DNA of 64,000 bases from an uncultured Kordiimonas sp. (lineage in GTDB: Bacteria > Pseudomonadota > Alphaproteobacteria > Sphingomonadales > Kordiimonadaceae). The translations under genes were made by a program, and so were the position numbers. Positions 1 through 64,000 of this stretch are shown here, one piece after another. Location: assembly GCA_947503625.1 (NCBI GenBank), contig CANNEK010000002.1:682001-746000 (forward strand). The letters run 5' to 3'. The notes under the pieces are model-generated. The model was not told the origin of the DNA, made no database searches, and saw nothing but the letters and a program-made list of their open reading frames with translations. How positions within the stretch are numbered: position 1 is the stretch's first letter; each line of letters begins with the position of its first letter.

Positions 1-69
1 GGGGCAGGCACTCTTTCTATCGCTTTCGAACCCGGCGCGGATACTCAGACAGTGAAGATAACAAGATAG
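1..69 (+). CDS. C-terminal end of an upstream protein (partial)
   Basis: The first reading frame is open from the window edge to a TAG at 67-69 and encodes about 22 residues ending in TQTVKITR. The alternating hydrophobic/polar pattern looks like a terminal beta-hairpin. The ATG of the next gene lies 37 bases downstream, so the two may be co-transcribed. Nothing more can be said about function because the body of the gene is outside the window. The open frame is short enough that chance is not excluded. Confidence 0.4.
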   Translation, partial: GAGTLSIAFEPGADTQTVKITR

Positions 70-105
70 CAGGCGTATGTACGTAAGTCGCCAAGAGGAA
101 ATATA

Positions 106-2616
106 ATGTTTAAAAACTACCTCAAAACAGCCTTGGGCCACGTTTTCAAGAACAGGTTATTTACGGCAATTAATGTTTTTGGTCTCGCGATCGGGCTGAT
201 GAGCTGCATCCTGATCATGTTGTTCGTCCGGGACGAGCTTTCCTACGATTCCTTTATTCCGGATGGTGAGCGGGTTGTAAGGTTGCATTCCGCATTCTAC
301 CCGCCCGAGCGGCCGCCGTTTTTAACGGTTCGTTCTGCGGGCAGGATGAAAGATGCCCTGGTTGCATATGCGAGCGCAGAAGTTGAAGCGGGTGTCCGGT
401 TGTTTGTAAACTCAACAACAGTCATTCGGGACAACGAGGCTTTTAGCGAAAACATAATTTATTCGGATGCTTCTTTCTTCGATGTTCTTTCGTTGCCATT
501 TCTTCATGGAAGTGCGGGCACGTCTTTCAGCAACGCCGGAGATTTGGTTGTTACAGAAGAGGCAGCCATAAGGTACTTTGGCACAACCTACGTTGTCGGT
601 GAAACACTGACGACATGCTGCCTTGGACCCGAGCAGACATCTTATAGAATAAGCGGTGTGATTAAAAACCTCCCCGAGACGTCGCACATGGAAATTGATC
701 TGCTGGTGGCGCTTGATCCGGCATGGTTCGCTCCGTATCCGAATATTCTGGACACCTGGAACAGCGTCAATGTGTTCACCTATTTCAAATTGCGGGAAGG
801 TGCGACGGCCGCTGACCTTAAAGAACGGCTATACACGTGGCTCGATACCGAGAGCATTTTTGTGCAAAGGGACGACCTTGATGGCAAGCCGACTGACTTT
901 ATCAAGCCCAATATCATGTCGCTGAAGGACCTGCACCTCAAAGCCCGGGATGAGGCCGGGACCATCGGCGATATCGGCCCCATGGGCGACTATGACATGG
1001 TTGTCACCTTTACCGTTGTTGCGGTTCTTATTCTGGTGATTGCCTCGATCAATTTCATGAATCTTTCGACCGCAAAAGCAACAGGGCGTGCTCGTGAAGT
1101 AGCCCTGCGAAAGGTTATGGGAGCCACTCGGGGGCAGGTTGCACTTCAGTTTCTTGGCGAGGCGGTGGTCATCGCTTTTGCGTCACTTGTGTTTGCTTTG
1201 GTGGCAGTTGAATTGGCTCTGCCAATATATAATGAGGCAATCGGGAAGGATCTGTCGCTTGATCTAATGAGTGATTTGCCGATGTTGATTGCGCTTTTGG
1301 CTGGCGCTGTGCTGACAGGGTTGATTTCCGGGTCCTATCCGGCACTTTATTTGTCGAGGTTTTTGCCCGCGCGCATACTGAAATCAAATAATTCTTCCGA
1401 AGGTTCCGGTCAATTCGGCTTCCGGTCAGCACTGGTTGTTTTTCAGTTTGCTATTTCAATTGGCCTCGTCATTTGTACAGCAGTTGTGTATGGCCAAACC
1501 ATTTATGCCCGCTCATTGGACCTTGGCTATAATTATGATGGCAAACTTGCCCTGACGAGCATGGAGTCTATCCAGACACCTGAGCAGGTGGAAACTGTCC
1601 GCCAGGCTCTTAGCCAGCTACCTGGTGTTTCGAGCGTTGTTCTATCGTCTGAAGTGCCCAGCCAGGACAATGAGAACAATACTGGTTTCCAGCGAGTTGG
1701 AGGTGCAGGCCTGTCGGATGATGCGCAACCAACGGTCTTGAACGTTCATTCTCTCGGGTACGGGTTTCTCGAAGCTTATGGCATCGAACCTATAGCCGGG
1801 CGGACTTTCAGTGAAGAGTATGGTTCTGACGTTACGCAGGTCATTCCCGAAGGCGACGAGAGTGTTGGTTCGGCAAGTGTTATCTTGAATGTATCCGCTG
1901 TGCGTCAACTGGGCTTTACATCCGCCGATGCTGCCATTGGTGAAACCGTACGGGCAAATGTCTTCAGATCCGGGCTTCATGACCTGACCATCATTGGCGT
2001 TGTGCCGGATGTCTATTTCAGGTCCGTTAAATTTGGTGTTCGAGCCAGTGCCTACTGGATGAGGCCACAGAGCTCCGACGTCGCGACCATCAGCTTCACG
2101 ACCAACGATCTTCCAGCCTTGATTGAAGGCGTGGAGCGAGTGTGGCGCGCACATATGCCTCTCACACCAGTTGCACATGAATTTCTGTCCGAAATGGTTG
2201 CCGCTCAATATGATCAGGAAAACCGACAGGCGGAGCTATTTGCTGCTTTTTCGGTTTTGGCGGTCGTCGTTGCCTGCCTGGGTCTCTTTGGGCTTGCTTC
2301 CTTTACGGCTGAACAGCGCACCAAGGAAATTGGTATTAGAAAAGTGCTTGGGGCAACCATTCGAGACATTGTTCAGTTGCTCGTCTGGCAATTCTCAAGG
2401 CCCGTTCTCATTGCCAATCTGATTGCCTGGCCAATAGCGTGGTACTTCATGTCTGACTGGCTTGACGGGTTCAGCTACAGTCTGGACAACGGGTATATTC
2501 TGATGGTGGCCGCAGCGTCGGGCTTCACAGCTCTTGTGATTGCCTGGGCGACCGTTGCGAGCCGAGCCTATCGTGTCGCGCAAACCAACCCTATCTCGGC
2601 ACTTCGATACGAATAG
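106..2616 (+). CDS. FtsX/MacB-type ABC transporter permease
   Basis: This 836-residue inner-membrane protein has the layout of a MacB-like permease with two FtsX units. There is an N-terminal TM helix (about residues 20-42), a periplasmic MacB_PCD-like region, a first FtsX block with the coupling motif ALRKVMGATRGQV (about residues 330-345), a second periplasmic region, and a C-terminal FtsX block with EIGIRKVLGATIRDIV (about residues 740-760). Family members work with a MacB/LolD-type ATPase in mechanotransmission or export of lipids, peptides or drugs. No ATPase gene is seen here, so it would have to lie upstream of the window. The ATG is preceded by the Shine-Dalgarno sequence AGAGGAAA. 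The substrate is unknown. Confidence 0.85.
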   Translation: MFKNYLKTALGHVFKNRLFTAINVFGLAIGLMSCILIMLFVRDELSYDSFIPDGERVVRLHSAFYPPERPPFLTVRSAGRMKDALVAYASAEVEAGVRLFVNSTTVIRDNEAFSENIIYSDASFFDVLSLPFLHGSAGTSFSNAGDLVVTEEAAIRYFGTTYVVGETLTTCCLGPEQTSYRISGVIKNLPETSHMEIDLLVALDPAWFAPYPNILDTWNSVNVFTYFKLREGATAADLKERLYTWLDTESIFVQRDDLDGKPTDFIKPNIMSLKDLHLKARDEAGTIGDIGPMGDYDMVVTFTVVAVLILVIASINFMNLSTAKATGRAREVALRKVMGATRGQVALQFLGEAVVIAFASLVFALVAVELALPIYNEAIGKDLSLDLMSDLPMLIALLAGAVLTGLISGSYPALYLSRFLPARILKSNNSSEGSGQFGFRSALVVFQFAISIGLVICTAVVYGQTIYARSLDLGYNYDGKLALTSMESIQTPEQVETVRQALSQLPGVSSVVLSSEVPSQDNENNTGFQRVGGAGLSDDAQPTVLNVHSLGYGFLEAYGIEPIAGRTFSEEYGSDVTQVIPEGDESVGSASVILNVSAVRQLGFTSADAAIGETVRANVFRSGLHDLTIIGVVPDVYFRSVKFGVRASAYWMRPQSSDVATISFTTNDLPALIEGVERVWRAHMPLTPVAHEFLSEMVAAQYDQENRQAELFAAFSVLAVVVACLGLFGLASFTAEQRTKEIGIRKVLGATIRDIVQLLVWQFSRPVLIANLIAWPIAWYFMSDWLDGFSYSLDNGYILMVAAASGFTALVIAWATVASRAYRVAQTNPISALRYE

Positions 2617-2620
2617 GGTA

Positions 2621-2656
2621 TAAAAAGCCAGGAACCGGAATGGCTCGGTTCCTGGC
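2621..2656 (-). terminator. Intrinsic terminator of the acyl-CoA synthetase gene, possibly bidirectional
   Basis: A perfect 11-bp stem (GCCAGGAACCG at 2627-2637 with CGGTTCCTGGC at 2646-2656) encloses an 8-base loop. Read on the minus strand the stem is followed by TTTTT, so it best fits termination of the leftward acyl-CoA synthetase gene. It also lies just after the stop of the rightward permease gene but has no U-tract in that direction. Confidence 0.8.
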
Positions 2657-2706
2657 AATCTTGCAACATCGGTATGCAGTTGCCTGCGATGCAGGTGTAT
2701 TGGCCC

Positions 2707-4500
2707 CTACCGTTTATAGAGGCCTTCCAAAGTATCTTTGTAGACTTCTTTTACCACATGGCGCCGCAACTTCAGGCTGGGTGTCATCTGCTCGTTTTCA
2801 ATGGTGAAAGCTTCGCTGGCTATGGAGAATTTTCGTATTTTCTCGATATTGGACAACCGTTTGTTGATGCGCGTAACCGCCGTATCCAGTGCCTTGTGCA
2901 GATCTTTGTCGTCAAAGAGTTTTTCAATTCGGGCGGCTGATTTGCTGTTTTCCTTCGCCCAGTTCAAAAGCCAGTCGGCATCAGGGACAAGCAGGGCTAC
3001 CATGTGGGGGCGTTTGTCACCATAGATCATGGCTTGTGCGATCTCGTCCTCCAGTGCCAGCAGTCCTTCGACCCGCTGCGGAGATACATTGTCGCCTTTG
3101 TCGTTAACAATGATATCCTTTTTGCGGTCAGTAATTTCCAGATAGCCCTGATCGTCAAAATGGCCGATATCGCCTGTATGCAGCCAATCGTTTTTAATCG
3201 TTTCAGCGGTGGCGGTTTCGTTTCGCCAATAACCTTTCATCACCAGTTCGCCTTTTATCAGGATCTCACCATCTTCAGCTATTTTGGCCTCTGTATCTTT
3301 GAACAGGGTGCCAACGGTGTGCATTTTCGGAGCCCAAGGCGGATTTACTGAAACAACAGGGCCTGCCTCTGTCTGGCCGTACCCCTGCATCAGGGGTAAA
3401 CCCAGTGAAGCAAAAAAGTATCCAACGTCAGGTGATAGAGGCGCACCGCCGGAAACCAGCGCCTTCAATCTGCCACCAAATTGCTTGCGTACTTTTTTGC
3501 GGACAGTTTTGGATAAAAACCAGTCTTCCAGTTTCTCGAATAATGATAGAGGCTGGTTGTCCCGTAGAGATTTGAATCCGAGTTTCAGTGCCCGGTCAAA
3601 AAGTCTGGCTTTCAAGCCGCCATCGGCCTGGACTCCGCGTGTGATGCGTGTGCGCAGCATTTCAAACAGCCTTGGTACAACGACCATAACTGTTGGTTTT
3701 GCTTCGGCCATGTTTGTTGCAAGCTTTTCTATACTTTCGGCGTACCAGATTTCTGCGCCAATAGTGAGCGGCCAGCAGAGGCCTGTTGTGTGTTCATAGG
3801 CGTGGCTCAAGGGCAGGAAAGACAGAAACGCATTATCTTCCAGGCCCAGGGGTTCAATGATCGTCGATGCACCTTCCGCATTGTGCAGGAGCGAGCCGTG
3901 ATGCAGCATAACGCCCTTCGGCGCGCCTCCCGTGCCGCTGGTATATATTATACAGGCGATCTCGTCGCGGCTCACGTGGGACACTTCATCTCTGAAGCTC
4001 TCAACATCGGCTTCCTGTTCAGAGATTACCTTGTCCCATTCGTACACATTGACATTGAGTTGTTGTTCAAGCGCAACCGGCTGCATGATAATCGCATGGC
4101 GCATTTCATCACATTGGTGGGCTGCTTTCAAAAAGGTTCGGGCAAGGTTTTTGGTTGATACAATTGCCGCTTTTGCCCCGCTGTTTTCGATAATGTGCAG
4201 ATGGTCACGTACGGTGTTGGTCGTATAGGTGGGTACGGAGATAGCGCCAATCGCCATAATCGCAAAATCAGTGATCATCCACTCAGGCCTGTTCTCACTG
4301 ACAATAACAACGCGGTCTCCTTTTTTAACTCCCATCGCACGCAACGCCGCGCCGAGTCTGGTTATTTTCTCAGCTACCTGGTGCCAGGTCTCGGAATTCC
4401 AGTTGTCGCCAGTTTTTGAAAACAGAAGTGGTTTGTCCTGCAGGGCGATAGCCTGTTCAAAAAACATATGTGTCAGGCTGTTCCACCGTTTGATCGCCAT
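2707..4500 (-). CDS. Long-chain acyl-CoA synthetase (AMP-forming)
   Basis: This 597-residue protein activates fatty acids to acyl-CoA through an acyl-adenylate. Visible ANL-superfamily motifs are the P-loop YTSGTGGAPKGVM (186-198), SGGAPLS (350-356), GYGQTEAGP (373-381), the HTGD motif (441-444) and TDRKKDIIV (457-465). The overall pattern resembles the long FadD15/bubblegum type of eukaryote-like acyl-CoA synthetases rather than E. coli FadD. There is no signal peptide, so it is probably cytosolic or peripheral on the membrane. It stands alone between a divergent PAS_5 gene and a convergent permease gene. A strong hairpin terminator follows it and a TTGACA-like -35 element lies upstream. Confidence 0.9.
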   Translation of the reverse strand: MAIKRWNSLTHMFFEQAIALQDKPLLFSKTGDNWNSETWHQVAEKITRLGAALRAMGVKKGDRVVIVSENRPEWMITDFAIMAIGAISVPTYTTNTVRDHLHIIENSGAKAAIVSTKNLARTFLKAAHQCDEMRHAIIMQPVALEQQLNVNVYEWDKVISEQEADVESFRDEVSHVSRDEIACIIYTSGTGGAPKGVMLHHGSLLHNAEGASTIIEPLGLEDNAFLSFLPLSHAYEHTTGLCWPLTIGAEIWYAESIEKLATNMAEAKPTVMVVVPRLFEMLRTRITRGVQADGGLKARLFDRALKLGFKSLRDNQPLSLFEKLEDWFLSKTVRKKVRKQFGGRLKALVSGGAPLSPDVGYFFASLGLPLMQGYGQTEAGPVVSVNPPWAPKMHTVGTLFKDTEAKIAEDGEILIKGELVMKGYWRNETATAETIKNDWLHTGDIGHFDDQGYLEITDRKKDIIVNDKGDNVSPQRVEGLLALEDEIAQAMIYGDKRPHMVALLVPDADWLLNWAKENSKSAARIEKLFDDKDLHKALDTAVTRINKRLSNIEKIRKFSIASEAFTIENEQMTPSLKLRRHVVKEVYKDTLEGLYKR

Positions 4501-4563
4501 GCGCGTGAGCTCCCATTTGACCAGTTCAGAAAACTGAAACCATCATACTCTCTTCCCCCGCTG

Positions 4564-4592
4564 AAAATTGCCCTTGCACGTCGTTGTGTCAA
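4564..4592 (-). promoter_or_regulatory. Candidate sigma-70 promoter for the acyl-CoA synthetase gene
   Basis: On the minus strand a perfect TTGACA (4592 to 4587) is followed after 17 bases by AATTTT (4569 to 4564). The -35 matches consensus but the -10 is weak. It lies about 65 bases upstream of the start codon. Assignment is by eye only. Confidence 0.35.
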
Positions 4593-4622
4593 GCCCATGA
4601 CCTTTCTTTTACCATTAACGAT

Positions 4623-4631
4623 TTATCCACA
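4623..4631 (+). promoter_or_regulatory. Perfect DnaA-box sequence in a divergent intergenic region
   Basis: TTATCCACA matches the consensus DnaA box exactly. It sits between the divergent acyl-CoA synthetase and PAS_5 genes. No second perfect box or AT-rich unwinding element is nearby, so it is not an origin. A chance match in 64 kb is quite possible. Confidence 0.3.
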
Positions 4632-4754
4632 ATAAAGTTGTCTAATTGACCCCGATTGAGCTTGCGGGCGGGTTTTACCGGTGCCATAGTCGGCGCGAGA
4701 GAGAACCGAAGCCCCAAGTTTCTAGTGCAGGGGCAACCCTTTGTGGTTCATGCG

Positions 4755-5960
4755 ATGGGCATAGACGACCAATCAGAAACTGGCACTGCGCCACTCCCCG
4801 ACACGCTTGCAGAGCGCGCTGAAGACGACTTTGTTCTTCGGTCTCGCATTGACCGTGGCCAGTCGAGTCAAAAACAGGCTGAACGGCGCATGCATTTGCG
4901 GGCGTTCGACTATTGGCATGCGCTGCACGGAGATAAGCCACTACCGTTTTTTGGCGATTTGACAGCCGATGGTTTGCAGCCATTCAAGCGAAACTGTTTA
5001 CTTCTTGAATTGCATGAAGCCGACACGATTGTGCGGTTTTGTGGCAGCGAACTTGCGCCGCTACTGGGTGGTGTGCTGGTGCCGGGCACCACATTGTCGG
5101 GCGCGAAACTAAAAAGCTTTGCTAATGCCCTCCTGGACCGGTTTGCAATAGAAGATGGTCGTCAGGAAGCAGCAGAATTTGAGTTTGTTGACGACCCTCT
5201 TGAATGTCGCGGGATTTTATTACCTTTCAGTGCAAGGGGCGCAGTTGCTGAGTTTGTTATGGTGGTGGTCAACCACCGGCAACGCAGCATCGGTATTGAA
5301 GAACGAGAGAAAATTTCTCTGGAAGACCGGACAGGAACCTTTGCTGCCGCGCACGATACCGGCGGTCAAACATCTCTTTCAAACATGGCTGCCGAATGTG
5401 AGGTGGTTGGCCGGTCTGTTGTGCACCCGGGGGCCGGAACACGCGAAAGTCTTTATGCGGCACTTGCCGAAGCTTACCGGTTTCACATTGAGGCCTCGCG
5501 TGACCCAATGGGATACAGACGTTTCCTGCGGGAACAAGGCATCCGTCAGCAGCGCCGTGCACCGTTTACACCTGCACTGAAGATAACATTTGGCAAAGAT
5601 TACGAAAAAACCCGCCTGGCGGAATATGCTGCTGCGCTGTCATATGCAGCACGGCATGAGGTGGGTCCGGACAATCTGGCCAACTTTCTTCGTCGTGAAC
5701 CAGGAGGGATCAAAGGATGTGTGGCCCGCGAAAGAGCTTTCAAACGTGGGGACAATACATCTGCATCAACGGCAAAATTGCTGCAGGCAGGTCGGGCGTT
5801 GGCACCAAAGTCACTGGAAGCTTTGGCGCCGGAGCAGGAATTTAGCCTGGTTCTTGTTCGCCGCGGGACAGAAGGAGATGTCCATGCGCTGACAACGGTC
5901 AGGTCATCCAGACATATGATTGAGAAAGCTATCAATCAGGCACTGAAACAACAGGAATAA
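4755..5960 (+). CDS. PAS_5-domain protein of unknown function
   Basis: The frame could start further upstream at a TTG (4656), but the ATG at 4755 gives a conventional 401-residue protein with the conserved part intact. Residues about 50-190 match the PAS_5 pattern of alphaproteobacteria: a Y-W-x-x-L-x-G-D-K-x-L-P opening, an FxGDLxxDGLxPF segment, and a central strand reading VRFCGSELAPLLG. The C-terminal half (about 240-401) is rich in Ala, Arg and Lys, is probably helical, and contains a GGIKG segment that I do not recognise. No output domain (kinase, GGDEF, HTH) is seen. It is followed 53 bases later by the NAD-GDH gene on the same strand. A ligand- or redox-sensing role is only inferred from the PAS fold. 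Confidence 0.65.
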   Translation: MGIDDQSETGTAPLPDTLAERAEDDFVLRSRIDRGQSSQKQAERRMHLRAFDYWHALHGDKPLPFFGDLTADGLQPFKRNCLLLELHEADTIVRFCGSELAPLLGGVLVPGTTLSGAKLKSFANALLDRFAIEDGRQEAAEFEFVDDPLECRGILLPFSARGAVAEFVMVVVNHRQRSIGIEEREKISLEDRTGTFAAAHDTGGQTSLSNMAAECEVVGRSVVHPGAGTRESLYAALAEAYRFHIEASRDPMGYRRFLREQGIRQQRRAPFTPALKITFGKDYEKTRLAEYAAALSYAARHEVGPDNLANFLRREPGGIKGCVARERAFKRGDNTSASTAKLLQAGRALAPKSLEALAPEQEFSLVLVRRGTEGDVHALTTVRSSRHMIEKAINQALKQQE

Positions 5961-6013
5961 AATACAGGCGCGCTTATCTGGTCAGGCGGCCTTGAAATAA
6001 CCAGAGGTATATC

Positions 6014-9000
6014 GTGAGCAAGAACTCAATTTGTGATCATCTGAACAGCGCGTTCGCAGGCATGATCAAAAAAGCCGAAAAGGGTGCAGCAGCCAAAGAA
6101 TTGACTGCATTTCTGGCCGAACTATACAGTGCAGATGCCCCCGATGATTTATTGACGCGTGAACCTGAAGAGCTGTTTTCCATTGGCCACGCCCTGTGGA
6201 AGTCATCCGAGACCAGACCGGTCGGTCAGGCGCAGGTGAAAGTTATGGGCCCGCGTGGAACGGTGGCAGCCGAGACAAACACGACCAGGCATACGGCGAT
6301 TTTTATCATCAATGACGACATGCCGTTTCTGGTCGACTCGATCACTGGCAGTCTCGCGTCCGCTCTGCACTATCGTATTCATATGATGCACCATCCGATT
6401 ATGGATGTTCCGCGCGATGCGTCGGGCAAGCGTGGTGGCGGAAAAGGCACGGAACGTGTGCGTGAAAGCCTGATGTATGTGGAGATTGATGCTCAATCAG
6501 ACAAGGTTGCGTTGAAAGAGATTCAGACAACGCTGGAAAAAACACTGGTTGATGTGAGAGATGCGGTCAATGACTGGAAAGCGATGCTTGCCAAAATTGA
6601 CGAAACAGTCGCATCCCTTACTGTGAACCCTCCGCCGATTGCGACAGAAGCTGTAGACGAGACGATTCAGTTTCTTCGCTGGCTCGGTGCTGATCATTTT
6701 ACTTTCCTTGGGTTTAGGGAATACAGGTTTGACGGCGATCCCGCGAAATTTGACTTCAGCCATGTGGACGGAACGGCTCTTGGTATTTTACGGGACCCGG
6801 ACCGGTACGTGTTGCGGGACAAAGATGGTCTGACTCCGATGTCGCCGGAGATTCGTCATTTTCTGACCAAACCAGATCCTGTGATCATCACCAAAGCGAA
6901 TGTGAAATCCACTGTTCACCGGCCTTCACACCTTGACTATATCGGCGTGAAAATATTCGACTCTGAAGGCAACGCCATTGGTGAAAGGCGGTTTGTTGGC
7001 TTGTTCACATCGCTTTCCTATAGTCAGTTCGCCCATGACGTGCCGCTGATCAGGGGCAAGGTTGCCAATATTCAGAAACGGGCACGGCTCGGTAACCAGT
7101 CATTCGCTGGCAAGGCGCTCGCGCATATTCTGGAAAACTTCCCGCGCGATGAGCTGTTCCAGGTAGGCGAAGACTGGTTGTATGAAACGGCTTTTGGTGT
7201 TCTTCAGTTAACCGAAAGACCTCGCCCCCGCGCCTTCATTCGCCCTGATCAGTTTGGCCGCTTTGTTTCAGCGCTTGTTTATGTTCCACGTGAAAACTAT
7301 CACTCCGGCCTGCGGTCTGCGGTCACCGATATTCTGTGCCAGAACTATAACGGCGAAATGTCGGTTTATTACGCTAAACTCAGCGAGGAGCCGCTTGCGC
7401 GCTGGCACTTTATTATCCGCACGACGCCGGGCAGTGTGCCGGTTGTGGAGGAAGAAGATATCCAGCAACAGATTGTGGAAGCGACACAAGGTTGGGAAGA
7501 CCGGCTGCACCTCTCTTTAATCGAGCATCTGGGGGAAGAAGCAGGCAACAGACTGCATCATGTCTATAAGGTCCGGTTCACGACGGCTTACCGGGAGTTT
7601 TTCTCACCGCCGCAAGCAGCTTATGATGTTATCAAGCTGGAAGAGATCGACGGTAAAGACGATCTTCGGGTTGATTTTTACCACCATCGTGGCGATGGCG
7701 AAAACCGTTTCCGGCTTAAGATTTATCATGGTTCCGAGCTGATCGCTCTCTCGAGCTGCATGCCGATTCTGGAAAACATAGGCTTCAGGGTTCTGTCCGA
7801 ACACTCCTATCGGATGGGTGGTGGTTCAACGAGCCATATCCATGATTTCTCCCTGGAATGTGGCGAGGAAACCTGCCTCGAAACCAGAGAGATCAAAACC
7901 CTCATCGAAGATTTGTTTGCAAAAGTTTGGCGCGGTGCCATCGAAAATGATGGTTTTAACAAACTTGTGCTGACCTCTGCGATGACATGGAGCGAGATTC
8001 TTGTCATCCGCGCATACGGGAAGTACCTGCGGCAACTCGGAATTGGTTATACCCCCGACTATATTGCTGACACGATGGTCGAGCATGCCAGTGTCAGTTC
8101 GCAGCTGTTCTCGCTTTTTACCACTATGTTTGACCCGGCGTTCAAAGGGAACAGGGATGCAGAAGCTGCCAGACACAGGGAGTTAATCAGCCGTGCCCTT
8201 GAAAACGTTCGTAGTTTGGATCACGACCGTATTTTGCGCGCGTACGTCAATGTGATTTCCGCGACCCTGCGCACCAATTTCTATCAGGACGGCGTTGTTG
8301 ATCGAGTGGACGAGCGGGCGCTCGCGTTCAAAATCAGATCGCGAGAGGTTGAAGAAGCACCTTTGCCGCGACCATTTGCCGAAATCTGGGTTTATTCATC
8401 GCAAGTTGAAGGTGTTCACTTGAGGGGCGGGCCTATCGCGCGCGGCGGATTGCGCTGGTCGGATCGGCGCGAGGACTTCCGCACCGAAGTATTGGGCCTT
8501 GTGAAAGCGCAACAGGTCAAGAACGCTGTCATCGTGCCCCAGGGCTCCAAAGGTGGTTTCTATCCGAAACAGCTGCCCACAGGGGACAGGGATGCCTTCA
8601 TGAAAGAGGGCGTGGCTTCATACCGTTCTTTCATCACCAGCCTTTTATCAATCACCGATAATCTGAAAAAGGGCAAGACGGTTGCGCCCAAACAAACCGT
8701 TCGGCGTGACGGAAATGACCCTTACCTTGTTGTTGCCGCAGACAAAGGCACGGCGACTTTCTCCGATATATCGAACGGCATCTCTGAAGGACAGGGTTTC
8801 TGGCTCGGGGATGCCTTTGCTTCCGGTGGCTCGGCAGGCTATGACCACAAGAAGATGGGCATCACGGCGAAAGGGGCGTGGGTTAGCGTACAGCGTTTGT
8901 TCCGCGAACGCGGCCTTGATGTGCAGAATGACGAGTTCACCGTTATTGGTGTAGGCGACATGTCCGGCGACGTCTTCGGAAACGGCATGCTGCTCTCCAA

Positions 9001-10831
9001 AAAAATCCGATTGCAGGCCGCATTCAATCATCTGCATATCTTTGTAGACCCAAACCCCGGTGACACGGCAAGTGCATGGAAAGAGCGCAAGCGTCTGTTT
9101 GATACACCCGGTTCCTCCTGGCTGGATTACAACAAAAAGCTTATCTCCAAAGGCGGTGGCATTTTCTCCCGTGCGGACAAATCGATTAAGCTGACACCAC
9201 AGATTCGGGAATGGCTGGGTGTCGAAGAAGCGAGCCTCGCGCCCGCACAACTTATCAACCGTATCCTGAAAGCCGATGCCGATCTGTTGTGGTTTGGAGG
9301 GATTGGGACGTATGTGCGCGCAAGTGACGAAACGGACATACAAGTGGGTGACCGTGCCAACGATGTTCTGAGGGTAACTGGCGAAGAACTGCGGGTAACT
9401 GCCGTAGGAGAAGGCGGTAACCTTGGCATGACGCAAAAGGCACGTATTGAGTTTGCCAAGCGCGGCGGCAGGCTTAACACGGACTTTATCGACAACTCTG
9501 CGGGAGTGGATTGCTCCGACAAAGAGGTCAACATCAAGATTCTGCTGACCGACGCGATCGCTAAAGGGTCGTTGAAAACGGAAGATCGAAATGCCCTGCT
9601 GGAAGCAATGACAGATGAAGTATCTGATATTGTTCTGTCAGATAATTATCTGCAAACTCAGGCCATTTCTCTGGCCGAGGCATCCGCCATTAGCGCCCGC
9701 CACTATCATCTCGGTTTGATAAAAGCGCTAGAGCGTGATGGTGGTCTCGATAGAGAGATCGAGTTTTTACCATCTGATGAAGGTTTCTCGGAGTTGGCTG
9801 CAAATGAAAAAGGCCTGACTCGCCCGGAAATCTCGACGCTTATGGCGTATGCCAAAATGTCTCTTTTTGACACGCTGATTAAAAGCGACCTGATTGGCGA
9901 TCCGATGATGCAGCCTGAACTCGAATGGGGGTTCCCCACAGTGCTTCGTGAGCGGTTTGCTGATGAATTGTCTGCCCACCAGTTGAGGCGGGAGATTATT
10001 GCAACGGTTCTTTCCAACGAAGTTGTCAACTGGGGTGGTTTGACCTTTGTTTACGAGGTGAAAGAGGAAACGGGCCTCGGTGTCGGCGATATCGTTGCGG
10101 CATTCGTGGTGGTGCGGGAAGTGTTTGGCTTGCAGCAGCAGTGGGACGCTATCAATGCACTGGACTATAAAATAGATGCTGCGGTTCAGTATGACATGCA
10201 CCAGTCTGTATCAGATAGCTTGAAGTCTCAAGTGTTGTGGATGTTGCGCAATATCGACCAACCCTTCAATGTCAGTGATCTGGTTGACCGGTTCAAATTG
10301 CCTTTTGAAAAGCTGTTCGGCATCAAGCAGAACGTTCTGAGCAAGCCGGCGCAGTCAGCGTTTGTTGAGCGACGAGACGGGTTGAAGTCCGCGGGCGTCG
10401 GCCATGATCTGGCAACTTTTGTTTCAGCGTTCGAGGTACTGGCATCCGGACCTGACATTATTATGGTCGCAGAAGAATGTGGCAAGTCTGTTGATTATGT
10501 TGCCGGTGTGCATTTTGCGCTTGGTGATTTGCTTGATTTCGACTGGCTACGGCAGCGTGCAGACCGTATTGCTCTTGATGATCATTGGGAAACCCTGGCC
10601 ACCCGATCAATTCTTGAAGACCTGGCTGACCAGCAGCGCCATCTGGTGCGGCAGGTGTGTATTAATGCAGGGAAAAAGACGGTCAAACAAGCCATGGCAG
10701 CTTGGGAAAAAGAGCAGGCGACAACCTTGATTCGCTCAGGGCGTCTGGCAGAAGACCTCCGGTCTTCCGGAGCCCTGAGTGTGGCCAAGCTCAGTTTTGC
10801 CGCCCGCCATCTGCGGTCGATTTTACGGTAA
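6014..10831 (+). CDS. NAD-specific glutamate dehydrogenase, large GDH type
   Basis: This 1605-residue enzyme belongs to the about 180-kDa NAD-GDH family (Bac_GDH, PF05088), which deaminates glutamate to 2-oxoglutarate and ammonium in amino-acid catabolism. The length is normal for the family. The N-terminal half carries ACT-like regulatory segments. The catalytic region near residues 800-850 contains RGGPIARGGLRWSDRREDF and then VKAQQVKNAVIVPQGSKGGF with the conserved lysines. The NAD-binding part includes VIGVGDMSGDVFGNGM. Translation starts at GTG, supported by CAGAGG seven bases upstream. Known homologues form large oligomers and are allosterically controlled by amino acids. A small membrane-anchored protein follows after 22 bases, probably in the same transcript. 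Confidence 0.95.
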   Translation: MSKNSICDHLNSAFAGMIKKAEKGAAAKELTAFLAELYSADAPDDLLTREPEELFSIGHALWKSSETRPVGQAQVKVMGPRGTVAAETNTTRHTAIFIINDDMPFLVDSITGSLASALHYRIHMMHHPIMDVPRDASGKRGGGKGTERVRESLMYVEIDAQSDKVALKEIQTTLEKTLVDVRDAVNDWKAMLAKIDETVASLTVNPPPIATEAVDETIQFLRWLGADHFTFLGFREYRFDGDPAKFDFSHVDGTALGILRDPDRYVLRDKDGLTPMSPEIRHFLTKPDPVIITKANVKSTVHRPSHLDYIGVKIFDSEGNAIGERRFVGLFTSLSYSQFAHDVPLIRGKVANIQKRARLGNQSFAGKALAHILENFPRDELFQVGEDWLYETAFGVLQLTERPRPRAFIRPDQFGRFVSALVYVPRENYHSGLRSAVTDILCQNYNGEMSVYYAKLSEEPLARWHFIIRTTPGSVPVVEEEDIQQQIVEATQGWEDRLHLSLIEHLGEEAGNRLHHVYKVRFTTAYREFFSPPQAAYDVIKLEEIDGKDDLRVDFYHHRGDGENRFRLKIYHGSELIALSSCMPILENIGFRVLSEHSYRMGGGSTSHIHDFSLECGEETCLETREIKTLIEDLFAKVWRGAIENDGFNKLVLTSAMTWSEILVIRAYGKYLRQLGIGYTPDYIADTMVEHASVSSQLFSLFTTMFDPAFKGNRDAEAARHRELISRALENVRSLDHDRILRAYVNVISATLRTNFYQDGVVDRVDERALAFKIRSREVEEAPLPRPFAEIWVYSSQVEGVHLRGGPIARGGLRWSDRREDFRTEVLGLVKAQQVKNAVIVPQGSKGGFYPKQLPTGDRDAFMKEGVASYRSFITSLLSITDNLKKGKTVAPKQTVRRDGNDPYLVVAADKGTATFSDISNGISEGQGFWLGDAFASGGSAGYDHKKMGITAKGAWVSVQRLFRERGLDVQNDEFTVIGVGDMSGDVFGNGMLLSKKIRLQAAFNHLHIFVDPNPGDTASAWKERKRLFDTPGSSWLDYNKKLISKGGGIFSRADKSIKLTPQIREWLGVEEASLAPAQLINRILKADADLLWFGGIGTYVRASDETDIQVGDRANDVLRVTGEELRVTAVGEGGNLGMTQKARIEFAKRGGRLNTDFIDNSAGVDCSDKEVNIKILLTDAIAKGSLKTEDRNALLEAMTDEVSDIVLSDNYLQTQAISLAEASAISARHYHLGLIKALERDGGLDREIEFLPSDEGFSELAANEKGLTRPEISTLMAYAKMSLFDTLIKSDLIGDPMMQPELEWGFPTVLRERFADELSAHQLRREIIATVLSNEVVNWGGLTFVYEVKEETGLGVGDIVAAFVVVREVFGLQQQWDAINALDYKIDAAVQYDMHQSVSDSLKSQVLWMLRNIDQPFNVSDLVDRFKLPFEKLFGIKQNVLSKPAQSAFVERRDGLKSAGVGHDLATFVSAFEVLASGPDIIMVAEECGKSVDYVAGVHFALGDLLDFDWLRQRADRIALDDHWETLATRSILEDLADQQRHLVRQVCINAGKKTVKQAMAAWEKEQATTLIRSGRLAEDLRSSGALSVAKLSFAARHLRSILR

Positions 10832-10853
10832 AGGTCTTAAAGGAAAACGCGGC

Positions 10854-11459
10854 GTGGCGAAGCAGAAGAAATGGCTGGATAAAGACAACGTCAATCTGAT
10901 GGTTGCGGTGTGTGCTGTTCTGATTTCTGCCGCGTCGTTTTACGCAACATATATACAGTCTGTGGCTGCTGAACGACAGGTGAAGGCTGAGACATGGCCT
11001 TATTTGCAGATTCGATCTGGAAACTATGACCTTGAGGCACAAGAGCGGAACCTTTATCTGAAAATTGAAAATGCCGGTGTTGGTCCGGCACATCTGAAGT
11101 CTTTTCAACTTTATTATAAAGATACTGCTGTTGGCAGCATCAACAGGGTTTTGCCCTTGTGTTGTTTTGCCGAAGGTGAAACAGCCCGCGACGAAAACGG
11201 TGACCTCCGACCGGAATTCAATAACATCATAACAGGTAACCCCGCCCCCAGTATCGTGGCAGCCGGGGACGAGATACTGGTGTATTCGATGATCAGGGAC
11301 GAGGTTAATGCCGACTTGTGGGAGAAACTGAATATCGGGCGGCAGCAACTGAGAGCAGAAGGTTGTTACTGCTCGTTGCTGGACGAATGTTTCCAGACCG
11401 ACTTTCAGAGCGAACCAATACCAATCGATTTCTGCCCTGTCGAAAAACCTGCCAACTAG
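10854..11459 (+). CDS. Membrane-anchored protein of unknown function
   Basis: The chosen GTG start (10854) has AAAGGA about 10 bases upstream and begins 22 bases after the NAD-GDH stop. A longer frame from 10779 would overlap that gene and is less likely. The 201-residue product has a basic N-terminus, one TM helix (about residues 14-36) and a beta-rich domain of about 160 residues containing several cysteines, including a CYC pair near the C-terminus. I do not recognise the family. Its stop codon overlaps the stop of the convergent reductase gene by the four bases CTAG. Confidence 0.6.
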   Translation: MAKQKKWLDKDNVNLMVAVCAVLISAASFYATYIQSVAAERQVKAETWPYLQIRSGNYDLEAQERNLYLKIENAGVGPAHLKSFQLYYKDTAVGSINRVLPLCCFAEGETARDENGDLRPEFNNIITGNPAPSIVAAGDEILVYSMIRDEVNADLWEKLNIGRQQLRAEGCYCSLLDECFQTDFQSEPIPIDFCPVEKPAN

Positions 11460-12442
11460 TCCGTGCCCAGTACCTCGCGGCCATGCGGCGCGCTCAGGTC
11501 GATGGCCGGGCCTGTCGGCACAATACCTGAGGGATTGATATTCTTGTGGCTGGCATAATAATGAATCTTGATATGGTCCATATGAACAGTTGTCGCAACA
11601 CCCGGTAGAGAATGGATATCTCGAGTGTACGCCGACAGGTTCGGATAGTCGCGCAACATACGAATGTTGCATTTGAAATGGCCAACATAAACCGGATCAA
11701 AGCGAAACAGTGTCGTCACCAGCCGGATGTCTGCTTCCGTCAAGTCTTTACCCATAAGATATCGTTGGTTTGATAATCGGTTTTCCAGCCAGTCAAGTGT
11801 CTCGAACAGTGGTTTTACAGCCTCCTCGTATGCGCTTTGTGTGGTGGCAAATCCGGCTTGGTAAACCCCATTGTTCACATTGCTGTATATGCGCTCGTTG
11901 AGGGTTTCGATCTGTTCTCGTTTCGCTTTTGGCCAATAGTTCCCGGGTTTTGCACCCAGTTCATCGAAAGCGCTGTTGAACATTCGAATGATGTCGGCAG
12001 ATTCGTTGCTGACGATTGTGTTTTCGCGTTTGTCCCATAATACCGGTACAGTGACGCGGCCCGAATATTTTTTGTCGGCACGGGTATACAGCTGGTGCAT
12101 AAAATCAGACTGGAACAAAGCGTCGCCGGTGCTCCCGTCCTGCATATCGAATGTCCAGCCTTGATCAAGCATCTTTATGCCAACGACCGACAGGCCAACG
12201 AAACCTTCAAGTCCTTTAAGGGCTCGCATGATAAGGGTTCGATGGGCCCACGGGCATGCATATGAGACATAAAGGTGATACCGGTCAGGTTCTGCTCTGA
12301 AACCGGCACGACCCGTTGGCCCGGCACTGCCATCGGCCGTTATCCAGTTTCTGAACTGACTTTCGGAACGTACGAAGCGTCCACCATTGGATTTGGTGTC
12401 ATACCATTTATCTTTCCATTCACCATCTACTAACAGGCCCAT
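11456..12442 (-). CDS. yqjG: Glutathionyl-hydroquinone reductase (Xi-class GST)
   Basis: This 328-residue protein matches the YqjG/PcpF family, which reduces glutathionyl-hydroquinones using glutathione. The N-terminal thioredoxin-like domain has the catalytic Cys-Pro-Trp-Ala motif in YACPWAHRT (about residues 60-68). Typical family segments follow, such as VPVLWDKRENTIVSNESADI and a helical GST C-terminal domain with DIRLVTTLFRFDPVYVGHFKCN. The ATG has GGAGA upstream. The gene lies 165 bases downstream of a LysR regulator on the same strand, which may control it. The 3' end overlaps the convergent gene by CTAG. Confidence 0.92.
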   Translation of the reverse strand: MGLLVDGEWKDKWYDTKSNGGRFVRSESQFRNWITADGSAGPTGRAGFRAEPDRYHLYVSYACPWAHRTLIMRALKGLEGFVGLSVVGIKMLDQGWTFDMQDGSTGDALFQSDFMHQLYTRADKKYSGRVTVPVLWDKRENTIVSNESADIIRMFNSAFDELGAKPGNYWPKAKREQIETLNERIYSNVNNGVYQAGFATTQSAYEEAVKPLFETLDWLENRLSNQRYLMGKDLTEADIRLVTTLFRFDPVYVGHFKCNIRMLRDYPNLSAYTRDIHSLPGVATTVHMDHIKIHYYASHKNINPSGIVPTGPAIDLSAPHGREVLGTD

Positions 12443-12607
12443 GCTTTTTCTCCGAAATCATGCGTTGTGAGGTAAAAATAGGCCGGATACCGCTCATGCA
12501 CTAGCGTCACACGAGGCAAAGCCGCGTTGCACCATGCGGAACATGGAAAGTGACCGGGTGGCGTTTGATTTGGCGTATTGGAGTTGATGACTAAAGGGAT
12601 ACCGCAG

Positions 12608-13507
12608 TTAGGCCAGGCCCCGGTCTTCGGCAAACCATTCGCTTAGAAAATCAATCAGGGCACGCACTTTGACAGGTAGCAAACGCCGTTCCGGATACAG
12701 GGCATACAAGCCGCTTTCGGGGCGCTGCCAGTCTTCCAGAATTGGAACCACAGCTACGCTTGCAAGCGCTTCCCTTAAAAAAAACTGCGGCAGTGTTGCA
12801 ATCGCCAACCCCGCCTTCGCTGCTGCCAGTTGCATAACCCCCGAGTTGGTTGTGACGCTGCCTTTTACTCTTACAGCACGCGTACCTTCGGGGCCAACAA
12901 AGCGCCACTGCTCGCTAGCAGCAACGTTGGCATAAAAAACACAATTGTGGTTTTGAAGGTCGTCCGGGCTCTCTGGTGCTCCATATTTTTCAAGATAACC
13001 GGGGCTGGCAACAACATGAGCTTTAATCGTAGCAAGTTTTTTGGCAATCAAGCTTGTATCATTGAGGTCTTGCGCAATTCTCAGCGCCATATCGAACCCA
13101 CCACCCAAAATGTCGACGCGTTCATCGGACAGGTGAAGTTCAAAAGTGAGCGAAGGGTGTAATGCCATAAATGCGGTTAGAGGTTCCTGAAGGTCAATAT
13201 CGGAAAAACTGCGGGGTGCGGTGATCCGAAGGTGCCCTACCAGGTTGTCGCTATGCCCCCTGACCGATTGACGGGCATCATCGACCTCTGCAAGAATCGC
13301 AAGACACCGGTCGTAGAACTGAACGCCAGCGTCTGTTGGTGTTACGCCGCGTGTTGTACGTGCCAGCAAACGTACACCAAGATCATCTTCCAGTGTCTGG
13401 ATGCGCCTGGACGCCACAGACTTGGTAATATGCAGTGCTTTTGCTGCAGCGGTCAGGTTTCCTTCTTCCACCGAGCGGCAGAAGGTGCGCATGCCTATAA
13501 GATCCAT
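12608..13507 (-). CDS. LysR-family transcriptional regulator
   Basis: The 299-residue product has an N-terminal winged HTH (residues about 1-60, with FCRSVEEGNLTAAAKAL and SVASRRIQTLEDDLG) and a LysR substrate-binding domain (about 88-290). The ATG at 13507, giving MDLIGMRTF, matches the usual family start, with AGGA upstream. An upstream in-frame start at 13546 would add 13 atypical residues. It resembles the subgroup of LysR proteins that often regulate adjacent oxidoreductases. The glutathionyl-hydroquinone reductase gene directly downstream is the obvious candidate target. This target is inferred from position only. Confidence 0.9.
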   Translation of the reverse strand: MDLIGMRTFCRSVEEGNLTAAAKALHITKSVASRRIQTLEDDLGVRLLARTTRGVTPTDAGVQFYDRCLAILAEVDDARQSVRGHSDNLVGHLRITAPRSFSDIDLQEPLTAFMALHPSLTFELHLSDERVDILGGGFDMALRIAQDLNDTSLIAKKLATIKAHVVASPGYLEKYGAPESPDDLQNHNCVFYANVAASEQWRFVGPEGTRAVRVKGSVTTNSGVMQLAAAKAGLAIATLPQFFLREALASVAVVPILEDWQRPESGLYALYPERRLLPVKVRALIDFLSEWFAEDRGLA

Positions 13508-13621
13508 TGTATTGTTGTTCCTGCTAAACGAACCCATAAAGCACAATTATGGGTTTCGGTTGCGTATCTTGCAACCAAAACCCATCTTGATCGAAGGCTG
13601 TTTGACTTGGTTTCTAAGGGC

Positions 13622-14302
13622 TCAGCGCCAGCGGCGGCTGATATAAAAGCATGCGATTCCACCCAGAATAAACATGATGCCCGGGCTCAGTAGCCACCGA
13701 ACGGGCGAGACTTCTACCTTGCGTGTTGTGCCCAGCAATTTGTAAACTCGGTACCCGCCGTCAACGTTTTCAATGAAAGAAGGCCCGCGGTTTTCGCTGA
13801 GCACGCGGTCATCGTAATCAATGCGCTCACTAAGAGTTCCGGTTTCTTCCGTGCTGCCTGCCCGCAACATTTCGAATATGACGGCAGGCTCCCCGGGACG
13901 CACAATACCTTCTGATCTATACAAATTCTCTGTTCTGGCACTTTCCGGAACGGTATTTGCGATGCCAACTGCCGCACCGCCAATCATGATCATGATGAGC
14001 CCGGCAACCAGCCAACCCCGCATAAACCGTGTTTCGTTCTGCTGGCGTTTCAAGACGGCGGCACGTACGTCGTTAATTTCTCGCAGTCTGTCCAGTTCCG
14101 CGGAGAAAACCGACGCTGTCATCTCCTGCACATCCATGTCGTAAATGCTGGAAAGTCGTCCATAAATATCTTCGGAAGGGTAGCTTTTTCCCGTTTCAAG
14201 TTTCGACAAATAGGACTGCTCAATTCCGATCCTGGCGGCCGCTTCCGGTTGGGTCCAGTTGTGGTTTTCGCGTTTTTGCCTCAGGTAATCGCCAAACTTC
14301 AT
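13622..14302 (-). CDS. XRE-family HTH regulator with two transmembrane helices
   Basis: The 226-residue product has an HTH_XRE domain at residues 1-60 (LRQKRENHNWTQPEAAARIGI, then SYLSKLETGKSYPS). A short helical linker follows, then TM1 (about 97-115), a region of about 85 residues, and TM2 (about 203-221) ending in a basic RRWR tail. The ATG has AAGGAGA upstream. The topology places the DNA-binding domain in the cytoplasm and the middle region in the periplasm, which suggests a membrane-tethered regulator. Signal and targets are unknown. It sits between the LysR gene and the ECF41 module on the same strand. Confidence 0.8.
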   Translation of the reverse strand: MKFGDYLRQKRENHNWTQPEAAARIGIEQSYLSKLETGKSYPSEDIYGRLSSIYDMDVQEMTASVFSAELDRLREINDVRAAVLKRQQNETRFMRGWLVAGLIMIMIGGAAVGIANTVPESARTENLYRSEGIVRPGEPAVIFEMLRAGSTEETGTLSERIDYDDRVLSENRGPSFIENVDGGYRVYKLLGTTRKVEVSPVRWLLSPGIMFILGGIACFYISRRWR

Positions 14303-14411
14303 GTCGTTCTCCCTTGATCAGGATGTTGGCTTCTGGTGTTTGATAACACAAGAAAGTCTTTTGAAGTCACGCACGGAATACCAGCAGAATTTTCGGGAAT
14401 ATTTGATCGTT

Positions 14412-15302
14412 TCAGACTCTCCTCGGCTCAGATAGAGGCCCTGCGAGTTTTTCCGGGTTTCGGTGTGCCAGAACCCGGTCGATTTTACCGCTTTCGTTAC
14501 AGGTAATAGTCAGTAGTGCAACCAGGCACTGGCTGTTGTCATATAGCAACGCAGATGGTTTGCCGTTTACAGTGGCAAATTCCAGCCGAGTGCCCGTTGG
14601 TGTTTTCCTGTAGACGCCAGCCAGAAAAGCTGCCACGCGCCCAGGTCCCCTCACGACATTGCGTGCTGCCAGCGCTTTGCCACCACCGTCAGCCCAGAGT
14701 TCAATGTCTTTTGCCATATATTCAAGCATGCCTCCGATATCGCCCTCGGCAATGGCGGCATATAATCGGGTACCCAGTTTTTTTAGTTCGTCGGTTGAGA
14801 CATCAAAGCGTGTTTTTGATGCTCTTAGATGTTTACGTGCCCGGGACGCCTGTTGGCGGGCCGCCGGTATGCCGATATCGAGAATGTCTGCGACCTCGCG
14901 AAACTCATAACCGAAGACGTCATGCAGCAGAAAAGAAGCGCGCTCGGAAGGAGTGAGTCGTTCAAGGAGCAGAATATAGGCAAGTTGCAGCGAGTGTATA
15001 AGTTCGTCAGATGAGAAGCCATCTACATGCTCCGGGTCAACGGGTTCGGGCAACCAGGGTCCCGGATACAGGTTGCGCTCTTGCTTCAACCGGCGCAGCG
15101 TATCGATACAGAGATTTGTGCAAACACGTGTTAACCATGCCTTTGTGTTATCAGGCGGTATCTTTTGATTTTGCCACCTGACCCATGTTTCCTGAATAGC
15201 ATCTTCGGCATCCGCGCGCGTACCCAGCATTCGGTATGCGAGGCCCATCAGACAGGGCCTCAGGAGTTCGAATTCAGGCTGCTGGTCTTTTGCTGGTGAC
15301 AT
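14412..15302 (-). CDS. ECF41-group RNA polymerase sigma factor (SigJ-like)
   Basis: The ATG at 15302 has GAGG upstream and gives a 296-residue protein. A longer frame to 15422 lies inside the preceding gene. Sigma-2 spans about 12-78 (with DAEDAIQETWVRW) and sigma-4 about 102-160. The linker carries WLPEP (83-87). The SnoaL-like C-terminal extension carries DGGGK (205-209) and NPEKL (282-286). These three motifs are signatures of the ECF41 group, in which the C-terminal extension rather than an anti-sigma factor controls activity. The start overlaps the AhpD-like gene by 29 bases, and a promoter of the ECF41 type precedes the operon, which implies autoregulation. Confidence 0.93.
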   Translation of the reverse strand: MSPAKDQQPEFELLRPCLMGLAYRMLGTRADAEDAIQETWVRWQNQKIPPDNTKAWLTRVCTNLCIDTLRRLKQERNLYPGPWLPEPVDPEHVDGFSSDELIHSLQLAYILLLERLTPSERASFLLHDVFGYEFREVADILDIGIPAARQQASRARKHLRASKTRFDVSTDELKKLGTRLYAAIAEGDIGGMLEYMAKDIELWADGGGKALAARNVVRGPGRVAAFLAGVYRKTPTGTRLEFATVNGKPSALLYDNSQCLVALLTITCNESGKIDRVLAHRNPEKLAGPLSEPRRV

Positions 15303-15813
15303 GGTCGCCGCCTCGTTGTGGTAAAGCGCACATGTCAGCATAGCCGAGGCCGCGTTTGAGTGCAGGGAAAATGCGTACAGCTGCGGCTGAGACCACAAGC
15401 TCAACATAACCGTTTTGACCAATGGTTTGTTTCAGCGTCTCCGCCAGTTCTTCGGACATTGCATTGCCTCCGGCTGTTTGCTGTCCCAGAAAAAATGCGG
15501 CTTGTTCATCGGCGGCAAGAGTGGACGGGTCCCTGAGGGCAGCATCAATCGAATCTGGAGAAACGCCTGCGTGGATCGCGTATGCTTTTGAAATCTCGAG
15601 GCATGGCCCGCACGCCTCGTGCTGCATGGCACCCAGTTGCGCAAACTTGTGCAGTTTGAGGGGCGCCTTCTGTTGATGGGTCGCCAAATTCATGGCCAGC
15701 ATGGTTTTAAAAAAGCCGATTGAGGATGACGCCAAAATGTCCCGCAGGTAGTCCGCAGGATAGCCGGTGTCGTGTTCGGAACGGTCGATGATTCGGTTGA
15801 ATAGTTGTTTCAT
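15274..15813 (-). CDS. Carboxymuconolactone decarboxylase/AhpD-like protein (COE partner of ECF41)
   Basis: This 179-residue all-helical protein belongs to the AhpD/carboxymuconolactone decarboxylase superfamily. It has the redox motif Cys-Gly-Pro-Cys at residues 68-71 inside MQHEACGPCLEI, as in peroxidase-type AhpD members. ECF41 sigma factors are typically encoded next to a COE gene (carboxymuconolactone decarboxylase, oxidoreductase or epimerase), and this is the COE gene of the locus. Its start overlaps the stop of the upstream membrane-protein gene as ATGA, and its 3' end overlaps the sigma-factor start, indicating tight translational coupling. The substrate is unknown. Confidence 0.88.
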   Translation of the reverse strand: MKQLFNRIIDRSEHDTGYPADYLRDILASSSIGFFKTMLAMNLATHQQKAPLKLHKFAQLGAMQHEACGPCLEISKAYAIHAGVSPDSIDAALRDPSTLAADEQAAFFLGQQTAGGNAMSEELAETLKQTIGQNGYVELVVSAAAVRIFPALKRGLGYADMCALPQRGGDHVTSKRPAA

Positions 15814-16229
15814 GTGCTTACTCGATTTTGAAAGTGGTTTCGAACAGAGGCGATGGCTATCGCCATGGCAACCGTGCCAGGCGCAATAACACCGAAGATG
15901 TCAGTTGCTACGCTACCGTGGCTGTGCCCGGTCAACAGATCGGAAAGATGAATGCCCCCGTGAATGCCGGGGAAAATTGCTCCCACAGCGGCCAGTTCCC
16001 AGGAGCTTGTTTTCCGCGTGCAAAAAGCAAATGCGGCCCCTGACATGAGAAATGCAGCACCAATGTCCCGGATAAAATGACTGTTCATTGGCCCGGTCGA
16101 AGAAACGCCAGGTGTGGCGCTATACCAATCGACCGGATCAGAGAGCATCCTGGCTGCGATTGCCAGGAAAAAAACGGCGAGAGCACCGCTTGTTATACGC
16201 TGCCAGGCTGGTTGTGGCATGATGTTCAT
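15810..16229 (-). CDS. Four-helix membrane protein of the ECF41 operon
   Basis: The ATG at 16229 has AGGAG seven bases upstream and gives a 139-residue protein with four hydrophobic helices. The frame extends further upstream but without a ribosome binding site, and that extension would cover the promoter. The segment TGPMNSHFIRDIGAAFL resembles DUF4345/DoxX-like small membrane proteins, but I am not certain of the family. It is the first gene of the operon that continues into the AhpD-like protein and the ECF41 sigma factor. A role in the same envelope or redox stress response is inferred from the operon. Confidence 0.75.
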   Translation of the reverse strand: MNIMPQPAWQRITSGALAVFFLAIAARMLSDPVDWYSATPGVSSTGPMNSHFIRDIGAAFLMSGAAFAFCTRKTSSWELAAVGAIFPGIHGGIHLSDLLTGHSHGSVATDIFGVIAPGTVAMAIAIASVRNHFQNRVST

Positions 16230-16259
16230 GTGTGTCTCCTGTTGTGCGCCTGATATAAA

Positions 16260-16286
16260 GACGCTGCAGGCAAACCAGACGTGACA
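16260..16286 (-). promoter_or_regulatory. ECF41-type promoter
   Basis: On the minus strand TGTCACG (16286 to 16280) is followed after a 16-base spacer by CGTC (16263 to 16260), 30 bases upstream of the first start codon of the operon. The known ECF41 target motif has a TGTCACA-like -35 and a CGTC -10. Only the last base of the -35 differs. The sigma factor encoded three genes downstream belongs to this group, so autoregulation is likely. Confidence 0.8.
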
Positions 16287-16444
16287 GGACGGTGCAAAAA
16301 AACATGTCCCGCAAGACTTTGCTTTAAAATGGTGGCGGGTTCCTGTTGGTGATGGACACACAATCAGTTTTGGCTAGTATTTGGTTCTCGAGGCCCTTCT
16401 CTCGTTTCCACACTATCCAGCAGGGCTGACGTGAAAGGTTTTGT

Positions 16445-17404
16445 ATGAAACGCTTCCTGCTATTCCTGCAGGCTTTTACCGGTCGTTCCGGCGCTTTGAA
16501 GAAACTTTGGATTTCGCTTAGCATTTGGTATTTTAACCGTTCCGGGCAAGGTATCTATAACACGCCCCCTGTCTCTCGGGGCGATGCAGATCTCGCGGTT
16601 GTGACACTTCTGCAGACCGGTGATGTTGTCATGTATCTGCACGCGATCAAATCCTTTGCGCGCTATGCCATCAGTCCGTCCGAGGTCCATGTCATTAACG
16701 ACGGCAGCCTGACGGAGGCAGATAAAACCAATCTCACGCGGCAAATTGAAACCCTTCATATCCACGATATCGGCGCAATTGATGTTGCAGGGTGCCCCAC
16801 TGGTGGCTGCTGGGAGCGCTTGAAGTATGTTGTTGAACTTAGCCAGCGCATTTATACGATCCAACTGGATGCGGACACGCTGGCGCTTGGCCCGCTTCGC
16901 GAAGTGGCAGATGCGGTGAAATCCAACCAGCCTTTTCTGCTGGGAACGCCTACCGGAACAGAAATCGTGTCAACTGAGCAAGCGCATGAATTTGCAGTCG
17001 TTCGCGAGATGTCCCACGTTCAGAACCACAGCGAACGCGAGATGAAAAACCTGACCACCCCGCAAAACAGATACATCAGGGCCTCTGCCGGGTTTGCAGG
17101 TTTCGCCCGTGGAGCCGTAAGCTGGCAGGACGTTGTGGCATTTTCACAGCAAATGGAACGTCTCATTGTTCATGATAACTGGTCATGGAGCAGTTGGGGT
17201 ACCGAGCAGGTTGCTTCCAACTTCGTGCTCGCCAACACGGAAAACCCGCTGGTGCTGGTCGAACCGGACTATGTAAACCACGGTGCCAACCCATCGGACC
17301 TGAATGCGAAATTCCTTCATTTCATCGGGACTAACCGGTTTACCGATGACATATACCGGGGTTTGGCGAAGAAATTTGCCGAACAGGACGTTGTTTCAGG
17401 CTAG
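16445..17404 (+). CDS. Putative GT-A fold glycosyltransferase
   Basis: This 319-residue protein looks like a GT-A-type nucleotide-sugar transferase. A strand-loop VVTLLQTGDVVMYLHAIKSF opens the nucleotide-binding region (about 51-71), and IQLDADTLAL places a D-A-D metal-binding motif at 142-144. The ATG has AAAGG upstream. There is no signal peptide, and an amphipathic N-terminus could attach it to the membrane. It is a single gene ending at a hairpin shared with the convergent infC. The acceptor and sugar cannot be deduced. Confidence 0.6.
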   Translation: MKRFLLFLQAFTGRSGALKKLWISLSIWYFNRSGQGIYNTPPVSRGDADLAVVTLLQTGDVVMYLHAIKSFARYAISPSEVHVINDGSLTEADKTNLTRQIETLHIHDIGAIDVAGCPTGGCWERLKYVVELSQRIYTIQLDADTLALGPLREVADAVKSNQPFLLGTPTGTEIVSTEQAHEFAVVREMSHVQNHSEREMKNLTTPQNRYIRASAGFAGFARGAVSWQDVVAFSQQMERLIVHDNWSWSSWGTEQVASNFVLANTENPLVLVEPDYVNHGANPSDLNAKFLHFIGTNRFTDDIYRGLAKKFAEQDVVSG

Positions 17405-17411
17405 CAGCATC

Positions 17412-17438
17412 AAAAAAGCCGGCTCAAAGTGAACCGGC
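17412..17438 (-). terminator. Intrinsic terminator of infC
   Basis: A GCCGG/CCGGC stem extended by a TCA/TGA pair across one mismatch (17418-17438) is followed on the minus strand by six T residues (complement of 17412-17417). It lies 28 bases past the infC stop. On the plus strand it follows the glycosyltransferase stop but has only TTT before G residues, so it may act weakly in that direction. Confidence 0.8.
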
Positions 17439-17465
17439 TTTGGGGCTTTTCCGCTTTGTCGCCAA

Positions 17466-18002
17466 TTATTTTGGCGCAATTACCATAATCATCTGGCGGC
17501 CTTCCATCTTGGGTCTGGCTTCGATTTTTGCGGTTTCTTCCATTTCGTCGGCAACACGGTTCAACACCTCCATGCCAAGTTCCTGGTGCGCCATTTCGCG
17601 ACCCCGGAAACGAATGGTCATTTTGACTTTGTCGCCGTTCTCGATGAACTGATGTACCTTTTTCAGCTTCACCTGATAGTCGTGCACGTCAATACCCGGA
17701 CGCATCTTGATTTCTTTAACGTCTTGGGTTTTCTGGTTTTTCCTGGCCAGGTTAGCTTTTTTCTGCTGTTCGTACTTGAACTTGCCGAAATCGAGAACCT
17801 TACATACAGGGGGCTCGGCATTCGGTGAAATCTCTACAAGGTCCAGTCCGCTGTCACGCGCGATATCCATCGCCGCTTGCTTCGATACTACCCCGTGGTT
17901 TTCCCCTTCTGCTCCGATTAGGCGCACTTCCCGTGCACTGATAAAATCGTTTACGCGCGGACCTTCCTGTTTGGGTGGTCCCGCAAAATTCCCTCTACGT
18001 AT
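17466..18002 (-). CDS. infC: Translation initiation factor IF-3, apparent ATA start codon
   Basis: IF-3 binds the 30S subunit and checks the initiation codon. The conserved IF-3 N-domain ([20 protein letters not shown]) extends upstream of the first conventional start (GTG at 17927), so that GTG cannot be the real start. Reading back to the in-frame stop at 18027-18029, the only codon with a well-placed Shine-Dalgarno (AGGAG, 7-base spacing) is ATA at 18002. This gives a 178-residue protein of normal length. Rare AUU-type starts on infC are known to let IF-3 repress its own translation, and ATA would serve the same purpose. The C-domain includes [21 protein letters not shown]. thrS lies upstream, but rpmI-rplT do not follow. 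Confidence 0.92.
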
Positions 18003-18125
18003 GTCCAGTCTCCTGTAGTTGTTACGTCAAAATATTTTCCCGGGCCCATCAGGCTGACGGACTCGGGAATCTCTGCATTATACTCTTTTCACGCATTCTT
18101 GCAAAGCCATGAAACACAAGCTTTT

Positions 18126-20129
18126 TCACGATGAGGCTTCTGTGCCACCATTTGGCATTTGGCCTTCTTGCTGCAGGCTTTCAATAGCCGCATCAAGATC
18201 CAGAACACTTTGGTCTTTCGACCCCAGGCGGCGAACGCTTACCTGGTTGTTTTCCGCTTCCCGCATACCAACAACCAGTATTGCCGGCACTTTTGCGTGG
18301 CTATGCTCGCGGACCTTATAATTGATTTTTTCGTTCCGGAGATCAATTTTCACGCGCAAGCCAGCGGTTTCCAGCTTCTGGAAAACCTCGGTTGCATAGG
18401 CGTCAGCATCGGACGTAATCGGAGTGACCACAGCTTGTGTAGGAGCGAGCCACAGCGGCATGCGACCAGCATAATGCTCTACCATGATACCGATAAAGCG
18501 CTCCAGGGTGCCGAGGATCGCCCGGTGCAACATCACGGGGCGCTGTTTGCTGCCGTCATCAGCGATGTAGGTTGCATCCAGCCTCTCGGGCAGAACGAAA
18601 TCTGATTGAAGCGTACCGCACTGCCATGTCCGTCCGATAGCGTCACTGAGGTGGAACTCAAGCTTTGGTCCATAAAATGCCCCTTCACCGGGCGCATATT
18701 CAAAAGGAATGCCTCGTGCTTTCAGCGCTGCTTCAAGGGCAGCTTCTGCTTTGTCCCAGACCTCGTCGGTGCCTGCGCGAACATCCGGGCGGGTCGCCAG
18801 CTTGACCTGAAACTCGGGAAACCCCAAGTCTTCATATACGCTGGCAAGCAGGTCGCAGAAGGCGACGCTTTCTTCAGTTACCTGATCTTCCCGACAGAAA
18901 ATGTGGGCGTCATCCTGCGTCATCTGGCGCACACGCATCAGGCCGTGCAAGGCACCGTGCGCTTCGTTGCGGTGACAACAGCCAAACTCGGCGAACCGGA
19001 TCGGCAGATCGCGGTAGCTTTTGATCCCCTGCTTGAACACCTGGACGTGTGCGGGACAGTTCATAGGCTTCAGCGCCATCAAACGGCTGCCGTCAGACAC
19101 AACGGGCGCGTCATCTTCAATAGACGGCACTTCATCAGGCACAACAAACATGTTTTCCCGAAACTTGGACCAGTGACCGGATTGCTCCCAGAACTTGCTG
19201 TCCAGCAACTGTGGTGTCTTGATCTCGGCATAGCCTGCGCCTTTCAGGCGAGTACGGATGTATTTCTCAAGCTGCAGCCATATCTGATAGCCTTGCGGGT
19301 GCCAGAAAACGCTGCCCTGCGCTTCTTCCTGAAAATGGAACAGGTCCATTTCGCGGCCAAGCTTCCGGTGGTCGCGCTTTTCAGCTTCTTCAAGACGGTG
19401 CAGGTAGGCTTTGAGCTCTTTTTTGTCAGTCCAGCAGGTACCATAGATGCGGGTCAGCATTTCGTTTTTGCTGTCACCGCGCCAGTAAGCGCCAGCAACC
19501 TTCATCAGCTTGAAAGCGTCACCAAGTTTGCCGGTTGATGGCAGGTGCGGGCCGCGGCACAGGTCTTTCCAGTTGCCCTGGCGGTAGACGGTGATGTCTT
19601 CGCCCTCGGGTAAGTCTGAAATGATTTCGGCCTTATATTCTTCACCGATTGATTTGAAGTGTGTGATTGCTTCACCGCGGTCCCAGACTTCACGGCTGAT
19701 CTCTTCGTCGCGTTTGACGATTTCGTGCATGCGCTTCTCGATCACAGCCAGATCATCTTCAGTAAACGGCTTGTCGCGCGCGAAATCATAGAAGAAACCA
19801 TCGGTAATATTGGGGCCAATGGTTACCTGTGTGCCGGGGAACAGTTCCTGCACGGCTTCGGCCATCACGTGAGCGCAGTCGTGGCGCAGAATATCCAGCG
19901 CTTCCTCAGTGTCGCGTTTGGTGATGATGGCAACGTCGCTGTCTGCCACGATTTCCCGGCTCAAATCCCATGTCTCGCCGTCCACTTTAATGGCAAGCGC
20001 TGCCTTGAGTAACCCGGGGCCGATATCAGCGGCGAGGGTCGTGCCCGTCACCGGTCCATCAAACGTGCGTACGCTGCCGTCAGGCAGGCGCAGGTTGACC
20101 GGGTTTTGGGCACTGTTGTTCTCGCTCAT
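18126..20129 (-). CDS. thrS: Threonyl-tRNA synthetase
   Basis: This 667-residue class II synthetase charges tRNA-Thr. It has an N-terminal TGS domain (about 1-65), an editing domain with HxxxH-type residues ([12 protein letters not shown]), and a catalytic core with the zinc-site Cys in [13 protein letters not shown], motif 2 [19 protein letters not shown] and motif 3 [16 protein letters not shown]-terminal anticodon-binding domain follows. The start has AGAGGAT upstream. infC follows 123 bases downstream on the same strand, the common thrS-infC order. I saw no T-box or other leader. Confidence 0.97.
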
Positions 20130-20297
20130 GATATCCTCTTTTCGGCGATAAAATTTATTGGAACACGCGGGTTAGCTGCTGCATCACGCCAAGTCAAGCA
20201 AAGCTGGCAGCTTTCACCGGTTGAGCCGTGAATTGAGGCCTGTTAGGGTCACCTGCAAGTCACAGACTCTTCAATTTGCATCTTCCCCGGGGGCCAT

Positions 20298-21050
20298 ATG
20301 TCCGAACTTTCTTTCTTTATCACAAGCCAAGGTTCCAACATTGCTTACCGAAAGACCCCGGGGTCTGGTCCCGGTGTGGTTTTTCTGGGCGGGTTCATGA
20401 GCGATATGGAAGGCAGCAAGGCTTTGGCGCTTGAAGCGCACTGCAAGGCCACAGGCCGTGCGTTTGTCAGGTTTGATTATTCAGGCCACGGCGAATCTGA
20501 TGGCAACTTTGCTGACGGCACCATTGGCAGCTGGGCCGATGACGCGCTTGCTGTCATCGACCGCCATACTGAAGGCCCTCAAATTCTTGTCGGTAGTTCA
20601 ATGGGAGGCTGGATATCGCTTCTTGCCGCCAAAGCGCGCCCTAACCGGGTGAAAGGGTTGATCGGCATCGCGGCAGCGCCCGATTTTACCGTCCGCCACT
20701 GGGCTGAATTAAGTGGAACAGACCGGCAGACCATCCTCAATACCGGTAAACTGGAGGTCTACTCCGACTACGGCCCGGACCCTTATGTTTTCACACGTGA
20801 TCTCTTTGAAGACGGGTGGGCCAACCGGGTGAACAATGGCCCGATCCATCTGGATATCCCGGTGCGGCTTATTCAGGGCACTTGTGATCCTGACGTGCCG
20901 TGGCAGACGGCCATGTCGATTGCCGACAACCTCACTGGCGATGACACTGAGGTCATTCTGGTGCCGGGCGGCGACCACCGGCTTTCGGGGCCCTGCGACC
21001 TTAAGCGTCTGATCCGGGTCGTTGAAGCAACAGCGCAAGAGGTCAGCTGA
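20298..21050 (+). CDS. Alpha/beta hydrolase
   Basis: This 250-residue cytosolic hydrolase has the nucleophile elbow G-S-S-M-G (99-103, Ser101 the nucleophile), an oxyanion region near LGGFMSDMEG, a likely acid in CDPDVPW (about 196) and a catalytic His in GGDHRLSG (about 226). The pattern resembles ABHD10-like thioesterases/esterases, but the substrate is not evident. The stop overlaps the ATG of nth as TGATG, so the two genes are translationally coupled. Confidence 0.85.
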   Translation: MSELSFFITSQGSNIAYRKTPGSGPGVVFLGGFMSDMEGSKALALEAHCKATGRAFVRFDYSGHGESDGNFADGTIGSWADDALAVIDRHTEGPQILVGSSMGGWISLLAAKARPNRVKGLIGIAAAPDFTVRHWAELSGTDRQTILNTGKLEVYSDYGPDPYVFTRDLFEDGWANRVNNGPIHLDIPVRLIQGTCDPDVPWQTAMSIADNLTGDDTEVILVPGGDHRLSGPCDLKRLIRVVEATAQEVS

Positions 21051-21703
21051 TGGCGGGCAAATATTCAAAACTGAACCGCAAAGACATCTTCGAGATGTTC
21101 CAGCGTCTGGCTGAAGACAACCCGAACCCGGAGACCGAGCTTGAATATGTCAACGAGTTTACGTTGCTCGTTGCCGTAGTGCTCAGCGCGCAGGCAACGG
21201 ATGTTGGTGTCAATAAAGCAACCAAAAGCCTCTGGCCGGTGGCTGACACGCCGGAAAAGATGCTTGCGCTTGGTGAAGCCGGACTGAAAGAGCACATCAA
21301 AACCATTGGCCTTTTCAATTCAAAAGCTACCAATGTGATCAAACTGTGCACTGACCTTGTTGAAAAGTATGGCTCACAAGTGCCGCAAACCCGCGATGAG
21401 CTTGAGGCTCTGGCGGGCGTGGGGCGCAAGACTGCCAACGTGGTGCTGAATGTGGCGTTCGGGCAGCCCACCTGCGCCGTGGATACGCATATTTTTCGTG
21501 TTTCCAACCGCACGGGCCTCGCGCCTGGCAAGGATGTCTTGAAGGTTGAGCTCGCGCTTGAAAAAGTAGTGCCCGAGCCCTTCCGCATGCATGCGCATCA
21601 CTGGCTCATTCTCCATGGCCGCTATATTTGCAAGGCTCGCAAGCCCGATTGTGCCAGGTGCAAGATTATTGATATTTGCAAATTCAAGGAAAAGACAGCT
21701 TAG
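21050..21703 (+). CDS. nth: Endonuclease III
   Basis: This 217-residue bifunctional DNA glycosylase/AP lyase removes oxidised pyrimidines in base-excision repair. The helix-hairpin-helix LAGVGRKTANVVL contains catalytic Lys127, and VDTHIFRV contains Asp145. Four cysteines (194, 201, 204, 210) with C-x6-C-x2-C-x5-C spacing bind the [4Fe-4S] cluster. The length matches E. coli Nth (211). It overlaps the hydrolase gene by one base. Confidence 0.97.
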   Translation: MAGKYSKLNRKDIFEMFQRLAEDNPNPETELEYVNEFTLLVAVVLSAQATDVGVNKATKSLWPVADTPEKMLALGEAGLKEHIKTIGLFNSKATNVIKLCTDLVEKYGSQVPQTRDELEALAGVGRKTANVVLNVAFGQPTCAVDTHIFRVSNRTGLAPGKDVLKVELALEKVVPEPFRMHAHHWLILHGRYICKARKPDCARCKIIDICKFKEKTA

Positions 21704-21968
21704 AGCTGAAGGCTGCAACCATACTGTTGCCCAAAAACCATATCTTTCGTTTGTCGCGTTTTCTTAAAGTGCCTTGCCTTTTTGTTGGCCAAGTTTTGGC
21801 ACATTGCCCCCCAATTCTGGAATTGTCGGACGCACCCATTGCTCGAGAGGGGACGTTCGTCTGGTGGGGTTGTTGAGGTCAACCTGTCACCGGTCACTAA
21901 CGGCAACAGATAACAATTCCGCTTTTTGACTATCAAATCTAATAGCAATCCTTGCGGAGGAGTAGACG

Positions 21969-22253
21969 ATGAATAAAAAGTCAATGATCATAACGGGTTC
22001 AGTAATCGCCATGACCATGGGTTTCGGCGGGGCGACATTTGCCCAGGACGAAGACGAAAAAAAAGAAAAAATGCTGATGGACCCCATGACCCGGGCGGAA
22101 CTGAAATGCGCCAAACTGAAAGCAGAAGCTGCAACCGGCACTGCTGAAGAAAAGAAAATGGCGGAAATGAAATGTGCTCAGGCCATCGAGTACGCCAAGG
22201 AAATGATCAAAAAACAAGCGGCCAAGAAGCCCAAACCCGATCCAGATACATAG
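21969..22253 (+). CDS. Small secreted Lys/Glu-rich protein of unknown function
   Basis: This 94-residue protein starts at an ATG with GGAGG ten bases upstream. It has a clear Sec signal peptide (residues 1-25, cleavage expected after GATFA). The mature part is highly charged and predicted helical, with two cysteines (47 and 69) in similar settings, ELKCAKL and EMKCAQA, 22 residues apart, which could pair in a helical hairpin. The tail KKPKPDPDT is probably disordered. It has its own strong terminator. I do not recognise the family; periplasmic location is inferred. Confidence 0.7.
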   Translation: MNKKSMIITGSVIAMTMGFGGATFAQDEDEKKEKMLMDPMTRAELKCAKLKAEAATGTAEEKKMAEMKCAQAIEYAKEMIKKQAAKKPKPDPDT

Positions 22254-22290
22254 GCCTAGAAAGGTTTATGATCCTAAATCACTATGGCGG

Positions 22291-22312
22291 GGGGGCTTCG
22301 GCCCCCTTTTTT
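22291..22312 (+). terminator. Strong intrinsic terminator
   Basis: GGGGGC and GCCCCC enclose a stable TTCG tetraloop (22291-22306), followed by six T residues (22307-22312). It terminates the small secreted protein gene and sits directly against the stop codon of the convergent egtD. Confidence 0.93.
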
Positions 22313-23269
22313 CTATTCCATCAGAGAAACAGCAAAATAACCTTTTTCATCCGTCCATGTTTGCTTGATCGACCATCCGGCACGCGCAGCAAGTTCGGCG
22401 AAACCATCAAGTCGAAATTTTCGTGAGTTTTCTGTGTGGATCGTTTCATTCATACGAAAATCGAATCGATCACCATTAACGGCGACCGTCTGGTTTTTTG
22501 TACTCACCAGATGCATTTCGATCCGGCCGTCGTGCTCGTTCCAGCGAGCTTCATGACTGAAGCAGTCAAGATCAAAACCGCCGTCAAGCTCTCGGTTGAT
22601 GCGCGACAGCAGGTTCAGGTTAAAGGCTGCGGTTACGCCAGCCGCATCATCATAGGCCGGGACCAGAATGTCCTCACTTTTTACCAGGTCGAAACCGATC
22701 AGAAATTTTCCGGTGAGCCCCAACGTTGACCGCACAGCGCCGAGAAACGTCTCGATCTCTGAATCCAGCAGGTTGCCAATGGTTGAACCCGGGAAAAACG
22801 CGAGCCGGTTGCCGGGTGGCAATGCCGTTGTAGACAGGCCGTCGGCATTCATGAAGTCGGCAACAACAGGAATGACCTCAACAGATGGGTAGTCAGTCGC
22901 CAGTCTTGCCATCGAACTTGCCAGAAAGTCAGCCGATATATCTATCGCCACGTAACTCTTTGGCTGGTTCAGGGCGTCAAGCAGCAACCTCGTTTTGGTG
23001 CCAGCCCCGGCACCAAACTCCATTACGTGCGCGGACGTACCAACTGCCTTGGCCATATCCGGCAGATGATTTTGGAAGATGCTGATTTCAGTGCGTGTAG
23101 GGTAATATTCGGGCAGGTCTGTGATCTGCTCAAAAAGTTCCGAGCCCTGTTGGTCGTATAGCCATCTGCACGGCAGTGTTTTCTGTGATTTTGACAAGCC
23201 TTCCACAACGTCGGCGTAAAACGCCTTTGTATGGTTTTTGCTTTCATGTAACTGGTCGTCTCCGCGCAT
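22313..23269 (-). CDS. egtD: L-histidine N-alpha-methyltransferase (ergothioneine biosynthesis)
   Basis: EgtD trimethylates histidine to hercynine with SAM, the first step of ergothioneine synthesis. The 318-residue product starts at ATG 23269, overlapping the egtB stop as TGATG. Upstream in-frame starts would lie inside egtB. Features are the family opening CRWLYDQQGSELFEQITDLPEYYPTRTE (given here in part), the SAM motif VMEFGAGAGTKTRLLL, and the acidic residue before YVAIDIS. The length equals that of mycobacterial EgtD. It is coupled to egtB; egtA, egtC and egtE are not present in the window. Confidence 0.94.
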   Translation of the reverse strand: MRGDDQLHESKNHTKAFYADVVEGLSKSQKTLPCRWLYDQQGSELFEQITDLPEYYPTRTEISIFQNHLPDMAKAVGTSAHVMEFGAGAGTKTRLLLDALNQPKSYVAIDISADFLASSMARLATDYPSVEVIPVVADFMNADGLSTTALPPGNRLAFFPGSTIGNLLDSEIETFLGAVRSTLGLTGKFLIGFDLVKSEDILVPAYDDAAGVTAAFNLNLLSRINRELDGGFDLDCFSHEARWNEHDGRIEMHLVSTKNQTVAVNGDRFDFRMNETIHTENSRKFRLDGFAELAARAGWSIKQTWTDEKGYFAVSLME

Positions 23270-24543
23270 CAGATATCCTCCGCGAGCCGCAGCCCGGAAA
23301 ACTGCCATCGCTTTTCAGGCTGGAAAAAATTGCGATAGCTGGCGCGCAGATGCCCTTCCGGGCTCGCGCACGAGCCACCTTTCAGAACCATCTGTCCGCT
23401 CATGAATTTGCCGTTATACTCCCCAACGGCACCCTCTTGAGGGCGGAAGCCGGGGTATGGCAGGAAAGCGCTGGCAGTCCATTCCCATACATCGCCAAAC
23501 ATGCCTGTCAGGCTGTTGTCGGCCCCTTTTTGCGGGCGCGGGCGTAACCGCCCTGTACCTGCCAAATTCCCGGTAACAGGAAGGTCGCTGGCTGCGTGTT
23601 CCCACTCTGTTTCGGTTGGCAGCCGTTTACCTGCCCACGTTGCATAGGCGTCCGCTTCATAGAAACTGATGTGGGTCACCGGGGCGTCAAGGTCAACGGG
23701 CTGATAGCCTCGTAACGTCATGCTGAACCAGTCGTCGCCTTCGCGCGCCCAATAGAGAGGGCATTGCCAGCCTTCTTCGCGTGCGGCCGCGATACCGTCA
23801 GCCAGCCAGAAAACCGGATTTTCGTATCCGCCGTCTATCATGAAGGCGATCCACTCCCGATTGGTAACGGCGCGGTTTGCAAGCTTGAAGGGCCGCAACA
23901 ACACGTCGTGCGCCGGTGTTTCGCAGTCAAAGGCAAAACTATCGCCTTTATGACCGACCCGGACTATCGCATCCGCAAATTCTGTCCAGCCTGCGGCAGC
24001 TTGCGGTGCGTTATCCACCGCTAGTGGCTCGCTCTCGCGCAATGCCGGCTTCACGGGGTTTTGGGCAAACAGGTGCAGAATATCGGTCAGCAACAGTTCC
24101 TGATGTTGCATCTCGTGCTGTAACCCAAGCTCAATCAGGGCGAGGATGTCTGCGCCGGGACTCTCGCTCAGCAGGCTCCCCATGCCTTTGTCGACATGTG
24201 TCCTGTAGGCTTTAACTTCATCGAGTGTCGGGCGGGTCAACAGGCCGCGATCCGGCCGCGGGAAGCGTGCGCCAACCTGCTCATAGTAGGAATTGAACAG
24301 ATAGGGGAACACTTCAGAAAAAAGGGCATACTCTTTCAAGCGCGGGACAAGCAAAAATGTTTCAAAAAACCAGCTGGTATGTGCCAGATGCCACTTGGCA
24401 GGGCTGGCGTCTTCCATGGACTGCACCGTTGCGTCTGCGTCAGACAAGCCCACGACGAGGGCGTCTGTATTGCCACGAACCAGATGAAAGGCGTCATGAG
24501 GTGTTTTGGAAAAGAAACAGTCTTTTTTGTCCGCGGTACGCAT
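23269..24543 (-). CDS. egtB: Ergothioneine sulfoxide synthase EgtB
   Basis: EgtB is a non-haem iron enzyme that joins hercynine to a thiol donor (gamma-Glu-Cys or cysteine) with oxygen. ATG 24543 has AAGGA upstream and gives 424 residues. The N-terminal DinB-like domain supplies likely iron ligands in [12 protein letters not shown] (His52/His55) and [12 protein letters not shown] (His143, His147). The C-terminal FGE-sulfatase domain (about 195-424) contains [27 protein letters not shown] and [11 protein letters not shown]. The donor thiol cannot be settled here. The gene is 171 bases downstream of an amidohydrolase gene and coupled to egtD. Confidence 0.94.
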
Positions 24544-24714
24544 AAAATTCCTTATCGGCACTATAAGGCTGATCGGTTCTGCTCGTCCAGATGGTTCCGG
24601 ACATTTGTTTCGATCATGTTACCGACGGGCCAACCTTAGCGCGCGGCTCGTTTTTAGAGAAGGGGTTAGCAGCCATGAACCGCACTCTCCTGACAAGACC
24701 TGGCAGTAGGGTGA

Positions 24715-26082
24715 TCAGAAAGCGCGTCCGAGGGCCTTCAGACTTTCTGTTTCATACTTGGGGTCGTACCAGACCTGGCCATCCTTGATCGTGACCGCGA
24801 CATAGTCCAGCAGGTTGATATCCGCAAGCGGGTCGCCATCAACGATGACGATGTCCGCGAGTTTGCCTTCTTCCAGGGTGCCAAGGTCGTTGCTGCGGCC
24901 AATTATTTCAGCACCGGTTTTTGTGGCTGCCGTAATCGCGCGCGCCGGTGTCATACCGCTATCAACAAGGGCCGACATCTCGCGCCAGATGGCTTCTGTA
25001 TGGAAATTCAGCGGGCTTGCCGCGTCCGTGCCCACACCCATATAGGCATTTGCATCAATGAACTGACGCGCGTTTATTTTTGAGAAGCGGATTTCATCCG
25101 GCGTATCCTTGAAATAGGAAAGTGCCCGAAAGTTCTTGAAACTGCGCTGCATTTCGGCGAACACGTCAGCACCCATGTCTGCTTCAAGCTCCGGTGTGTT
25201 CAGCCGGCCGGGGTTTTTTCCTGTAGCAGGATAGAGCCATATCCGGTGCGCGATGGTTTGCACCACCGGTATTCTGTCTTCGGCAATTTTCCGGATCAGG
25301 TCTTCAGGGTATGGCGGCATCTTGGCGCTGCCAACGTGCTGCAATACATCCACACCCGCAGCGATCGCATCGCGCATGGCAGGGACCTTGTAGAGGTGAG
25401 AGTGTACTTTAACGCCCCGGCTGTGGGCTGCTTTCACTACTGCTTTCAGGTCGTCGCGTGTGAGGCCCAGCCAGGTTTTGATGACATCAGACCCGGTATC
25501 TATCAGTTCCAGAGTTCTGGCTGCTGCTTCTTCCGGGCTACTGATAACGATCTGGTAGCTGTCGGGCACGCCGTCCAGCTTGATGCGGGTAATCCAGGGG
25601 CCGGAGATGACAAGCCGGGGGCCAGGAATTTCACCGGACCGGATGCGTTCGCGAACCTCCAGAATGTCAAACGGGCTGCCAAGATCAACACCTGTTGTCA
25701 CACCGGCGCGCATCATATGTTTTGCGGCAATGGGCATAACTTCTGGCAGGCGTCGGGTGCCGCCGAGAAACTCATAATATTCATCATAGTCTCCATGCCC
25801 GATAAGATCGAGATGGATGTGCAGGTCGATCAGGCCCGGCAAGACTGTCTTGCCGCGCGCGTCGATCACAGGGGTACCGTCTGGTATCACAACTTCATGT
25901 GCAGGGCCGGCAGCAATGATGCGGTTACCTTCAACCAGAATAGTTGCATTGTGAACGGGTGGGGCCTCGTAACCGTCCACCATCATCCCACCAACGATGG
26001 CATACGTTCTAGGGGCTTCCTGAGCCGCAGCAGGTAACAAACCAGCCGCGAAAACCGCAAGAGCGAGAAAGAGTCGGGTCAT
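24715..26082 (-). CDS. Secreted amidohydrolase-family protein (imidazolonepropionase-like)
   Basis: ATG 26082 gives a 455-residue protein with a signal peptide (1-20, cleavage near AAA-QEAP). The longer frame would add 45 unlike residues. The amidohydrolase barrel shows the metal motif DLHIHLD (His88, His90), a second-shell VKVHSHLYK, VLQHVGSAKM and the late Asp in GVGTDAASPLN. The C-terminal GTLEEGKLADIVIVDGDPL is typical of the imidazolonepropionase-like/prolidase group. It hydrolyses an unknown periplasmic amide or peptide. It follows the three DUF6445-like genes by 31 bases, probably in the same transcript. A larger relative lies at 55784-59128. Confidence 0.87.
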   Translation of the reverse strand: MTRLFLALAVFAAGLLPAAAQEAPRTYAIVGGMMVDGYEAPPVHNATILVEGNRIIAAGPAHEVVIPDGTPVIDARGKTVLPGLIDLHIHLDLIGHGDYDEYYEFLGGTRRLPEVMPIAAKHMMRAGVTTGVDLGSPFDILEVRERIRSGEIPGPRLVISGPWITRIKLDGVPDSYQIVISSPEEAAARTLELIDTGSDVIKTWLGLTRDDLKAVVKAAHSRGVKVHSHLYKVPAMRDAIAAGVDVLQHVGSAKMPPYPEDLIRKIAEDRIPVVQTIAHRIWLYPATGKNPGRLNTPELEADMGADVFAEMQRSFKNFRALSYFKDTPDEIRFSKINARQFIDANAYMGVGTDAASPLNFHTEAIWREMSALVDSGMTPARAITAATKTGAEIIGRSNDLGTLEEGKLADIVIVDGDPLADINLLDYVAVTIKDGQVWYDPKYETESLKALGRAF

Positions 26083-26113
26083 GGTTTTGTCCTTATGGTT
26101 GGGTGAGAGTTGG

Positions 26114-26746
26114 CTATTCCGGGTATGCCATCTTTGTGGCGTCCGGATAATTATAGGCGCAGACATAAATAAGCCGACCATTTTCCGGCTTGGTGCCAAA
26201 GCTGATGCCCGCATCATGATATTGTTGTGGTTTGATAATCAACAACCGGTTGTAGCGCATGGGTACGGTCATAAGGTGTTCCCAGGCATCAGGGTCATTG
26301 GTGTTTTTGTTGATGACGCCATCAAGGAACTCTTGCTGGCTGGCAAAGCCCATTTCCGCGAGCTCCATCGAATTGTAGGGAGCGCGGTCAGTTCCTGTCG
26401 CCTTGTGACGAAACAGGTGCGTACCATCCTGGCAGTGTTCCGGTAATGTAAGATACAGGATCGTGGTCCAGTGCACATTGTCGATATGCACACTTTCTGT
26501 GCCTTTGTCGCCATCAAGCGCCAACCTGAAATGTGCGTGCGATGACGTCGGAACCGGCGTTACGGGTTCACCAATTATCTCGGCGATTTTTTCATCATAA
26601 CCGTTAATTATCTGACGATACTTGCTGTCTCTGCCCGGATAAAACTGCGGTGTCTCCGGCACCGGATAGTCCTGCGCCAGTGCGGCATTCCTGAGAGCAT
26701 GCGGGTCCTTGAGGAAATCGTCAACAACAATGACTGACTGGATCAT
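26114..26746 (-). CDS. DUF6445-like putative Fe(II)/2-oxoglutarate oxygenase, copy 3
   Basis: ATG 26746 gives MIQSVIVVDDF, matching the starts of the two neighbouring paralogs, and a 210-residue protein. It aligns without gaps to them over about 195 residues. His87-x-Asp89 (VHIDNVHW), His177 (YHDAG) and Arg191 (NGRL) are spaced like the metal triad and co-substrate Arg of double-stranded beta-helix 2OG oxygenases. The DUF6445 name is from memory of the pattern FLxDPxxLRxxALAQxYP. The copy differs from the others by a longer tail. It lies 101 bases after copy 2 and 31 bases before the amidohydrolase gene. Confidence 0.75.
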   Translation of the reverse strand: MIQSVIVVDDFLKDPHALRNAALAQDYPVPETPQFYPGRDSKYRQIINGYDEKIAEIIGEPVTPVPTSSHAHFRLALDGDKGTESVHIDNVHWTTILYLTLPEHCQDGTHLFRHKATGTDRAPYNSMELAEMGFASQQEFLDGVINKNTNDPDAWEHLMTVPMRYNRLLIIKPQQYHDAGISFGTKPENGRLIYVCAYNYPDATKMAYPE

Positions 26747-26847
26747 ACTGATACTTGTGTCCCTACCCGCGTTACCATGGACCTCAAGTATGAAAGGGCC
26801 CGGGCAGCAGGTCAAGCGCGGCTGCAAGACTTCCAGTATTCAGTTGG

Positions 26848-27447
26848 CTAGAAGTATGTGGTCAGATAGACAAGCCGACCGTTTTGTGGGCTATCGCCAA
26901 AACTGACGCCTGCGTCATGGTACTGCTGTGGCCGGATAATCAGCAGTCGATTGTAGCGCATGGGTACGGTCATCAGGAGTTCCCATGCATCAGGGTTGTT
27001 GGTGTTCCTGTCCAGCACGTTGCTCATGAAAGCTTCCTTGCTGGTAAACCCCATCGCTGCCAGTTCCTGTTCGTTATAAGGCGCATGGTCGGTGCCGGTC
27101 TCTTTGTGGCGAAATAAATGGGTACCGTCACGGCAATGCTCGGGCAGGGTCAAATAGAGGATCGCTGTCCAGTTTACCGGGTCGATATGAACTCCGTCTC
27201 TGCCTTTATCCCCCTCAAGCGCCAGCCGAAATTTCGCATGAGAGGGCGCGCCGGCAGGCTCTACAGTTTCGCCGACTATCTCGGCAATTTTCTGATCGAA
27301 ACCGTTGATAATCTGGCGGTGGCGGCTGTCGCGGCCGGGATAGTTCTGCACACCTTCCGGCTCCGGATATTCCTGCGCAAGGGCTGCCGCCCGCAAGGTA
27401 TCCGGATCGTTCAGAAAATCATCAATAATGAATAGAGATTTTTTCAT
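26848..27447 (-). CDS. DUF6445-like putative Fe(II)/2-oxoglutarate oxygenase, copy 2
   Basis: This 199-residue product, closest by eye to copy 3, keeps His87/Asp89 (VHIDPVNW), His177 and Arg191 at identical positions, plus the shared GTHLFRH segment. The start is only five bases after the copy 1 stop, and no Shine-Dalgarno is visible, so translation probably depends on coupling to copy 1. There is no signal peptide or TM helix, so it should be cytosolic. Substrate unknown. The 2OG-oxygenase assignment is inference from residue spacing. Confidence 0.75.
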   Translation of the reverse strand: MKKSLFIIDDFLNDPDTLRAAALAQEYPEPEGVQNYPGRDSRHRQIINGFDQKIAEIVGETVEPAGAPSHAKFRLALEGDKGRDGVHIDPVNWTAILYLTLPEHCRDGTHLFRHKETGTDHAPYNEQELAAMGFTSKEAFMSNVLDRNTNNPDAWELLMTVPMRYNRLLIIRPQQYHDAGVSFGDSPQNGRLVYLTTYF

Positions 27448-27452
27448 ACGGT

Positions 27453-28064
27453 TCAGGCGTTTGCATGATTGTAGAAGCTCAGGTAAACAAGCCGTCCGTT
27501 TTCCGGACTATCGCCAAAACTGATGCCTGCGTCGTGCCAGTGCTGGGGCCGCATCAACAGCATCCGGTTGAACCGCATGGGTACTGTCATGATCTTTTCC
27601 CATTTGCTCGGATCGTTTGACTGGCTGTTGACCGTCTTGTCCAGAAGTTCCTGTTCGGTTTCCGCGCCGAATATTGCATACTCGTGCCTGAAATAGGGTG
27701 CGCGGTCTGTACCGGTTGGAATGTGCCGGAAAAAGTGCGTGCCGTCCTGACAGTGTTCTGGCAGAGTCAGGAACAATATTGCCGTCCAGTGGGCGTTATC
27801 AACATGAACGCTGTCCGTGCCTTTTTCGCCTTCGAGAGCCAGGCGAAACTTGGCGTAAGAGGTTCCTTCTGCAGGCACCAGTGGCTCACCAACAATTTCC
27901 GAGATTTTCCTGTCCAGGCCCTTGATGATTTGGCGGTGACGTGAGTTACGCCCGGGGAATGGTGGCAGTTTGTCATACTCAGGGTACTCCTGCGCAAGCG
28001 CAAGCTCCCTGAGCTGATGTGGGTCGTTCAGAAAGTCATCAATAATGATAAAGGATTTCATCAT
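27453..28064 (-). CDS. DUF6445-like putative Fe(II)/2-oxoglutarate oxygenase, copy 1
   Basis: This is the first gene of the triplet in transcription order, 203 residues. His87/Asp89 (VHVDNAHW), His177 (WHDAG) and Arg191 (NGRLVYL) align exactly with the other copies. It is the most divergent copy, with DKLPPFPGRNSRH at about 31-43 and HFFRHIPTG at about 110-118. Two adjacent ATG codons (28064 and 28061) are possible starts. The gap to the GNAT gene upstream is 69 bases on the same strand, so all five genes from 28589 down to 24715 may form one operon. Confidence 0.75.
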   Translation of the reverse strand: MMKSFIIIDDFLNDPHQLRELALAQEYPEYDKLPPFPGRNSRHRQIIKGLDRKISEIVGEPLVPAEGTSYAKFRLALEGEKGTDSVHVDNAHWTAILFLTLPEHCQDGTHFFRHIPTGTDRAPYFRHEYAIFGAETEQELLDKTVNSQSNDPSKWEKIMTVPMRFNRMLLMRPQHWHDAGISFGDSPENGRLVYLSFYNHANA

Positions 28065-28133
28065 GGTTTGGTTCCCGCCGTTGACGCAGGAATAGAATAC
28101 TCCACCGCAAATGCCAACGGGTTTGTCGCAGGC

Positions 28134-28589
28134 TTAAGCCAATGAAAGTTCCATAACAACCATGGTGATAGAAGGATCGTTTAATTTGGGACCGCGTTTT
28201 ATCTCCCGAAAACCAAGGGACTGATATACGTGGCGGGCACGGGCGTTATCTTCATAGACATCAAGCCAAATAGTATGGGCCCCTTCATCCCGAAACTGCT
28301 TGATTACCGCCTGCATAAACTCGGAACCGATGCCGTCGTCGCGGCGGGCTACAACTACACGGCGCCATTCGATATGGCCCGGTCCGGTTTCGACGAGAAT
28401 CGCGAAGCCAAGCGCGGTACCCTGCAGGCCTTCCGCAATCAGATAATGGATCGACGGATCAGCCATATTTTTTGTGTGGGTCTCGTTGTCCCAGCTATGA
28501 ACAAAAATATTGGCCGGGTCCATCTCCAGTGATCGTATAAAAAATACGTCGTTTGGCGTTGCCTTGCGCAGCCTGCAAAAGCGAGACAT
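28134..28589 (-). CDS. GNAT-family N-acetyltransferase
   Basis: The 151-residue protein starting at 28589 shows the GNAT fold: an N-terminal LRKATPNDVFFIRSLE, strand beta-4 IEWRRVVVARR, then the acetyl-CoA loop in a RRDDGIGSEFMQAV form (Q/RxxGxG/A), and the C-terminal WLDVYEDNARARHVYQSLGF typical of RimI-like enzymes. The substrate is unknown. It is divergent from the HIT gene and upstream of the DUF6445-like triplet. Confidence 0.88.
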   Translation of the reverse strand: MSRFCRLRKATPNDVFFIRSLEMDPANIFVHSWDNETHTKNMADPSIHYLIAEGLQGTALGFAILVETGPGHIEWRRVVVARRDDGIGSEFMQAVIKQFRDEGAHTIWLDVYEDNARARHVYQSLGFREIKRGPKLNDPSITMVVMELSLA

Positions 28590-28641
28590 AGTATCCCCAA
28601 AATTGAATTCTCGTTCCAAAAACGGAAGAGTCAAAAACAGT

Positions 28642-29052
28642 ATGGCGCAATTTCATCTTCATCCGCAACTCGCGGCGGACACATTTGACGTGACGTGCCT
28701 GTCGCTATGCCGCGTACTTCTGATGAACGACACCGCTTATCCCTGGCTGATTCTCGTGCCGGAACGCGATGCTGTGCGAGAGGTTCATGAATTAACCCCT
28801 GGCGACCAGCAGCAACTGATGGCCGAGATCACCCGTGCCTCCCGATGTCTGCAGCGGCTCGTCAAAGCAGACAAGATGAATGTGGCGGCACTTGGCAATA
28901 TGGTACCTCAACTGCACATCCACGTAATTGCGCGCTTCCATCATGACCCAGCGTGGCCTGCACCGGTTTGGGGCAGGCAAGAAGCAATGCCGTATAGTGA
29001 GCAAGACGCGGGTGGTTTAATCGGCCAGTTGGAAGAAGCGCTGGCTCGCTAG
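28642..29052 (+). CDS. HIT-family protein
   Basis: This 136-residue nucleotide hydrolase/transferase superfamily member carries the histidine triad motif as [10 protein letters not shown], preceded by [10 protein letters not shown]. The N-terminal [17 protein letters not shown] is typical of a proteobacterial HIT subgroup. The ATG at 28642 is chosen because homologous sequence starts there; a purine-rich GGAAGAG lies upstream at somewhat long spacing. The stop overlaps the purH stop by CTAG. Substrate not known. Confidence 0.88.
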
Positions 29053-30629
29053 TGTCTGAAATGGCGCATGCCTGTGAATACCATGGCAAGTCCGGCTTCA
29101 TCGGCAGCATCAATCACTTCCTGATCGCGCATGCTGCCGCCGGGCTGAATAACGGCAGTTGCGCCAGCTTCGGCGGCAGCAAGTAACCCATCAGCAAACG
29201 GGAAGAACGCGTCGGAAGCAACGACGCTTCCTTTGGCAAGGCTTGTAGTCTCTCCGGCCATCTCTGCTGCCTCGCCCGCCCGAATGGCGGCGATGCGGCT
29301 GCTATCGCGCCGATTCATTTGTCCGGCGCCAATGCCAACGGTCATGCCGTCCCGCACATAAACAATAGCATTTGATTTCACGTGTTTTCCCACCCGGAAA
29401 GCAAACAGCATATCGTCCAGCTCTTGCCCGGTCGGTTCGCGCTTGGTTACAACCTTCAGGTCAGTGCGGGCAACTTTGCCCGTGTCCCGATTTTGCACCA
29501 GATAGCCGCCCGCGACGGATTTTACCATCTTGGCAGCCTGTTCCGGATCCGCCATGGCTCCTGTGGTCAGCAGGCGCAGGTTCTTTTTGGTGCCAATGAT
29601 GGCTTTCGCTTCGTCGGTCACATCTGGCGCGATGATCACTTCGGTGAATACTTTTATGATCGCTTCTGCCGTTGTGGCGTCAAGGGTACCGTTTAGCGCC
29701 ACGATGCCGCCAAAAGCCGATACAGGGTCACATTTCAGGGCTTTATTGTATGCATCAAGCAAATTTGCCCCGGTTGCCACACCGCAGGGGTTGGCGTGCT
29801 TGACGATAGCGACAGTTGGCGTTGAAGCTTCAAATTCACTGACAAGTTCGAAGGCGGCGTCCGTGTCATTCAGGTTGTTGTATGAAAGTTCCTTACCCTG
29901 GTGCTGAACCGCTGTTGCGATGCCGGGCCTTTTTTCCGCGTTGGTATAAAAGGCAGCAACCTGATGCGGGTTTTCGCCGTAGCGGCATTCCTGAATCTTG
30001 GTGCCGGCAAAAGGCATACGGTCCGGGAAAGTTTCGCCGTTTTGCTCTGCAAACCAGTTTGCGATTGCAGCGTCATACGATCCGGTCCGGCTATAGGCTT
30101 TGGCTGCGAGCCGTCGCCGTGTTTCCAGGGTAGTGCCGCCCTGCTCCTTGATTTCGTTGATCACCGGCGCATAATCGTCCGGGTCCGTGATAATCGTTAC
30201 AAAACCGTGATTTTTAGCAGCAGACCGGACCATTGCCGGGCCGCCAATGTCGATGTTTTCAATGCAGGTTTCAAAGTCTGCTCCAGAGGCGACCGTCGCT
30301 TCGAAGGGATAGAGGTTGATCGCGACAAGATCTATCGCCCCAATATCATGGTCCTGCATGGCAGCGATGTGGCTGTCTTTGTCCCGCAGCGCCAACAGGC
30401 CACCGTGAATTTTGGGATGCAGGGTTTTTACCCGCCCGTCCATCATTTCCGGGAAGCCTGTATGATCGGCCACTTCTTTTACCGGAATGCCAGCTTCCCG
30501 GAGGGCAGCAGCCGAGCCTCCGGTCGACAGGATTTCTGTGCCAGCGCCATGAAGGGCATGGCCCAGTTCTATAAGTCCGGATTTGTCTGATACGGAAAGG
30601 AGGGCGCGTCTGATAGCGATAGTGCTCAT
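29049..30629 (-). CDS. purH: Bifunctional AICAR formyltransferase/IMP cyclohydrolase
   Basis: PurH carries out the last two steps of IMP synthesis. The 526-residue protein has an N-terminal MGS-like IMP cyclohydrolase domain ([17 protein letters not shown], then HGGLLALRD) and a C-terminal AICAR transformylase domain with the catalytic Lys-His of [10 protein letters not shown] and the downstream [23 protein letters not shown] segment (given in part). It is the last gene of the rsmB-rpe-heparinase-purH cluster, 59 bases after the heparinase-family gene. The 3' end overlaps the HIT gene by CTAG. Confidence 0.97.
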
Positions 30630-30688
30630 GGAAAGAAAAGCCTTTTGTGGTTCATGGTTGGCATCCGTCCTATTTCTAACAGCCAGAA

Positions 30689-32428
30689 CTAGACGCTGAT
30701 TTCACTAAATGACCAGCTGAGGACAACAGGCTGTATGCCATCTGCCTTGCTGGTGACGATAATTTGCTTGCTCGCAACAGGTTTATCCCGCTGTGCAAGA
30801 TAGAGACTGTCATCCACTTCAGCGTCCTCGCCGTCCACGTCAAAAATCCAGGTTTTTCCGCCCCTGGTTTCAAGCGTGATACGCCCATCGGGTGCTTTAA
30901 ACGCCTGCACGCCGGGATGGAGGTGGAAGCGAAGTGTTACAGTCTCACCGGTCGCTTTCTTCAATTTACGCCCAGACAGGCGGTCCTGGCCTTTAAGCCG
31001 TGTGCCTGTGTTATCAAGCTCTACGACGCGTTCATGCAGCACGCCAAAACGTTTCTCGTAGCCGTTGTCGATCACCTTAACCGACACACCATGATCCAGG
31101 GTTTCTCTGGTGGTTTGTGTTTCGTTTACGCCGGCACCGATCAGAGCATCGTCTGTAAGCTTGCTGCTGTTTGTATCGCCGACAACGAGCGTTGAGTTCG
31201 CAGCTGTTGTGCGTGCCATCGCTGCCAGCTCAGGCAGTGGGCCCCGATGGCTTGCAGGCCCCATATTGACAACAAGACGCTCCTGGCCAATCGAAAATTC
31301 GAACGCACCTGTGGCGGCTGCGGCGGAACCTGATAGCGCGTAGGGGGGCGGTGTACCGGCATCAATGATCAGGCAACTGGCGCCGGACACAATACGCTGG
31401 ATGCCTGTGTGCGCTGCGTTTTCAATTGCCTTGCCTTTAGCTTCGCTCGCGGCGAGGATGGCGTCGGTGCCATGGCCACCTTCAGCAGAAACGCCGCCAA
31501 TATGGGCAAAGCTGCCGTCGCCGTGCCGCATCGCGCGCACAAAAGGGGCCATTCTGTCCAGTGTTACCTGAATCCAGGGTGGTAGATCGGCGTTGACCTC
31601 AACAAAGGTGTTCCGCACGAGAATAAGCATCTGCATGGTGCGGATCGCGTCGGCGGTATTGCGGCTCATGGGACCGCCGTCGGGTAAAACGAAAGACTTG
31701 ATAGTGCGCTCCAGAAGCGACAGTCCGCGTGACAGCCACCCGGAGCCACCCGGTAACAAAAGGCCCCCCAGCGTGAGCGCTGTGGCAACATAAACTTTTG
31801 GCAATCCGGCTGCTGCGTCCTGTTGACACCGCGACAGGTGTCGCAGTTGGCGTGCCATGGCGTGTAGCACCTTTGAACGGTAAACCAGGTTTTCGCTCGA
31901 CAGGATAAGAGGCGCGTGAGCGGACCAGTTGATGAAGCGCCGAGCCAGCGTTGCAGCGCGCCACACTTCCTTGTTCCACACGTCACCGGTTTCGAGCCAC
32001 CAGCTCAAAATTGTCTCTGCTGCATCTTTTGCTTTTGCCTGATCGCCCACATGAGCCAGGTCCTGCAGCCAATGAAACGAGTTTGCATAACGCCTGAACT
32101 CTGGTGTGGCCTTTTGCAGGTTTGTCCAGAATTTGTCATTCAGGGGATGACTTTCCCCATCATACAGCATGTCGCCGCCAAAGATTGCCGATCCAAGCGT
32201 GGCGTTTCCGGGCGCGGGGTCGTCCGGACTGCCTAAAAGCTGAAGCGGATGCCTGCCCTTGAGGCGGATTTCATAGAGCGGGAGGCCGTAACCCCATTCC
32301 CGAAGCGCCCGCGACATTTTTTTGAGGCCTGTCGCAATAACATGGCGACTGCCGTCGCGCCTTAGTGTTGAACGGGACAACGGGGCCGCTGAGACAAAAC
32401 CTGCGATTTTATCTATAGCGGCGGTCAT
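30689..32428 (-). CDS. Heparinase II/III family protein
   Basis: This 579-residue protein shows the layout of the alphaproteobacterial heparinase II/III-like family: an N-terminal helical toroid-like part ([25 protein letters not shown], then [23 protein letters not shown]) and a C-terminal beta-sandwich (about 370-579) with [18 protein letters not shown]. No signal peptide is evident. Although the family contains polysaccharide lyases, this conserved rsmB-purH-associated subgroup has no established substrate. A role in cell-wall or capsule sugar turnover is only a guess. It starts six bases after the rpe stop. Confidence 0.85.
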
Positions 32429-32434
32429 ATCCGG

Positions 32435-33094
32435 TTAGCCTCTCAGGCGTTTGATGTTGTCCGCATAAGCGTCCGGACCACCCTTGAAGGTGGCGCTTCC
32501 TGCAACAAGAACATCTGCCCCGGCTTCTACTACCTGACGGGCCGTTGCAGGGTTGACGCCGCCATCCACCTGCAGATCGATATCAAGGCCCAGTAAATCG
32601 ATTCTTTTGCGAATCGCTTCCAGTTTGCGAAGCTGGCTTGTGATGAAAGATTGCCCGCCAAACCCCGGGTTTACAGACATCACCAGAATCAGATCCAGCT
32701 CTTCATACAGATAGTCGATGCTGTTCTCTAGTGTAGCCGGGTTTAGGGAGATGCCCGCTTTAACACCAGCGGCACGAATTGCCTGCAGCGTTCGATGGGT
32801 GTGTTTCCCTGCTTCCACATGGGCCGTAATGATATCTGCACCAGCCGCCGCGAAAGCGTCAATGTATGGATCGACAGGGTCTATCATCAGGTGGACATCA
32901 AATACTTTTTCACTGTGGGGCCGAAGCGCCTTAACCACATCGGGGCCGATGGTGATGTTCGGCACGAAATGGCCATCCATCACATCAATATGGATATAAT
33001 CGGCGCCAGCTGCATCCACGGCGCGCACTTCCTCGCCCAATTTTGCGAAATCGGCAGACAGGATGCTCGGGGCTATTCTGGTTGGTTTTTGCAT
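32435..33094 (-). CDS. rpe: Ribulose-phosphate 3-epimerase
   Basis: Rpe interconverts ribulose-5-phosphate and xylulose-5-phosphate in the pentose phosphate pathway. The 219-residue TIM barrel has [14 protein letters not shown] at the N-terminus, the metal-site [17 protein letters not shown] (about 34-50), [22 protein letters not shown] and the phosphate-binding DGGVNPATA and VAGSATF. Length and motifs are standard. It lies 69 bases downstream of rsmB and six bases upstream of the heparinase-family gene. Confidence 0.97.
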
Positions 33095-33163
33095 GGCGCC
33101 TGCTTATCAGGTTGCGCTGGCGCGGGCAAGCTGTGGGGCCTGTAAAGGGGCGAAAAAGTGAGA

Positions 33164-34483
33164 TTATTTTTGTCTGCGAATCCGGGCCGCAAAAAACCCG
33201 TCCATTCCGCCACTGTCCTGAAGGTAGGACGGCAGGCACAAAAGGTCGCCGGCTGGCGTGATCAGCTCTGGTAAACCACCAACCTCTTCAGGTGTTATGG
33301 GCATGCGCTGTGCGTTGGGTGTGGTACCGAGAAATGCCTCGACCTGGTCTTCACCTTCCGGCTTTTCAAGCGAGCACACACAGTACACAAGGCTTCCCCC
33401 AACAGGCAGCAACGAAAATGCATGGGTCAGAATACGGGCCTGAAGCGCCGAGAGTTTTTCAATGTCTTCCGGGCCTTTGGTCCACAGAACGTCAGGGTTG
33501 CGCCTGAAGGTGCCGGTTGCGCTGCATGGCGCGTCGACCAAAATATGATCAACAGGGGTTTCAGGTCGAAAAGATGCTGCGTCCGTTACAACAGTTGCTG
33601 CAGAAAGTCCGGTTCTTTGCAGGTTCGCAAGCAGGCGTTTCATGCGGTTTTTGTTGCGGTCAACCGAAGTGACCTGCGCACCTGCGGCCGCCAGTTGCAT
33701 GGTTTTCCCCCCGGGTGCCGCGCATAAATCAAGCACATGTTTGCCCGTGACATCCGGCAAAAGTGTTGCTGGGATGGCTGCTGCCATATCCTGCACCCAC
33801 CAAAAGCCTTCGTTGTAGCCAGCGAGCGACGGCACATCGGCTGAAGTGCGGCGCACGCCTTTTGTCGGCAGGGCCGTTGCACTCAGTTTTTCGGTCCATG
33901 CGGCAGTATCTTCGGTTGGTTTAAGGCTGATATCCAGCGGCGGTGTACCCGATAGTGTCGCGGCCATCGCCTGCATGGTTTCCCGGCCATACGACTTGCC
34001 CCAGCTTTCTTGCAGCCAGTCCGGCAGGTTGCGTTCCGGGGTTTTGCGGGCCTCTTCCAGTAATTTCTCCCGCGATTTTACGGCCTTTCTCAGCACGGCA
34101 TTTACCAGACCAGCAAACCCTTTTTCTTTTCCAGACAACCCTTTGACGAGCGCCACTGTTTCGTTAACGGCGGCGTGGTCGGCTGTGCGCATGAACAGGA
34201 TTTGAGCAAGCCCGGTGAGCAGCGCGGCTTCCGTCCAGGTAGCATTCCTGGGCAAGCCGCGATCCAGCAATTTTGACAGGATATATTTAAGTGCCCCAAG
34301 CTGCCGCAGGCTGAGCATCACGAGATTGAAAACAAACGCACGGTCCCGGGCTTCAAGGCCTGCCTCCGCCGCCATATCGTCAAGCGCCACATCAAATGGC
34401 CTGCGCTTCAGCGTGACCGCCATCAGGGTCCGCACGGCTACCAGTCGTGTTGCGCCCGGTTTTGTTTGCTCTGGTGTATTCAT
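33164..34483 (-). CDS. rsmB: 16S rRNA m5C967 methyltransferase RsmB/Sun family
   Basis: This 439-residue protein has an N-terminal NusB-like RNA-binding domain (residues about 10-145) and a C-terminal SAM methyltransferase domain. The latter shows motif I LDLCAAPGGKTMQLAAAG, motif IV DAPCSATGTFRRNPDVLW with one catalytic Cys, and VYCVCSLEKPEGEDQ. It methylates a cytosine in 16S rRNA. It is the first gene of the minus-strand cluster leading to purH, and is divergent from the thioesterase-like gene at 34603. Confidence 0.94.
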   Translation of the reverse strand: MNTPEQTKPGATRLVAVRTLMAVTLKRRPFDVALDDMAAEAGLEARDRAFVFNLVMLSLRQLGALKYILSKLLDRGLPRNATWTEAALLTGLAQILFMRTADHAAVNETVALVKGLSGKEKGFAGLVNAVLRKAVKSREKLLEEARKTPERNLPDWLQESWGKSYGRETMQAMAATLSGTPPLDISLKPTEDTAAWTEKLSATALPTKGVRRTSADVPSLAGYNEGFWWVQDMAAAIPATLLPDVTGKHVLDLCAAPGGKTMQLAAAGAQVTSVDRNKNRMKRLLANLQRTGLSAATVVTDAASFRPETPVDHILVDAPCSATGTFRRNPDVLWTKGPEDIEKLSALQARILTHAFSLLPVGGSLVYCVCSLEKPEGEDQVEAFLGTTPNAQRMPITPEEVGGLPELITPAGDLLCLPSYLQDSGGMDGFFAARIRRQK

Positions 34484-34602
34484 AGCCGCCCTTTGATCAC
34501 ATTAAGGCAGACAAAGAAAGCGTTTCCATCAATTGGCGGGCCTTGCAATTGCCGCTTTGCTGCTCATAGAGTGCGTTGCGACAGATTCCGGGGAAGAAAA
34601 AC

Positions 34603-35340
34603 ATGCATCAAATGGTAAGTATTGGCCGCCAGTTTAACGGTCCGCCAAAATCAGCGAATGGCGGTTACGCCAGCGGTGTGCTCGCGGCCGGTCTTGCTGG
34701 GGCCGGTTACTCTGGCGCTGTTGAGGCGTCGTTGCACGCCCCGCCGGCGCTGGATCATCCTATGAGCCTGATAAGCACAGACGGCGTGGTCCAGCTGATG
34801 GACGGTGATACGCGTGTTGGGTCCGCCAGAACGGCGGAATTGAACCTCGGTTTGCCGGAACTGCCTTCAAACCCCCGTTTTTGCGGAGACCCCGACGCTG
34901 CGCAAGGGGCCTTTATACCTTTTGACCAGTGTTTTGTCTGTGGCCGGGCGCGCCATGAAGGAGATGGCTTGTGCCTTTTTGCCCAGAAAATTGAAGGCTA
35001 CGCCGGACTGGTGGGTGTGCCGTGGCATTTGCATGAAAACTTCGCGGACGATGAAGGGCTGATTGATCCTGCATTCGTTTGGTCCGCGCTTGATTGCCCT
35101 GGTTATTTTGCCTGTGCCTTCGGCGAGGCCGCATTGCTGGGGCGGTTGACTGCCGAGATATTCAAGCCTTTGAAGGCAGGCGGAGAAGCGATGGTCTATG
35201 GCTGGTCTCTTGACGACCCGGGTGGCCCTAAAAGTCGCAAGCGCCGGTGTGGCACCGCCGTTTTGGATGAAAATGGGGACCTTGTCGCCAAGGCCGAAGG
35301 GCTTTGGATTACCATTGATCCCGCGAAGCTGGCGGGATGA
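34603..35340 (+). CDS. Hotdog-fold thioesterase-like protein
   Basis: ATG 34603 has GGGGAAG upstream and gives a 245-residue protein. It opens with FNGPPKSANGGYASG (about 9-23), a glycine-rich hotdog-helix signature of acyl-CoA thioesterase-like proteins. It also contains a CFVCG segment (about 105-110) and VWSALDCPGYFA (about 158-169), as expected for two fused hotdog units. No catalytic assignment can be made from sequence alone. Its last codon overlaps the start of the MFS gene as ATGA, so the two are translationally coupled. Confidence 0.65.
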   Translation: MHQMVSIGRQFNGPPKSANGGYASGVLAAGLAGAGYSGAVEASLHAPPALDHPMSLISTDGVVQLMDGDTRVGSARTAELNLGLPELPSNPRFCGDPDAAQGAFIPFDQCFVCGRARHEGDGLCLFAQKIEGYAGLVGVPWHLHENFADDEGLIDPAFVWSALDCPGYFACAFGEAALLGRLTAEIFKPLKAGGEAMVYGWSLDDPGGPKSRKRRCGTAVLDENGDLVAKAEGLWITIDPAKLAG

Positions 35341-36665
35341 GCGAGATGACATTTCTGGAGCGAACAATAACCGGCCTGAAACCATACGGTGACAAGCGAA
35401 TCGTTGGTACATTTGGCCTTGGTATGGCAAGCGGGTTCCCGCTGACTTTTGTCATCTCGTTGATGGGCTTCTGGCTATCCTATAACGGCGTCAGCAAAAG
35501 TGATGTTGGTCTGTTTGCGCTGATCACCACGTTTTACACATGGAAATTTCTATGGTCGCCCGCGATCGACAGGCTGCCACTGGGGCCTATTACCCGCATC
35601 TTTGGCCAGAGACGCGGGTGGTTGTTGCTCATTCAGGCAATGATGGCTGTGCTTTTGCTGATCATCGCACAGTTCGACCCTGCAACGCAGCTCTATGAAG
35701 TGGCGGTATTTGCCGCCGCGATCGCTTTTCTATCTGCCAGTCAGGATATTGTAATTGATGCCTATCGGATCGAAATTCTGGATGACGCGGAACAAGGGCA
35801 CAGTGCCGCTTCCTACGTTTATGGGTATCGCACAGCCAACTATATTGCCGGCTTTGCTGTTTTAATGATTGCAGACACTTATGGCTGGACATTTGCGATC
35901 AGCCTGTTGCCTGTTTTGCTGCTACCGGGGACCCTGGCGGTATTCTGGATTGGCGAGCCAAGCCGCGGCAATGCTGACGATGCCTTTTTGCAGGCGGAAG
36001 CGGAAAAAACCCACCTTTCACCTGTGATGAATCGACTTCGCGAGGCTGTGTATTTGCCCTTCAAAGAGTTCTCCCGACGGGAAAACTGGCTGCTGGTGCT
36101 GCTGTTCATCCTTTTGTTCAAAGCGGGAGATGCGGTTGCGGCCATCATGACAGCGCCACTCATTCGGGACATGAACTTTGATCTTGAAGTTGTGGCCTGG
36201 GCCAACAAGACGGTTGGTTTTGTCACTTTGATGGTTGGTGTGGGTCTTGGTGCCGTTCTCTACAAACAAATCGGCATGTACAAAGCGCTTCTGCTGACAG
36301 GCCTCCTGATGATGCTCACGAACCTGGGTTTTGCCTGGCTTTGGATCGGCGAGGCTGAAGGCTGGCGGTTGGCTGTAACCATCGGACTGGAGAATTTTGC
36401 CACCGGGCTGGGTACAACAGTAATCATCGCCTATATGGCCGGGCTTTGTAATGCCAATTTCACAGCAACGCAGTTCGCGCTTCTTTCGTCGCTGGCTAAT
36501 CAGGGCCGAACGCTTCTTGGCGCCCCCAGCGGCTATGTTGCCGAGGCCATCGGCTGGTTTGAGTTTTTCCTTTTTGCCACGCTGCTTGCCTTGCCGGGTT
36601 TGTTTGTCCTGTGGCTTCTATGGCGCAAGGATGTGGCAAAACTGCGGGAAAGCCCTGTTGAATAG
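35337..36665 (+). CDS. AmpG/PAT-like MFS transporter
   Basis: This 442-residue inner-membrane protein has about 12-14 TM helices. The N-terminal GMASGFPLTFV, the PAIDRLPL loop and FLSASQDIVIDAYRIE are characteristic of the AmpG/acetyl-CoA transporter (PAT) group, which imports muropeptides (AmpG) or moves acyl-CoA. The coupling with a thioesterase-like gene (ATGA overlap) would fit either acyl-CoA or murein metabolism. The substrate is not decided here. Confidence 0.83.
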   Translation: MSEMTFLERTITGLKPYGDKRIVGTFGLGMASGFPLTFVISLMGFWLSYNGVSKSDVGLFALITTFYTWKFLWSPAIDRLPLGPITRIFGQRRGWLLLIQAMMAVLLLIIAQFDPATQLYEVAVFAAAIAFLSASQDIVIDAYRIEILDDAEQGHSAASYVYGYRTANYIAGFAVLMIADTYGWTFAISLLPVLLLPGTLAVFWIGEPSRGNADDAFLQAEAEKTHLSPVMNRLREAVYLPFKEFSRRENWLLVLLFILLFKAGDAVAAIMTAPLIRDMNFDLEVVAWANKTVGFVTLMVGVGLGAVLYKQIGMYKALLLTGLLMMLTNLGFAWLWIGEAEGWRLAVTIGLENFATGLGTTVIIAYMAGLCNANFTATQFALLSSLANQGRTLLGAPSGYVAEAIGWFEFFLFATLLALPGLFVLWLLWRKDVAKLRESPVE

Positions 36666-36770
36666 CAGGAACCTGGAAGGTTCACGCCAAACGAACCACT
36701 TTGTGATGTCACAAAGCAGTCATTGTGGTGTAATGAAACTGACGTGGAAGACTTCTAAGAGGATGGCGTT

Positions 36771-37661
36771 ATGAAAAAGTATGCGCTCATACGGCCCAGA
36801 GTGGCGGCAGCACAGGCAATGGCCGGTGCGCCTTCTTATGTTCGTCAAGGCAGCCTCGAAGTTCGCCTTGCGAGATCCTTGAAAGAAATCAAGGCAGCAC
36901 AAAAGCTGCGCTATCAGATTTTCTATGAGGAAATGCACGCCAGACCTGACTGGCGCATGCGTATGACCCGTCGTGATATCGACGAGTATGATATTTTCTG
37001 TGACCACCTCTTGGTGCTGGATCATGATCGCCCGAAAGGCAAACGCATTGTCGGTACATACCGGCTTTTGCGGCAGGAAGTGGCGCTTGCGCATGACGGA
37101 TTTTATTCGTCCGGCGAGTATGACCTTTCGCCGCTGATGACAGAGAGTTTCGGTGCTCAAATTGGTGAAGGTCGCCAGCTTCTGGAGCTTGGTCGTTCGT
37201 GTGTACACAAAGACTATCGCGCAAATTCCACGATCAACATGCTTTGGAAAGGCATCGCGGAGTACCTGAAGGACAATAATATTGCCTACATGTTCGGGTG
37301 CGCCAGCTTCGAGGGTACTGACCCGGAAGCCTTCAAAGAGCCGATGGCGTATCTCTATCACAACCATCTGGTGCCGGATGATTTCAAGGTGCGTGCTCTG
37401 GACAACCAGTTCGTTGAGATGAACACCATGTCCGCGGAAGAAATCGATGTTCGCATGGCGCGGCGAGCCTTGCCGCCTCTTATCAAGGGGTATCTGCGCA
37501 TTGGCTGTTTCATCGGTGACGGCGCAGTGGTGGACGAGCAGTTTGGCACTACCGACGTGTTTATCCTGTTGCCTGTCGAGAAAATTGCTAAACGCTATTC
37601 AAAGAAATACGACCTGAAAGGTGAAGCAAACGATACCGACGCCGCAGTTGCAGCGGTATAA
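36771..37661 (+). CDS. OlsB-like GNAT N-acyltransferase (hemolysin-like)
   Basis: This 296-residue protein matches the Acetyltransf_5 family that includes OlsB, the ornithine N-acyltransferase of ornithine-lipid synthesis. Visible are RQGSLEVRLARSLKEIKAAQ (about 25-44), LRYQIFYEEM, DHLLVLD, GTYRLLRQEVA, LELGRSCVHKDYR and FGCASFEGTDP. The length equals rhizobial OlsB (about 296). No olsA partner is adjacent, so a different acyl acceptor is possible. The start has AAGAGGA upstream. It ends four bases before the convergent DUF938 gene. Confidence 0.8.
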   Translation: MKKYALIRPRVAAAQAMAGAPSYVRQGSLEVRLARSLKEIKAAQKLRYQIFYEEMHARPDWRMRMTRRDIDEYDIFCDHLLVLDHDRPKGKRIVGTYRLLRQEVALAHDGFYSSGEYDLSPLMTESFGAQIGEGRQLLELGRSCVHKDYRANSTINMLWKGIAEYLKDNNIAYMFGCASFEGTDPEAFKEPMAYLYHNHLVPDDFKVRALDNQFVEMNTMSAEEIDVRMARRALPPLIKGYLRIGCFIGDGAVVDEQFGTTDVFILLPVEKIAKRYSKKYDLKGEANDTDAAVAAV

Positions 37662-37665
37662 AAGC

Positions 37666-38322
37666 TTAGTTTCTTCGAAAAATTACCGAAAGATTGTTGG
37701 CGGGCATGTCGATAATTTCGGGGGCGGTAAACCCGGCTTTTTCTGCCAGAGCAACTACCTCTTCCAGGTCCCGCACTCCCCAGGACTCGTCGCGGGATTT
37801 GAGCGATATGTCGAAACTTTCGTTCGATGGTGCTGTATGCGCCCCGCCGCGTTTGAAGGGCCCGTACAAAAACAGCATGCCGCTGGTTTCAAGCGCTTTC
37901 CCTGCTTTTTCGATGAGAGCCTCGGCCACTTGCCAGGGGGCAATATGGATCAGGTTTGCCGACATCACCGTTGTAAGTGGTGCTGGCAGTTCAAGGTCTG
38001 AAAAATCCTGTTTCAAAACGTCCAGCCTTGCCGCAGGCAGAATGTTTCCAGTGTCTGTCGCAGTGCGCCAGGCATCAATGCTTGCAAGCTTCTCGTCTTC
38101 GATATCGCTTGGCTGCCAGGTGATATCTGGCAGTTTTGGTGCCATATAAGCCGCGTGTTCGCCGCTGCCGCTGGCAAGTTCCAGAAGGGTTCCGGATGGC
38201 GTTGCGTATGTTTTCAGCACTTCAAGAATGATGTCCCGGTTACGTGCCGTTGCCGGAGCGTAAAGGCGCTTGTCTGCCTTATGCGGATCTTTGGCTTTTT
38301 GAGGATCAAAGAAGCGGGTCAT
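37666..38322 (-). CDS. DUF938-family SAM-dependent methyltransferase
   Basis: ATG 38322 gives a 218-residue protein; the longer frame upstream lies inside the neighbouring gene. It has the DUF938 layout: an N-terminal DKRLYAPATARNRDIIL, SAM motif I LLELASGSGEHAAYMA, WQPSDIEDEKLASIDAW, and MSANLIHIAPW. The substrate of this widespread family is not known to me. The start overlaps the stop of the upstream DUF6460-like gene as TGATG. Confidence 0.88.
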   Translation of the reverse strand: MTRFFDPQKAKDPHKADKRLYAPATARNRDIILEVLKTYATPSGTLLELASGSGEHAAYMAPKLPDITWQPSDIEDEKLASIDAWRTATDTGNILPAARLDVLKQDFSDLELPAPLTTVMSANLIHIAPWQVAEALIEKAGKALETSGMLFLYGPFKRGGAHTAPSNESFDISLKSRDESWGVRDLEEVVALAEKAGFTAPEIIDMPANNLSVIFRRN

Positions 38323-38579
38323 CAGGGGCCTGAGCGTCGGTTGCGCATCCGGTCGCGGAACCGTGAAAACAGGAATACCGGAACAACAATCGTTGCACCA
38401 AGCAGGACATACTCCAGGCCCGAGCCGGAGAACCAGCTCCAGATTTCCGCAACAGTATTTGCAATCCATCCAACAATGTCACCGGGGCTCCATTCCAGCG
38501 AGTACATGGCAAAACCAACCACAAAACTCCATAAAAGAAGTTTTAGTATCGTGCCGCCCGTAATGGATTTTTCGCTCAT
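38322..38579 (-). CDS. Small two-helix membrane protein (DUF6460-like)
   Basis: ATG 38579, with GAAGG upstream, gives 85 residues (MSEKSITGG onward). A start at 38627 is possible but has no ribosome binding site. Two hydrophobic segments (about 15-33 and 53-71) flank a loop with DIVGWIANTVAEIW, and the C-terminus is basic (RFRDRMRNRR). It resembles DUF6460 of alphaproteobacteria; this name is from memory. Function unknown. It is translationally coupled to the methyltransferase. Confidence 0.65.
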   Translation of the reverse strand: MSEKSITGGTILKLLLWSFVVGFAMYSLEWSPGDIVGWIANTVAEIWSWFSGSGLEYVLLGATIVVPVFLFSRFRDRMRNRRSGP

Positions 38580-38689
38580 GGAAACTTTGCCTTCATAATT
38601 GGCCCCAAAGTGCTTTGTGTCGTCCACATAATGCTACCGGGACCATGTTGATTATTCAAGGTATTGGTCCTGATCTGATCGGGGGCTGT

Positions 38690-39115
38690 TCAAGGCGTAG
38701 TGCTCTCAAGCCATTGGCGGGTACAGGCTTCCAGGTCGGTATCCTGACCGCTTCTGGTCCGTGCGTTCACTCTGTGAGCACGAAAATGGTCGCCGTTCTC
38801 AGGTTCAAAGAAAATGACTTCAACCACACAGGAAGGTGATTCGAAGATCATCACCTGCACGTTTTCGTCGCGGCGCACCAGCGATGGTGCACCAAGGTAC
38901 GATAGAACATCGGCAGGGGTCTGGTTTTCGACGCGCGAAAGGTCGACGGGGATTGGTTGTGGTTCAGGTTCGGGAACCGGCTGGGGTTTAATTGCTTCTA
39001 CAGGTTCGGCTGACGCTTGCTGAACAGGAGCTGCGGGTGCAGGTTCATCCATCAGCGGTTGTGTTGTGCAGGCAGCGAGCATCATTGCTGCCGGAATTAT
39101 ACCAAGCCTGAGCAT
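38690..39115 (-). CDS. Putative lipoprotein
   Basis: The 141-residue product has a short signal peptide ending in a lipobox MLAACTT (Cys16). A Pro/Ala/Glu-rich linker (about 23-58) follows, then a compact domain with LSYLGAPSLVRRDENVQVMIFESPSCVVEVIFF (given in part) that looks like an SmpA/BamE-like small-lipoprotein fold. The mature protein should be lipid-anchored in the envelope. The ATG overlaps the stop of the EI24-like gene as TAATG. Confidence 0.75.
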   Translation of the reverse strand: MLRLGIIPAAMMLAACTTQPLMDEPAPAAPVQQASAEPVEAIKPQPVPEPEPQPIPVDLSRVENQTPADVLSYLGAPSLVRRDENVQVMIFESPSCVVEVIFFEPENGDHFRAHRVNARTRSGQDTDLEACTRQWLESTTP

Positions 39116-39864
39116 TATCCGTTGTTCCTCTCGGTTTTCCCACCATGTCCAAAACCGCCATGTTCCGGCACGCCCAGCTGATGAACGATATGGGTCATCA
39201 TGGCTGCGCCAATGATTGGTGCAAGAATATTCAGGAAGGGTATGAGGAACATCCCGGCAATAATCGCCCCGACAATGAAGACTTTGCTGCCATGGCTGAT
39301 ACGGCTTTCGTTGACGACCCGCCTGTCTACATGACGGATGGCAACCATTTCGTAATATTCTCTGCCCAGAAGGTAGCCGTTAATGGCAATGAACAGTGCA
39401 AGCGCACCCGTACCCGCAGTAATGAAGAACAGAAGGATATAAGGGATAGCCGCCAAAAGGTTGATAAGCACCATCATAACCGTGAGCTTGGCAGCGCTGA
39501 TAACGATATCGCCTACCGGCACCTTACGCGTACCGGGACGATTAGGATAATACTCTTCCTCGACAGCGGTTGCGATCTGATCGATCAGAACACCCATCAC
39601 CATTGTAACAATGCCCGGAAACAGCAAATAGGAGCCAACGGTTACAACTGCCCAGAATCCGGCACTGGCGATCCAGTCACCGAAGTCATTTAACCAGCTG
39701 AGCCACTCAGACTGGAACAAAAGGCTTTCCGGCCAATAGGTGTTGAGTGCAATGGTCAGAAGTACAAGCGTTGCCATAGCCGCCAGAATAGCGGTCAGGA
39801 AAACGCTTCGGAACTTGGGATGCAGCAGCTGTTGCCAACTGCGATTGATCGAAAGAGCGATCAT
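39115..39864 (-). CDS. EI24/CysZ-like integral membrane protein
   Basis: This 249-residue protein has several TM helices and the EI24 (PF07264) pattern: an N-terminal amphipathic SWQQLLHPKFRSVF, FPGIVTMVMGVLIDQIATAVEEEYYPN, and NGYLLGREYYEMVAIRHV. CysZ members import sulfate, but this alphaproteobacterial subgroup has no established role. The start has GAGGAC upstream. It is coupled to the lipoprotein gene and divergent from adenosine kinase. Confidence 0.82.
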   Translation of the reverse strand: MIALSINRSWQQLLHPKFRSVFLTAILAAMATLVLLTIALNTYWPESLLFQSEWLSWLNDFGDWIASAGFWAVVTVGSYLLFPGIVTMVMGVLIDQIATAVEEEYYPNRPGTRKVPVGDIVISAAKLTVMMVLINLLAAIPYILLFFITAGTGALALFIAINGYLLGREYYEMVAIRHVDRRVVNESRISHGSKVFIVGAIIAGMFLIPFLNILAPIIGAAMMTHIVHQLGVPEHGGFGHGGKTERNNG

Positions 39865-39993
39865 TATGAGGTCCTCACTGTGTCTCTGCTGATCTTTTTA
39901 AGCCAGCTTCTTCATTATGCATAGATAAGAACCGCAAACGGGCTTGCAATCCCTGTCGTGGTTTCTATGGTGCCGGAAAAGAAAGGATACTTT

Positions 39994-41001
39994 ATGGCGC
40001 AAAAAGCAAAAGTCCTGTGTATGGGGAATGCCATCGTGGACATCATTGCTCGTGTGGACGATGATTTTCTTGTAAAACACGACCGCGAAAAAGGGGCGAT
40101 GTTGCTGGTGGATGCAGAGACCTCTGCCAGCATTTACGCTGATATGCCACCAGCTGTCGAGCGATCCGGCGGGTCCGCCGGCAACACGGCGGCGGGTATT
40201 GCATCATTTGGCGGCAGCGCCGGTTACATTGGCAAGGTGCATGACGATCAGCTGGGAACGGTTTTTCGTCACGACATTCAGGCTGCCGGTGTTGTTTTCA
40301 ACACAAAAGCATCTGATGAAGGCAAGCCGACGGCGACCAGCATGATTCTGGTGACGCCGGACGCCCAGCGCACAATGAACACCCATCTGGGTGCCTGCAC
40401 CGAAATAACCGAGCATGATGTTGTCGAGGAAGACGTTGCTGCGGCTGAGATACTCTATGTGGAAGGTTACCTTTGGGATACGCCTCCGATGAAAGCAGCG
40501 GTTTTGAAGGCGATGGATATGGCTATCAAACACGGTACCAAAGTATCCCTGACATTGTCGGACAGTTTTTGTGTTGACCGTTTCCGGGACGAGTTTCGTG
40601 ATCTGGTCGAAAACAAGGTCGACATTCTTTTTGCCAATGAAGCCGAGATTATCTCGCTTTTTGAAACTGAAACCTTCGAAGAGGCGGTTGCGATTTTGAA
40701 GCCTCACGTTCGGGTTGCCGCCCTGACACGCAGTGAAAAGGGTTCGGTTCTGATGACACGGGATGACTATGTGAGCGTGTCAGCTTTTCCTGCGACTGTT
40801 GAGGATACAACCGGTGCAGGGGACTTGTATGCCGCAGGTGTTCTTCATGGCTTGACGTCAGCGTGTGACCTTGAAACGTGCGGCAAATTCGGCAGTCTGG
40901 CCGCCGCAGAAGTGATTTCGCATCTTGGTGCCCGGTCTGAAGTGAGCCTGAAGAAACTGGCAGAAGAAAAGCTGGGGTTCCAGCTTACAGAAACAAGCTA
41001 G
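39994..41001 (+). CDS. Adenosine kinase-like PfkB-family sugar kinase
   Basis: ATG 39994 has AAGGA upstream and gives a 335-residue protein. The PfkB signatures are [12 protein letters not shown] (59-70) and the anion-hole/catalytic [14 protein letters not shown] (271-284, base Asp277). [14 protein letters not shown] at the N-terminus and [10 protein letters not shown] fit the adenosine kinase branch common in alphaproteobacteria, which phosphorylates adenosine or related nucleosides. Substrate is from family knowledge. The stop overlaps the convergent htpX stop by CTAG. Confidence 0.88.
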
Positions 41002-41963
41002 CCCCACGGCCCCCGTCCGGTGCCGCGATCCCTTGTATCCGGTACTCCGGACGACCCGCGTGCCTGGCGGCCCGGCCGGTTGCTTCCTGATCGACTTGCA
41101 CTGGGCCTACCTGCACTGGACCGACCCGAACCACCATTCATCTCGGACAGCCGCGCAATCCGGTCCTCAACTTTTGGGTGGGTTGAAAACAGGCTGTCCA
41201 GCCGCATGCCGTGCAGCGGATTGACGATAAACAGGTGTGCGGTTGCGGGGTTTTCCTCGGCTTCCCGGTTATCAATTGCACCAGCGCCCTGTTGCAGTTT
41301 ATTCAGTGCGCTCGCGAGCGCCATCGGCTTGCCGCATATCTCTGCGCCGGTTTTGTCCGCGGCGAACTCGCGTGTTCGCGATATCGCCATCTGGACCAGC
41401 ATAGCCGCCAGTGGTGCCAGCAAGACAACAAGTATGGTGCCGACAAGACCAAGCGGGTTGTTTCGGTTTCCGCCAAAAAACAGGCCAAAGTGTGCGAGCA
41501 TCGAAATGGCCCCTGCAATTGTCGCTGTGATGGTCATGGTAAGGGTGTCGCGGTTTTTCACATGCGCGAGTTCATGTGCCATCACAGCCTCTATTTCTGA
41601 TCGGTTGAGCAGTTTCAACAAACCACTTGTCGCGGCAACGGCAGCGTTTTCGGGGTTTCTGCCTGTTGCAAAAGCGTTCGGCTGCGGATTGTCAATAATG
41701 TAGACTTTTGGCATGGGCAACGATGCGCGAACCGCCAAATATTGAACAATGCCAAAAAGCTCCGGTGCGGTGCGGGTGTCGACTTCTCGGGCTTTGTACA
41801 TCCTGAGAACGATTTTATCAGCGTTCCAGTAGGCAAACATATTGGTTGCCAAGGCAAACAAGAAAGCAAGCATCATGCCTGCTTCGCCGCCAATAATGGC
41901 TCCGATGCCCATGAAAAGGGCGGTCATTGCTGCCATCAACAGGGCAGTCCGCAAGCTGCTCAT
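40998..41963 (-). CDS. htpX: Zinc metalloprotease HtpX
   Basis: HtpX is a membrane-bound M48 protease that degrades misfolded inner-membrane proteins. The 321-residue protein has two N-terminal TM helices (about 7-45), the zinc motif HELAH (130-134) within [17 protein letters not shown], two further TM segments (about 145-190) and the third ligand region [16 protein letters not shown]. The last 45 residues form an Arg/Gly/Ser-rich tail not found in E. coli HtpX. Length of the core is normal. The stop overlaps the adenosine kinase stop by CTAG. Confidence 0.95.
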
Positions 41964-42147
41964 TCTATGTTCCGGCTGTCTATGGGTTCAGGTCGTTTCA
42001 TCTCATTTTTCTTGCCTATGGATATGGGCGTTTGGCAAGCAGTGTTCAAGTCAGTCATGCACATCCGGCCTATGTGAGCCTGCGTATGACATGGTATATT
42101 TACGCAAACCTAGTTTAATTCCGGACCTTGGTCTAAAGTATAGAAGC

Positions 42148-43059
42148 ATGACACCATCTGATCATCCTGCGCCAGGGCCAGAGCCCGTAACCGCCAAGCC
42201 CGACGGGCGTGGTGTACCAAAAGCGATACTGTTTTTCGTACTGCTCACCACTGTATTTGCGGCTGCTGCCTACTATTTTGTTATCGAACACGGATTGCGG
42301 CGGTATTACATTGCATTCTTGATGTGGACGCCGGGTCTTGCTGTGTTTGCGGCGGCAAAACTTGGTGCCATAGACCTACAGTCTCTGGGTTGGCGATGGC
42401 CTGAAGGAAAATGGATACTGCTCGCCTATATGCTGCCTGTTATCTACGGGCTAATCGCTTACGCCATTATTTGGGGCGGCGGGTTTGGCGGGCTTCTCGA
42501 TGCCAAGTTTGTCAAGGAAGTCAGCTATTTTCTGGGCCTGGCCGATTGGTCCGACACCGCGATCATTGCCTTTGGTGTGTTGATGTTCGGGACAGTTGGC
42601 ATGATCTGGCATATGGCCACTGCCCTCGGCGAGGAAATTGGCTGGCGCGGCTTTCTGACGCCAGCACTTATGGCCAGAATGTCGTTCCTGAAAACCTCTT
42701 TGGTGGTCGGGGCCTTGTGGGCGCTGTGGCACATGCCGATTATCTTTTTCACCAGCTATAACGGTGGCCCGAGTGATCTTGAACTGCAGTTCCTGAATTA
42801 TACCGTTATGACGATTGGTCTGTCGTTTGTTATGACATACTTGCGTATGAGGTCTGGCAGCCTCTGGCCGCCTGTTGTTTTACATGCAGCACACAATGTA
42901 TATGTGTTGACGATCATGCAGCCGATGACAGTGCAGTATAAAGAAACCTGGCGCTACGCCAGTGAGTTCGGCTTCATACTGCCTCTGGTAGTTTTGGCAT
43001 GTGGACTATTGCTGTGGCGCCGCGCCATGCAGGAAGGTATCGCGGGCAAAACGGTGTGA
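42148..43059 (+). CDS. CPBP-family intramembrane metalloprotease
   Basis: ATG 42148 gives a 303-residue multi-TM protein; the open frame further upstream is antisense to htpX and lacks conservation. The Abi/CPBP motifs are EEIGWRGFL (Glu162-Glu163, Arg167), ALWALWHMPI (His195) and the last conserved VVLHAAHNV near residue 250. The family includes CAAX prenyl proteases and proteins linked to bacteriocin self-immunity. No bacteriocin genes are near. The start codon has only a weak Shine-Dalgarno. Confidence 0.87.
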   Translation: MTPSDHPAPGPEPVTAKPDGRGVPKAILFFVLLTTVFAAAAYYFVIEHGLRRYYIAFLMWTPGLAVFAAAKLGAIDLQSLGWRWPEGKWILLAYMLPVIYGLIAYAIIWGGGFGGLLDAKFVKEVSYFLGLADWSDTAIIAFGVLMFGTVGMIWHMATALGEEIGWRGFLTPALMARMSFLKTSLVVGALWALWHMPIIFFTSYNGGPSDLELQFLNYTVMTIGLSFVMTYLRMRSGSLWPPVVLHAAHNVYVLTIMQPMTVQYKETWRYASEFGFILPLVVLACGLLLWRRAMQEGIAGKTV

Positions 43060-43100
43060 TTTTTTGCCCTGCCGACCTTGTATTTGGAAACCCTGATAAG

Positions 43101-43268
43101 ATGACAAAATCAGCAATGACAGACAGTAAGCAAAAACCTGCCCCAGAGCCTGAAGAAAAACCGGCTGCTGGCAAATCAGGAAAACCGACAGAGATTGGTG
43201 GTCGCAAAGGGCCCGAACCTACCCGCTATGGGGACTGGGAGAAGAATGGCCTGATTTCTGATTTCTGA
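43101..43268 (+). CDS. Succinate dehydrogenase assembly factor 4-like protein (DUF1674)
   Basis: ATG 43101 gives 55 residues. The C-terminal half, with GGRKGPEPTRYGDWEKNG followed by LISDF, is the DUF1674/SdhAF4 signature. Family members help flavinylated SdhA mature. The N-terminus is Lys/Pro/Glu-rich and probably disordered. ATG 43116 is an alternative start. The last codons lie in a seven-base tandem repeat (43252-43274). The gene is separate from any sdh genes in this window. Confidence 0.85.
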   Translation: MTKSAMTDSKQKPAPEPEEKPAAGKSGKPTEIGGRKGPEPTRYGDWEKNGLISDF

Positions 43269-43274
43269 TTTCTG
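43252..43274 (+). repeat. Heptanucleotide tandem repeat across the SdhAF4 stop codon
   Basis: TGATTTC is repeated three times (43252-43258, 43259-43265, 43266-43272) and followed by TGA-like sequence. The unit encodes the conserved ISDF C-terminus and contains the stop codon. Unit length 7 is not a multiple of 3, but each unit carries TGA, so change of copy number would still terminate quickly in at least one frame. Confidence 0.8.
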
Positions 43275-43300
43275 ATCCGGGGCTTCCGCAGCTCCGGCCG

Positions 43301-45061
43301 CTATTCATCTTTTTCCTCAACTTCTTCAGTTGTATCACCTGAGGCGGTTTCCTCGTCTATGGCGTCACCCATCGCAGTCTGGCCTTTGATGCCGGCCTCT
43401 TCAAGCAGGTCACGAAAAGCAAGCAGTTCTGCTTCCGCCTTTTTGCGCGGGATACCCTGGATCAAACCCTCGGTAAATCCCGGTTGACGCATGTAAACCC
43501 TGACGTGGTTTTCAGCTGAGTCCCTGCAGGCACCAGAGGTAAAATAGCCATCCGCCAGCATCTGCAGCAGCTTGCGGGACTTGTCTTGCAGGCTGATATC
43601 CAGCTGATGGATTTTCTTCAGAATCTGGGAGTTATCGAGGATCGTCTGACAAAACTGATCCAGTTTTGACGCGATTTTGCGTTTGTACATTTCCGAAAGC
43701 TCTGCGCTCAGCACTCGTTTTTGCAACTGCACCAGGTCAGTCATGCGCTGGGTGGGGTTGCTGTCGAGGCCGATAAAAACGGCCTCGTATTCCGGCCGGG
43801 ACAGGATCGGCAAAATAAAGTTGGCAACAACGCGCTTGTTTGCATCCCCTACGGTCACACACTCAAGGTCCATAAGGCTGTGAACCTGGGCGAAAGGGTT
43901 TTGAGTTTCCGCCAGCATATCCGCGATCGACTGACTGTTGATCAGTCGGCCGGATCGCGCGCGCACGCATTCCATGATTTGATCAAGCACATGAATGTCG
44001 GTATGCAGGCTTTCGAGAATATGACTGAGATCTGCCAGTGTTTTCAACTGGGAGATCAGCCCGTCGCTGCCAATGGGCTTTGGCGCTTCCACTTCAGCCT
44101 TCAGGCGATCCAGCAATACATGTTGGCTGCGCGGTAACATGTTGTCGGAAAGAAAACCATTCAGGCGCAGGACTTCTTCGCTGAAGCGCGGGGATTTCTC
44201 GTCTTCCCCCATCAGATTCAGTTCGCCCTGCTGGAAATAAGCCAGTTCCTTTATAAAGGTGCTTCTGTCTTCCTGTTCGCCCATTAACTGCACCAGAACC
44301 TGTTCGTGCATCAGATACTCGGAGATCAGCTGATCCAAAATCTCCATTACCCACACAGGTCTGTTGGCGGTCAGAAATATGATTACCCGGCCAATCTTGT
44401 CACTTAGGGTAACCGCTGGTCTCAAATATTCGACGATGGCGCAGGTCAGCAAAAACCGTTTGTTGGCTTTTTCCTCAAGGTCGGCAATCAGGGGCGCAAG
44501 CCTGCCGGTTTCCAGGGAAGGCGTGGTATCCTTGGTCGCTTTCATAATGTCGATCGACATGTCGATGACTTTATAGATCTTGCGCATGCGTTCCTGAATG
44601 GAGCCTTCTTCGCTTTCGAAGGAAACAGCAGTGCGTTGCACGGCGTTCTGCAGCCTGGTGCCTGCGTTGTAGAGCTTGTAATAGTGATCCAGAGAATGCA
44701 GCAATTCTGTTGGTGTGATCCGCCATTCAGTCAGGCTGGCATGCATCAATTCCCAAATCGAACGCCGCCCGTCAGGCCCATAGAGGTCATCCGGGGTCAG
44801 GCAGGGGGAGATGGTTCCTGTTTCATCATATTTGGATTTTTTGCGATTGCTGCCGCGTGCATAGATTTCAACAGAGGTAATTTCGTTTTCGGATTTGTCG
44901 AAGCTTTCCTTTAAAACCCGCACCCCGGTATATTGTCGGGATTTCCAGAGTTGCTCTGCCAGAGCAGTGGCGGTTCCCCGGTCTTTCTTGACGTCCAGAA
45001 TGGTCCAGCCGCTTCCGCGTCTGCCCAGAATTTCATAGTGAATATTGACGCCGTATGCCAA
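43301..45061 (-). CDS. Unrecognised 586-residue protein, mostly helical
   Basis: I do not recognise this protein. Residues 1-70 read as an alpha/beta domain (VNIHYEILGRRGSGWTILDV, then YTGVRVLKESF). The remainder (about 95-560) is predicted almost entirely helical, with LHSLDHYYKLYNAGTRLQNA and many short amphipathic helices. The last 25 residues are very acidic (EETASGDTTEEVEEKDE). There is no signal peptide or TM segment, so it is probably cytosolic. The start follows the pattern MAYGVNIHYEI. It stands alone between a convergent SdhAF4 gene and a divergent MFS gene. The helical body resembles a scaffold or signalling protein only in composition. Confidence 0.75.
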   Translation of the reverse strand: MAYGVNIHYEILGRRGSGWTILDVKKDRGTATALAEQLWKSRQYTGVRVLKESFDKSENEITSVEIYARGSNRKKSKYDETGTISPCLTPDDLYGPDGRRSIWELMHASLTEWRITPTELLHSLDHYYKLYNAGTRLQNAVQRTAVSFESEEGSIQERMRKIYKVIDMSIDIMKATKDTTPSLETGRLAPLIADLEEKANKRFLLTCAIVEYLRPAVTLSDKIGRVIIFLTANRPVWVMEILDQLISEYLMHEQVLVQLMGEQEDRSTFIKELAYFQQGELNLMGEDEKSPRFSEEVLRLNGFLSDNMLPRSQHVLLDRLKAEVEAPKPIGSDGLISQLKTLADLSHILESLHTDIHVLDQIMECVRARSGRLINSQSIADMLAETQNPFAQVHSLMDLECVTVGDANKRVVANFILPILSRPEYEAVFIGLDSNPTQRMTDLVQLQKRVLSAELSEMYKRKIASKLDQFCQTILDNSQILKKIHQLDISLQDKSRKLLQMLADGYFTSGACRDSAENHVRVYMRQPGFTEGLIQGIPRKKAEAELLAFRDLLEEAGIKGQTAMGDAIDEETASGDTTEEVEEKDE

Positions 45062-45211
45062 CCTGACCCCCGTCTAAAGCTTGCCTCGATAATGCCACAG
45101 GCGATACTGCAGCAGGCGTATAAAATTGTTTTCCCCTAAAAGCGTTAAGAAACGGTGTTTTTTTATTAAAAATAGTCTTATGCAGAGGCGTTCGCCCATT
45201 GAAAGGTTCAT

Positions 45212-46447
45212 ATGGCTTTCGTCATCAAAAATGTCCGGTTTTTAGGGTTTGGCATCGCGCTGGCCTTCCTTTCCAGTTTCGGACAGACGTATTTCATTGG
45301 GGTTTACCGCCCGGCGATTGCTGCAGAATTTGACCTGAGTAATAGCGACTTTGGCCTGTATTATCTGCTGATCACCATCGTAAGTGCCATCGGGTTGAAC
45401 AGGCTCGGTCACATTATCGATCGCGCCGCACTCACGCCTTATGTGCTCACACTGATGGGGTCGATGGCGCTGGCGTGCGTTGCTGTCGGCTTTGCCCACC
45501 AGTTCTGGATGCTCATCTTGGCGCTGATGGCGGTTCGTTTGCTGGGTCAAGGGCTGCTCACGCACGCTTCCATGACCAGCATGTCGCGCTATTTTGACCG
45601 TAACCGGGGCCTTGCCGTTGCGATTGCCGGACTCGGTTTTCCGATCGGGCAGGCCATTCTGCCCGCAGTTGCGGTCCTGTTGATGGCAGATCAGCCATGG
45701 CGAAATGGCTGGTTGGTTTTTGCTGTTGGCCTGATGGTCATAGCGTTGCCTCTGGTACTTTGGCTTTTGCGCGGGCACGGGGCACGCCATACCGACTGGC
45801 TCGCGGACCAGCAAAGGGTGGCGGTTGCTGACGATAACACAGCGGGCGCGCCAATGCGCCGTCGTGATGTACTGCGTGATGGCCGTTTTTATTTGATGCT
45901 TCCGGCGTTGATCGCCGGTCCTTTCTGGATCACCGCCGCTTTTTTCTTTGCCAGTGAACTCGCAGCTTTTGCCTTTATGGACCTGTCGGCCTTCACGGCC
46001 TTTTATGGGTTTTACGCGGTTGGGTCTGTTGCAGCCCCGTTTATCGGGGGCTTGCTTGTCGACCGCTTCGGAGGTCGCCGCTTGTTGCCGGCGTATCCGC
46101 CGCTGTTCAGTCTTTCCCTGCTTGTCATCCTGCTTGAACCGTCGGCAACGGGCGTTGCCTTGTTTATGGGTCTCATGGGTCTCGGGGCAGGTATAACGTT
46201 ACCGATCAACAACGCTGTGTGGGCGGAGCTTTATGGTACGCGCTTTCTGGGCGAGATCAAATCTCTTGCCACGTCACTGGTGGTTGTTTCAACAGCGCTT
46301 GCTCCGTTTCTGGTGGGGCTTGCTCTGGACGCACACGTTGAGCTGTCGGCAATTTGGGCGTTTGGCGTCGTTTACTGTGCGCTATCTACACTGTTGGCTG
46401 TGCCTGTTGCCCGTCAATCCGGTAACTCGCCTTTTTCACGCAAATAG
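45212..46447 (+). CDS. MFS transporter
   Basis: This 411-residue protein has 12 TM helices in two six-helix halves, with a central cytoplasmic loop at about 195-220. The first half has GVYRPAIAAEFDLSNSDFGLYY, and the second half FIGGLLVDRFGGRRLLP, a conserved MFS loop motif. It resembles the oxalate/formate- or cyanate-type MFS group by eye, but no substrate can be named. The start has GAAAGG upstream. The 3' end overlaps the convergent epimerase gene by 34 bases. Confidence 0.85.
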   Translation: MAFVIKNVRFLGFGIALAFLSSFGQTYFIGVYRPAIAAEFDLSNSDFGLYYLLITIVSAIGLNRLGHIIDRAALTPYVLTLMGSMALACVAVGFAHQFWMLILALMAVRLLGQGLLTHASMTSMSRYFDRNRGLAVAIAGLGFPIGQAILPAVAVLLMADQPWRNGWLVFAVGLMVIALPLVLWLLRGHGARHTDWLADQQRVAVADDNTAGAPMRRRDVLRDGRFYLMLPALIAGPFWITAAFFFASELAAFAFMDLSAFTAFYGFYAVGSVAAPFIGGLLVDRFGGRRLLPAYPPLFSLSLLVILLEPSATGVALFMGLMGLGAGITLPINNAVWAELYGTRFLGEIKSLATSLVVVSTALAPFLVGLALDAHVELSAIWAFGVVYCALSTLLAVPVARQSGNSPFSRK

Positions 46448-47397
46448 GCGATGGCTTCATCCACAGATTGTTCCAGTGGCACATCGCGGTACCCGAGTTC
46501 CCTGATCGCCCTATCATAGTTTACCGTGTAGCTCTGGCAGGCAAAATAGGCCTCTTCAAGGGTGACTTGTGGTCTTTTGCCGGTAATGAGCGAGACAATA
46601 TTCAGGACCCTTGCGAACGACTTCAGTACGAAGGCTGACAGCGGTTTTTTGGGTGTAGGTTTCCCCAGTTTGCTTGCAGCAAGGCTCAGGAACTCATGAA
46701 AAGTCGCATAAGGGCCACCCAGAATATAATTCTGGCCTGTTTCCCCTTTTTCATACGCGGCCAGCATGCCTTCGGCAACAGCACGACCGTTGGCGAAATT
46801 GCCATTTCCGGGTGGAACCGTCGGCAGCGTACCTTCTGCCATCATCCTGATCATGCGCACCCAGTTCTGGTCGTCATAGCGGCCGACAACATCTGTTGGG
46901 TTTACAATAACCGCATCCAGACCGCGATCTGTCGCTTCCTTCACCTTGCGTTCCGCATAGGATTTTGAATGAATATAACCAACCCAGCTGGCGGCACCGA
47001 AGCGGGGCGTGTCATCGTCGATCGTGTTTTCGTGTTCGCCGTAAACCACAATGGACGAAACATGCACCATGCGCTTTGCGTCCCTGTCAACGACGGCTTG
47101 AAGAAGCGCTGCTGTGCCTTCAACGTTGGTGCGATGTTGGCGATCATTGTATTTTGACCAGGTGCCGACGTCAGCGGCCACGTGAAACACGCAGTCCACA
47201 TTGTCTGGAAGCGCCGCCATCATTGAAGCAGGGTCGGTCAGGTCCGCTCTGGCGAGGTTAACACTATCCGGCAGTATGGTTGCAGCTTTCTCCGGGTCGC
47301 GAACCCCGGCAATGATGGTCCACTCGTTTTCACAGAGAACATCAACAAGATGCCTGCCTAAAAAGCCGGTAGCCCCTGTCACAAACGCTGTTGGCAT
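46414..47397 (-). CDS. NAD-dependent epimerase/dehydratase (extended SDR)
   Basis: ATG 47397 has AAGGAA upstream and gives 327 residues. The N-terminal nucleotide motif is TGATGFLGRH (7-16). The catalytic Tyr-x3-Lys lies in YIHSKSYAERK (about 143-153), and VIVNPTDVVGRYD follows. It resembles the dihydroflavonol-4-reductase/HpnA-like group of extended SDRs. Substrate unknown. The C-terminal coding end (YLREKGELPD) overlaps the MFS gene by 34 bases on the opposite strand, and both ends look natural. Confidence 0.87.
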   Translation of the reverse strand: MPTAFVTGATGFLGRHLVDVLCENEWTIIAGVRDPEKAATILPDSVNLARADLTDPASMMAALPDNVDCVFHVAADVGTWSKYNDRQHRTNVEGTAALLQAVVDRDAKRMVHVSSIVVYGEHENTIDDDTPRFGAASWVGYIHSKSYAERKVKEATDRGLDAVIVNPTDVVGRYDDQNWVRMIRMMAEGTLPTVPPGNGNFANGRAVAEGMLAAYEKGETGQNYILGGPYATFHEFLSLAASKLGKPTPKKPLSAFVLKSFARVLNIVSLITGKRPQVTLEEAYFACQSYTVNYDRAIRELGYRDVPLEQSVDEAIAYLREKGELPD

Positions 47398-47499
47398 GCT
47401 GTATTCCTTATCAAATTCCTTGCCACCATAGCTTGTTGCCGTTAGATCACTAGCCTCTTTGGTTGGGGGCCTGTGCATAATCGTCGACTGGAATGAAAT

Positions 47500-48486
47500 A
47501 TGAGTAAAATTTTTCCTGTTAATGTCAAATCCTGTTTTGCAGCATTTATCGTGCTAATCGCCGGAATGACCGTACCTGCCCAAGCAGCACCGCCCGCCGG
47601 CCTTGAGGACATGCTTAAAACCGCTGTTGCAAACGGTGATGAAGCAACCTTTGATATGCTGGTTGAAACAGCTCTCAAAACCTGGCCTGCCAGCCGGCTG
47701 GATATCCTGAAAGCTGCCAGCGATATTCAACAGGAGTGGGTGGCCATAGATTTCCGGAGTGAAGTGGTCGAAGCCGCCGCCGCCGCCGAGGAAGCCGAGC
47801 GAAAATCAAGGGCCCGAGGCATTATCTATTTCCTGGACCCGTCTCTCTGGAACACAACCGCCCAGTTTGGCGCGTCAAGCAGCACCGGTGATACAGACGA
47901 GAAGTCTATCGCGCTGGGCCTTGCTATGAGCCGCGATTTCGGCGCGAAATGGAGCCATGATTTTAATTTGGACTTTGACTTTGCCCGCAGCCAGGGGGTG
48001 ACCACCCGGCGGCGTATTTTGTCACGCCTGCAGACCAATTATAAAATTGGCAAAGGGTATTATGTTTCGAACTATTTTGAGGCGGACTTCAATAAATTCT
48101 CGGGTTTCGATCACCGGCTTCTGGATTCTGTGGCCATTGGTGCACAGCTGGTTAAAACAGACCGCCAGTCATTGCGGCTTGAGGGTGGTCCGGGTGTGCG
48201 AGTCAATAACTTTGAAAACAGTACCGAGACGTCGACAGAGTTTCTTGGCCGGGTTTCAACCACCTATGATCTGAAGCTGACCGACAACATAGACTTCAAG
48301 GATCAGGCTTCAATGATTTTCGGCACGGGCTCTATCACGTTTGACAACAGGGCAACATTCGGTGCGCAGATCAACACAGCATTGGCCGCGCGCCTGTCCT
48401 TTCAGGTGCAGTATGATTCCGATGCACCTGTAAACGCTGCGGCGTGGGACACGGTGACCCGTGCGACACTGGTATACAAGTTTTAG
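47500..48486 (+). CDS. DUF481-family outer-membrane protein
   Basis: The 328-residue product has a signal peptide (1-29, cleavage near AQA-APP) and a short helical region (about 30-105) with an Ala/Glu-rich stretch. The C-terminal half is a DUF481 beta-barrel (about 115-328) resembling the salt-induced YdiY family. Alternating strands such as FNLDFDFARSQG and the terminal Phe in LVYKF support an outer-membrane location. The function of the family is not known. It ends three bases before the convergent yjbQ-like gene. Confidence 0.85.
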   Translation: MSKIFPVNVKSCFAAFIVLIAGMTVPAQAAPPAGLEDMLKTAVANGDEATFDMLVETALKTWPASRLDILKAASDIQQEWVAIDFRSEVVEAAAAAEEAERKSRARGIIYFLDPSLWNTTAQFGASSSTGDTDEKSIALGLAMSRDFGAKWSHDFNLDFDFARSQGVTTRRRILSRLQTNYKIGKGYYVSNYFEADFNKFSGFDHRLLDSVAIGAQLVKTDRQSLRLEGGPGVRVNNFENSTETSTEFLGRVSTTYDLKLTDNIDFKDQASMIFGTGSITFDNRATFGAQINTALAARLSFQVQYDSDAPVNAAAWDTVTRATLVYKF

Positions 48487-48489
48487 GGG

Positions 48490-48915
48490 TTACGCCCCCA
48501 GAATATGACAGGCGATGCGGCGATGGTGGCCGCGCCGCCTGTGTTCCAGCAGATAAATACCTTGCCATGTACCGAGCCGCAATTGCCCTTCCATGACAGG
48601 AATAGAGAGCGAAGTTGCCGTCAGTGCTGATTTGATATGCGCCGGCATGTCGTCAGCGCCCTCAGCGGTGTGCCGGTACAAGCTGGTGCTCTCTGGCGCC
48701 AATCTTGACAACGCGCCAACAAGATCGGTTTGCACATCGGGGTCCGCATTTTCCTGAATGGTCAGGGATGCCGATGTGTGCTGTACCAGTAACGTCAGCA
48801 GCCCTGAACCAATGCCGCTTTCCTGAACAAACCGGACAACATCGCTGGTAAATTCATACGCGCCGGTGCCGCGAGTTTGCAGGTCGATGGTGCCTTGAAG
48901 TTGCTCGGACGCCAT
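48490..48915 (-). CDS. YjbQ/UPF0047 family protein
   Basis: This 141-residue protein matches the secondary thiamine-phosphate synthase (YjbQ) family. The signature LVQHTSASLTIQENADPDV (about 53-71) and the C-terminal GTWQGIYLLEHRRRGHHR with metal-binding histidines are intact. E. coli YjbQ has weak thiamine-phosphate synthase activity, and the physiological role is unclear. It starts five bases after the Hsp20 stop and is probably co-transcribed. Confidence 0.92.
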   Translation of the reverse strand: MASEQLQGTIDLQTRGTGAYEFTSDVVRFVQESGIGSGLLTLLVQHTSASLTIQENADPDVQTDLVGALSRLAPESTSLYRHTAEGADDMPAHIKSALTATSLSIPVMEGQLRLGTWQGIYLLEHRRRGHHRRIACHILGA

Positions 48916-48920
48916 GCCCT

Positions 48921-49331
48921 TTATCCGCGGATCGGGATGGTTTTCACCGCAGGTTCCGCGATAGGGCGATTGAGGTCGATATGCAGCAAGCCATTTTCCA
49001 TGAAGGCATCGACCACTTCCATACCATCTGCGAGAACAAATTTGCGAACGAACTGACGCGCTGCAATGCCGCGGTGCAGGAAGTCTTTTTCGCCAGTGTC
49101 GTCGGACTGTTTGCCGCGAATGATTAACTGGTTTGCTTCCAGCGAAATGGCCACATCGTCGCGGGTGAAACCGGCAACCGCCAAGGTAATGCGGATGTCT
49201 TCCTCGCCCTTGTGTTCGATGTTATAGGGCGGATAGCCTTCGCCGGCATTTTTGGCGACACTGTCGAGGATATCCTCAAGCTGGTCGAAGCCGAGTAGAA
49301 AAGGGCTGTTGAAAACTGAAACACGGGACAT
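48921..49331 (-). CDS. Small heat-shock protein Hsp20 (IbpA-like)
   Basis: ATG 49331 has GGAGG seven bases upstream and gives 136 residues. The alpha-crystallin domain (about 33-125) shows IEHKGEEDIRITLAVAGFTRDDVAISLEANQLIIRG (given in part), FLHRGIAARQFVRKFVLADG and the IxI-like tail in VKTIPIRG. The N-terminus MSRVSVFNSPFLLGFDQLED fits the alphaproteobacterial Hsp20 class A. It acts as an ATP-independent holdase. A possible heat-shock promoter lies upstream; YjbQ follows. Confidence 0.94.
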   Translation of the reverse strand: MSRVSVFNSPFLLGFDQLEDILDSVAKNAGEGYPPYNIEHKGEEDIRITLAVAGFTRDDVAISLEANQLIIRGKQSDDTGEKDFLHRGIAARQFVRKFVLADGMEVVDAFMENGLLHIDLNRPIAEPAVKTIPIRG

Positions 49332-49399
49332 TGAGGCACCTCCACTTTGAGCATGACAGCGCTCGGAGGCCCCGGTGGGCACCGTCTTCGCGCGTGCAT

Positions 49400-49431
49400 C
49401 CAATGTGCGCTCAGCGATGCCATGTTTCAAG
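49400..49431 (-). promoter_or_regulatory. Possible RpoH (sigma-32) promoter for hsp20
   Basis: On the minus strand CTTGAAA (49431 to 49425) matches the sigma-32 -35 exactly. The -10 is weak: CACATTGG begins 17 bases later, against a CCCCAT or CyTAT consensus. Its position about 70 bases upstream of the hsp20 start is suitable. The weak -10 keeps confidence low. Confidence 0.35.
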
Positions 49432-49468
49432 GGTTTTGGTGTTTAACGTTTATCTGAAACGTCTCCGC

Positions 49469-50806
49469 TCAACGACTGGCGACTGAAACACCGGCTGCTT
49501 CGACCACTTCAGCGTTTGGTAGTTTGCCTTCGCTGGTTTCGGGTGGCCTGATCCAGCAGCGCGTGCCGCGCAGCTTCAACTCGTCACACAGACGTCTGGC
49601 GTCGGCGAGTGTTTTAAGTGGTCCGGCATTGAGGCGGTAATAAAAGCCGGAAGGGCCGTCTTCGCGGCTGCCGAAATCCACCTCCGACCGGCGTGGCGGG
49701 ATGTCTGCAAGGATATCGATGTTGCGTTCCAGCAAAATGTCCCAACCGCGCATCAGGCGGTCAATCGACCGGTATGCCCCTATTTGCAGTGCCCAACCCT
49801 CCGGCTCCAGCAGTGGTGGCACATCACCGGGTTGATAATTGTCTGGTGTAACTTCCTTGATAGCTGCTTCCGTGACCTGAACAGGTTCCGCGGCGCTTGC
49901 CAATTGTTCCGGTTTCGAAACAAAGCGCTGTGCAGCCAGCATGCGATCATCGTTTTCTTCCAGTGACAGGTTAGCGGTTTCGGCCCGGGTCCATTCAGGT
50001 TCAATGGTTCCGGTTACCAGCGCCTGCATGCGCTCTGCTTCCCCGAGACTTGTGAGCGACCGGTAAAAAGTGAAGGTTTCGTTGACACTGGCGGCATCAA
50101 GGTCAAGCCTCGCTATCTGGTATGCGCGGTCTTCGCGGCCTGCCAGCAAATAGGCCATCGCCAGGTTTTGCCGGTCCCGGGCTTTGGCGACACCGCTGGT
50201 TAACATCGGCTCCAATATCGAGATAGCGGCATCCGGCTGGCCACTTGCCGCCAGAACCAGCGCTTTGTTGGATAGGCCCGAGGGGTCTGTAGCATTATTC
50301 AATATGCTGATGGCCATCATGGTATTGCCTGTGGCGGCCAGCGCGATTGCGAGGCCCGAGCGCGGGCGGCTATCATTGGGCAGCATTCTTCTTGCCAGCG
50401 AAAAACCTTCCAGGGCTTCGTCAAATCGGCCCAATGCCAGTGCGGCCTTTCCGTAGCTGTAATATGTTGTGCCAGACAATTCTTGTGCGGGATCGTCAAC
50501 CATAGTCACAAGGAGCTGGTATGCTGCTTCCAGATTGCCCATCGCCAGCAGGCTGTCTGCAAGCCCGGTCATCGCATCAGGGGCATGTGTGGTTTTAGCC
50601 AGATGACGAAACAGCGGAATCGCTGCTTCATGATCGCCGCTTGCTGCCATTTCTGTTGCGATAGCCTGCAAACCGCCCGGTTTTTCCGCTGCGGTGGACG
50701 CCTGTGCTCGTGCAACTTGTTGCGGCACGCCTCCATAGGCGCACGCGGCAAGTGCCAGTCCGCAGCTGCTTGCCACAATAGGTTTTAATAAACGTGAAAT
50801 AGCCAT
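49469..50806 (-). CDS. Lipoprotein with TPR repeats and a C-terminal SPOR domain
   Basis: The 445-residue product has a lipobox in LALAACAYG (Cys22). Multiple TPR-like helical pairs follow (about 45-270), including AAIPLFRHLAKTTHAPDAMTGLADSLLAMGNLEAAYQLL (given in part). A low-complexity linker leads to a SPOR domain (about 340-425, WALQIGAYRSIDRLMRGWD and FYYRLNAGPLKTLADARRLCDELK). SPOR domains bind denuded peptidoglycan at division sites. The protein is probably anchored in the outer membrane and linked to cell-wall remodelling. It is divergent from another SPOR-like protein. Confidence 0.85.
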   Translation of the reverse strand: MAISRLLKPIVASSCGLALAACAYGGVPQQVARAQASTAAEKPGGLQAIATEMAASGDHEAAIPLFRHLAKTTHAPDAMTGLADSLLAMGNLEAAYQLLVTMVDDPAQELSGTTYYSYGKAALALGRFDEALEGFSLARRMLPNDSRPRSGLAIALAATGNTMMAISILNNATDPSGLSNKALVLAASGQPDAAISILEPMLTSGVAKARDRQNLAMAYLLAGREDRAYQIARLDLDAASVNETFTFYRSLTSLGEAERMQALVTGTIEPEWTRAETANLSLEENDDRMLAAQRFVSKPEQLASAAEPVQVTEAAIKEVTPDNYQPGDVPPLLEPEGWALQIGAYRSIDRLMRGWDILLERNIDILADIPPRRSEVDFGSREDGPSGFYYRLNAGPLKTLADARRLCDELKLRGTRCWIRPPETSEGKLPNAEVVEAAGVSVASR

Positions 50807-50918
50807 GATCTTGCCTGATAAGCTTTCTGAGTTTTTTTTGAACCTGACGTCATTTGCCTGTAACGTGGTTCAACCCTAAACTCCGACGCGTGAAAGAAGA
50901 TTTAAGGGTTGTTTTCGC

Positions 50919-50956
50919 TTTTAGGCGAGTTTGGTTCAATTTTTAGCGAGTTTGGT
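50919..50956 (+). repeat. Imperfect direct repeat upstream of the Sel1/SPOR gene
   Basis: TTTTAGGCGAGTTTGGT (50919-50935) is repeated as TTTTAGCGAGTTTGGT (50941-50956), differing by one deleted G and offset by about two helical turns. It lies in the region between the divergent SPOR genes. A regulator-binding role is possible, though slippage duplication is also an explanation. Confidence 0.6.
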
Positions 50957-50975
50957 GCCGGTTTTGTTAAAAAGG

Positions 50976-51956
50976 ATGACTTTAAATACGAAGGCACAGG
51001 CCTTTATGAGCCTGTTTGTCGTGTGCCTTAGCCTTGTCGGGCTTTTCTCTTCGCCTGTGACATCTCAAGATGTTTCGTCCCAGACGGCCGACGAACGGTC
51101 GGTCATGGATGCGCTGGATGCCATCCGGAATGGGGAGTTCCAAAAGGGCACTACTATTCTGCGGCGTCTGGCAGAGCAGGCAAATCCCGACGCTTTGTTT
51201 CATCTGGCGGAAATGGCGCGCCTGGGTATTGGCGCCGAGGCGTCGATGCCGACAGCCATCATGTTCTACCGGCTTTCCGGTAAGCTCGGGAATGACGAAG
51301 CTGCGCTGAAACTTGCCAATATCCTCTATTTTGATGGTGAAAAAACTGCGGGGGAAGTTTCGGAAGCTCTGGCGATCTGGCAGGAACAGGCACTGAAGGG
51401 CAGTGCGGAAGCAGCTTATCTGCTGGGTATATTGTACTGGAACGGCGAAAATGGCCGAACCCCGGACCCTATCCGCGGATATGGCCTTGTCTGGCGTGCG
51501 GCTCAGGCAGGATACCAGAGCGCAGTCGAATCCGAACTTGAAATGCGCTCCTTACTGGAAGGGGAAGCCCGCCGGTCCGGTCAGGCGTATGGTCAGCGCC
51601 TTGAAGAGTTCGGGTTTTCCGATGAGTTGCTGGACATGGATCTTTTGGTTGAAGGCTGGGAACCGGACGAAAAGACAGAGGAAGTCGTTCAGAAACCCGA
51701 GGACTGGAGCAAAGTGTGGCACCTGGAAGTTGGATTTGCCATGCGCGAAGGTGACGCCACCGCGCTTCTCGAAGAGATTAACACCGAACATGAACAATTG
51801 GTGGGCGGCCTCTACAGCGAGTTATCTCCCTCACCTAACCGGATTGGCAGATTCAAGCTGGTGTTTGGACCGCTTGACGGATTGAATGCGGCTGTCAGTA
51901 TGTGCGTTTCTCTCAAGCGGTCAGGTTACGATTGTTTTGCCAAGCCTCCATCTTAA
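50976..51956 (+). CDS. Sel1-repeat secreted protein with SPOR-like C-terminal domain
   Basis: ATG 50976 gives 326 residues. A TTG start at 50931 and an ATG at 51006 are alternatives, and no start has an ideal Shine-Dalgarno. A signal peptide (about 1-31) is followed by Sel1/TPR-like repeats (about 45-200, for example NPDALFHLAEMARLGIGAEA and SAEAAYLLGILYWNGENG). The C-terminal 80 residues form a SPOR-like fold (WHLEVGFAMREGD, then FKLVFGPLDGLNAAVSMCVSL). It is periplasmic and may interact with peptidoglycan. It is the divergent partner of the TPR/SPOR lipoprotein. Confidence 0.78.
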   Translation: MTLNTKAQAFMSLFVVCLSLVGLFSSPVTSQDVSSQTADERSVMDALDAIRNGEFQKGTTILRRLAEQANPDALFHLAEMARLGIGAEASMPTAIMFYRLSGKLGNDEAALKLANILYFDGEKTAGEVSEALAIWQEQALKGSAEAAYLLGILYWNGENGRTPDPIRGYGLVWRAAQAGYQSAVESELEMRSLLEGEARRSGQAYGQRLEEFGFSDELLDMDLLVEGWEPDEKTEEVVQKPEDWSKVWHLEVGFAMREGDATALLEEINTEHEQLVGGLYSELSPSPNRIGRFKLVFGPLDGLNAAVSMCVSLKRSGYDCFAKPPS

Positions 51957-51992
51957 GCGATTTGTGCAGCCGCTTTGAGACGGTCGGAAAAT

Positions 51993-52027
51993 GCGCGGGA
52001 GCCGACCGAGCATCACAGCTCCCGCGC
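51993..52027 (+). terminator. Large GC-rich hairpin after the Sel1/SPOR gene
   Basis: GCGCGGGAGC (51993-52002) pairs perfectly with GCTCCCGCGC (52018-52027) across a 15-base loop. There is no U-tract in either direction. It may be a 3'-end stabiliser or a Rho-assisted terminator for the gene ending at 51956, or for the leftward gene ending at 52128. Confidence 0.45.
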
Positions 52028-52127
52028 GTACGAGGCCTCCAGACAATGCACTAGATGTCTATAGGAAGCCTCGCCCCAGCCGAATTTGGTGTGCCTTCTC
52101 CGTTGTGGGGGGTCAGGAGATGCCGCA

Positions 52128-52439
52128 TTAGATACGGCGGCACATGCACTCGGTTTCAGCGAAGGCCTTGTCGAGATATTCTTCAACCGCCCTTTCCATT
52201 AACGCCTGCTGACTAAGCCCTAGCCGCACGGCCAAAAGCCGGAGCTCGCGGTCTGTGGTTGCACTCAAGCGCATGGACTTTTTTTTCGTTTTCTTTTCCG
52301 GTCTCGCCGGTGGCCTGCTGCCGAGTGTTTTAGGTCTAGTATCTGCAGGAACGCTTGCAAGATAGCGCGGTGCGCGCGCTGTAGGTTGGGCACTGCCTTT
52401 TCGAGCGAGTAAAGATGCATTGAGAGTGGCCATAGCCAT
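52128..52439 (-). CDS. Small ribbon-helix-helix protein downstream of parA-like gene
   Basis: This 103-residue protein has AAGGGAG upstream of its ATG. The N-terminal half is Pro/Ala/Lys-rich and basic (PEKKTKKKSMRLSA). The C-terminal half (about 55-95) has the RHH pattern SMRLSATTDRELRLLAVRLG followed by a LSQQALMERAVEEYL helix pair. It follows the ParA-like gene by 75 bases, an interval containing a perfect hairpin. In plasmid systems an RHH protein binds the centromere beside ParA, so this could be the DNA-binding partner. That role is inference. Confidence 0.7.
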   Translation of the reverse strand: MAMATLNASLLARKGSAQPTARAPRYLASVPADTRPKTLGSRPPARPEKKTKKKSMRLSATTDRELRLLAVRLGLSQQALMERAVEEYLDKAFAETECMCRRI

Positions 52440-52459
52440 GTCGGTCTCCCTTTGTTTGG

Positions 52460-52481
52460 CTTCAGGTCTGGGAACCTGAAG
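52460..52481 (-). promoter_or_regulatory. Perfect inverted repeat between parA-like and RHH genes
   Basis: CTTCAGGT (52460-52467) and ACCTGAAG (52474-52481) form a perfect 8-bp stem with a 6-base loop. No U-tract follows on the minus strand. The site could be an operator for the RHH protein or an RNA processing/attenuation hairpin that sets the ratio of the two proteins. Confidence 0.5.
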
Positions 52482-52514
52482 AGAATTTTGGAAATAGGTT
52501 TCTGGCGGGCTCGC

Positions 52515-53252
52515 TTAAAGCCCTGTCGAATGTGTGTGCTGGTTTGCACCGATACTGTTGCCTGGTGGTTGCGAGCGATTACCAAAACCGGCTCTTGGGC
52601 TCTGAACACTCTTGAACTGGGCTTTCATCGGCAATCGTTTGATACGATCTTCAATGTATGACCAAAGCGTGGTCACTTCATTGGCAGACTTGCCGGATGG
52701 ATTGGCTTCCATGACGGTGCGGCCATCTATCATGCTGGCGGCAAAATCCTGCCTGTTATGCAATATTGTCGGGGCGACGGTGCCGTGCTGTGACAGGGCG
52801 ATCGCGGCTTCGCCCGTCAGCCGGGCGCGTGCGGTCGCGGCATTCACGACAAACACAAGCGGTTTTCCGGCGCGTTCCACAAGATCAACAGTTCGCCCTG
52901 CTGCCCGCAGGTCATGAGGGCTGGGGCGTGTCGGGATGATGACAAGATCAGATTTCTGGACTACCGCCTGAATGGCGCCTGTGATTGCTGGCGGCGTGTC
53001 AATAAACACCTGGCGGATACCTGCTTCCCGCAGCGCATGAAGGTCTGCGTCAAGGGTTGCAAGCGTTGCTTGCGCAAATACCGGATGCTCGTCTTCCCGC
53101 TCATTCCACCAGTCAGACAAGCTGCCTTGGGGATCTGTATCAATGAGCGCCACAGGTTCCCCTGAAGTCTTTGCGGCCTGTACTGCAAGGTGTCCTGTAA
53201 TGGTGGTTTTTCCCGAACCGCCCTTTTGCGACGTAACGGCGATAATACGCAT
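52515..53252 (-). CDS. ParA-family ATPase
   Basis: ATG 53252 has GGAGA upstream and gives 245 residues. It carries the deviant Walker A KGGSGKTT (10-17), the Walker A' ALIDTDPQGSLSDWW, and the Walker B-like VFIDTPPAI. The size and sequence match the short orphan ParA subgroup common on plasmids and in alphaproteobacterial chromosomes, not the longer parAB ParA that neighbours gidB. No parB gene is adjacent. Instead an RHH protein follows. A role in positioning DNA or protein cargo is inferred from the family. The gene is divergent from a glycosyltransferase gene. Confidence 0.88.
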   Translation of the reverse strand: MRIIAVTSQKGGSGKTTITGHLAVQAAKTSGEPVALIDTDPQGSLSDWWNEREDEHPVFAQATLATLDADLHALREAGIRQVFIDTPPAITGAIQAVVQKSDLVIIPTRPSPHDLRAAGRTVDLVERAGKPLVFVVNAATARARLTGEAAIALSQHGTVAPTILHNRQDFAASMIDGRTVMEANPSGKSANEVTTLWSYIEDRIKRLPMKAQFKSVQSPRAGFGNRSQPPGNSIGANQHTHSTGL

Positions 53253-53442
53253 GCCTGATCTCCATGTAGCGAACCTGCTGCGGGCCCGCTGGATTGGGGG
53301 CACGGACGAGGCCCGCGCCGGATTTGCCTGAACAAGCAGGATTCCACCGATGCGTGAAAATCTGCTTAAAGACATGCGTCAATTTTTCGATAACAATCTG
53401 AAAACAATATATAATTTTAGTGATAATCTTAAGGAATTCTCC

Positions 53443-54663
53443 ATGGACACCGTGTTAGCTGGTTTCTATGATGCTATCATGCGGTATTTGATTATCCACG
53501 ATGGTTTTCCCGGGCAATTCGTCCATTTGTATCGACACCTTTTGCGGGAAGGTGGCCATGAGATTGTTGCCGCAAGCCGCAAAGGATCAAGTGCAAAGCT
53601 GCAGGTCAGGCAAATCATCTATGAGGTGCCGGCGCAGAAAGAAGGTGTTCGCCTTGGTGCCAGTGAAACCGCGATCCTGCTGGGGTACGATCTATACAGG
53701 GGTTTGAAGAAATTGAAGTCAGAGAGGTGGGTGCCGGACTTCATACTTTATCATGCTGCATACGGTGCTTCCTATTTTGTCCGCGACCTTTTTCCGGATG
53801 CCCGGATCACGGCATTTATGGAATGGTATTATCAGAACCCGAATATCCAACAGGCAAAAGACCCGCGCGCTCACCTGAATGTTTGCGCGGCAAACGCTGC
53901 GCGCAATTCTATCATTGCGCGGGATTTTGATCAGGCAGACGCCGTTTACACACCCACCGATTTTCAAAAACACCAGTTTCCCGATCACTGGCGGCCACGC
54001 ATCAATGTCTGTCACGAAGGGATTGATACAAACCTGTATCGCCCCGCCGACGATACCGTGCTTGCGATTGGTGACAAGCAATTCACTCATGCCATCGAGA
54101 TCATTACCTACGCGGCACGAGGCATGGAAAAAACGCGTGGATTTCCCCAGTTTATGCAGGCAATTGCTGCTGTACAAAAACAACGACCTCAAACACACGT
54201 GATTATCGCGGCTGCCGACAGAATTTGTTACGACCCGGGCGGCAGGGGAAAAGCTGGCTTGAAAAACTGGGCTGAAAAAGAAGTGGATTATGACCCGGCT
54301 CGTACCCATTTTGCAGGTTTGTTGCCAGAGCCGGATTTTGTAAAACTGCTGCAACTATCCAGTCTGCATTGTTATTTTTCTATTCCGTTTGTCCTGTCAT
54401 GGTCGTGCCTGAACGCCATGAGTGTCGGCGCACCGGTGCTCGCCAGTGACAACGCAGCGGTACGTGAGGTTATTGAAGACGGTGTAAGCGGTGTGCTGGT
54501 TGATTCAAGCGATCCGGATGTTGCCGCCGAGGCAATGATATCGCTATTGGAAGATGAAACGAAACAAAGTGTTATAGGAGCAGCCGCGCGTGAAGTGATC
54601 CTCAAGCGCTTCGAGCTTGGGGCGTCTGTTGACCGTCAACTCTCTCTTATTCGCGGTTCGTAA
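53443..54663 (+). CDS. GT4-family glycosyltransferase
   Basis: ATG 53443 is chosen because AAGGA lies seven bases upstream; ATG 53479 (MRYLIIHDGFPGQF) is the alternative and begins at the first Rossmann strand. The product is 406 residues with a GT-B fold. The C-terminal nucleotide-sugar site shows FAGLLPEPDFVKLLQLSSLHCYFSIPFVLSWSCLNAM (given in part), with the later GAPVLASDNAAVREVIEDG, typical of GT4. It probably adds a sugar to a surface polysaccharide or lipid. The leader (53376-53442) is very AT-rich. The 3' end overlaps the convergent arsR-like gene by 17 bases. Confidence 0.87.
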   Translation: MDTVLAGFYDAIMRYLIIHDGFPGQFVHLYRHLLREGGHEIVAASRKGSSAKLQVRQIIYEVPAQKEGVRLGASETAILLGYDLYRGLKKLKSERWVPDFILYHAAYGASYFVRDLFPDARITAFMEWYYQNPNIQQAKDPRAHLNVCAANAARNSIIARDFDQADAVYTPTDFQKHQFPDHWRPRINVCHEGIDTNLYRPADDTVLAIGDKQFTHAIEIITYAARGMEKTRGFPQFMQAIAAVQKQRPQTHVIIAAADRICYDPGGRGKAGLKNWAEKEVDYDPARTHFAGLLPEPDFVKLLQLSSLHCYFSIPFVLSWSCLNAMSVGAPVLASDNAAVREVIEDGVSGVLVDSSDPDVAAEAMISLLEDETKQSVIGAAAREVILKRFELGASVDRQLSLIRGS

Positions 54664-55009
54664 CTTTTCGGCCACGGTTGGGTTCGGCTTTAAACCTTTC
54701 CCGTTCTGCTGTCAGAAGTACCGCTTCCAGTATTCCGGGGAAACGTGCCGAAAACTCTTCACGCCTAAGCGAGCAAAGGCGTTCTCTCCCGTCTTTTCTC
54801 GTGGCAATAACGCCAGCAGATCGCAGGACTTTCATATGGTTTGACCGTGAACTTTTGGGCACACCCTTGCGCGGCAAGGCCTCCTCGCAGTTACACTCCC
54901 CTTTTTCTGATAGGGTCTGAACGATTTCAAGCCGGACGGGGCAGGCCAGCGCATGCAGGGCGGCGCTGAGTGGCACATCATCAAGACCGGGGTGAACAAA
55001 CTCTGACAT
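54647..55009 (-). CDS. ArsR-family transcriptional repressor
   Basis: This 120-residue winged HTH protein contains ALHALACPVRLEIVQTLSEKG (about 17-37), the recognition-helix region SSRSNHMKVLRSAGVI (about 53-68) and the wing RKDGRERLCSL. A CNCEE segment at about 39-43 could contribute to metal or redox sensing, but the full ArsR metal motif is not present. It is divergent from a methyltransferase gene across a perfect palindrome at 55041-55069 that is likely its operator. Confidence 0.9.
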   Translation of the reverse strand: MSEFVHPGLDDVPLSAALHALACPVRLEIVQTLSEKGECNCEEALPRKGVPKSSRSNHMKVLRSAGVIATRKDGRERLCSLRREEFSARFPGILEAVLLTAERERFKAEPNRGRKVTNRE

Positions 55010-55040
55010 GATTCCCTTATGTCATGGATAATCTTATAGT

Positions 55041-55069
55041 TCAATAGTTCAAGAATATTGAACTATTGA
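55041..55069. promoter_or_regulatory. Palindromic operator between arsR-like and methyltransferase genes
   Basis: TCAATAGTTCAA (55041-55052) and TTGAACTATTGA (55058-55069) are a perfect 12-bp inverted repeat with a 5-base spacer. A partial extra half-site (ATAGTTCAA) precedes it and overlaps it as a direct repeat. Size and AT-rich sequence suit an ArsR dimer site. It lies 31 bases from the arsR-like start and 43 bases from the methyltransferase start, so one bound repressor could control both genes. Confidence 0.82.
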
Positions 55070-55112
55070 TTTTCGAACTGTAAGAATGATCGCGACCGAG
55101 AGGAGAAAAACA

Positions 55113-55730
55113 ATGAACGCCGAGTTTTGGAACGAACGATATGGAACGAATCCGTCGGTTTACGGCGGTGAACCCAACGCCTTTTTGAAAGCATGCGAAG
55201 GCATGCTGCCGGCTTCGGGTCGTGCCCTCCTGCCAGGAGACGGCCAGGGCAGAAATGGCCTGTGGCTGGCCACCAAAGGTTTGCGGCCCCTGTGTAATGA
55301 CTTGTCAGCAATTGCACTTGAACAGGTGGCTGCAAAGGCTGCTGCCCGGTCGTTGCCGGTTGAGATAGCTCCTGGCGATATTCTGGAGATCCCGCTAGCC
55401 AACAACGCATTCGCCTTTTCGGCCTGCGTTCATTTCCATCTACCGTCTGGCGTGCGCGAGCGCGCGCATGCCCGCATCGTGGCAGCACTTGCGCCCGGAG
55501 GCATCGTTATTCTGGAAGCTTATGCCAAGGGTCACAAATCCATGCGGCAAACTCATGGGTCTGTTGGTGGCCCGCCAGATGAAGACATGATGTTTAGTAC
55601 CGAAATCCTGCGATCCGATTTCGCGGCGCTTGAGCCTTTATACATTGAGGAGATGGAACTGGTCGTTGAGGAGGGTGCTTTCCATCGCGGACTTGGCCGC
55701 GTGGTCAGGGCGATTTTTCAAAAAGCATAG
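55113..55730 (+). CDS. Class I SAM-dependent methyltransferase (TehB-like)
   Basis: ATG 55113 has GAGGAG upstream and gives a 205-residue protein. It starts with FWNERYGTNPSVYGGEPNAFL, and SAM motif I is LLPGDGQGRNGLWLA (about 37-51). CNDLSAIALEQVAAKA carries the acidic loop, and FSACVHFHLPSGVRERAHARI follows. The pattern resembles TehB/thiopurine methyltransferase-like small-molecule methyltransferases, which act on oxyanions or xenobiotics. The divergent ArsR-type repressor suggests induction by a toxic compound. Substrate unknown. Confidence 0.85.
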   Translation: MNAEFWNERYGTNPSVYGGEPNAFLKACEGMLPASGRALLPGDGQGRNGLWLATKGLRPLCNDLSAIALEQVAAKAAARSLPVEIAPGDILEIPLANNAFAFSACVHFHLPSGVRERAHARIVAALAPGGIVILEAYAKGHKSMRQTHGSVGGPPDEDMMFSTEILRSDFAALEPLYIEEMELVVEEGAFHRGLGRVVRAIFQKA

Positions 55731-55741
55731 AAAGCGTTTCA

Positions 55742-55759
55742 GGGGGGCTTATGCCCCCC
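55742..55759. terminator. GC-rich hairpin between convergent genes
   Basis: GGGGGGC and GCCCCCC form a perfect 7-bp stem with a TTAT loop. It is centred between the stops of the methyltransferase (55730) and the amidohydrolase fusion (55784). No U-tract follows on either strand, so it is a weaker candidate than the similar hairpin at 22291. Confidence 0.55.
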
Positions 55760-55783
55760 AAAAGCTATCGTATCACTGTGGAC

Positions 55784-58700
55784 TTAGTGGCGGCTTTCGT
55801 CCCACCACCAGAAAGGCGTGAGTTCCTTGCGCACCGGCCAGACCTGGGTCAGCGTGTCGCCTTCGAAGAGCTCACCGTTTTTCATTACAAGATCAATCGT
55901 ATTGGTGTTTCGAATGTTTTCCAGAGGGTTGGCGTCCAGCACTACCAGATCGGCAAGTTTGCCAACTTCAAGTGAACCGAGGTCCTGTTCGATACCGATG
56001 ATTTTGGCACCGTCGATTGTTGCGGCACGCATTATCTCCACAGGTGTCATGCCGCCCATTGCCAGCCCCCACATCTCCCAGTGATATCCAAGGCCCTGCA
56101 ACTCACCATGCCCCCCGACGCCCACAAGACCTCCAGCGCGTTGCAGGTCAGCTGCTGCAGAGGCAATATCGTCTATGGAAAACTCGTCGTCCCGTGCCCA
56201 GGTGCTGCGCCTGCGGGTTAATTCGTCCAGCCGGTTGTGTGGGTAAAAGCGATTCAGCTTGGCGTTATCATGCACTTCACTGCGGGTGAAGAAATAATGC
56301 ACCATGCTGATGCCGTTATATTGCACGACCAATGTTGGCGTATACGCAGTCTGTGTTTTGGCATAAAGTTCAATCACATCTTTATACATGGGTGCAATTG
56401 TCAGCGTGTGTTCGTTCCCGTGCATACCATCAATCGCATGGGTGATATCGAGTCGCATGTCTCCGCCGCCCTCAGTGGTGGGCATTAACCCCAGTTCCTT
56501 TGAGGCTTTGACCACCCATTGGCGTTGCTTGCGGTTGCCTGCCAGGTAAGACTTGATATTTTTGGTCCGATAGTGGTCCGAATAGCGTTTCAGGTACCCA
56601 AGAACGGCATCATAAGACTGAAAATCATTGTTCCCGAATATGCCCGGCCCGGTCATGAACGCGCGTTGGCCAAGTGACTGGCCGGTATCGACCATATCCT
56701 GATAGGTGAAATAGTCGTTATAATTGGTTTGCACATCAAGCCCCGCAGTGACGCCGTAAGCGAGGTTTGCAACCAAACTCCAGTTCTGCGGCTCAAGGAC
56801 GTCGCCGGTTCTGAATTCCCAGTGCGCATGCGTGTCGATAAACCCCGGCGCGACAAACTTGCCGGATACATCCTGAGTTTCCGTACCGTCCGGAACGGAA
56901 AGAGTGCCCCTTGGGCCCATGGCTGCTATGCGATTGTTGGTGATAAGAATGTCGTAATTTTCCAGCACACGGTTCATCGCGTCGGTTGTTTCACCCTGCA
57001 TAGAGATCACGTTGGCACCGACCAGAAGGATGGAGCCTTCAGGTGTGTTGCGGGGTGCGGAAACGATCATGCGCAGTTTGCTGACGGCTCCGTTTTCTTC
57101 AAGGAACTCAGGTGCTTTTTCTGTTTCTTCATCTTCACCTTTCGCATCTTTGATGTCTGACACCGCAGCCTCGTCATCGCCGGAAGGTGTTTCAGGGTCT
57201 TCTTCGTCGGCTTCCTTGCTTAGTTCTATGCTGCTTGTGGGTCGCCGATAGATCGTGTCGCCGATGGCCCATGTGACGGTATTGCCGTCATCGGCCCAGC
57301 CGAAATAGTCAGCCCCGATTGTGGTCAGTTGAGCGATTGGTACAACAGCACCGCGAACCGAAACCTTTGGGGTACTGCTACCCGTTTTCGGGATTGGCAT
57401 TGTCCATAACTGTTTTTGCCCAAACGCCAGCGCCCATTTGCCATCGGGACTGATACGCATGCCTTCTGCTTTCGGGGCTTCGTCGCCGAACAGGCGGTTG
57501 CCTCGCGGCAACTCCACAATCAAATGGTCGCGTTTGTCCGTACCGTCGTACCTCAGGGAAAACAGTGCTTTGCCTGAATAGAGATAAATTCGATCCTGCT
57601 CAGGGCCAAAGTGCGGGCCGCGCGCCCCGTTTGCGGACGCAATTGTCGTAATGTCGCCGCCATCTGCGGACAGCCAGATAAGATCAAGAGGTACGCCGAG
57701 CCCGGTAAACTCGCTGAAGGTCTGGTGGCGCTGGTACTCGTTGCCGCGCATGGCGACAATGCGCTCGCCGTTGGGTGAGAAAGTGACGTCGGTATAGAAA
57801 GCAGGATGCTCAGTCAGCTTCTGCGGCCGTCCGCGGCCGTTCGAGCGTATTTTCCAAATATGTCCGCCGTCGTCCATCGACCAGGTGACATAGGCGATCC
57901 AGCGGCCATCAGGTGACCATGCGGGCTTGAACTCCCAGGCATCTCCCGATGTGAGGCGTTCCGGTGTTGCCCCTTCTTCATTGGCCATAACATGGATTTT
58001 CGTCAGCACGGATGCGGCGATTCTGTCGCCGTCCGGTGAATGCACAGGCGTGTGAACGATGCGTGCGTTCACAGGGCCCTGATCTATTCTGTACGGCGAT
58101 GCGAGATCAGGCCCGATATCAAGCTCGACATTTGCCGAGAAGGGGACGACGCTGCGGTTGCCGTCCGCGAGGTCAATGCGCTCTATCTTGCCACCGGTGT
58201 GTAATACAAGTGCGCTACTGTCCGGGGTGAAGGCGTATCCGGGGTAATAGTCGCGGCTGGGCAGGCGACCAATTTCCTGAGCGTCTCGCTGGATTGGCCA
58301 TACCAGCATTTTATCTGAGCCGCTTTCAAGGTCACGCACTCGTATGCCGGTTTGGGTTTCTTTACGAGACAAGTAAACAAGGGTTTTGCCGTCCGGTGAT
58401 ATCAGGGGTTTTATGCCGCCGCCCTCGCCTTGGGTGATGCTGTCTATCTCGCCGGTTTCCCGATCAAACCGTACCACCTGACCTGCCGGGATTGTGACGT
58501 TGCCGCGCGGTCGCTCTGTGAAATATATGTGCCGGCCGTCTGGTGAAAACGACAGGCCAACACCGTTCGCGGGATTGGCTTTATCATTACTTTCGAGCGT
58601 CAGACCGCTACCGCCGTCAACATGATACATCTTGATCGTTACTTTGCTTCCACCGGCCGTCATGGCAACATACTGGCTGTCAGGCGACCATGCCGGGGAG

Positions 58701-59128
58701 ACCAGACGGGAGTATTTTTCGCTGGAAAGCTTGCGGGGCTTGCTGCCATCGCGTCTTGCGACCCATAGGTTGTCTGCGCCGTCGCGGTCGCTGATAAAAC
58801 TGATCCATTTTCCGTCGGGTGATACGCGAGGCATGCTGTCAAAAGCCATTCCTTCGGTTAACCGGGTCGCTTCGCCGCCGCTTACGGGCATTTCATAGAT
58901 ATCACCGAGAAGTTCAAAAATGATGTGAGTGCCGCTCGGTGTAACATCCAGCGACATCCATGTGCCTTCATCGGTTTCAAAAGAGAGTTTCTCCGCTGCT
59001 GCCTCCAGCGGTAGCTCCGGCTTTTTCTTGTCTGCCAGAGCTAAAGAGGGCGATGTCAGCGTGAAAACCGCAGCGGTTGCAATCAGCGATGCAGCCATTC
59101 TGTTGGCAAGTGTTTTGGCTGAAGCCAT
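55784..59128 (-). CDS. Secreted TolB-like beta-propeller/amidohydrolase fusion protein
   Basis: This 1114-residue protein has a signal peptide (1-32, cleavage near ALA-DKK) and AGGGGG before its ATG. Residues about 45-620 form WD40/PD40-like propeller repeats with motifs such as DGKWISFISDRDG, SPAWSPDSQYVAM and DGRWIAYVTW. An acidic linker (about 625-665) is followed by an amidohydrolase domain (about 680-1100) with FIDTHAHWE (metal His-x-His), DGMHGNEHTL, GVGGHGELQGLG and LGSLEVGKLADLVVLDANPL. It is probably a periplasmic hydrolase, by analogy with propeller-gated peptidases. It is related in its C-terminus to the 455-residue amidohydrolase at 24715. Confidence 0.9.
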   Translation of the reverse strand: MASAKTLANRMAASLIATAAVFTLTSPSLALADKKKPELPLEAAAEKLSFETDEGTWMSLDVTPSGTHIIFELLGDIYEMPVSGGEATRLTEGMAFDSMPRVSPDGKWISFISDRDGADNLWVARRDGSKPRKLSSEKYSRLVSPAWSPDSQYVAMTAGGSKVTIKMYHVDGGSGLTLESNDKANPANGVGLSFSPDGRHIYFTERPRGNVTIPAGQVVRFDRETGEIDSITQGEGGGIKPLISPDGKTLVYLSRKETQTGIRVRDLESGSDKMLVWPIQRDAQEIGRLPSRDYYPGYAFTPDSSALVLHTGGKIERIDLADGNRSVVPFSANVELDIGPDLASPYRIDQGPVNARIVHTPVHSPDGDRIAASVLTKIHVMANEEGATPERLTSGDAWEFKPAWSPDGRWIAYVTWSMDDGGHIWKIRSNGRGRPQKLTEHPAFYTDVTFSPNGERIVAMRGNEYQRHQTFSEFTGLGVPLDLIWLSADGGDITTIASANGARGPHFGPEQDRIYLYSGKALFSLRYDGTDKRDHLIVELPRGNRLFGDEAPKAEGMRISPDGKWALAFGQKQLWTMPIPKTGSSTPKVSVRGAVVPIAQLTTIGADYFGWADDGNTVTWAIGDTIYRRPTSSIELSKEADEEDPETPSGDDEAAVSDIKDAKGEDEETEKAPEFLEENGAVSKLRMIVSAPRNTPEGSILLVGANVISMQGETTDAMNRVLENYDILITNNRIAAMGPRGTLSVPDGTETQDVSGKFVAPGFIDTHAHWEFRTGDVLEPQNWSLVANLAYGVTAGLDVQTNYNDYFTYQDMVDTGQSLGQRAFMTGPGIFGNNDFQSYDAVLGYLKRYSDHYRTKNIKSYLAGNRKQRQWVVKASKELGLMPTTEGGGDMRLDITHAIDGMHGNEHTLTIAPMYKDVIELYAKTQTAYTPTLVVQYNGISMVHYFFTRSEVHDNAKLNRFYPHNRLDELTRRRSTWARDDEFSIDDIASAAADLQRAGGLVGVGGHGELQGLGYHWEMWGLAMGGMTPVEIMRAATIDGAKIIGIEQDLGSLEVGKLADLVVLDANPLENIRNTNTIDLVMKNGELFEGDTLTQVWPVRKELTPFWWWDESRH

Positions 59129-59288
59129 GAGTCTGTCCCCCTTTTTACTTTGTCCCTGCGCCTTACGGCGAGTTTATTAAAAGGTAAATGGTGTGCTGAT
59201 GCAATCATCTGGCGCAAATTTGTGACTTCATGCACGGATGCCGGATAGGGTAACAAGAGGTATAGTAACGCCAAACAGGAGACCCGCG

Positions 59289-59675
59289 ATGGCGAAAACT
59301 AACCCGGGGCCGGGATACAAAGACTACCCTGACTATCGTGTCGAGATGATGCCGGTGCAAAAATCCGTGCGTGTCGAAGCGCTGGGAAAAGTTATTGTGC
59401 AAACAGACGGCGCCCTTGAAGTGAACGAGACCCGGCACCAGCCGGTGATTTATTTTCCGCGCCGGGATGTTCGCTTCGATTTTCTGCAGGAAAACAATCT
59501 GACAACCTATTGTCCGTTCAAGGGTGAGGCTCGTTACTGGAACATTCGGATTGGTTCAGAGCATATCGGCAGTGCTGTCTGGGGGTATGATGCTCCGTAT
59601 GACGAAGTGTCCGAATTGGCGGGTTATGTTGCGTTCTATGGTGATCGTGTCGATGCAGTTATTATGGGTGACTGA
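59289..59675 (+). CDS. DUF427-family protein
   Basis: ATG 59289 has CAGGAGA upstream and gives 128 residues; an upstream in-frame start has no such site. The conserved DUF427 core is present: VRVEALGKVIVQTDGALEVNETRHQPVIYFPR (given in part), then TTYCPFKGEARYW and the C-terminal YVAFYGDRVDAVI. The family is small and beta-rich and its function is unknown. It is likely cytosolic and transcribed alone. Confidence 0.88.
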   Translation: MAKTNPGPGYKDYPDYRVEMMPVQKSVRVEALGKVIVQTDGALEVNETRHQPVIYFPRRDVRFDFLQENNLTTYCPFKGEARYWNIRIGSEHIGSAVWGYDAPYDEVSELAGYVAFYGDRVDAVIMGD

Positions 59676-59802
59676 ACGCTGACGCCAAGTTGTCTCCATT
59701 TAATCTTTTCTCTGGAAAAGACCCCTGTAACGCCTTGAAACGAGGTGTTACTATGCTTTTATAAACGAAAGATATGCGCACTTTCGGAGCGGGGTAGCAA
59801 CA

Positions 59803-60498
59803 TTGATCGGCGAAATTATCAGAGCAGTCATTATAGGTAGCCTGCCGGTTGCCATTTTTACCTTCCTTGTTCTGCAATGGTCTATCGCTTCCGGACGTTT
59901 GAGCCGGTTTGAGGACAGCGACGCGCTGGAACAACAGTTTAAAGACCATAGAAAAGCCAAGGCAGAGGCAAAAGCTGAAGCAAAGCGAAGAAAAAAAGCC
60001 GGCGAAGAGCCGCAAGTTGACGCGCCGAAGAAACCCCTGTTTCACAAGGAAGCCGGGCAGGACCTTCTGCACAACAAGATAATGTTTTTCGGTGGTGGCT
60101 TTTACGGCACCATGGCTCTTTTGGCATATCTGGTTATCGAGGTGGACGAGGTCCTGGATTTTCTTGGAGTTGTTTTCACACCTGGTGAATGGTTCCGAAA
60201 TCTGGGTATTGACCTGATCGTTAACTTTATCATCAACTCTTTCATCAATATCGGGATGGCATTCGCCTGGTTCATGACGCTGCCGAAATATGTTGATATC
60301 GGCAATGGCTGGATCTGGTTGCTGGCTGCTTATGCAGGTTACATGGCGGGTGTAAAGCTGGTTGCAGAGTATGGCGACGTATTATGGGCCGAGCTCATGA
60401 AGGTTCTTGAGCGTGCAGGTGTTGGTTTGAGACAGCTGTTCGCCGTATCGCGGGACAAGGTGCTGGCAGAACGTCGTCGCAAGGACGACAAGCGTTGA
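59803..60498 (+). CDS. Membrane protein with a charged coiled-coil-like insert, TTG start
   Basis: The 231-residue protein starts at TTG 59803, since no ATG is available upstream of the first TM helix (about 2-24). A Lys/Ala/Glu-rich stretch (about 48-75, KAEAKAEAKRRKKAGEE) follows, then three further hydrophobic segments (about 98-118, 140-160, 168-188) and a basic C-terminus. I do not recognise the family. An upstream GGAGCGGGG is a possible ribosome binding site. It precedes the tRNA-Ala gene, which is on the opposite strand. Confidence 0.65.
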   Translation: MIGEIIRAVIIGSLPVAIFTFLVLQWSIASGRLSRFEDSDALEQQFKDHRKAKAEAKAEAKRRKKAGEEPQVDAPKKPLFHKEAGQDLLHNKIMFFGGGFYGTMALLAYLVIEVDEVLDFLGVVFTPGEWFRNLGIDLIVNFIINSFINIGMAFAWFMTLPKYVDIGNGWIWLLAAYAGYMAGVKLVAEYGDVLWAELMKVLERAGVGLRQLFAVSRDKVLAERRRKDDKR

Positions 60499-60542
60499 TG
60501 CCGGCTTTGGCCTTTGTATCGTATCACTAGTTTCGGGAAAAT

Positions 60543-60618
60543 TGGTGGAGCCGAACGGGATCGAACCGTCGACCTCTACACTGCCAGTGTAGCGCTCTCC
60601 CAGCTGAGCTACGGCCCC
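60543..60618 (-). tRNA. tRNA-Ala (anticodon GGC)
   Basis: On the minus strand a complete 76-base cloverleaf is visible: a 7-bp acceptor stem (GGGGCCG with CGGCTCC, one G-U pair), a D arm with GCTC/GAGC, the anticodon stem CTACA/TGTAG with loop CTGGCAG (anticodon GGC), a TTCGATC T-loop, and an encoded CCA end. Its place beside TIGR02300-aroA-cmk-rpsA is common in alphaproteobacteria. Confidence 0.97.
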
Positions 60619-60718
60619 ACACAAATCTGGGTAAAATCAGCGCGGACTATATGGTCCGCGCAAGGGGCGCGCAAGAAAAAACTGGCGCATCCCGGCTGGT
60701 CAGTTCGCTGACTTTAAA

Positions 60719-61024
60719 TCATGTTTCTTTATCAGCGAGTGACGTATCCACGATCGCGGCGACATCATCATCGTCGTCATCGTCAAGACTGATGTTGGTA
60801 TCGTTTTCATCGTCAAGCTCGATATCGTCTTCATCCTCAGCTTCTGCCTCTTCAGGCTCTGCCTCTTTCTGAACAACGATTGGCTGCTTGGTTTTCAAAA
60901 TTGGTTCAGGTACCCACGTTTCGCCACAGGCGATGCAGGTTACCGGGTTGTCTTTTCCGAGGTCATAAAAGCGCTCGCCACATTTTGGGCAGGTCTGCTT
61001 TTTACCCCATTCAGGTTTTGCCAC
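60719..61024 (-). CDS. TIGR02300 family zinc-ribbon/acidic-tail protein
   Basis: The GTG at 61024 has AAGGAGA six bases upstream and gives 101 residues beginning MAKPEWGKK, the usual family start. A CPKCGERFYDLGKDNPVTCIACG segment gives two CxxC pairs of a zinc ribbon (given here as family signature FYDLG). The second half is strongly acidic with a run of seven Asp residues. TIGR02300 proteins are conserved in alphaproteobacteria upstream of aroA and have no known function. The gene is divergent from aroA, with 119 bases between the two starts. Confidence 0.93.
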   Translation of the reverse strand: MAKPEWGKKQTCPKCGERFYDLGKDNPVTCIACGETWVPEPILKTKQPIVVQKEAEPEEAEAEDEDDIELDDENDTNISLDDDDDDDVAAIVDTSLADKET

Positions 61025-61143
61025 GTTTCTCTCCTTGCTATTTACCGCAGTTTGCAGCAAAGAATTCGGCGCATCCCTTGCCATGATCACACGCGCCTGT
61101 CAAAGCTTAACTGACGCCGAACCCGACAAAGCGGAAACTTATC

Positions 61144-62472
61144 GTGCCAAAACTGATTTCACAGCCAAGAACTGCCCTGAAGGGCCAAGCTATCGTGCCC
61201 GGCGACAAGTCGGTCTCCCACAGGTCGCTGATGCTCGCGTCCCTTGCTGTGGGTCGCTCCGAGGTGAAAAGCCTTCTTGAGGGCGAAGACGTGCTTGCGA
61301 CAGCAGCGGCGATGCGCGCCATGGGGGCCACTATCAACCGCATTGGCGACGGACATTATGAAATATACGGCGTTGGTGTTGGCGGGTTATCAACGCCGGA
61401 TAATGTGATTGATATGGGGAACTCCGGCACCTCAACACGCCTGCTGATGGGGCTGGTGGCCAGTCACGATATTACTGTGATGATGACGGGTGATGCATCC
61501 TTGCGTGGGCGACCCATGGGAAGGGTGATCGATCCCCTTTGTGAAGTTGGTGCAGAATTCACTGCCAGGGATAACAGCTTTTTGCCTTTGACGATAAAGG
61601 GAACAGCTACGCCAATGCCGCTTGATTATGCGCCGCCAATGGCCAGCGCACAGGTTAAATCGGCCGTGATGCTCGCAGGCCTCAATACGCCAGGTACAAC
61701 GATTGTGCGTGAAAAGATAGCAACACGAGACCACACGGAGCGCATGCTTGGAGCAATGGGTGCGCAAGTGACGGTCGATATCGGCGAAGATGGCGACAGA
61801 GTCATTCGGCTTGAAGGTCAACCTGAACTGCAGCCTCTCTCGATTGACGTGCCGGGAGATATTTCTTCCGCAGCTTTCCTTCTGGTGGCGGCTTCCATCA
61901 CAACCGGCTCTGATGTTGTGCTTAAAAATGTAGGGCTAAACCCCTTGCGAACCGGCATATTGGGTGCTCTTGACCAGATGGGTGCTGACATTCAGCTTTT
62001 GGCAGAAACCAGCTTGGGCGGGGAGCCGGTGGCTGATTTGCACGTTCGTGCAATCAACCTGCGGGGTGTCGCGGACCTAAAAGTTGACCCGTCGACCATG
62101 ATCGACGAATTCCCGGTTTTATTTTGTGCCGCGGCCATTGCAGATGGTGTTAGCCGCTTCTCGGGACTCGAAGAGCTAAGAGTTAAAGAATCGGATCGAC
62201 TCGCAGCCATGGCATCGGGACTCATGGCAAACGGTATAAAAGTTGAAGAATCACCTGATGGCCTGACCATTCATGGAAATGGTGGAAAGATACCCGGTGG
62301 GGGTAAGGTCGAGACGCATCTGGATCACCGGATTGCCATGAGCTTTGCTGTCCTTGGGCAAATGGCGGACGCACCAATCACAATTGATGATGCCTCCCCC
62401 ATTCAGACCAGCTTTCCCGGATTTGTGGATATCATGACCAAGCTTGGAGCCGGTCTCACGCTTCAAAGCTAA
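61144..62472 (+). CDS. aroA: 3-phosphoshikimate 1-carboxyvinyltransferase (EPSP synthase)
   Basis: AroA makes EPSP from shikimate-3-phosphate and phosphoenolpyruvate in aromatic amino-acid synthesis. The 442-residue protein starts at GTG 61144. Class II-like features are present: GDKS (20-23), GNSGTSTR (92-99), SAQVK (168-172) and RDHTE (195-199). The fourth class II motif reads NPLR instead of NPTR. Catalytic-region motifs STMIDEFPVLF and LRVKESDRL are intact. The stop is only one base from the stop of the convergent VOC gene. Confidence 0.96.
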   Translation: MPKLISQPRTALKGQAIVPGDKSVSHRSLMLASLAVGRSEVKSLLEGEDVLATAAAMRAMGATINRIGDGHYEIYGVGVGGLSTPDNVIDMGNSGTSTRLLMGLVASHDITVMMTGDASLRGRPMGRVIDPLCEVGAEFTARDNSFLPLTIKGTATPMPLDYAPPMASAQVKSAVMLAGLNTPGTTIVREKIATRDHTERMLGAMGAQVTVDIGEDGDRVIRLEGQPELQPLSIDVPGDISSAAFLLVAASITTGSDVVLKNVGLNPLRTGILGALDQMGADIQLLAETSLGGEPVADLHVRAINLRGVADLKVDPSTMIDEFPVLFCAAAIADGVSRFSGLEELRVKESDRLAAMASGLMANGIKVEESPDGLTIHGNGGKIPGGGKVETHLDHRIAMSFAVLGQMADAPITIDDASPIQTSFPGFVDIMTKLGAGLTLQS

Positions 62473-62473
62473 C

Positions 62474-62872
62474 TCATTCGGTTCCGGCGTCACCTGAAAA
62501 CTCTGCAAAAGTCATCACGTGGCCACCGGGTTCCAGAAACGAAATTTCTTTTGCGCCGTAAAATGTGTCGCGCATCTGCATTACCACTTCATAACCTTCC
62601 AGTTTTGAGGCAATAGCCTCTACGTCGTCCACTTTGATGAACAAGAGGGACGGCCCGGTTGCTTCTGCTGCTGGCAGAAAGGCTTCGCTGTCTTCTCTCA
62701 GGCTCTGCCGTGTCTGGAGCATGATCTGATTGGCACCATTGATAAAAATTGCGAACCCGATGTGATCATCTTCGGGCACCTGCACATCCATGTTGAAACC
62801 AATTTTTTCAAAAAAAGATACTGATGGTTCAATTCGGTCAACAGCCAAATTGGCAATTACCTGCTGTATCAT
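62474..62872 (-). CDS. VOC/glyoxalase-fold protein
   Basis: ATG 62872 has AAAGGA upstream and gives 132 residues of two beta-alpha-beta-beta-beta modules (MIQQVIANLAVDRIEPSVSFFEKIGF, given in part; then GPSLLFIKVDDVEAIASKLEG and FLEPGGHVMTFAEF). The C-terminal PGGH and Glu are typical metal ligands of the VOC superfamily. Function unknown; bleomycin-resistance or dioxygenase-like relatives differ in substrate. It lies antisense between aroA and cmk, interrupting the usual aroA-cmk adjacency. Confidence 0.85.
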   Translation of the reverse strand: MIQQVIANLAVDRIEPSVSFFEKIGFNMDVQVPEDDHIGFAIFINGANQIMLQTRQSLREDSEAFLPAAEATGPSLLFIKVDDVEAIASKLEGYEVVMQMRDTFYGAKEISFLEPGGHVMTFAEFSGDAGTE

Positions 62873-63007
62873 ATCCTGTCCTTTCTTTTGTTCACTATTT
62901 GTTCCATACATATCCAGATGAGAAACAGGAGTCGAGTCATATCTTTGCTGGCACTGTCCGCCCGGCTTTTCTATAAGCTGTGGGACTTAGCAATGGGGTG
63001 ATTCGCA

Positions 63008-63640
63008 GTGATTATTGCGATAGACGGTCCTGCCGCAGCAGGAAAAGGAACTTTGGCGCGTCGGCTGGCAGACAGGTTTGACTACGCGTATCTGGACACG
63101 GGCAGCCTGTACCGGGCAGTTGGTCTGGGCGTGTTGCGTGCAGGCACGGCGGCTGATGATGAAGAAACAGCAGCGCGGGTTTCCGCGTCCCTGGACATGG
63201 CCCTTTTGAAAGACCCGTCCCTGAGAGAAGAAACCACGGGAAATGCAGCGTCCAGGGTGGCGGCCATGCCTGCTGTTAGGTCTAACCTACTGGAATTTCA
63301 GAGAAAATTCTCCCAAGTTCCACCGGGTGGAGCCAAAGGTGCCGTGCTGGATGGGCGTGATGTAGGCACCGTTGTTTGCCCTGAAGCTGATGTGAAGCTG
63401 TTTGTAACAGCGAGCCCGGATGTGCGGGCAAGACGTCGGTTTCTTGAACTTGAGAGCCGCGGTGAGCAGCCGGATTATGACAAAATCCTTGCCGATGTTG
63501 TTGCCCGTGACGAGCGGGATATGAACCGGGCCGATGCGCCCCTGAAGCCGGCGCAAGATGCCCTCTTGCTAGATACGTCCGAATTGGATATAGACGCCGT
63601 GTTTTTACGGGCGGTCGATCTTATCGAAGAACGGCTGTAG
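63008..63640 (+). CDS. cmk: Cytidylate kinase
   Basis: Cmk phosphorylates CMP and dCMP. The 210-residue protein starts at GTG 63008. It has the P-loop GPAAAGKGT (7-15), the CMP-binding YLDTGSLYRAVGLGVL, DGRDVGTVVCPEADVKLFVTA and the lid region with RRFLELESRGEQ. Length and motifs are standard. It precedes rpsA by 199 bases, the widespread cmk-rpsA order. Confidence 0.96.
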   Translation: MIIAIDGPAAAGKGTLARRLADRFDYAYLDTGSLYRAVGLGVLRAGTAADDEETAARVSASLDMALLKDPSLREETTGNAASRVAAMPAVRSNLLEFQRKFSQVPPGGAKGAVLDGRDVGTVVCPEADVKLFVTASPDVRARRRFLELESRGEQPDYDKILADVVARDERDMNRADAPLKPAQDALLLDTSELDIDAVFLRAVDLIEERL

Positions 63641-63729
63641 CCCCAATAACCGAAGACGCTGCATGAAGCGGGCCGTACGCCTCCGGAATAACCTGGAAGC
63701 GTTATGGCTTTTTATTGTTGTGTTAGAGG

Positions 63730-63808
63730 CTTCCGGACCACGGAAAAGTGCGGGATGGTCCCGTTCTTGAGAAACCCGGAAGAAGACCGCCGGAGCCAAC
63801 CGGTTGGC
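63730..63808 (+). promoter_or_regulatory. Structured leader candidate upstream of rpsA
   Basis: The 199 bases between cmk and rpsA hold an outer stem CTTCCGG (63730-63736) with CCGGAAG (63776-63782), an inner hairpin CGGGA-TGG-TCCCG (63751-63763), and a perfect 14-base palindrome GCCAACCGGTTGGC (63795-63808) that ends 31 bases before the start codon. Ribosomal protein S1 mRNAs are often autoregulated through such leaders, but no known alphaproteobacterial motif was matched. Confidence 0.45.
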
Positions 63809-63839
63809 ACGAAAACAAGAGTATTTGAAAGGACACTAC

Positions 63840-64000
63840 ATGTCTGAAGCGGCAACCATGCCAGGCCTCTCTGATTTTGAGGCGCTTCTGAACGAGACAA
63901 TGCCAGCAGACACCGGCTTTGAAGGCCAGGTGGTAAAAGGCACCGTCGTCTCTATTGAAAATGATTTCGCGATTATTGATATCGGCCTCAAGGCTGAAGG
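63840..64000 (+). CDS. rpsA: 30S ribosomal protein S1 (5' part)
   Basis: The reading frame starts at ATG 63840 with AAGGA upstream and runs off the window after 53 codons. The visible residues (MSEAATMPGLSDFEALLNET, and later GFEGQVVKGTVVSIENDFAI) are the start of S1 and its first OB-fold repeat. S1 binds mRNA and the ribosome. It follows cmk as usual. Confidence 0.95.
   Translation, partial: MSEAATMPGLSDFEALLNETMPADTGFEGQVVKGTVVSIENDFAIIDIGLKAE

Follow-up and report, generated by a model that had tools for sequence, protein, structure and literature searches.

On the minus strand of the window (the whole stretch of 64,000 nucleotides analysed here), three neighbouring genes encode similar proteins of the family DUF6445 (PF20043), raising the question of which reaction these proteins may catalyse and why three of them are kept side by side. 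They had been described in the original prediction as tandem, gap-free paralogues of a putative Fe(II)/2-oxoglutarate (2OG) oxygenase, with a secreted amidohydrolase encoded closely behind them.

The array and its neighbours

The first gene of the array, copy C (27453..28064, minus strand, 203 amino acids, putative Fe(II)/2OG oxygenase), is followed by copy B (26848..27447, minus strand, 199 amino acids) and copy A (26114..26746, minus strand, 210 amino acids), transcription running in the order C, B, A downwards from 28064 to 26114. With 60.1, 56.7 and 59.7 bits, respectively, all three exceed the curated PF20043 cut-off of 24 bits, and no NCBIfam model reaches its own cut-off for any of them. 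For copy A we took the ATG at 26746 as start, where its alignment to C and B begins; the longest open reading frame begins with a TTG at 26827. The three-way alignment contains no gap over 199 columns, exhibiting 69% identity between A and B and 61% for A-C and B-C. The residues H87, D89, H177 and R191 are identical in the three copies, which bears out the description as gap-free paralogues. Counted from the start codon of copy C, they are encoded at 27804-27806, 27798-27800, 27534-27536 and 27492-27494, respectively, on the minus strand. A search of the Kordiimonas-like genome to which the window belongs revealed no fourth DUF6445 copy.

Copies C and B are separated by 5 bases (27448..27452, minus strand), and no Shine-Dalgarno-like stretch is seen by eye before copy B, just as had been noted. 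In the other four genomes with three copies this spacing amounts to 27, -4, -4 and -1 bases, i.e. the genes overlap by 1-4 bases in three of them. Such spacings fit a coupled translation of the array. The largest gap within the array operon of the window comprises 101 bases, and judged by these intergenic gaps the operon offers little space for a peptide precursor gene, which speaks against one.

The exported amidohydrolase (24715..26082, minus strand, 455 amino acids), which we take to be COG1228-like, begins 31 bases after copy A. Its N-terminus is hydrophobic and ends in an AAA-Q type site by eye, in agreement with the secreted enzyme expected at this place. The distance to copy A is 21-61 bases in 8/8 array genomes, and the motifs HxH, Lys, His, His and Asp, whose roles in such an enzyme we presume, are kept in 8/8 orthologues. 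These orthologues (82-88% identical) occur in 8 of 19 genomes of the genus, exactly those with the array, while the next-best matches in the genus are paralogues with 35-39% identity. The query also matches locus L065, but genome G004 has no match at 1e-60, and we therefore counted the L065 protein as a paralogue. Since the array genomes look like one RpoB clade (see below), the co-occurrence of array and amidohydrolase probably reflects one event and joint retention. The best solved relative is the arginine carboxypeptidase Cc2672 (3mtw, E 2e-34), which matches as do the prolidase-named entries 2p9b, 2qs8 and 3feq, with motifs in common. The NCBIfam model for Xaa-Pro dipeptidase gives 180.6 bits, far below its cut-off of 500.

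Upstream, 69 bases before copy C, a GNAT acetyltransferase gene (28134..28592, minus strand) is located. It is not specific to the module, because it occupies the same place in the DUF6445-free genomes G005, G009 and G011. The flanking genes purH, HIT and GNAT are present without DUF6445 in G005, G008, G009 and G011 (no GNAT in G008); G001 and G012 have other genes after purH, and the contig of G007 ends there. In G002 the single DUF6445 gene is separated from the GNAT gene by one for a protein of 755 residues with RTX calcium-binding repeats (L062:8769-11033). No transporter gene was seen between copy C and the amidohydrolase.

The gene for an EgtB-like protein (23269..24561, minus strand; name inferred from DinB_2 and FGE-sulfatase), 153 bases after the amidohydrolase, probably lies outside the module. 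It is accompanied by the gene for an EgtD-like methyltransferase (22313..23308, minus strand; PF10017, histidine-specific). EgtD is found in 8/8 array genomes, in three of the four single-copy genomes and in none of the seven without DUF6445. It lies elsewhere in the three single-copy genomes; in G018 about 24 kb separate it from the array, and in G015 the two are on different contigs, so that the co-occurrence is explained more simply by a clade effect. We rejected the ergothioneine-type genes as members of the module, EgtD lying away from DUF6445 in several genomes.

Predicted fold and conserved residues

The AF2 model of copy C, built with 22 relatives, reached a pLDDT of 91.7 and a pTM of 0.88; that of copy B (91.0 and 0.87) has nearly the same secondary-structure elements. 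According to these confident models and the structure search with C, the proteins are predicted to adopt a double-stranded beta-helix, the fold set beforehand as the test of the oxygenase assignment. Comparing copy C to the PDB with Foldseek, the best 50 of 995 matches (E up to 10) all seemed, judged by their titles, to be of the Fe(II)/2OG type, with modest values (best E 5e-4, four matches with E up to 0.001). The small-molecule enzymes HalA, BesD, WelO5 and HygX stood high among the matches listed. VIA-align gave Z values of 11.9-13.6 among the 50 matches listed for copy C, with SnoN on top. These included OGFOD1, PHD2, Tpa1, PiuC, a few uncharacterised entries and prolyl hydroxylases of Pseudomonas (P. 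putida P4H), Trichoplax, Dictyostelium, Chlamydomonas and Chlorella virus, the PHD/P4H-type enzymes with a Z of about 13 being level with SnoN. Models and structure search place prolyl-hydroxylase-type enzymes among the nearest kin. The fold cannot tell protein from small-molecule substrates, because small-molecule enzymes rank high in Foldseek and SnoN tops VIA. Sequence searches of the PDB yielded no credible match, only chance-looking ones (PRDM9 zinc fingers, WbaP).

The HxD...H facial triad (H87, D89, H177) is present in 66/66 DUF6445 rows (65 distinct sequences, L094 repeating L072). This also applies to R191, the basic residue at the start of the last core strand, which is predicted to bind the 2OG carboxylate. 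Over these rows only 8 of 203 positions never vary (G38, H87, D89, G108, T109, R167, H177, R191), the mean identity between the two branches of the family being about 19%. In the 43 rows from the branch of the array, H87, D89, H177, R191, G108, T109, H114, R167 and R74 are invariant. A second set of 23 PF20043 rows (11 of a halogenase-linked branch, 12 of the array's branch) again exhibits H87, D89, G108, T109, R167, H177 and R191 without variation, H114 being kept in 17/23 and R74 in 12/23. By simple arithmetic the chance of four pre-named positions all falling among the 8 of 203 is about 1e-6. As the four residues were named before counting and are all among the invariant positions, their conservation is not due to chance.

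Direct profile comparison of the array's branch gave no match to PF13640 proteins (5.6%) or PF13759 proteins (1.5%). The other DUF6445 branch was linked at 61% (E 8e-5) to PF13640 proteins encoded in related genomes; HxD and Arg coincide in this alignment, and the second His is displaced by one column. The sets comprised 16/16 PF13640 loci and 9/16 PF13759 loci, the others having been dropped by a motif filter. Taken together, predicted fold, structural neighbours of the Fe(II)/2OG type and the four residues sustain the original assignment, and membership of the copies in the Fe(II)/2OG oxygenase class is well supported.

Halogenases of the Fe(II)/2OG class have Gly or Ala instead of the metal-binding Asp. 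HalA, BesD and HalD rank high in the Foldseek list for copy C, but the array proteins possess Asp89. Because Asp89 is found in 66/66 family rows and halogenases have Gly there, halogenation is not expected.

Orthologous clades and the two branches of the family

Among 19 genomes of the genus, eight carry two or three DUF6445 copies, four carry one and seven none, absence being weak evidence in the case of G002, G007 and G009 (76-80% complete). In a tree of 43 proteins the array copies of the eight genomes fall into three clades, C (8 rows, 95/98), B (5 rows, 97/92) and A (8 rows, 97/89), A and B being sisters (100/98). L058 (a fragment) as well as L073 and L078 (other branch) were left out of this tree, and only 34% of the columns of copy B of G006 were kept after trimming. 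The tree exhibits no sign of gene conversion between the copies. Gene order is invariably C-(B)-A. A and C are kept in 8/8 array genomes, while G010, G015 and G016 lack B and have C and A adjacent to each other. The loss of B while A and C stay argues against an obligate three-part enzyme. Of the two interpretations offered originally, three related substrates would fit the three old orthologous clades, and a strictly processive or three-part modification is weakened by the absence of B in 3/8 array genomes.

Comparing the window to the four other triple genomes, B is 68% identical in each case, C 79-81% and A 77-84%. By this measure copy B evolves faster than A and C. Five pairs, each of A or of C, have a dS below 1.6, and their dN/dS of 0.018-0.057 shows purifying selection on A and C at the level of the coding sequence; dS of B is saturated. 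Seven positions (36, 70, 90, 92, 141, 149, 176) are fixed within each clade and differ between clades, and A and C differ by fixed residues at 15 positions. Positions 90, 92 and 176 adjoin the ligands in sequence, which is suggestive only.

In the RpoB tree (14 of the 19 genus genomes, midpoint root) seven array genomes form one group (100/99), apart from three genomes without DUF6445 and four with a single copy. Missing from this tree are G015 with the array as well as G001, G005, G007 and G009 without it. The purH gene of G003 groups with array-free genomes, its RpoB and its three DUF6445 copies with array genomes, which suggests recombination at purH beside the array in this genome. As purH and RpoB disagree on G003, purH was not used as a species tree.

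DUF6445 is rare and was detected in 19/385 genomes sampled from the class and in 30/398 from the phylum (the samples overlap). In these samples adjacent copies occur in the genome of the window only; where another genome possesses two to four copies, these are distant from each other or located on separate contigs. Probable remnants of the gene were observed in G627 (L195, G627:C1:168171-168383, with in-frame stops) and in Erythrobacter fulvus (a shortened frame after dnaJ, L058:8001-8269).

The two branches of the family differ in their genomic partners. In the other branch (29 loci), a tryptophan halogenase gene is situated within 1.5 kb in 16 loci and a TonB receptor gene in seven more; six of these 23 loci contain a SapC gene, too. 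None of the 48 loci of the array's branch contains any of these three (tblastn, 1e-6, same queries; 29 loci covered by 7-18 kb, 18 by 2-4 kb and the window by a slice of 12 kb), and 20 wider stretches (4-14 kb) surrounding 20 array-branch genes of other genomes were likewise negative with these queries. These searches are not exhaustive, since the queries missed a gene for a TonB plug situated about 0.8 kb from a remote member in G759 (L214). The halogenase lead of the original prediction is consequently not supported for the array's branch (0/48 loci) and fits the other branch (halogenase or TonB receptor gene in 23/29).

Directly upstream of array-branch DUF6445 genes, dnaK and dnaJ are found in nine family loci and in G752 (L049-L056, L058; L192/L201). 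The nine loci comprise 8/8 from Erythrobacter/Porphyrobacter and one from another member of the Sphingomonadales (L050), with gaps to dnaJ of 5-40 bases (10 bases in L049), and eight of these copies cluster in a single clade (100/98). This arrangement indicates a possible operon link between a 2OG oxygenase and chaperones. In G652, G732, G748 and G776, belonging to the same order, neither dnaJ nor dnaK is present within 14 kb of DUF6445.

Outside these two groups the neighbours of the array's branch vary widely, most other loci having no common neighbour. An M1 peptidase gene lies beside DUF6445 in three loci of this branch (L067, L069, L057) and a gene for a beta-lactamase-fold protein in two; an M20 peptidase and an HslU-like AAA protein (name inferred) were seen beside one each.

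Probable function and related enzymes

The reading that we prefer, at a probability of roughly 0.6, is that the trio are specialised Fe(II)/2OG hydroxylases whose substrates are most likely proteins or peptides, A and C being permanent members of the set and B an optional one. The three copies would be cytosolic oxygenases with a prolyl-hydroxylase-like double-stranded beta-helix, in which His87, Asp89 and His177 would hold Fe(II) and Arg191 the carboxylate of 2-oxoglutarate, O2 being used to hydroxylate the substrate; the motif HxD, in place of the HxG of halogenases, would lead to hydroxylation. Two duplications may have preceded the divergence of the array-bearing species, the paralogues then being kept and specialised. 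They would be produced by coupled translation from one operon shared with the exported amidohydrolase and might belong to a common pathway with it. A and C would have separate lasting tasks, B an optional third one. Specialisation of the copies is reasonably supported. By analogy to PHD2, the Pseudomonas EF-Tu hydroxylase and OGFOD1/Tpa1, proteins or peptides are the most likely substrates, and a protein substrate is favoured because members of the same branch directly follow dnaJ in the nine loci and in G752. We also consider, as a speculative and rather unlikely extension, that the branch stands for a bacterial protein hydroxylation tied to protein quality control, the Kordiimonas paralogues having separate protein targets, so that chaperones, translation factors or their clients would bear a mark sensitive to both O2 and 2OG. 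This idea derives from dnaK-dnaJ in Erythrobacter/Porphyrobacter and from the hslU-like or peptidase genes adjoining elsewhere.

Alternatively it is possible, if somewhat doubtful, that the substrates to be hydroxylated are free amino acids, dipeptides or a related metabolite and that the operon is a catabolic or scavenging one, the periplasmic amidohydrolase freeing the metabolite from a conjugate before import. The amidohydrolase, with an orthologue in 8/8 array genomes and in 0/11 others of the genus and always 21-61 bases from the array, agrees with this, as do its solved relatives (arginine carboxypeptidase, prolidase-named entries), the M1 peptidase genes beside three DUF6445 loci and the amino-acid halogenases and hydroxylases among the top Foldseek matches listed. 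However, the joint presence probably goes back to one event, the seven array genomes tested being one RpoB clade; no transporter gene is seen between copy C and the amidohydrolase, and other members of the branch have neither this amidohydrolase nor a common catabolic context. A variant in which A, B and C act in turn on one peptide, later cleaved by the amidohydrolase, would make use of three genes on the same strand that overlap or nearly do so and of the catalytic residues common to them. We consider it highly improbable, since B is missing in three genomes in which A and C persist, the operon leaves little space for a gene encoding a precursor, and the oxygenases without and the amidohydrolase with a signal peptide (by eye) would be located in different compartments.

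The number of copies might also serve merely to raise the amount of one enzyme, the copies being interchangeable, as their 61-69% identity and common motif would allow. Three orthologous clades with no sign of conversion in the tree, the seven clade-fixed differences, the 15 between A and C and the faster evolution of B (68% vs 79-81% for C and 77-84% for A) make this improbable. Finally, proteins of the same fold could be sensors binding a metal or ligand, or structural parts, instead of enzymes. No paper naming DUF6445 or PF20043 was found in the literature searched, which accordingly documents no activity for the family; nor did the literature on halogenase/SapC/TonB and on Kordiimonas with 2-oxoglutarate contain an account of the array. 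Yet the full HxD...H...Arg set stays in 66/66 rows while nearly all else drifts, and we regard a non-enzymatic role as scarcely credible.

DUF6445, a family without described function, gains a testable enzyme class from this analysis and splits into two branches, each with different genomic partners. Related genomes with C-B-A, with C-A, with one copy and with none, several at the same chromosomal place, constitute a natural experiment. Few bacterial protein hydroxylations are known, with EF-Tu and ribosomal protein L16 named in passages of PMC7864055 and PMC4543633. Should the substrates be proteins, the array would add to these.

Among the closest known systems is the halogenase/TonB/SapC-linked branch, belonging to the same Pfam family PF20043 with the eight invariant residues in common and a profile probability of 99.2% (E 7e-20). 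It scores 196-271 bits on PF20043 (29 loci; L082 99.9) vs 57-60 bits for the array proteins. PHD2, the Pseudomonas PPHD, OGFOD1 and Tpa1 resemble copy C in the predicted fold (Z about 12-13.5) but are only 11-18% identical to it in structural alignments. The HX(D/E)...H triad and the fold of 2OG oxygenases are described in passages of PMC4543633, the loops of prolyl hydroxylases in passages of PMC7864055. In the model of copy C, H87 is predicted on an isolated bridge and D89 in the loop that follows; H177 ends the strand 175-177 and R191 begins the last strand (191-200). These strand positions agree with the layout given for OGFOD1 in the relevant passages of PMC4396695, in which His155 is located on strand II, Asp157 in a loop, His218 on strand VII and Arg230 at the 2OG analogue, the spacing from the second His to the Arg being 12 in OGFOD1 vs 14 in the array proteins.
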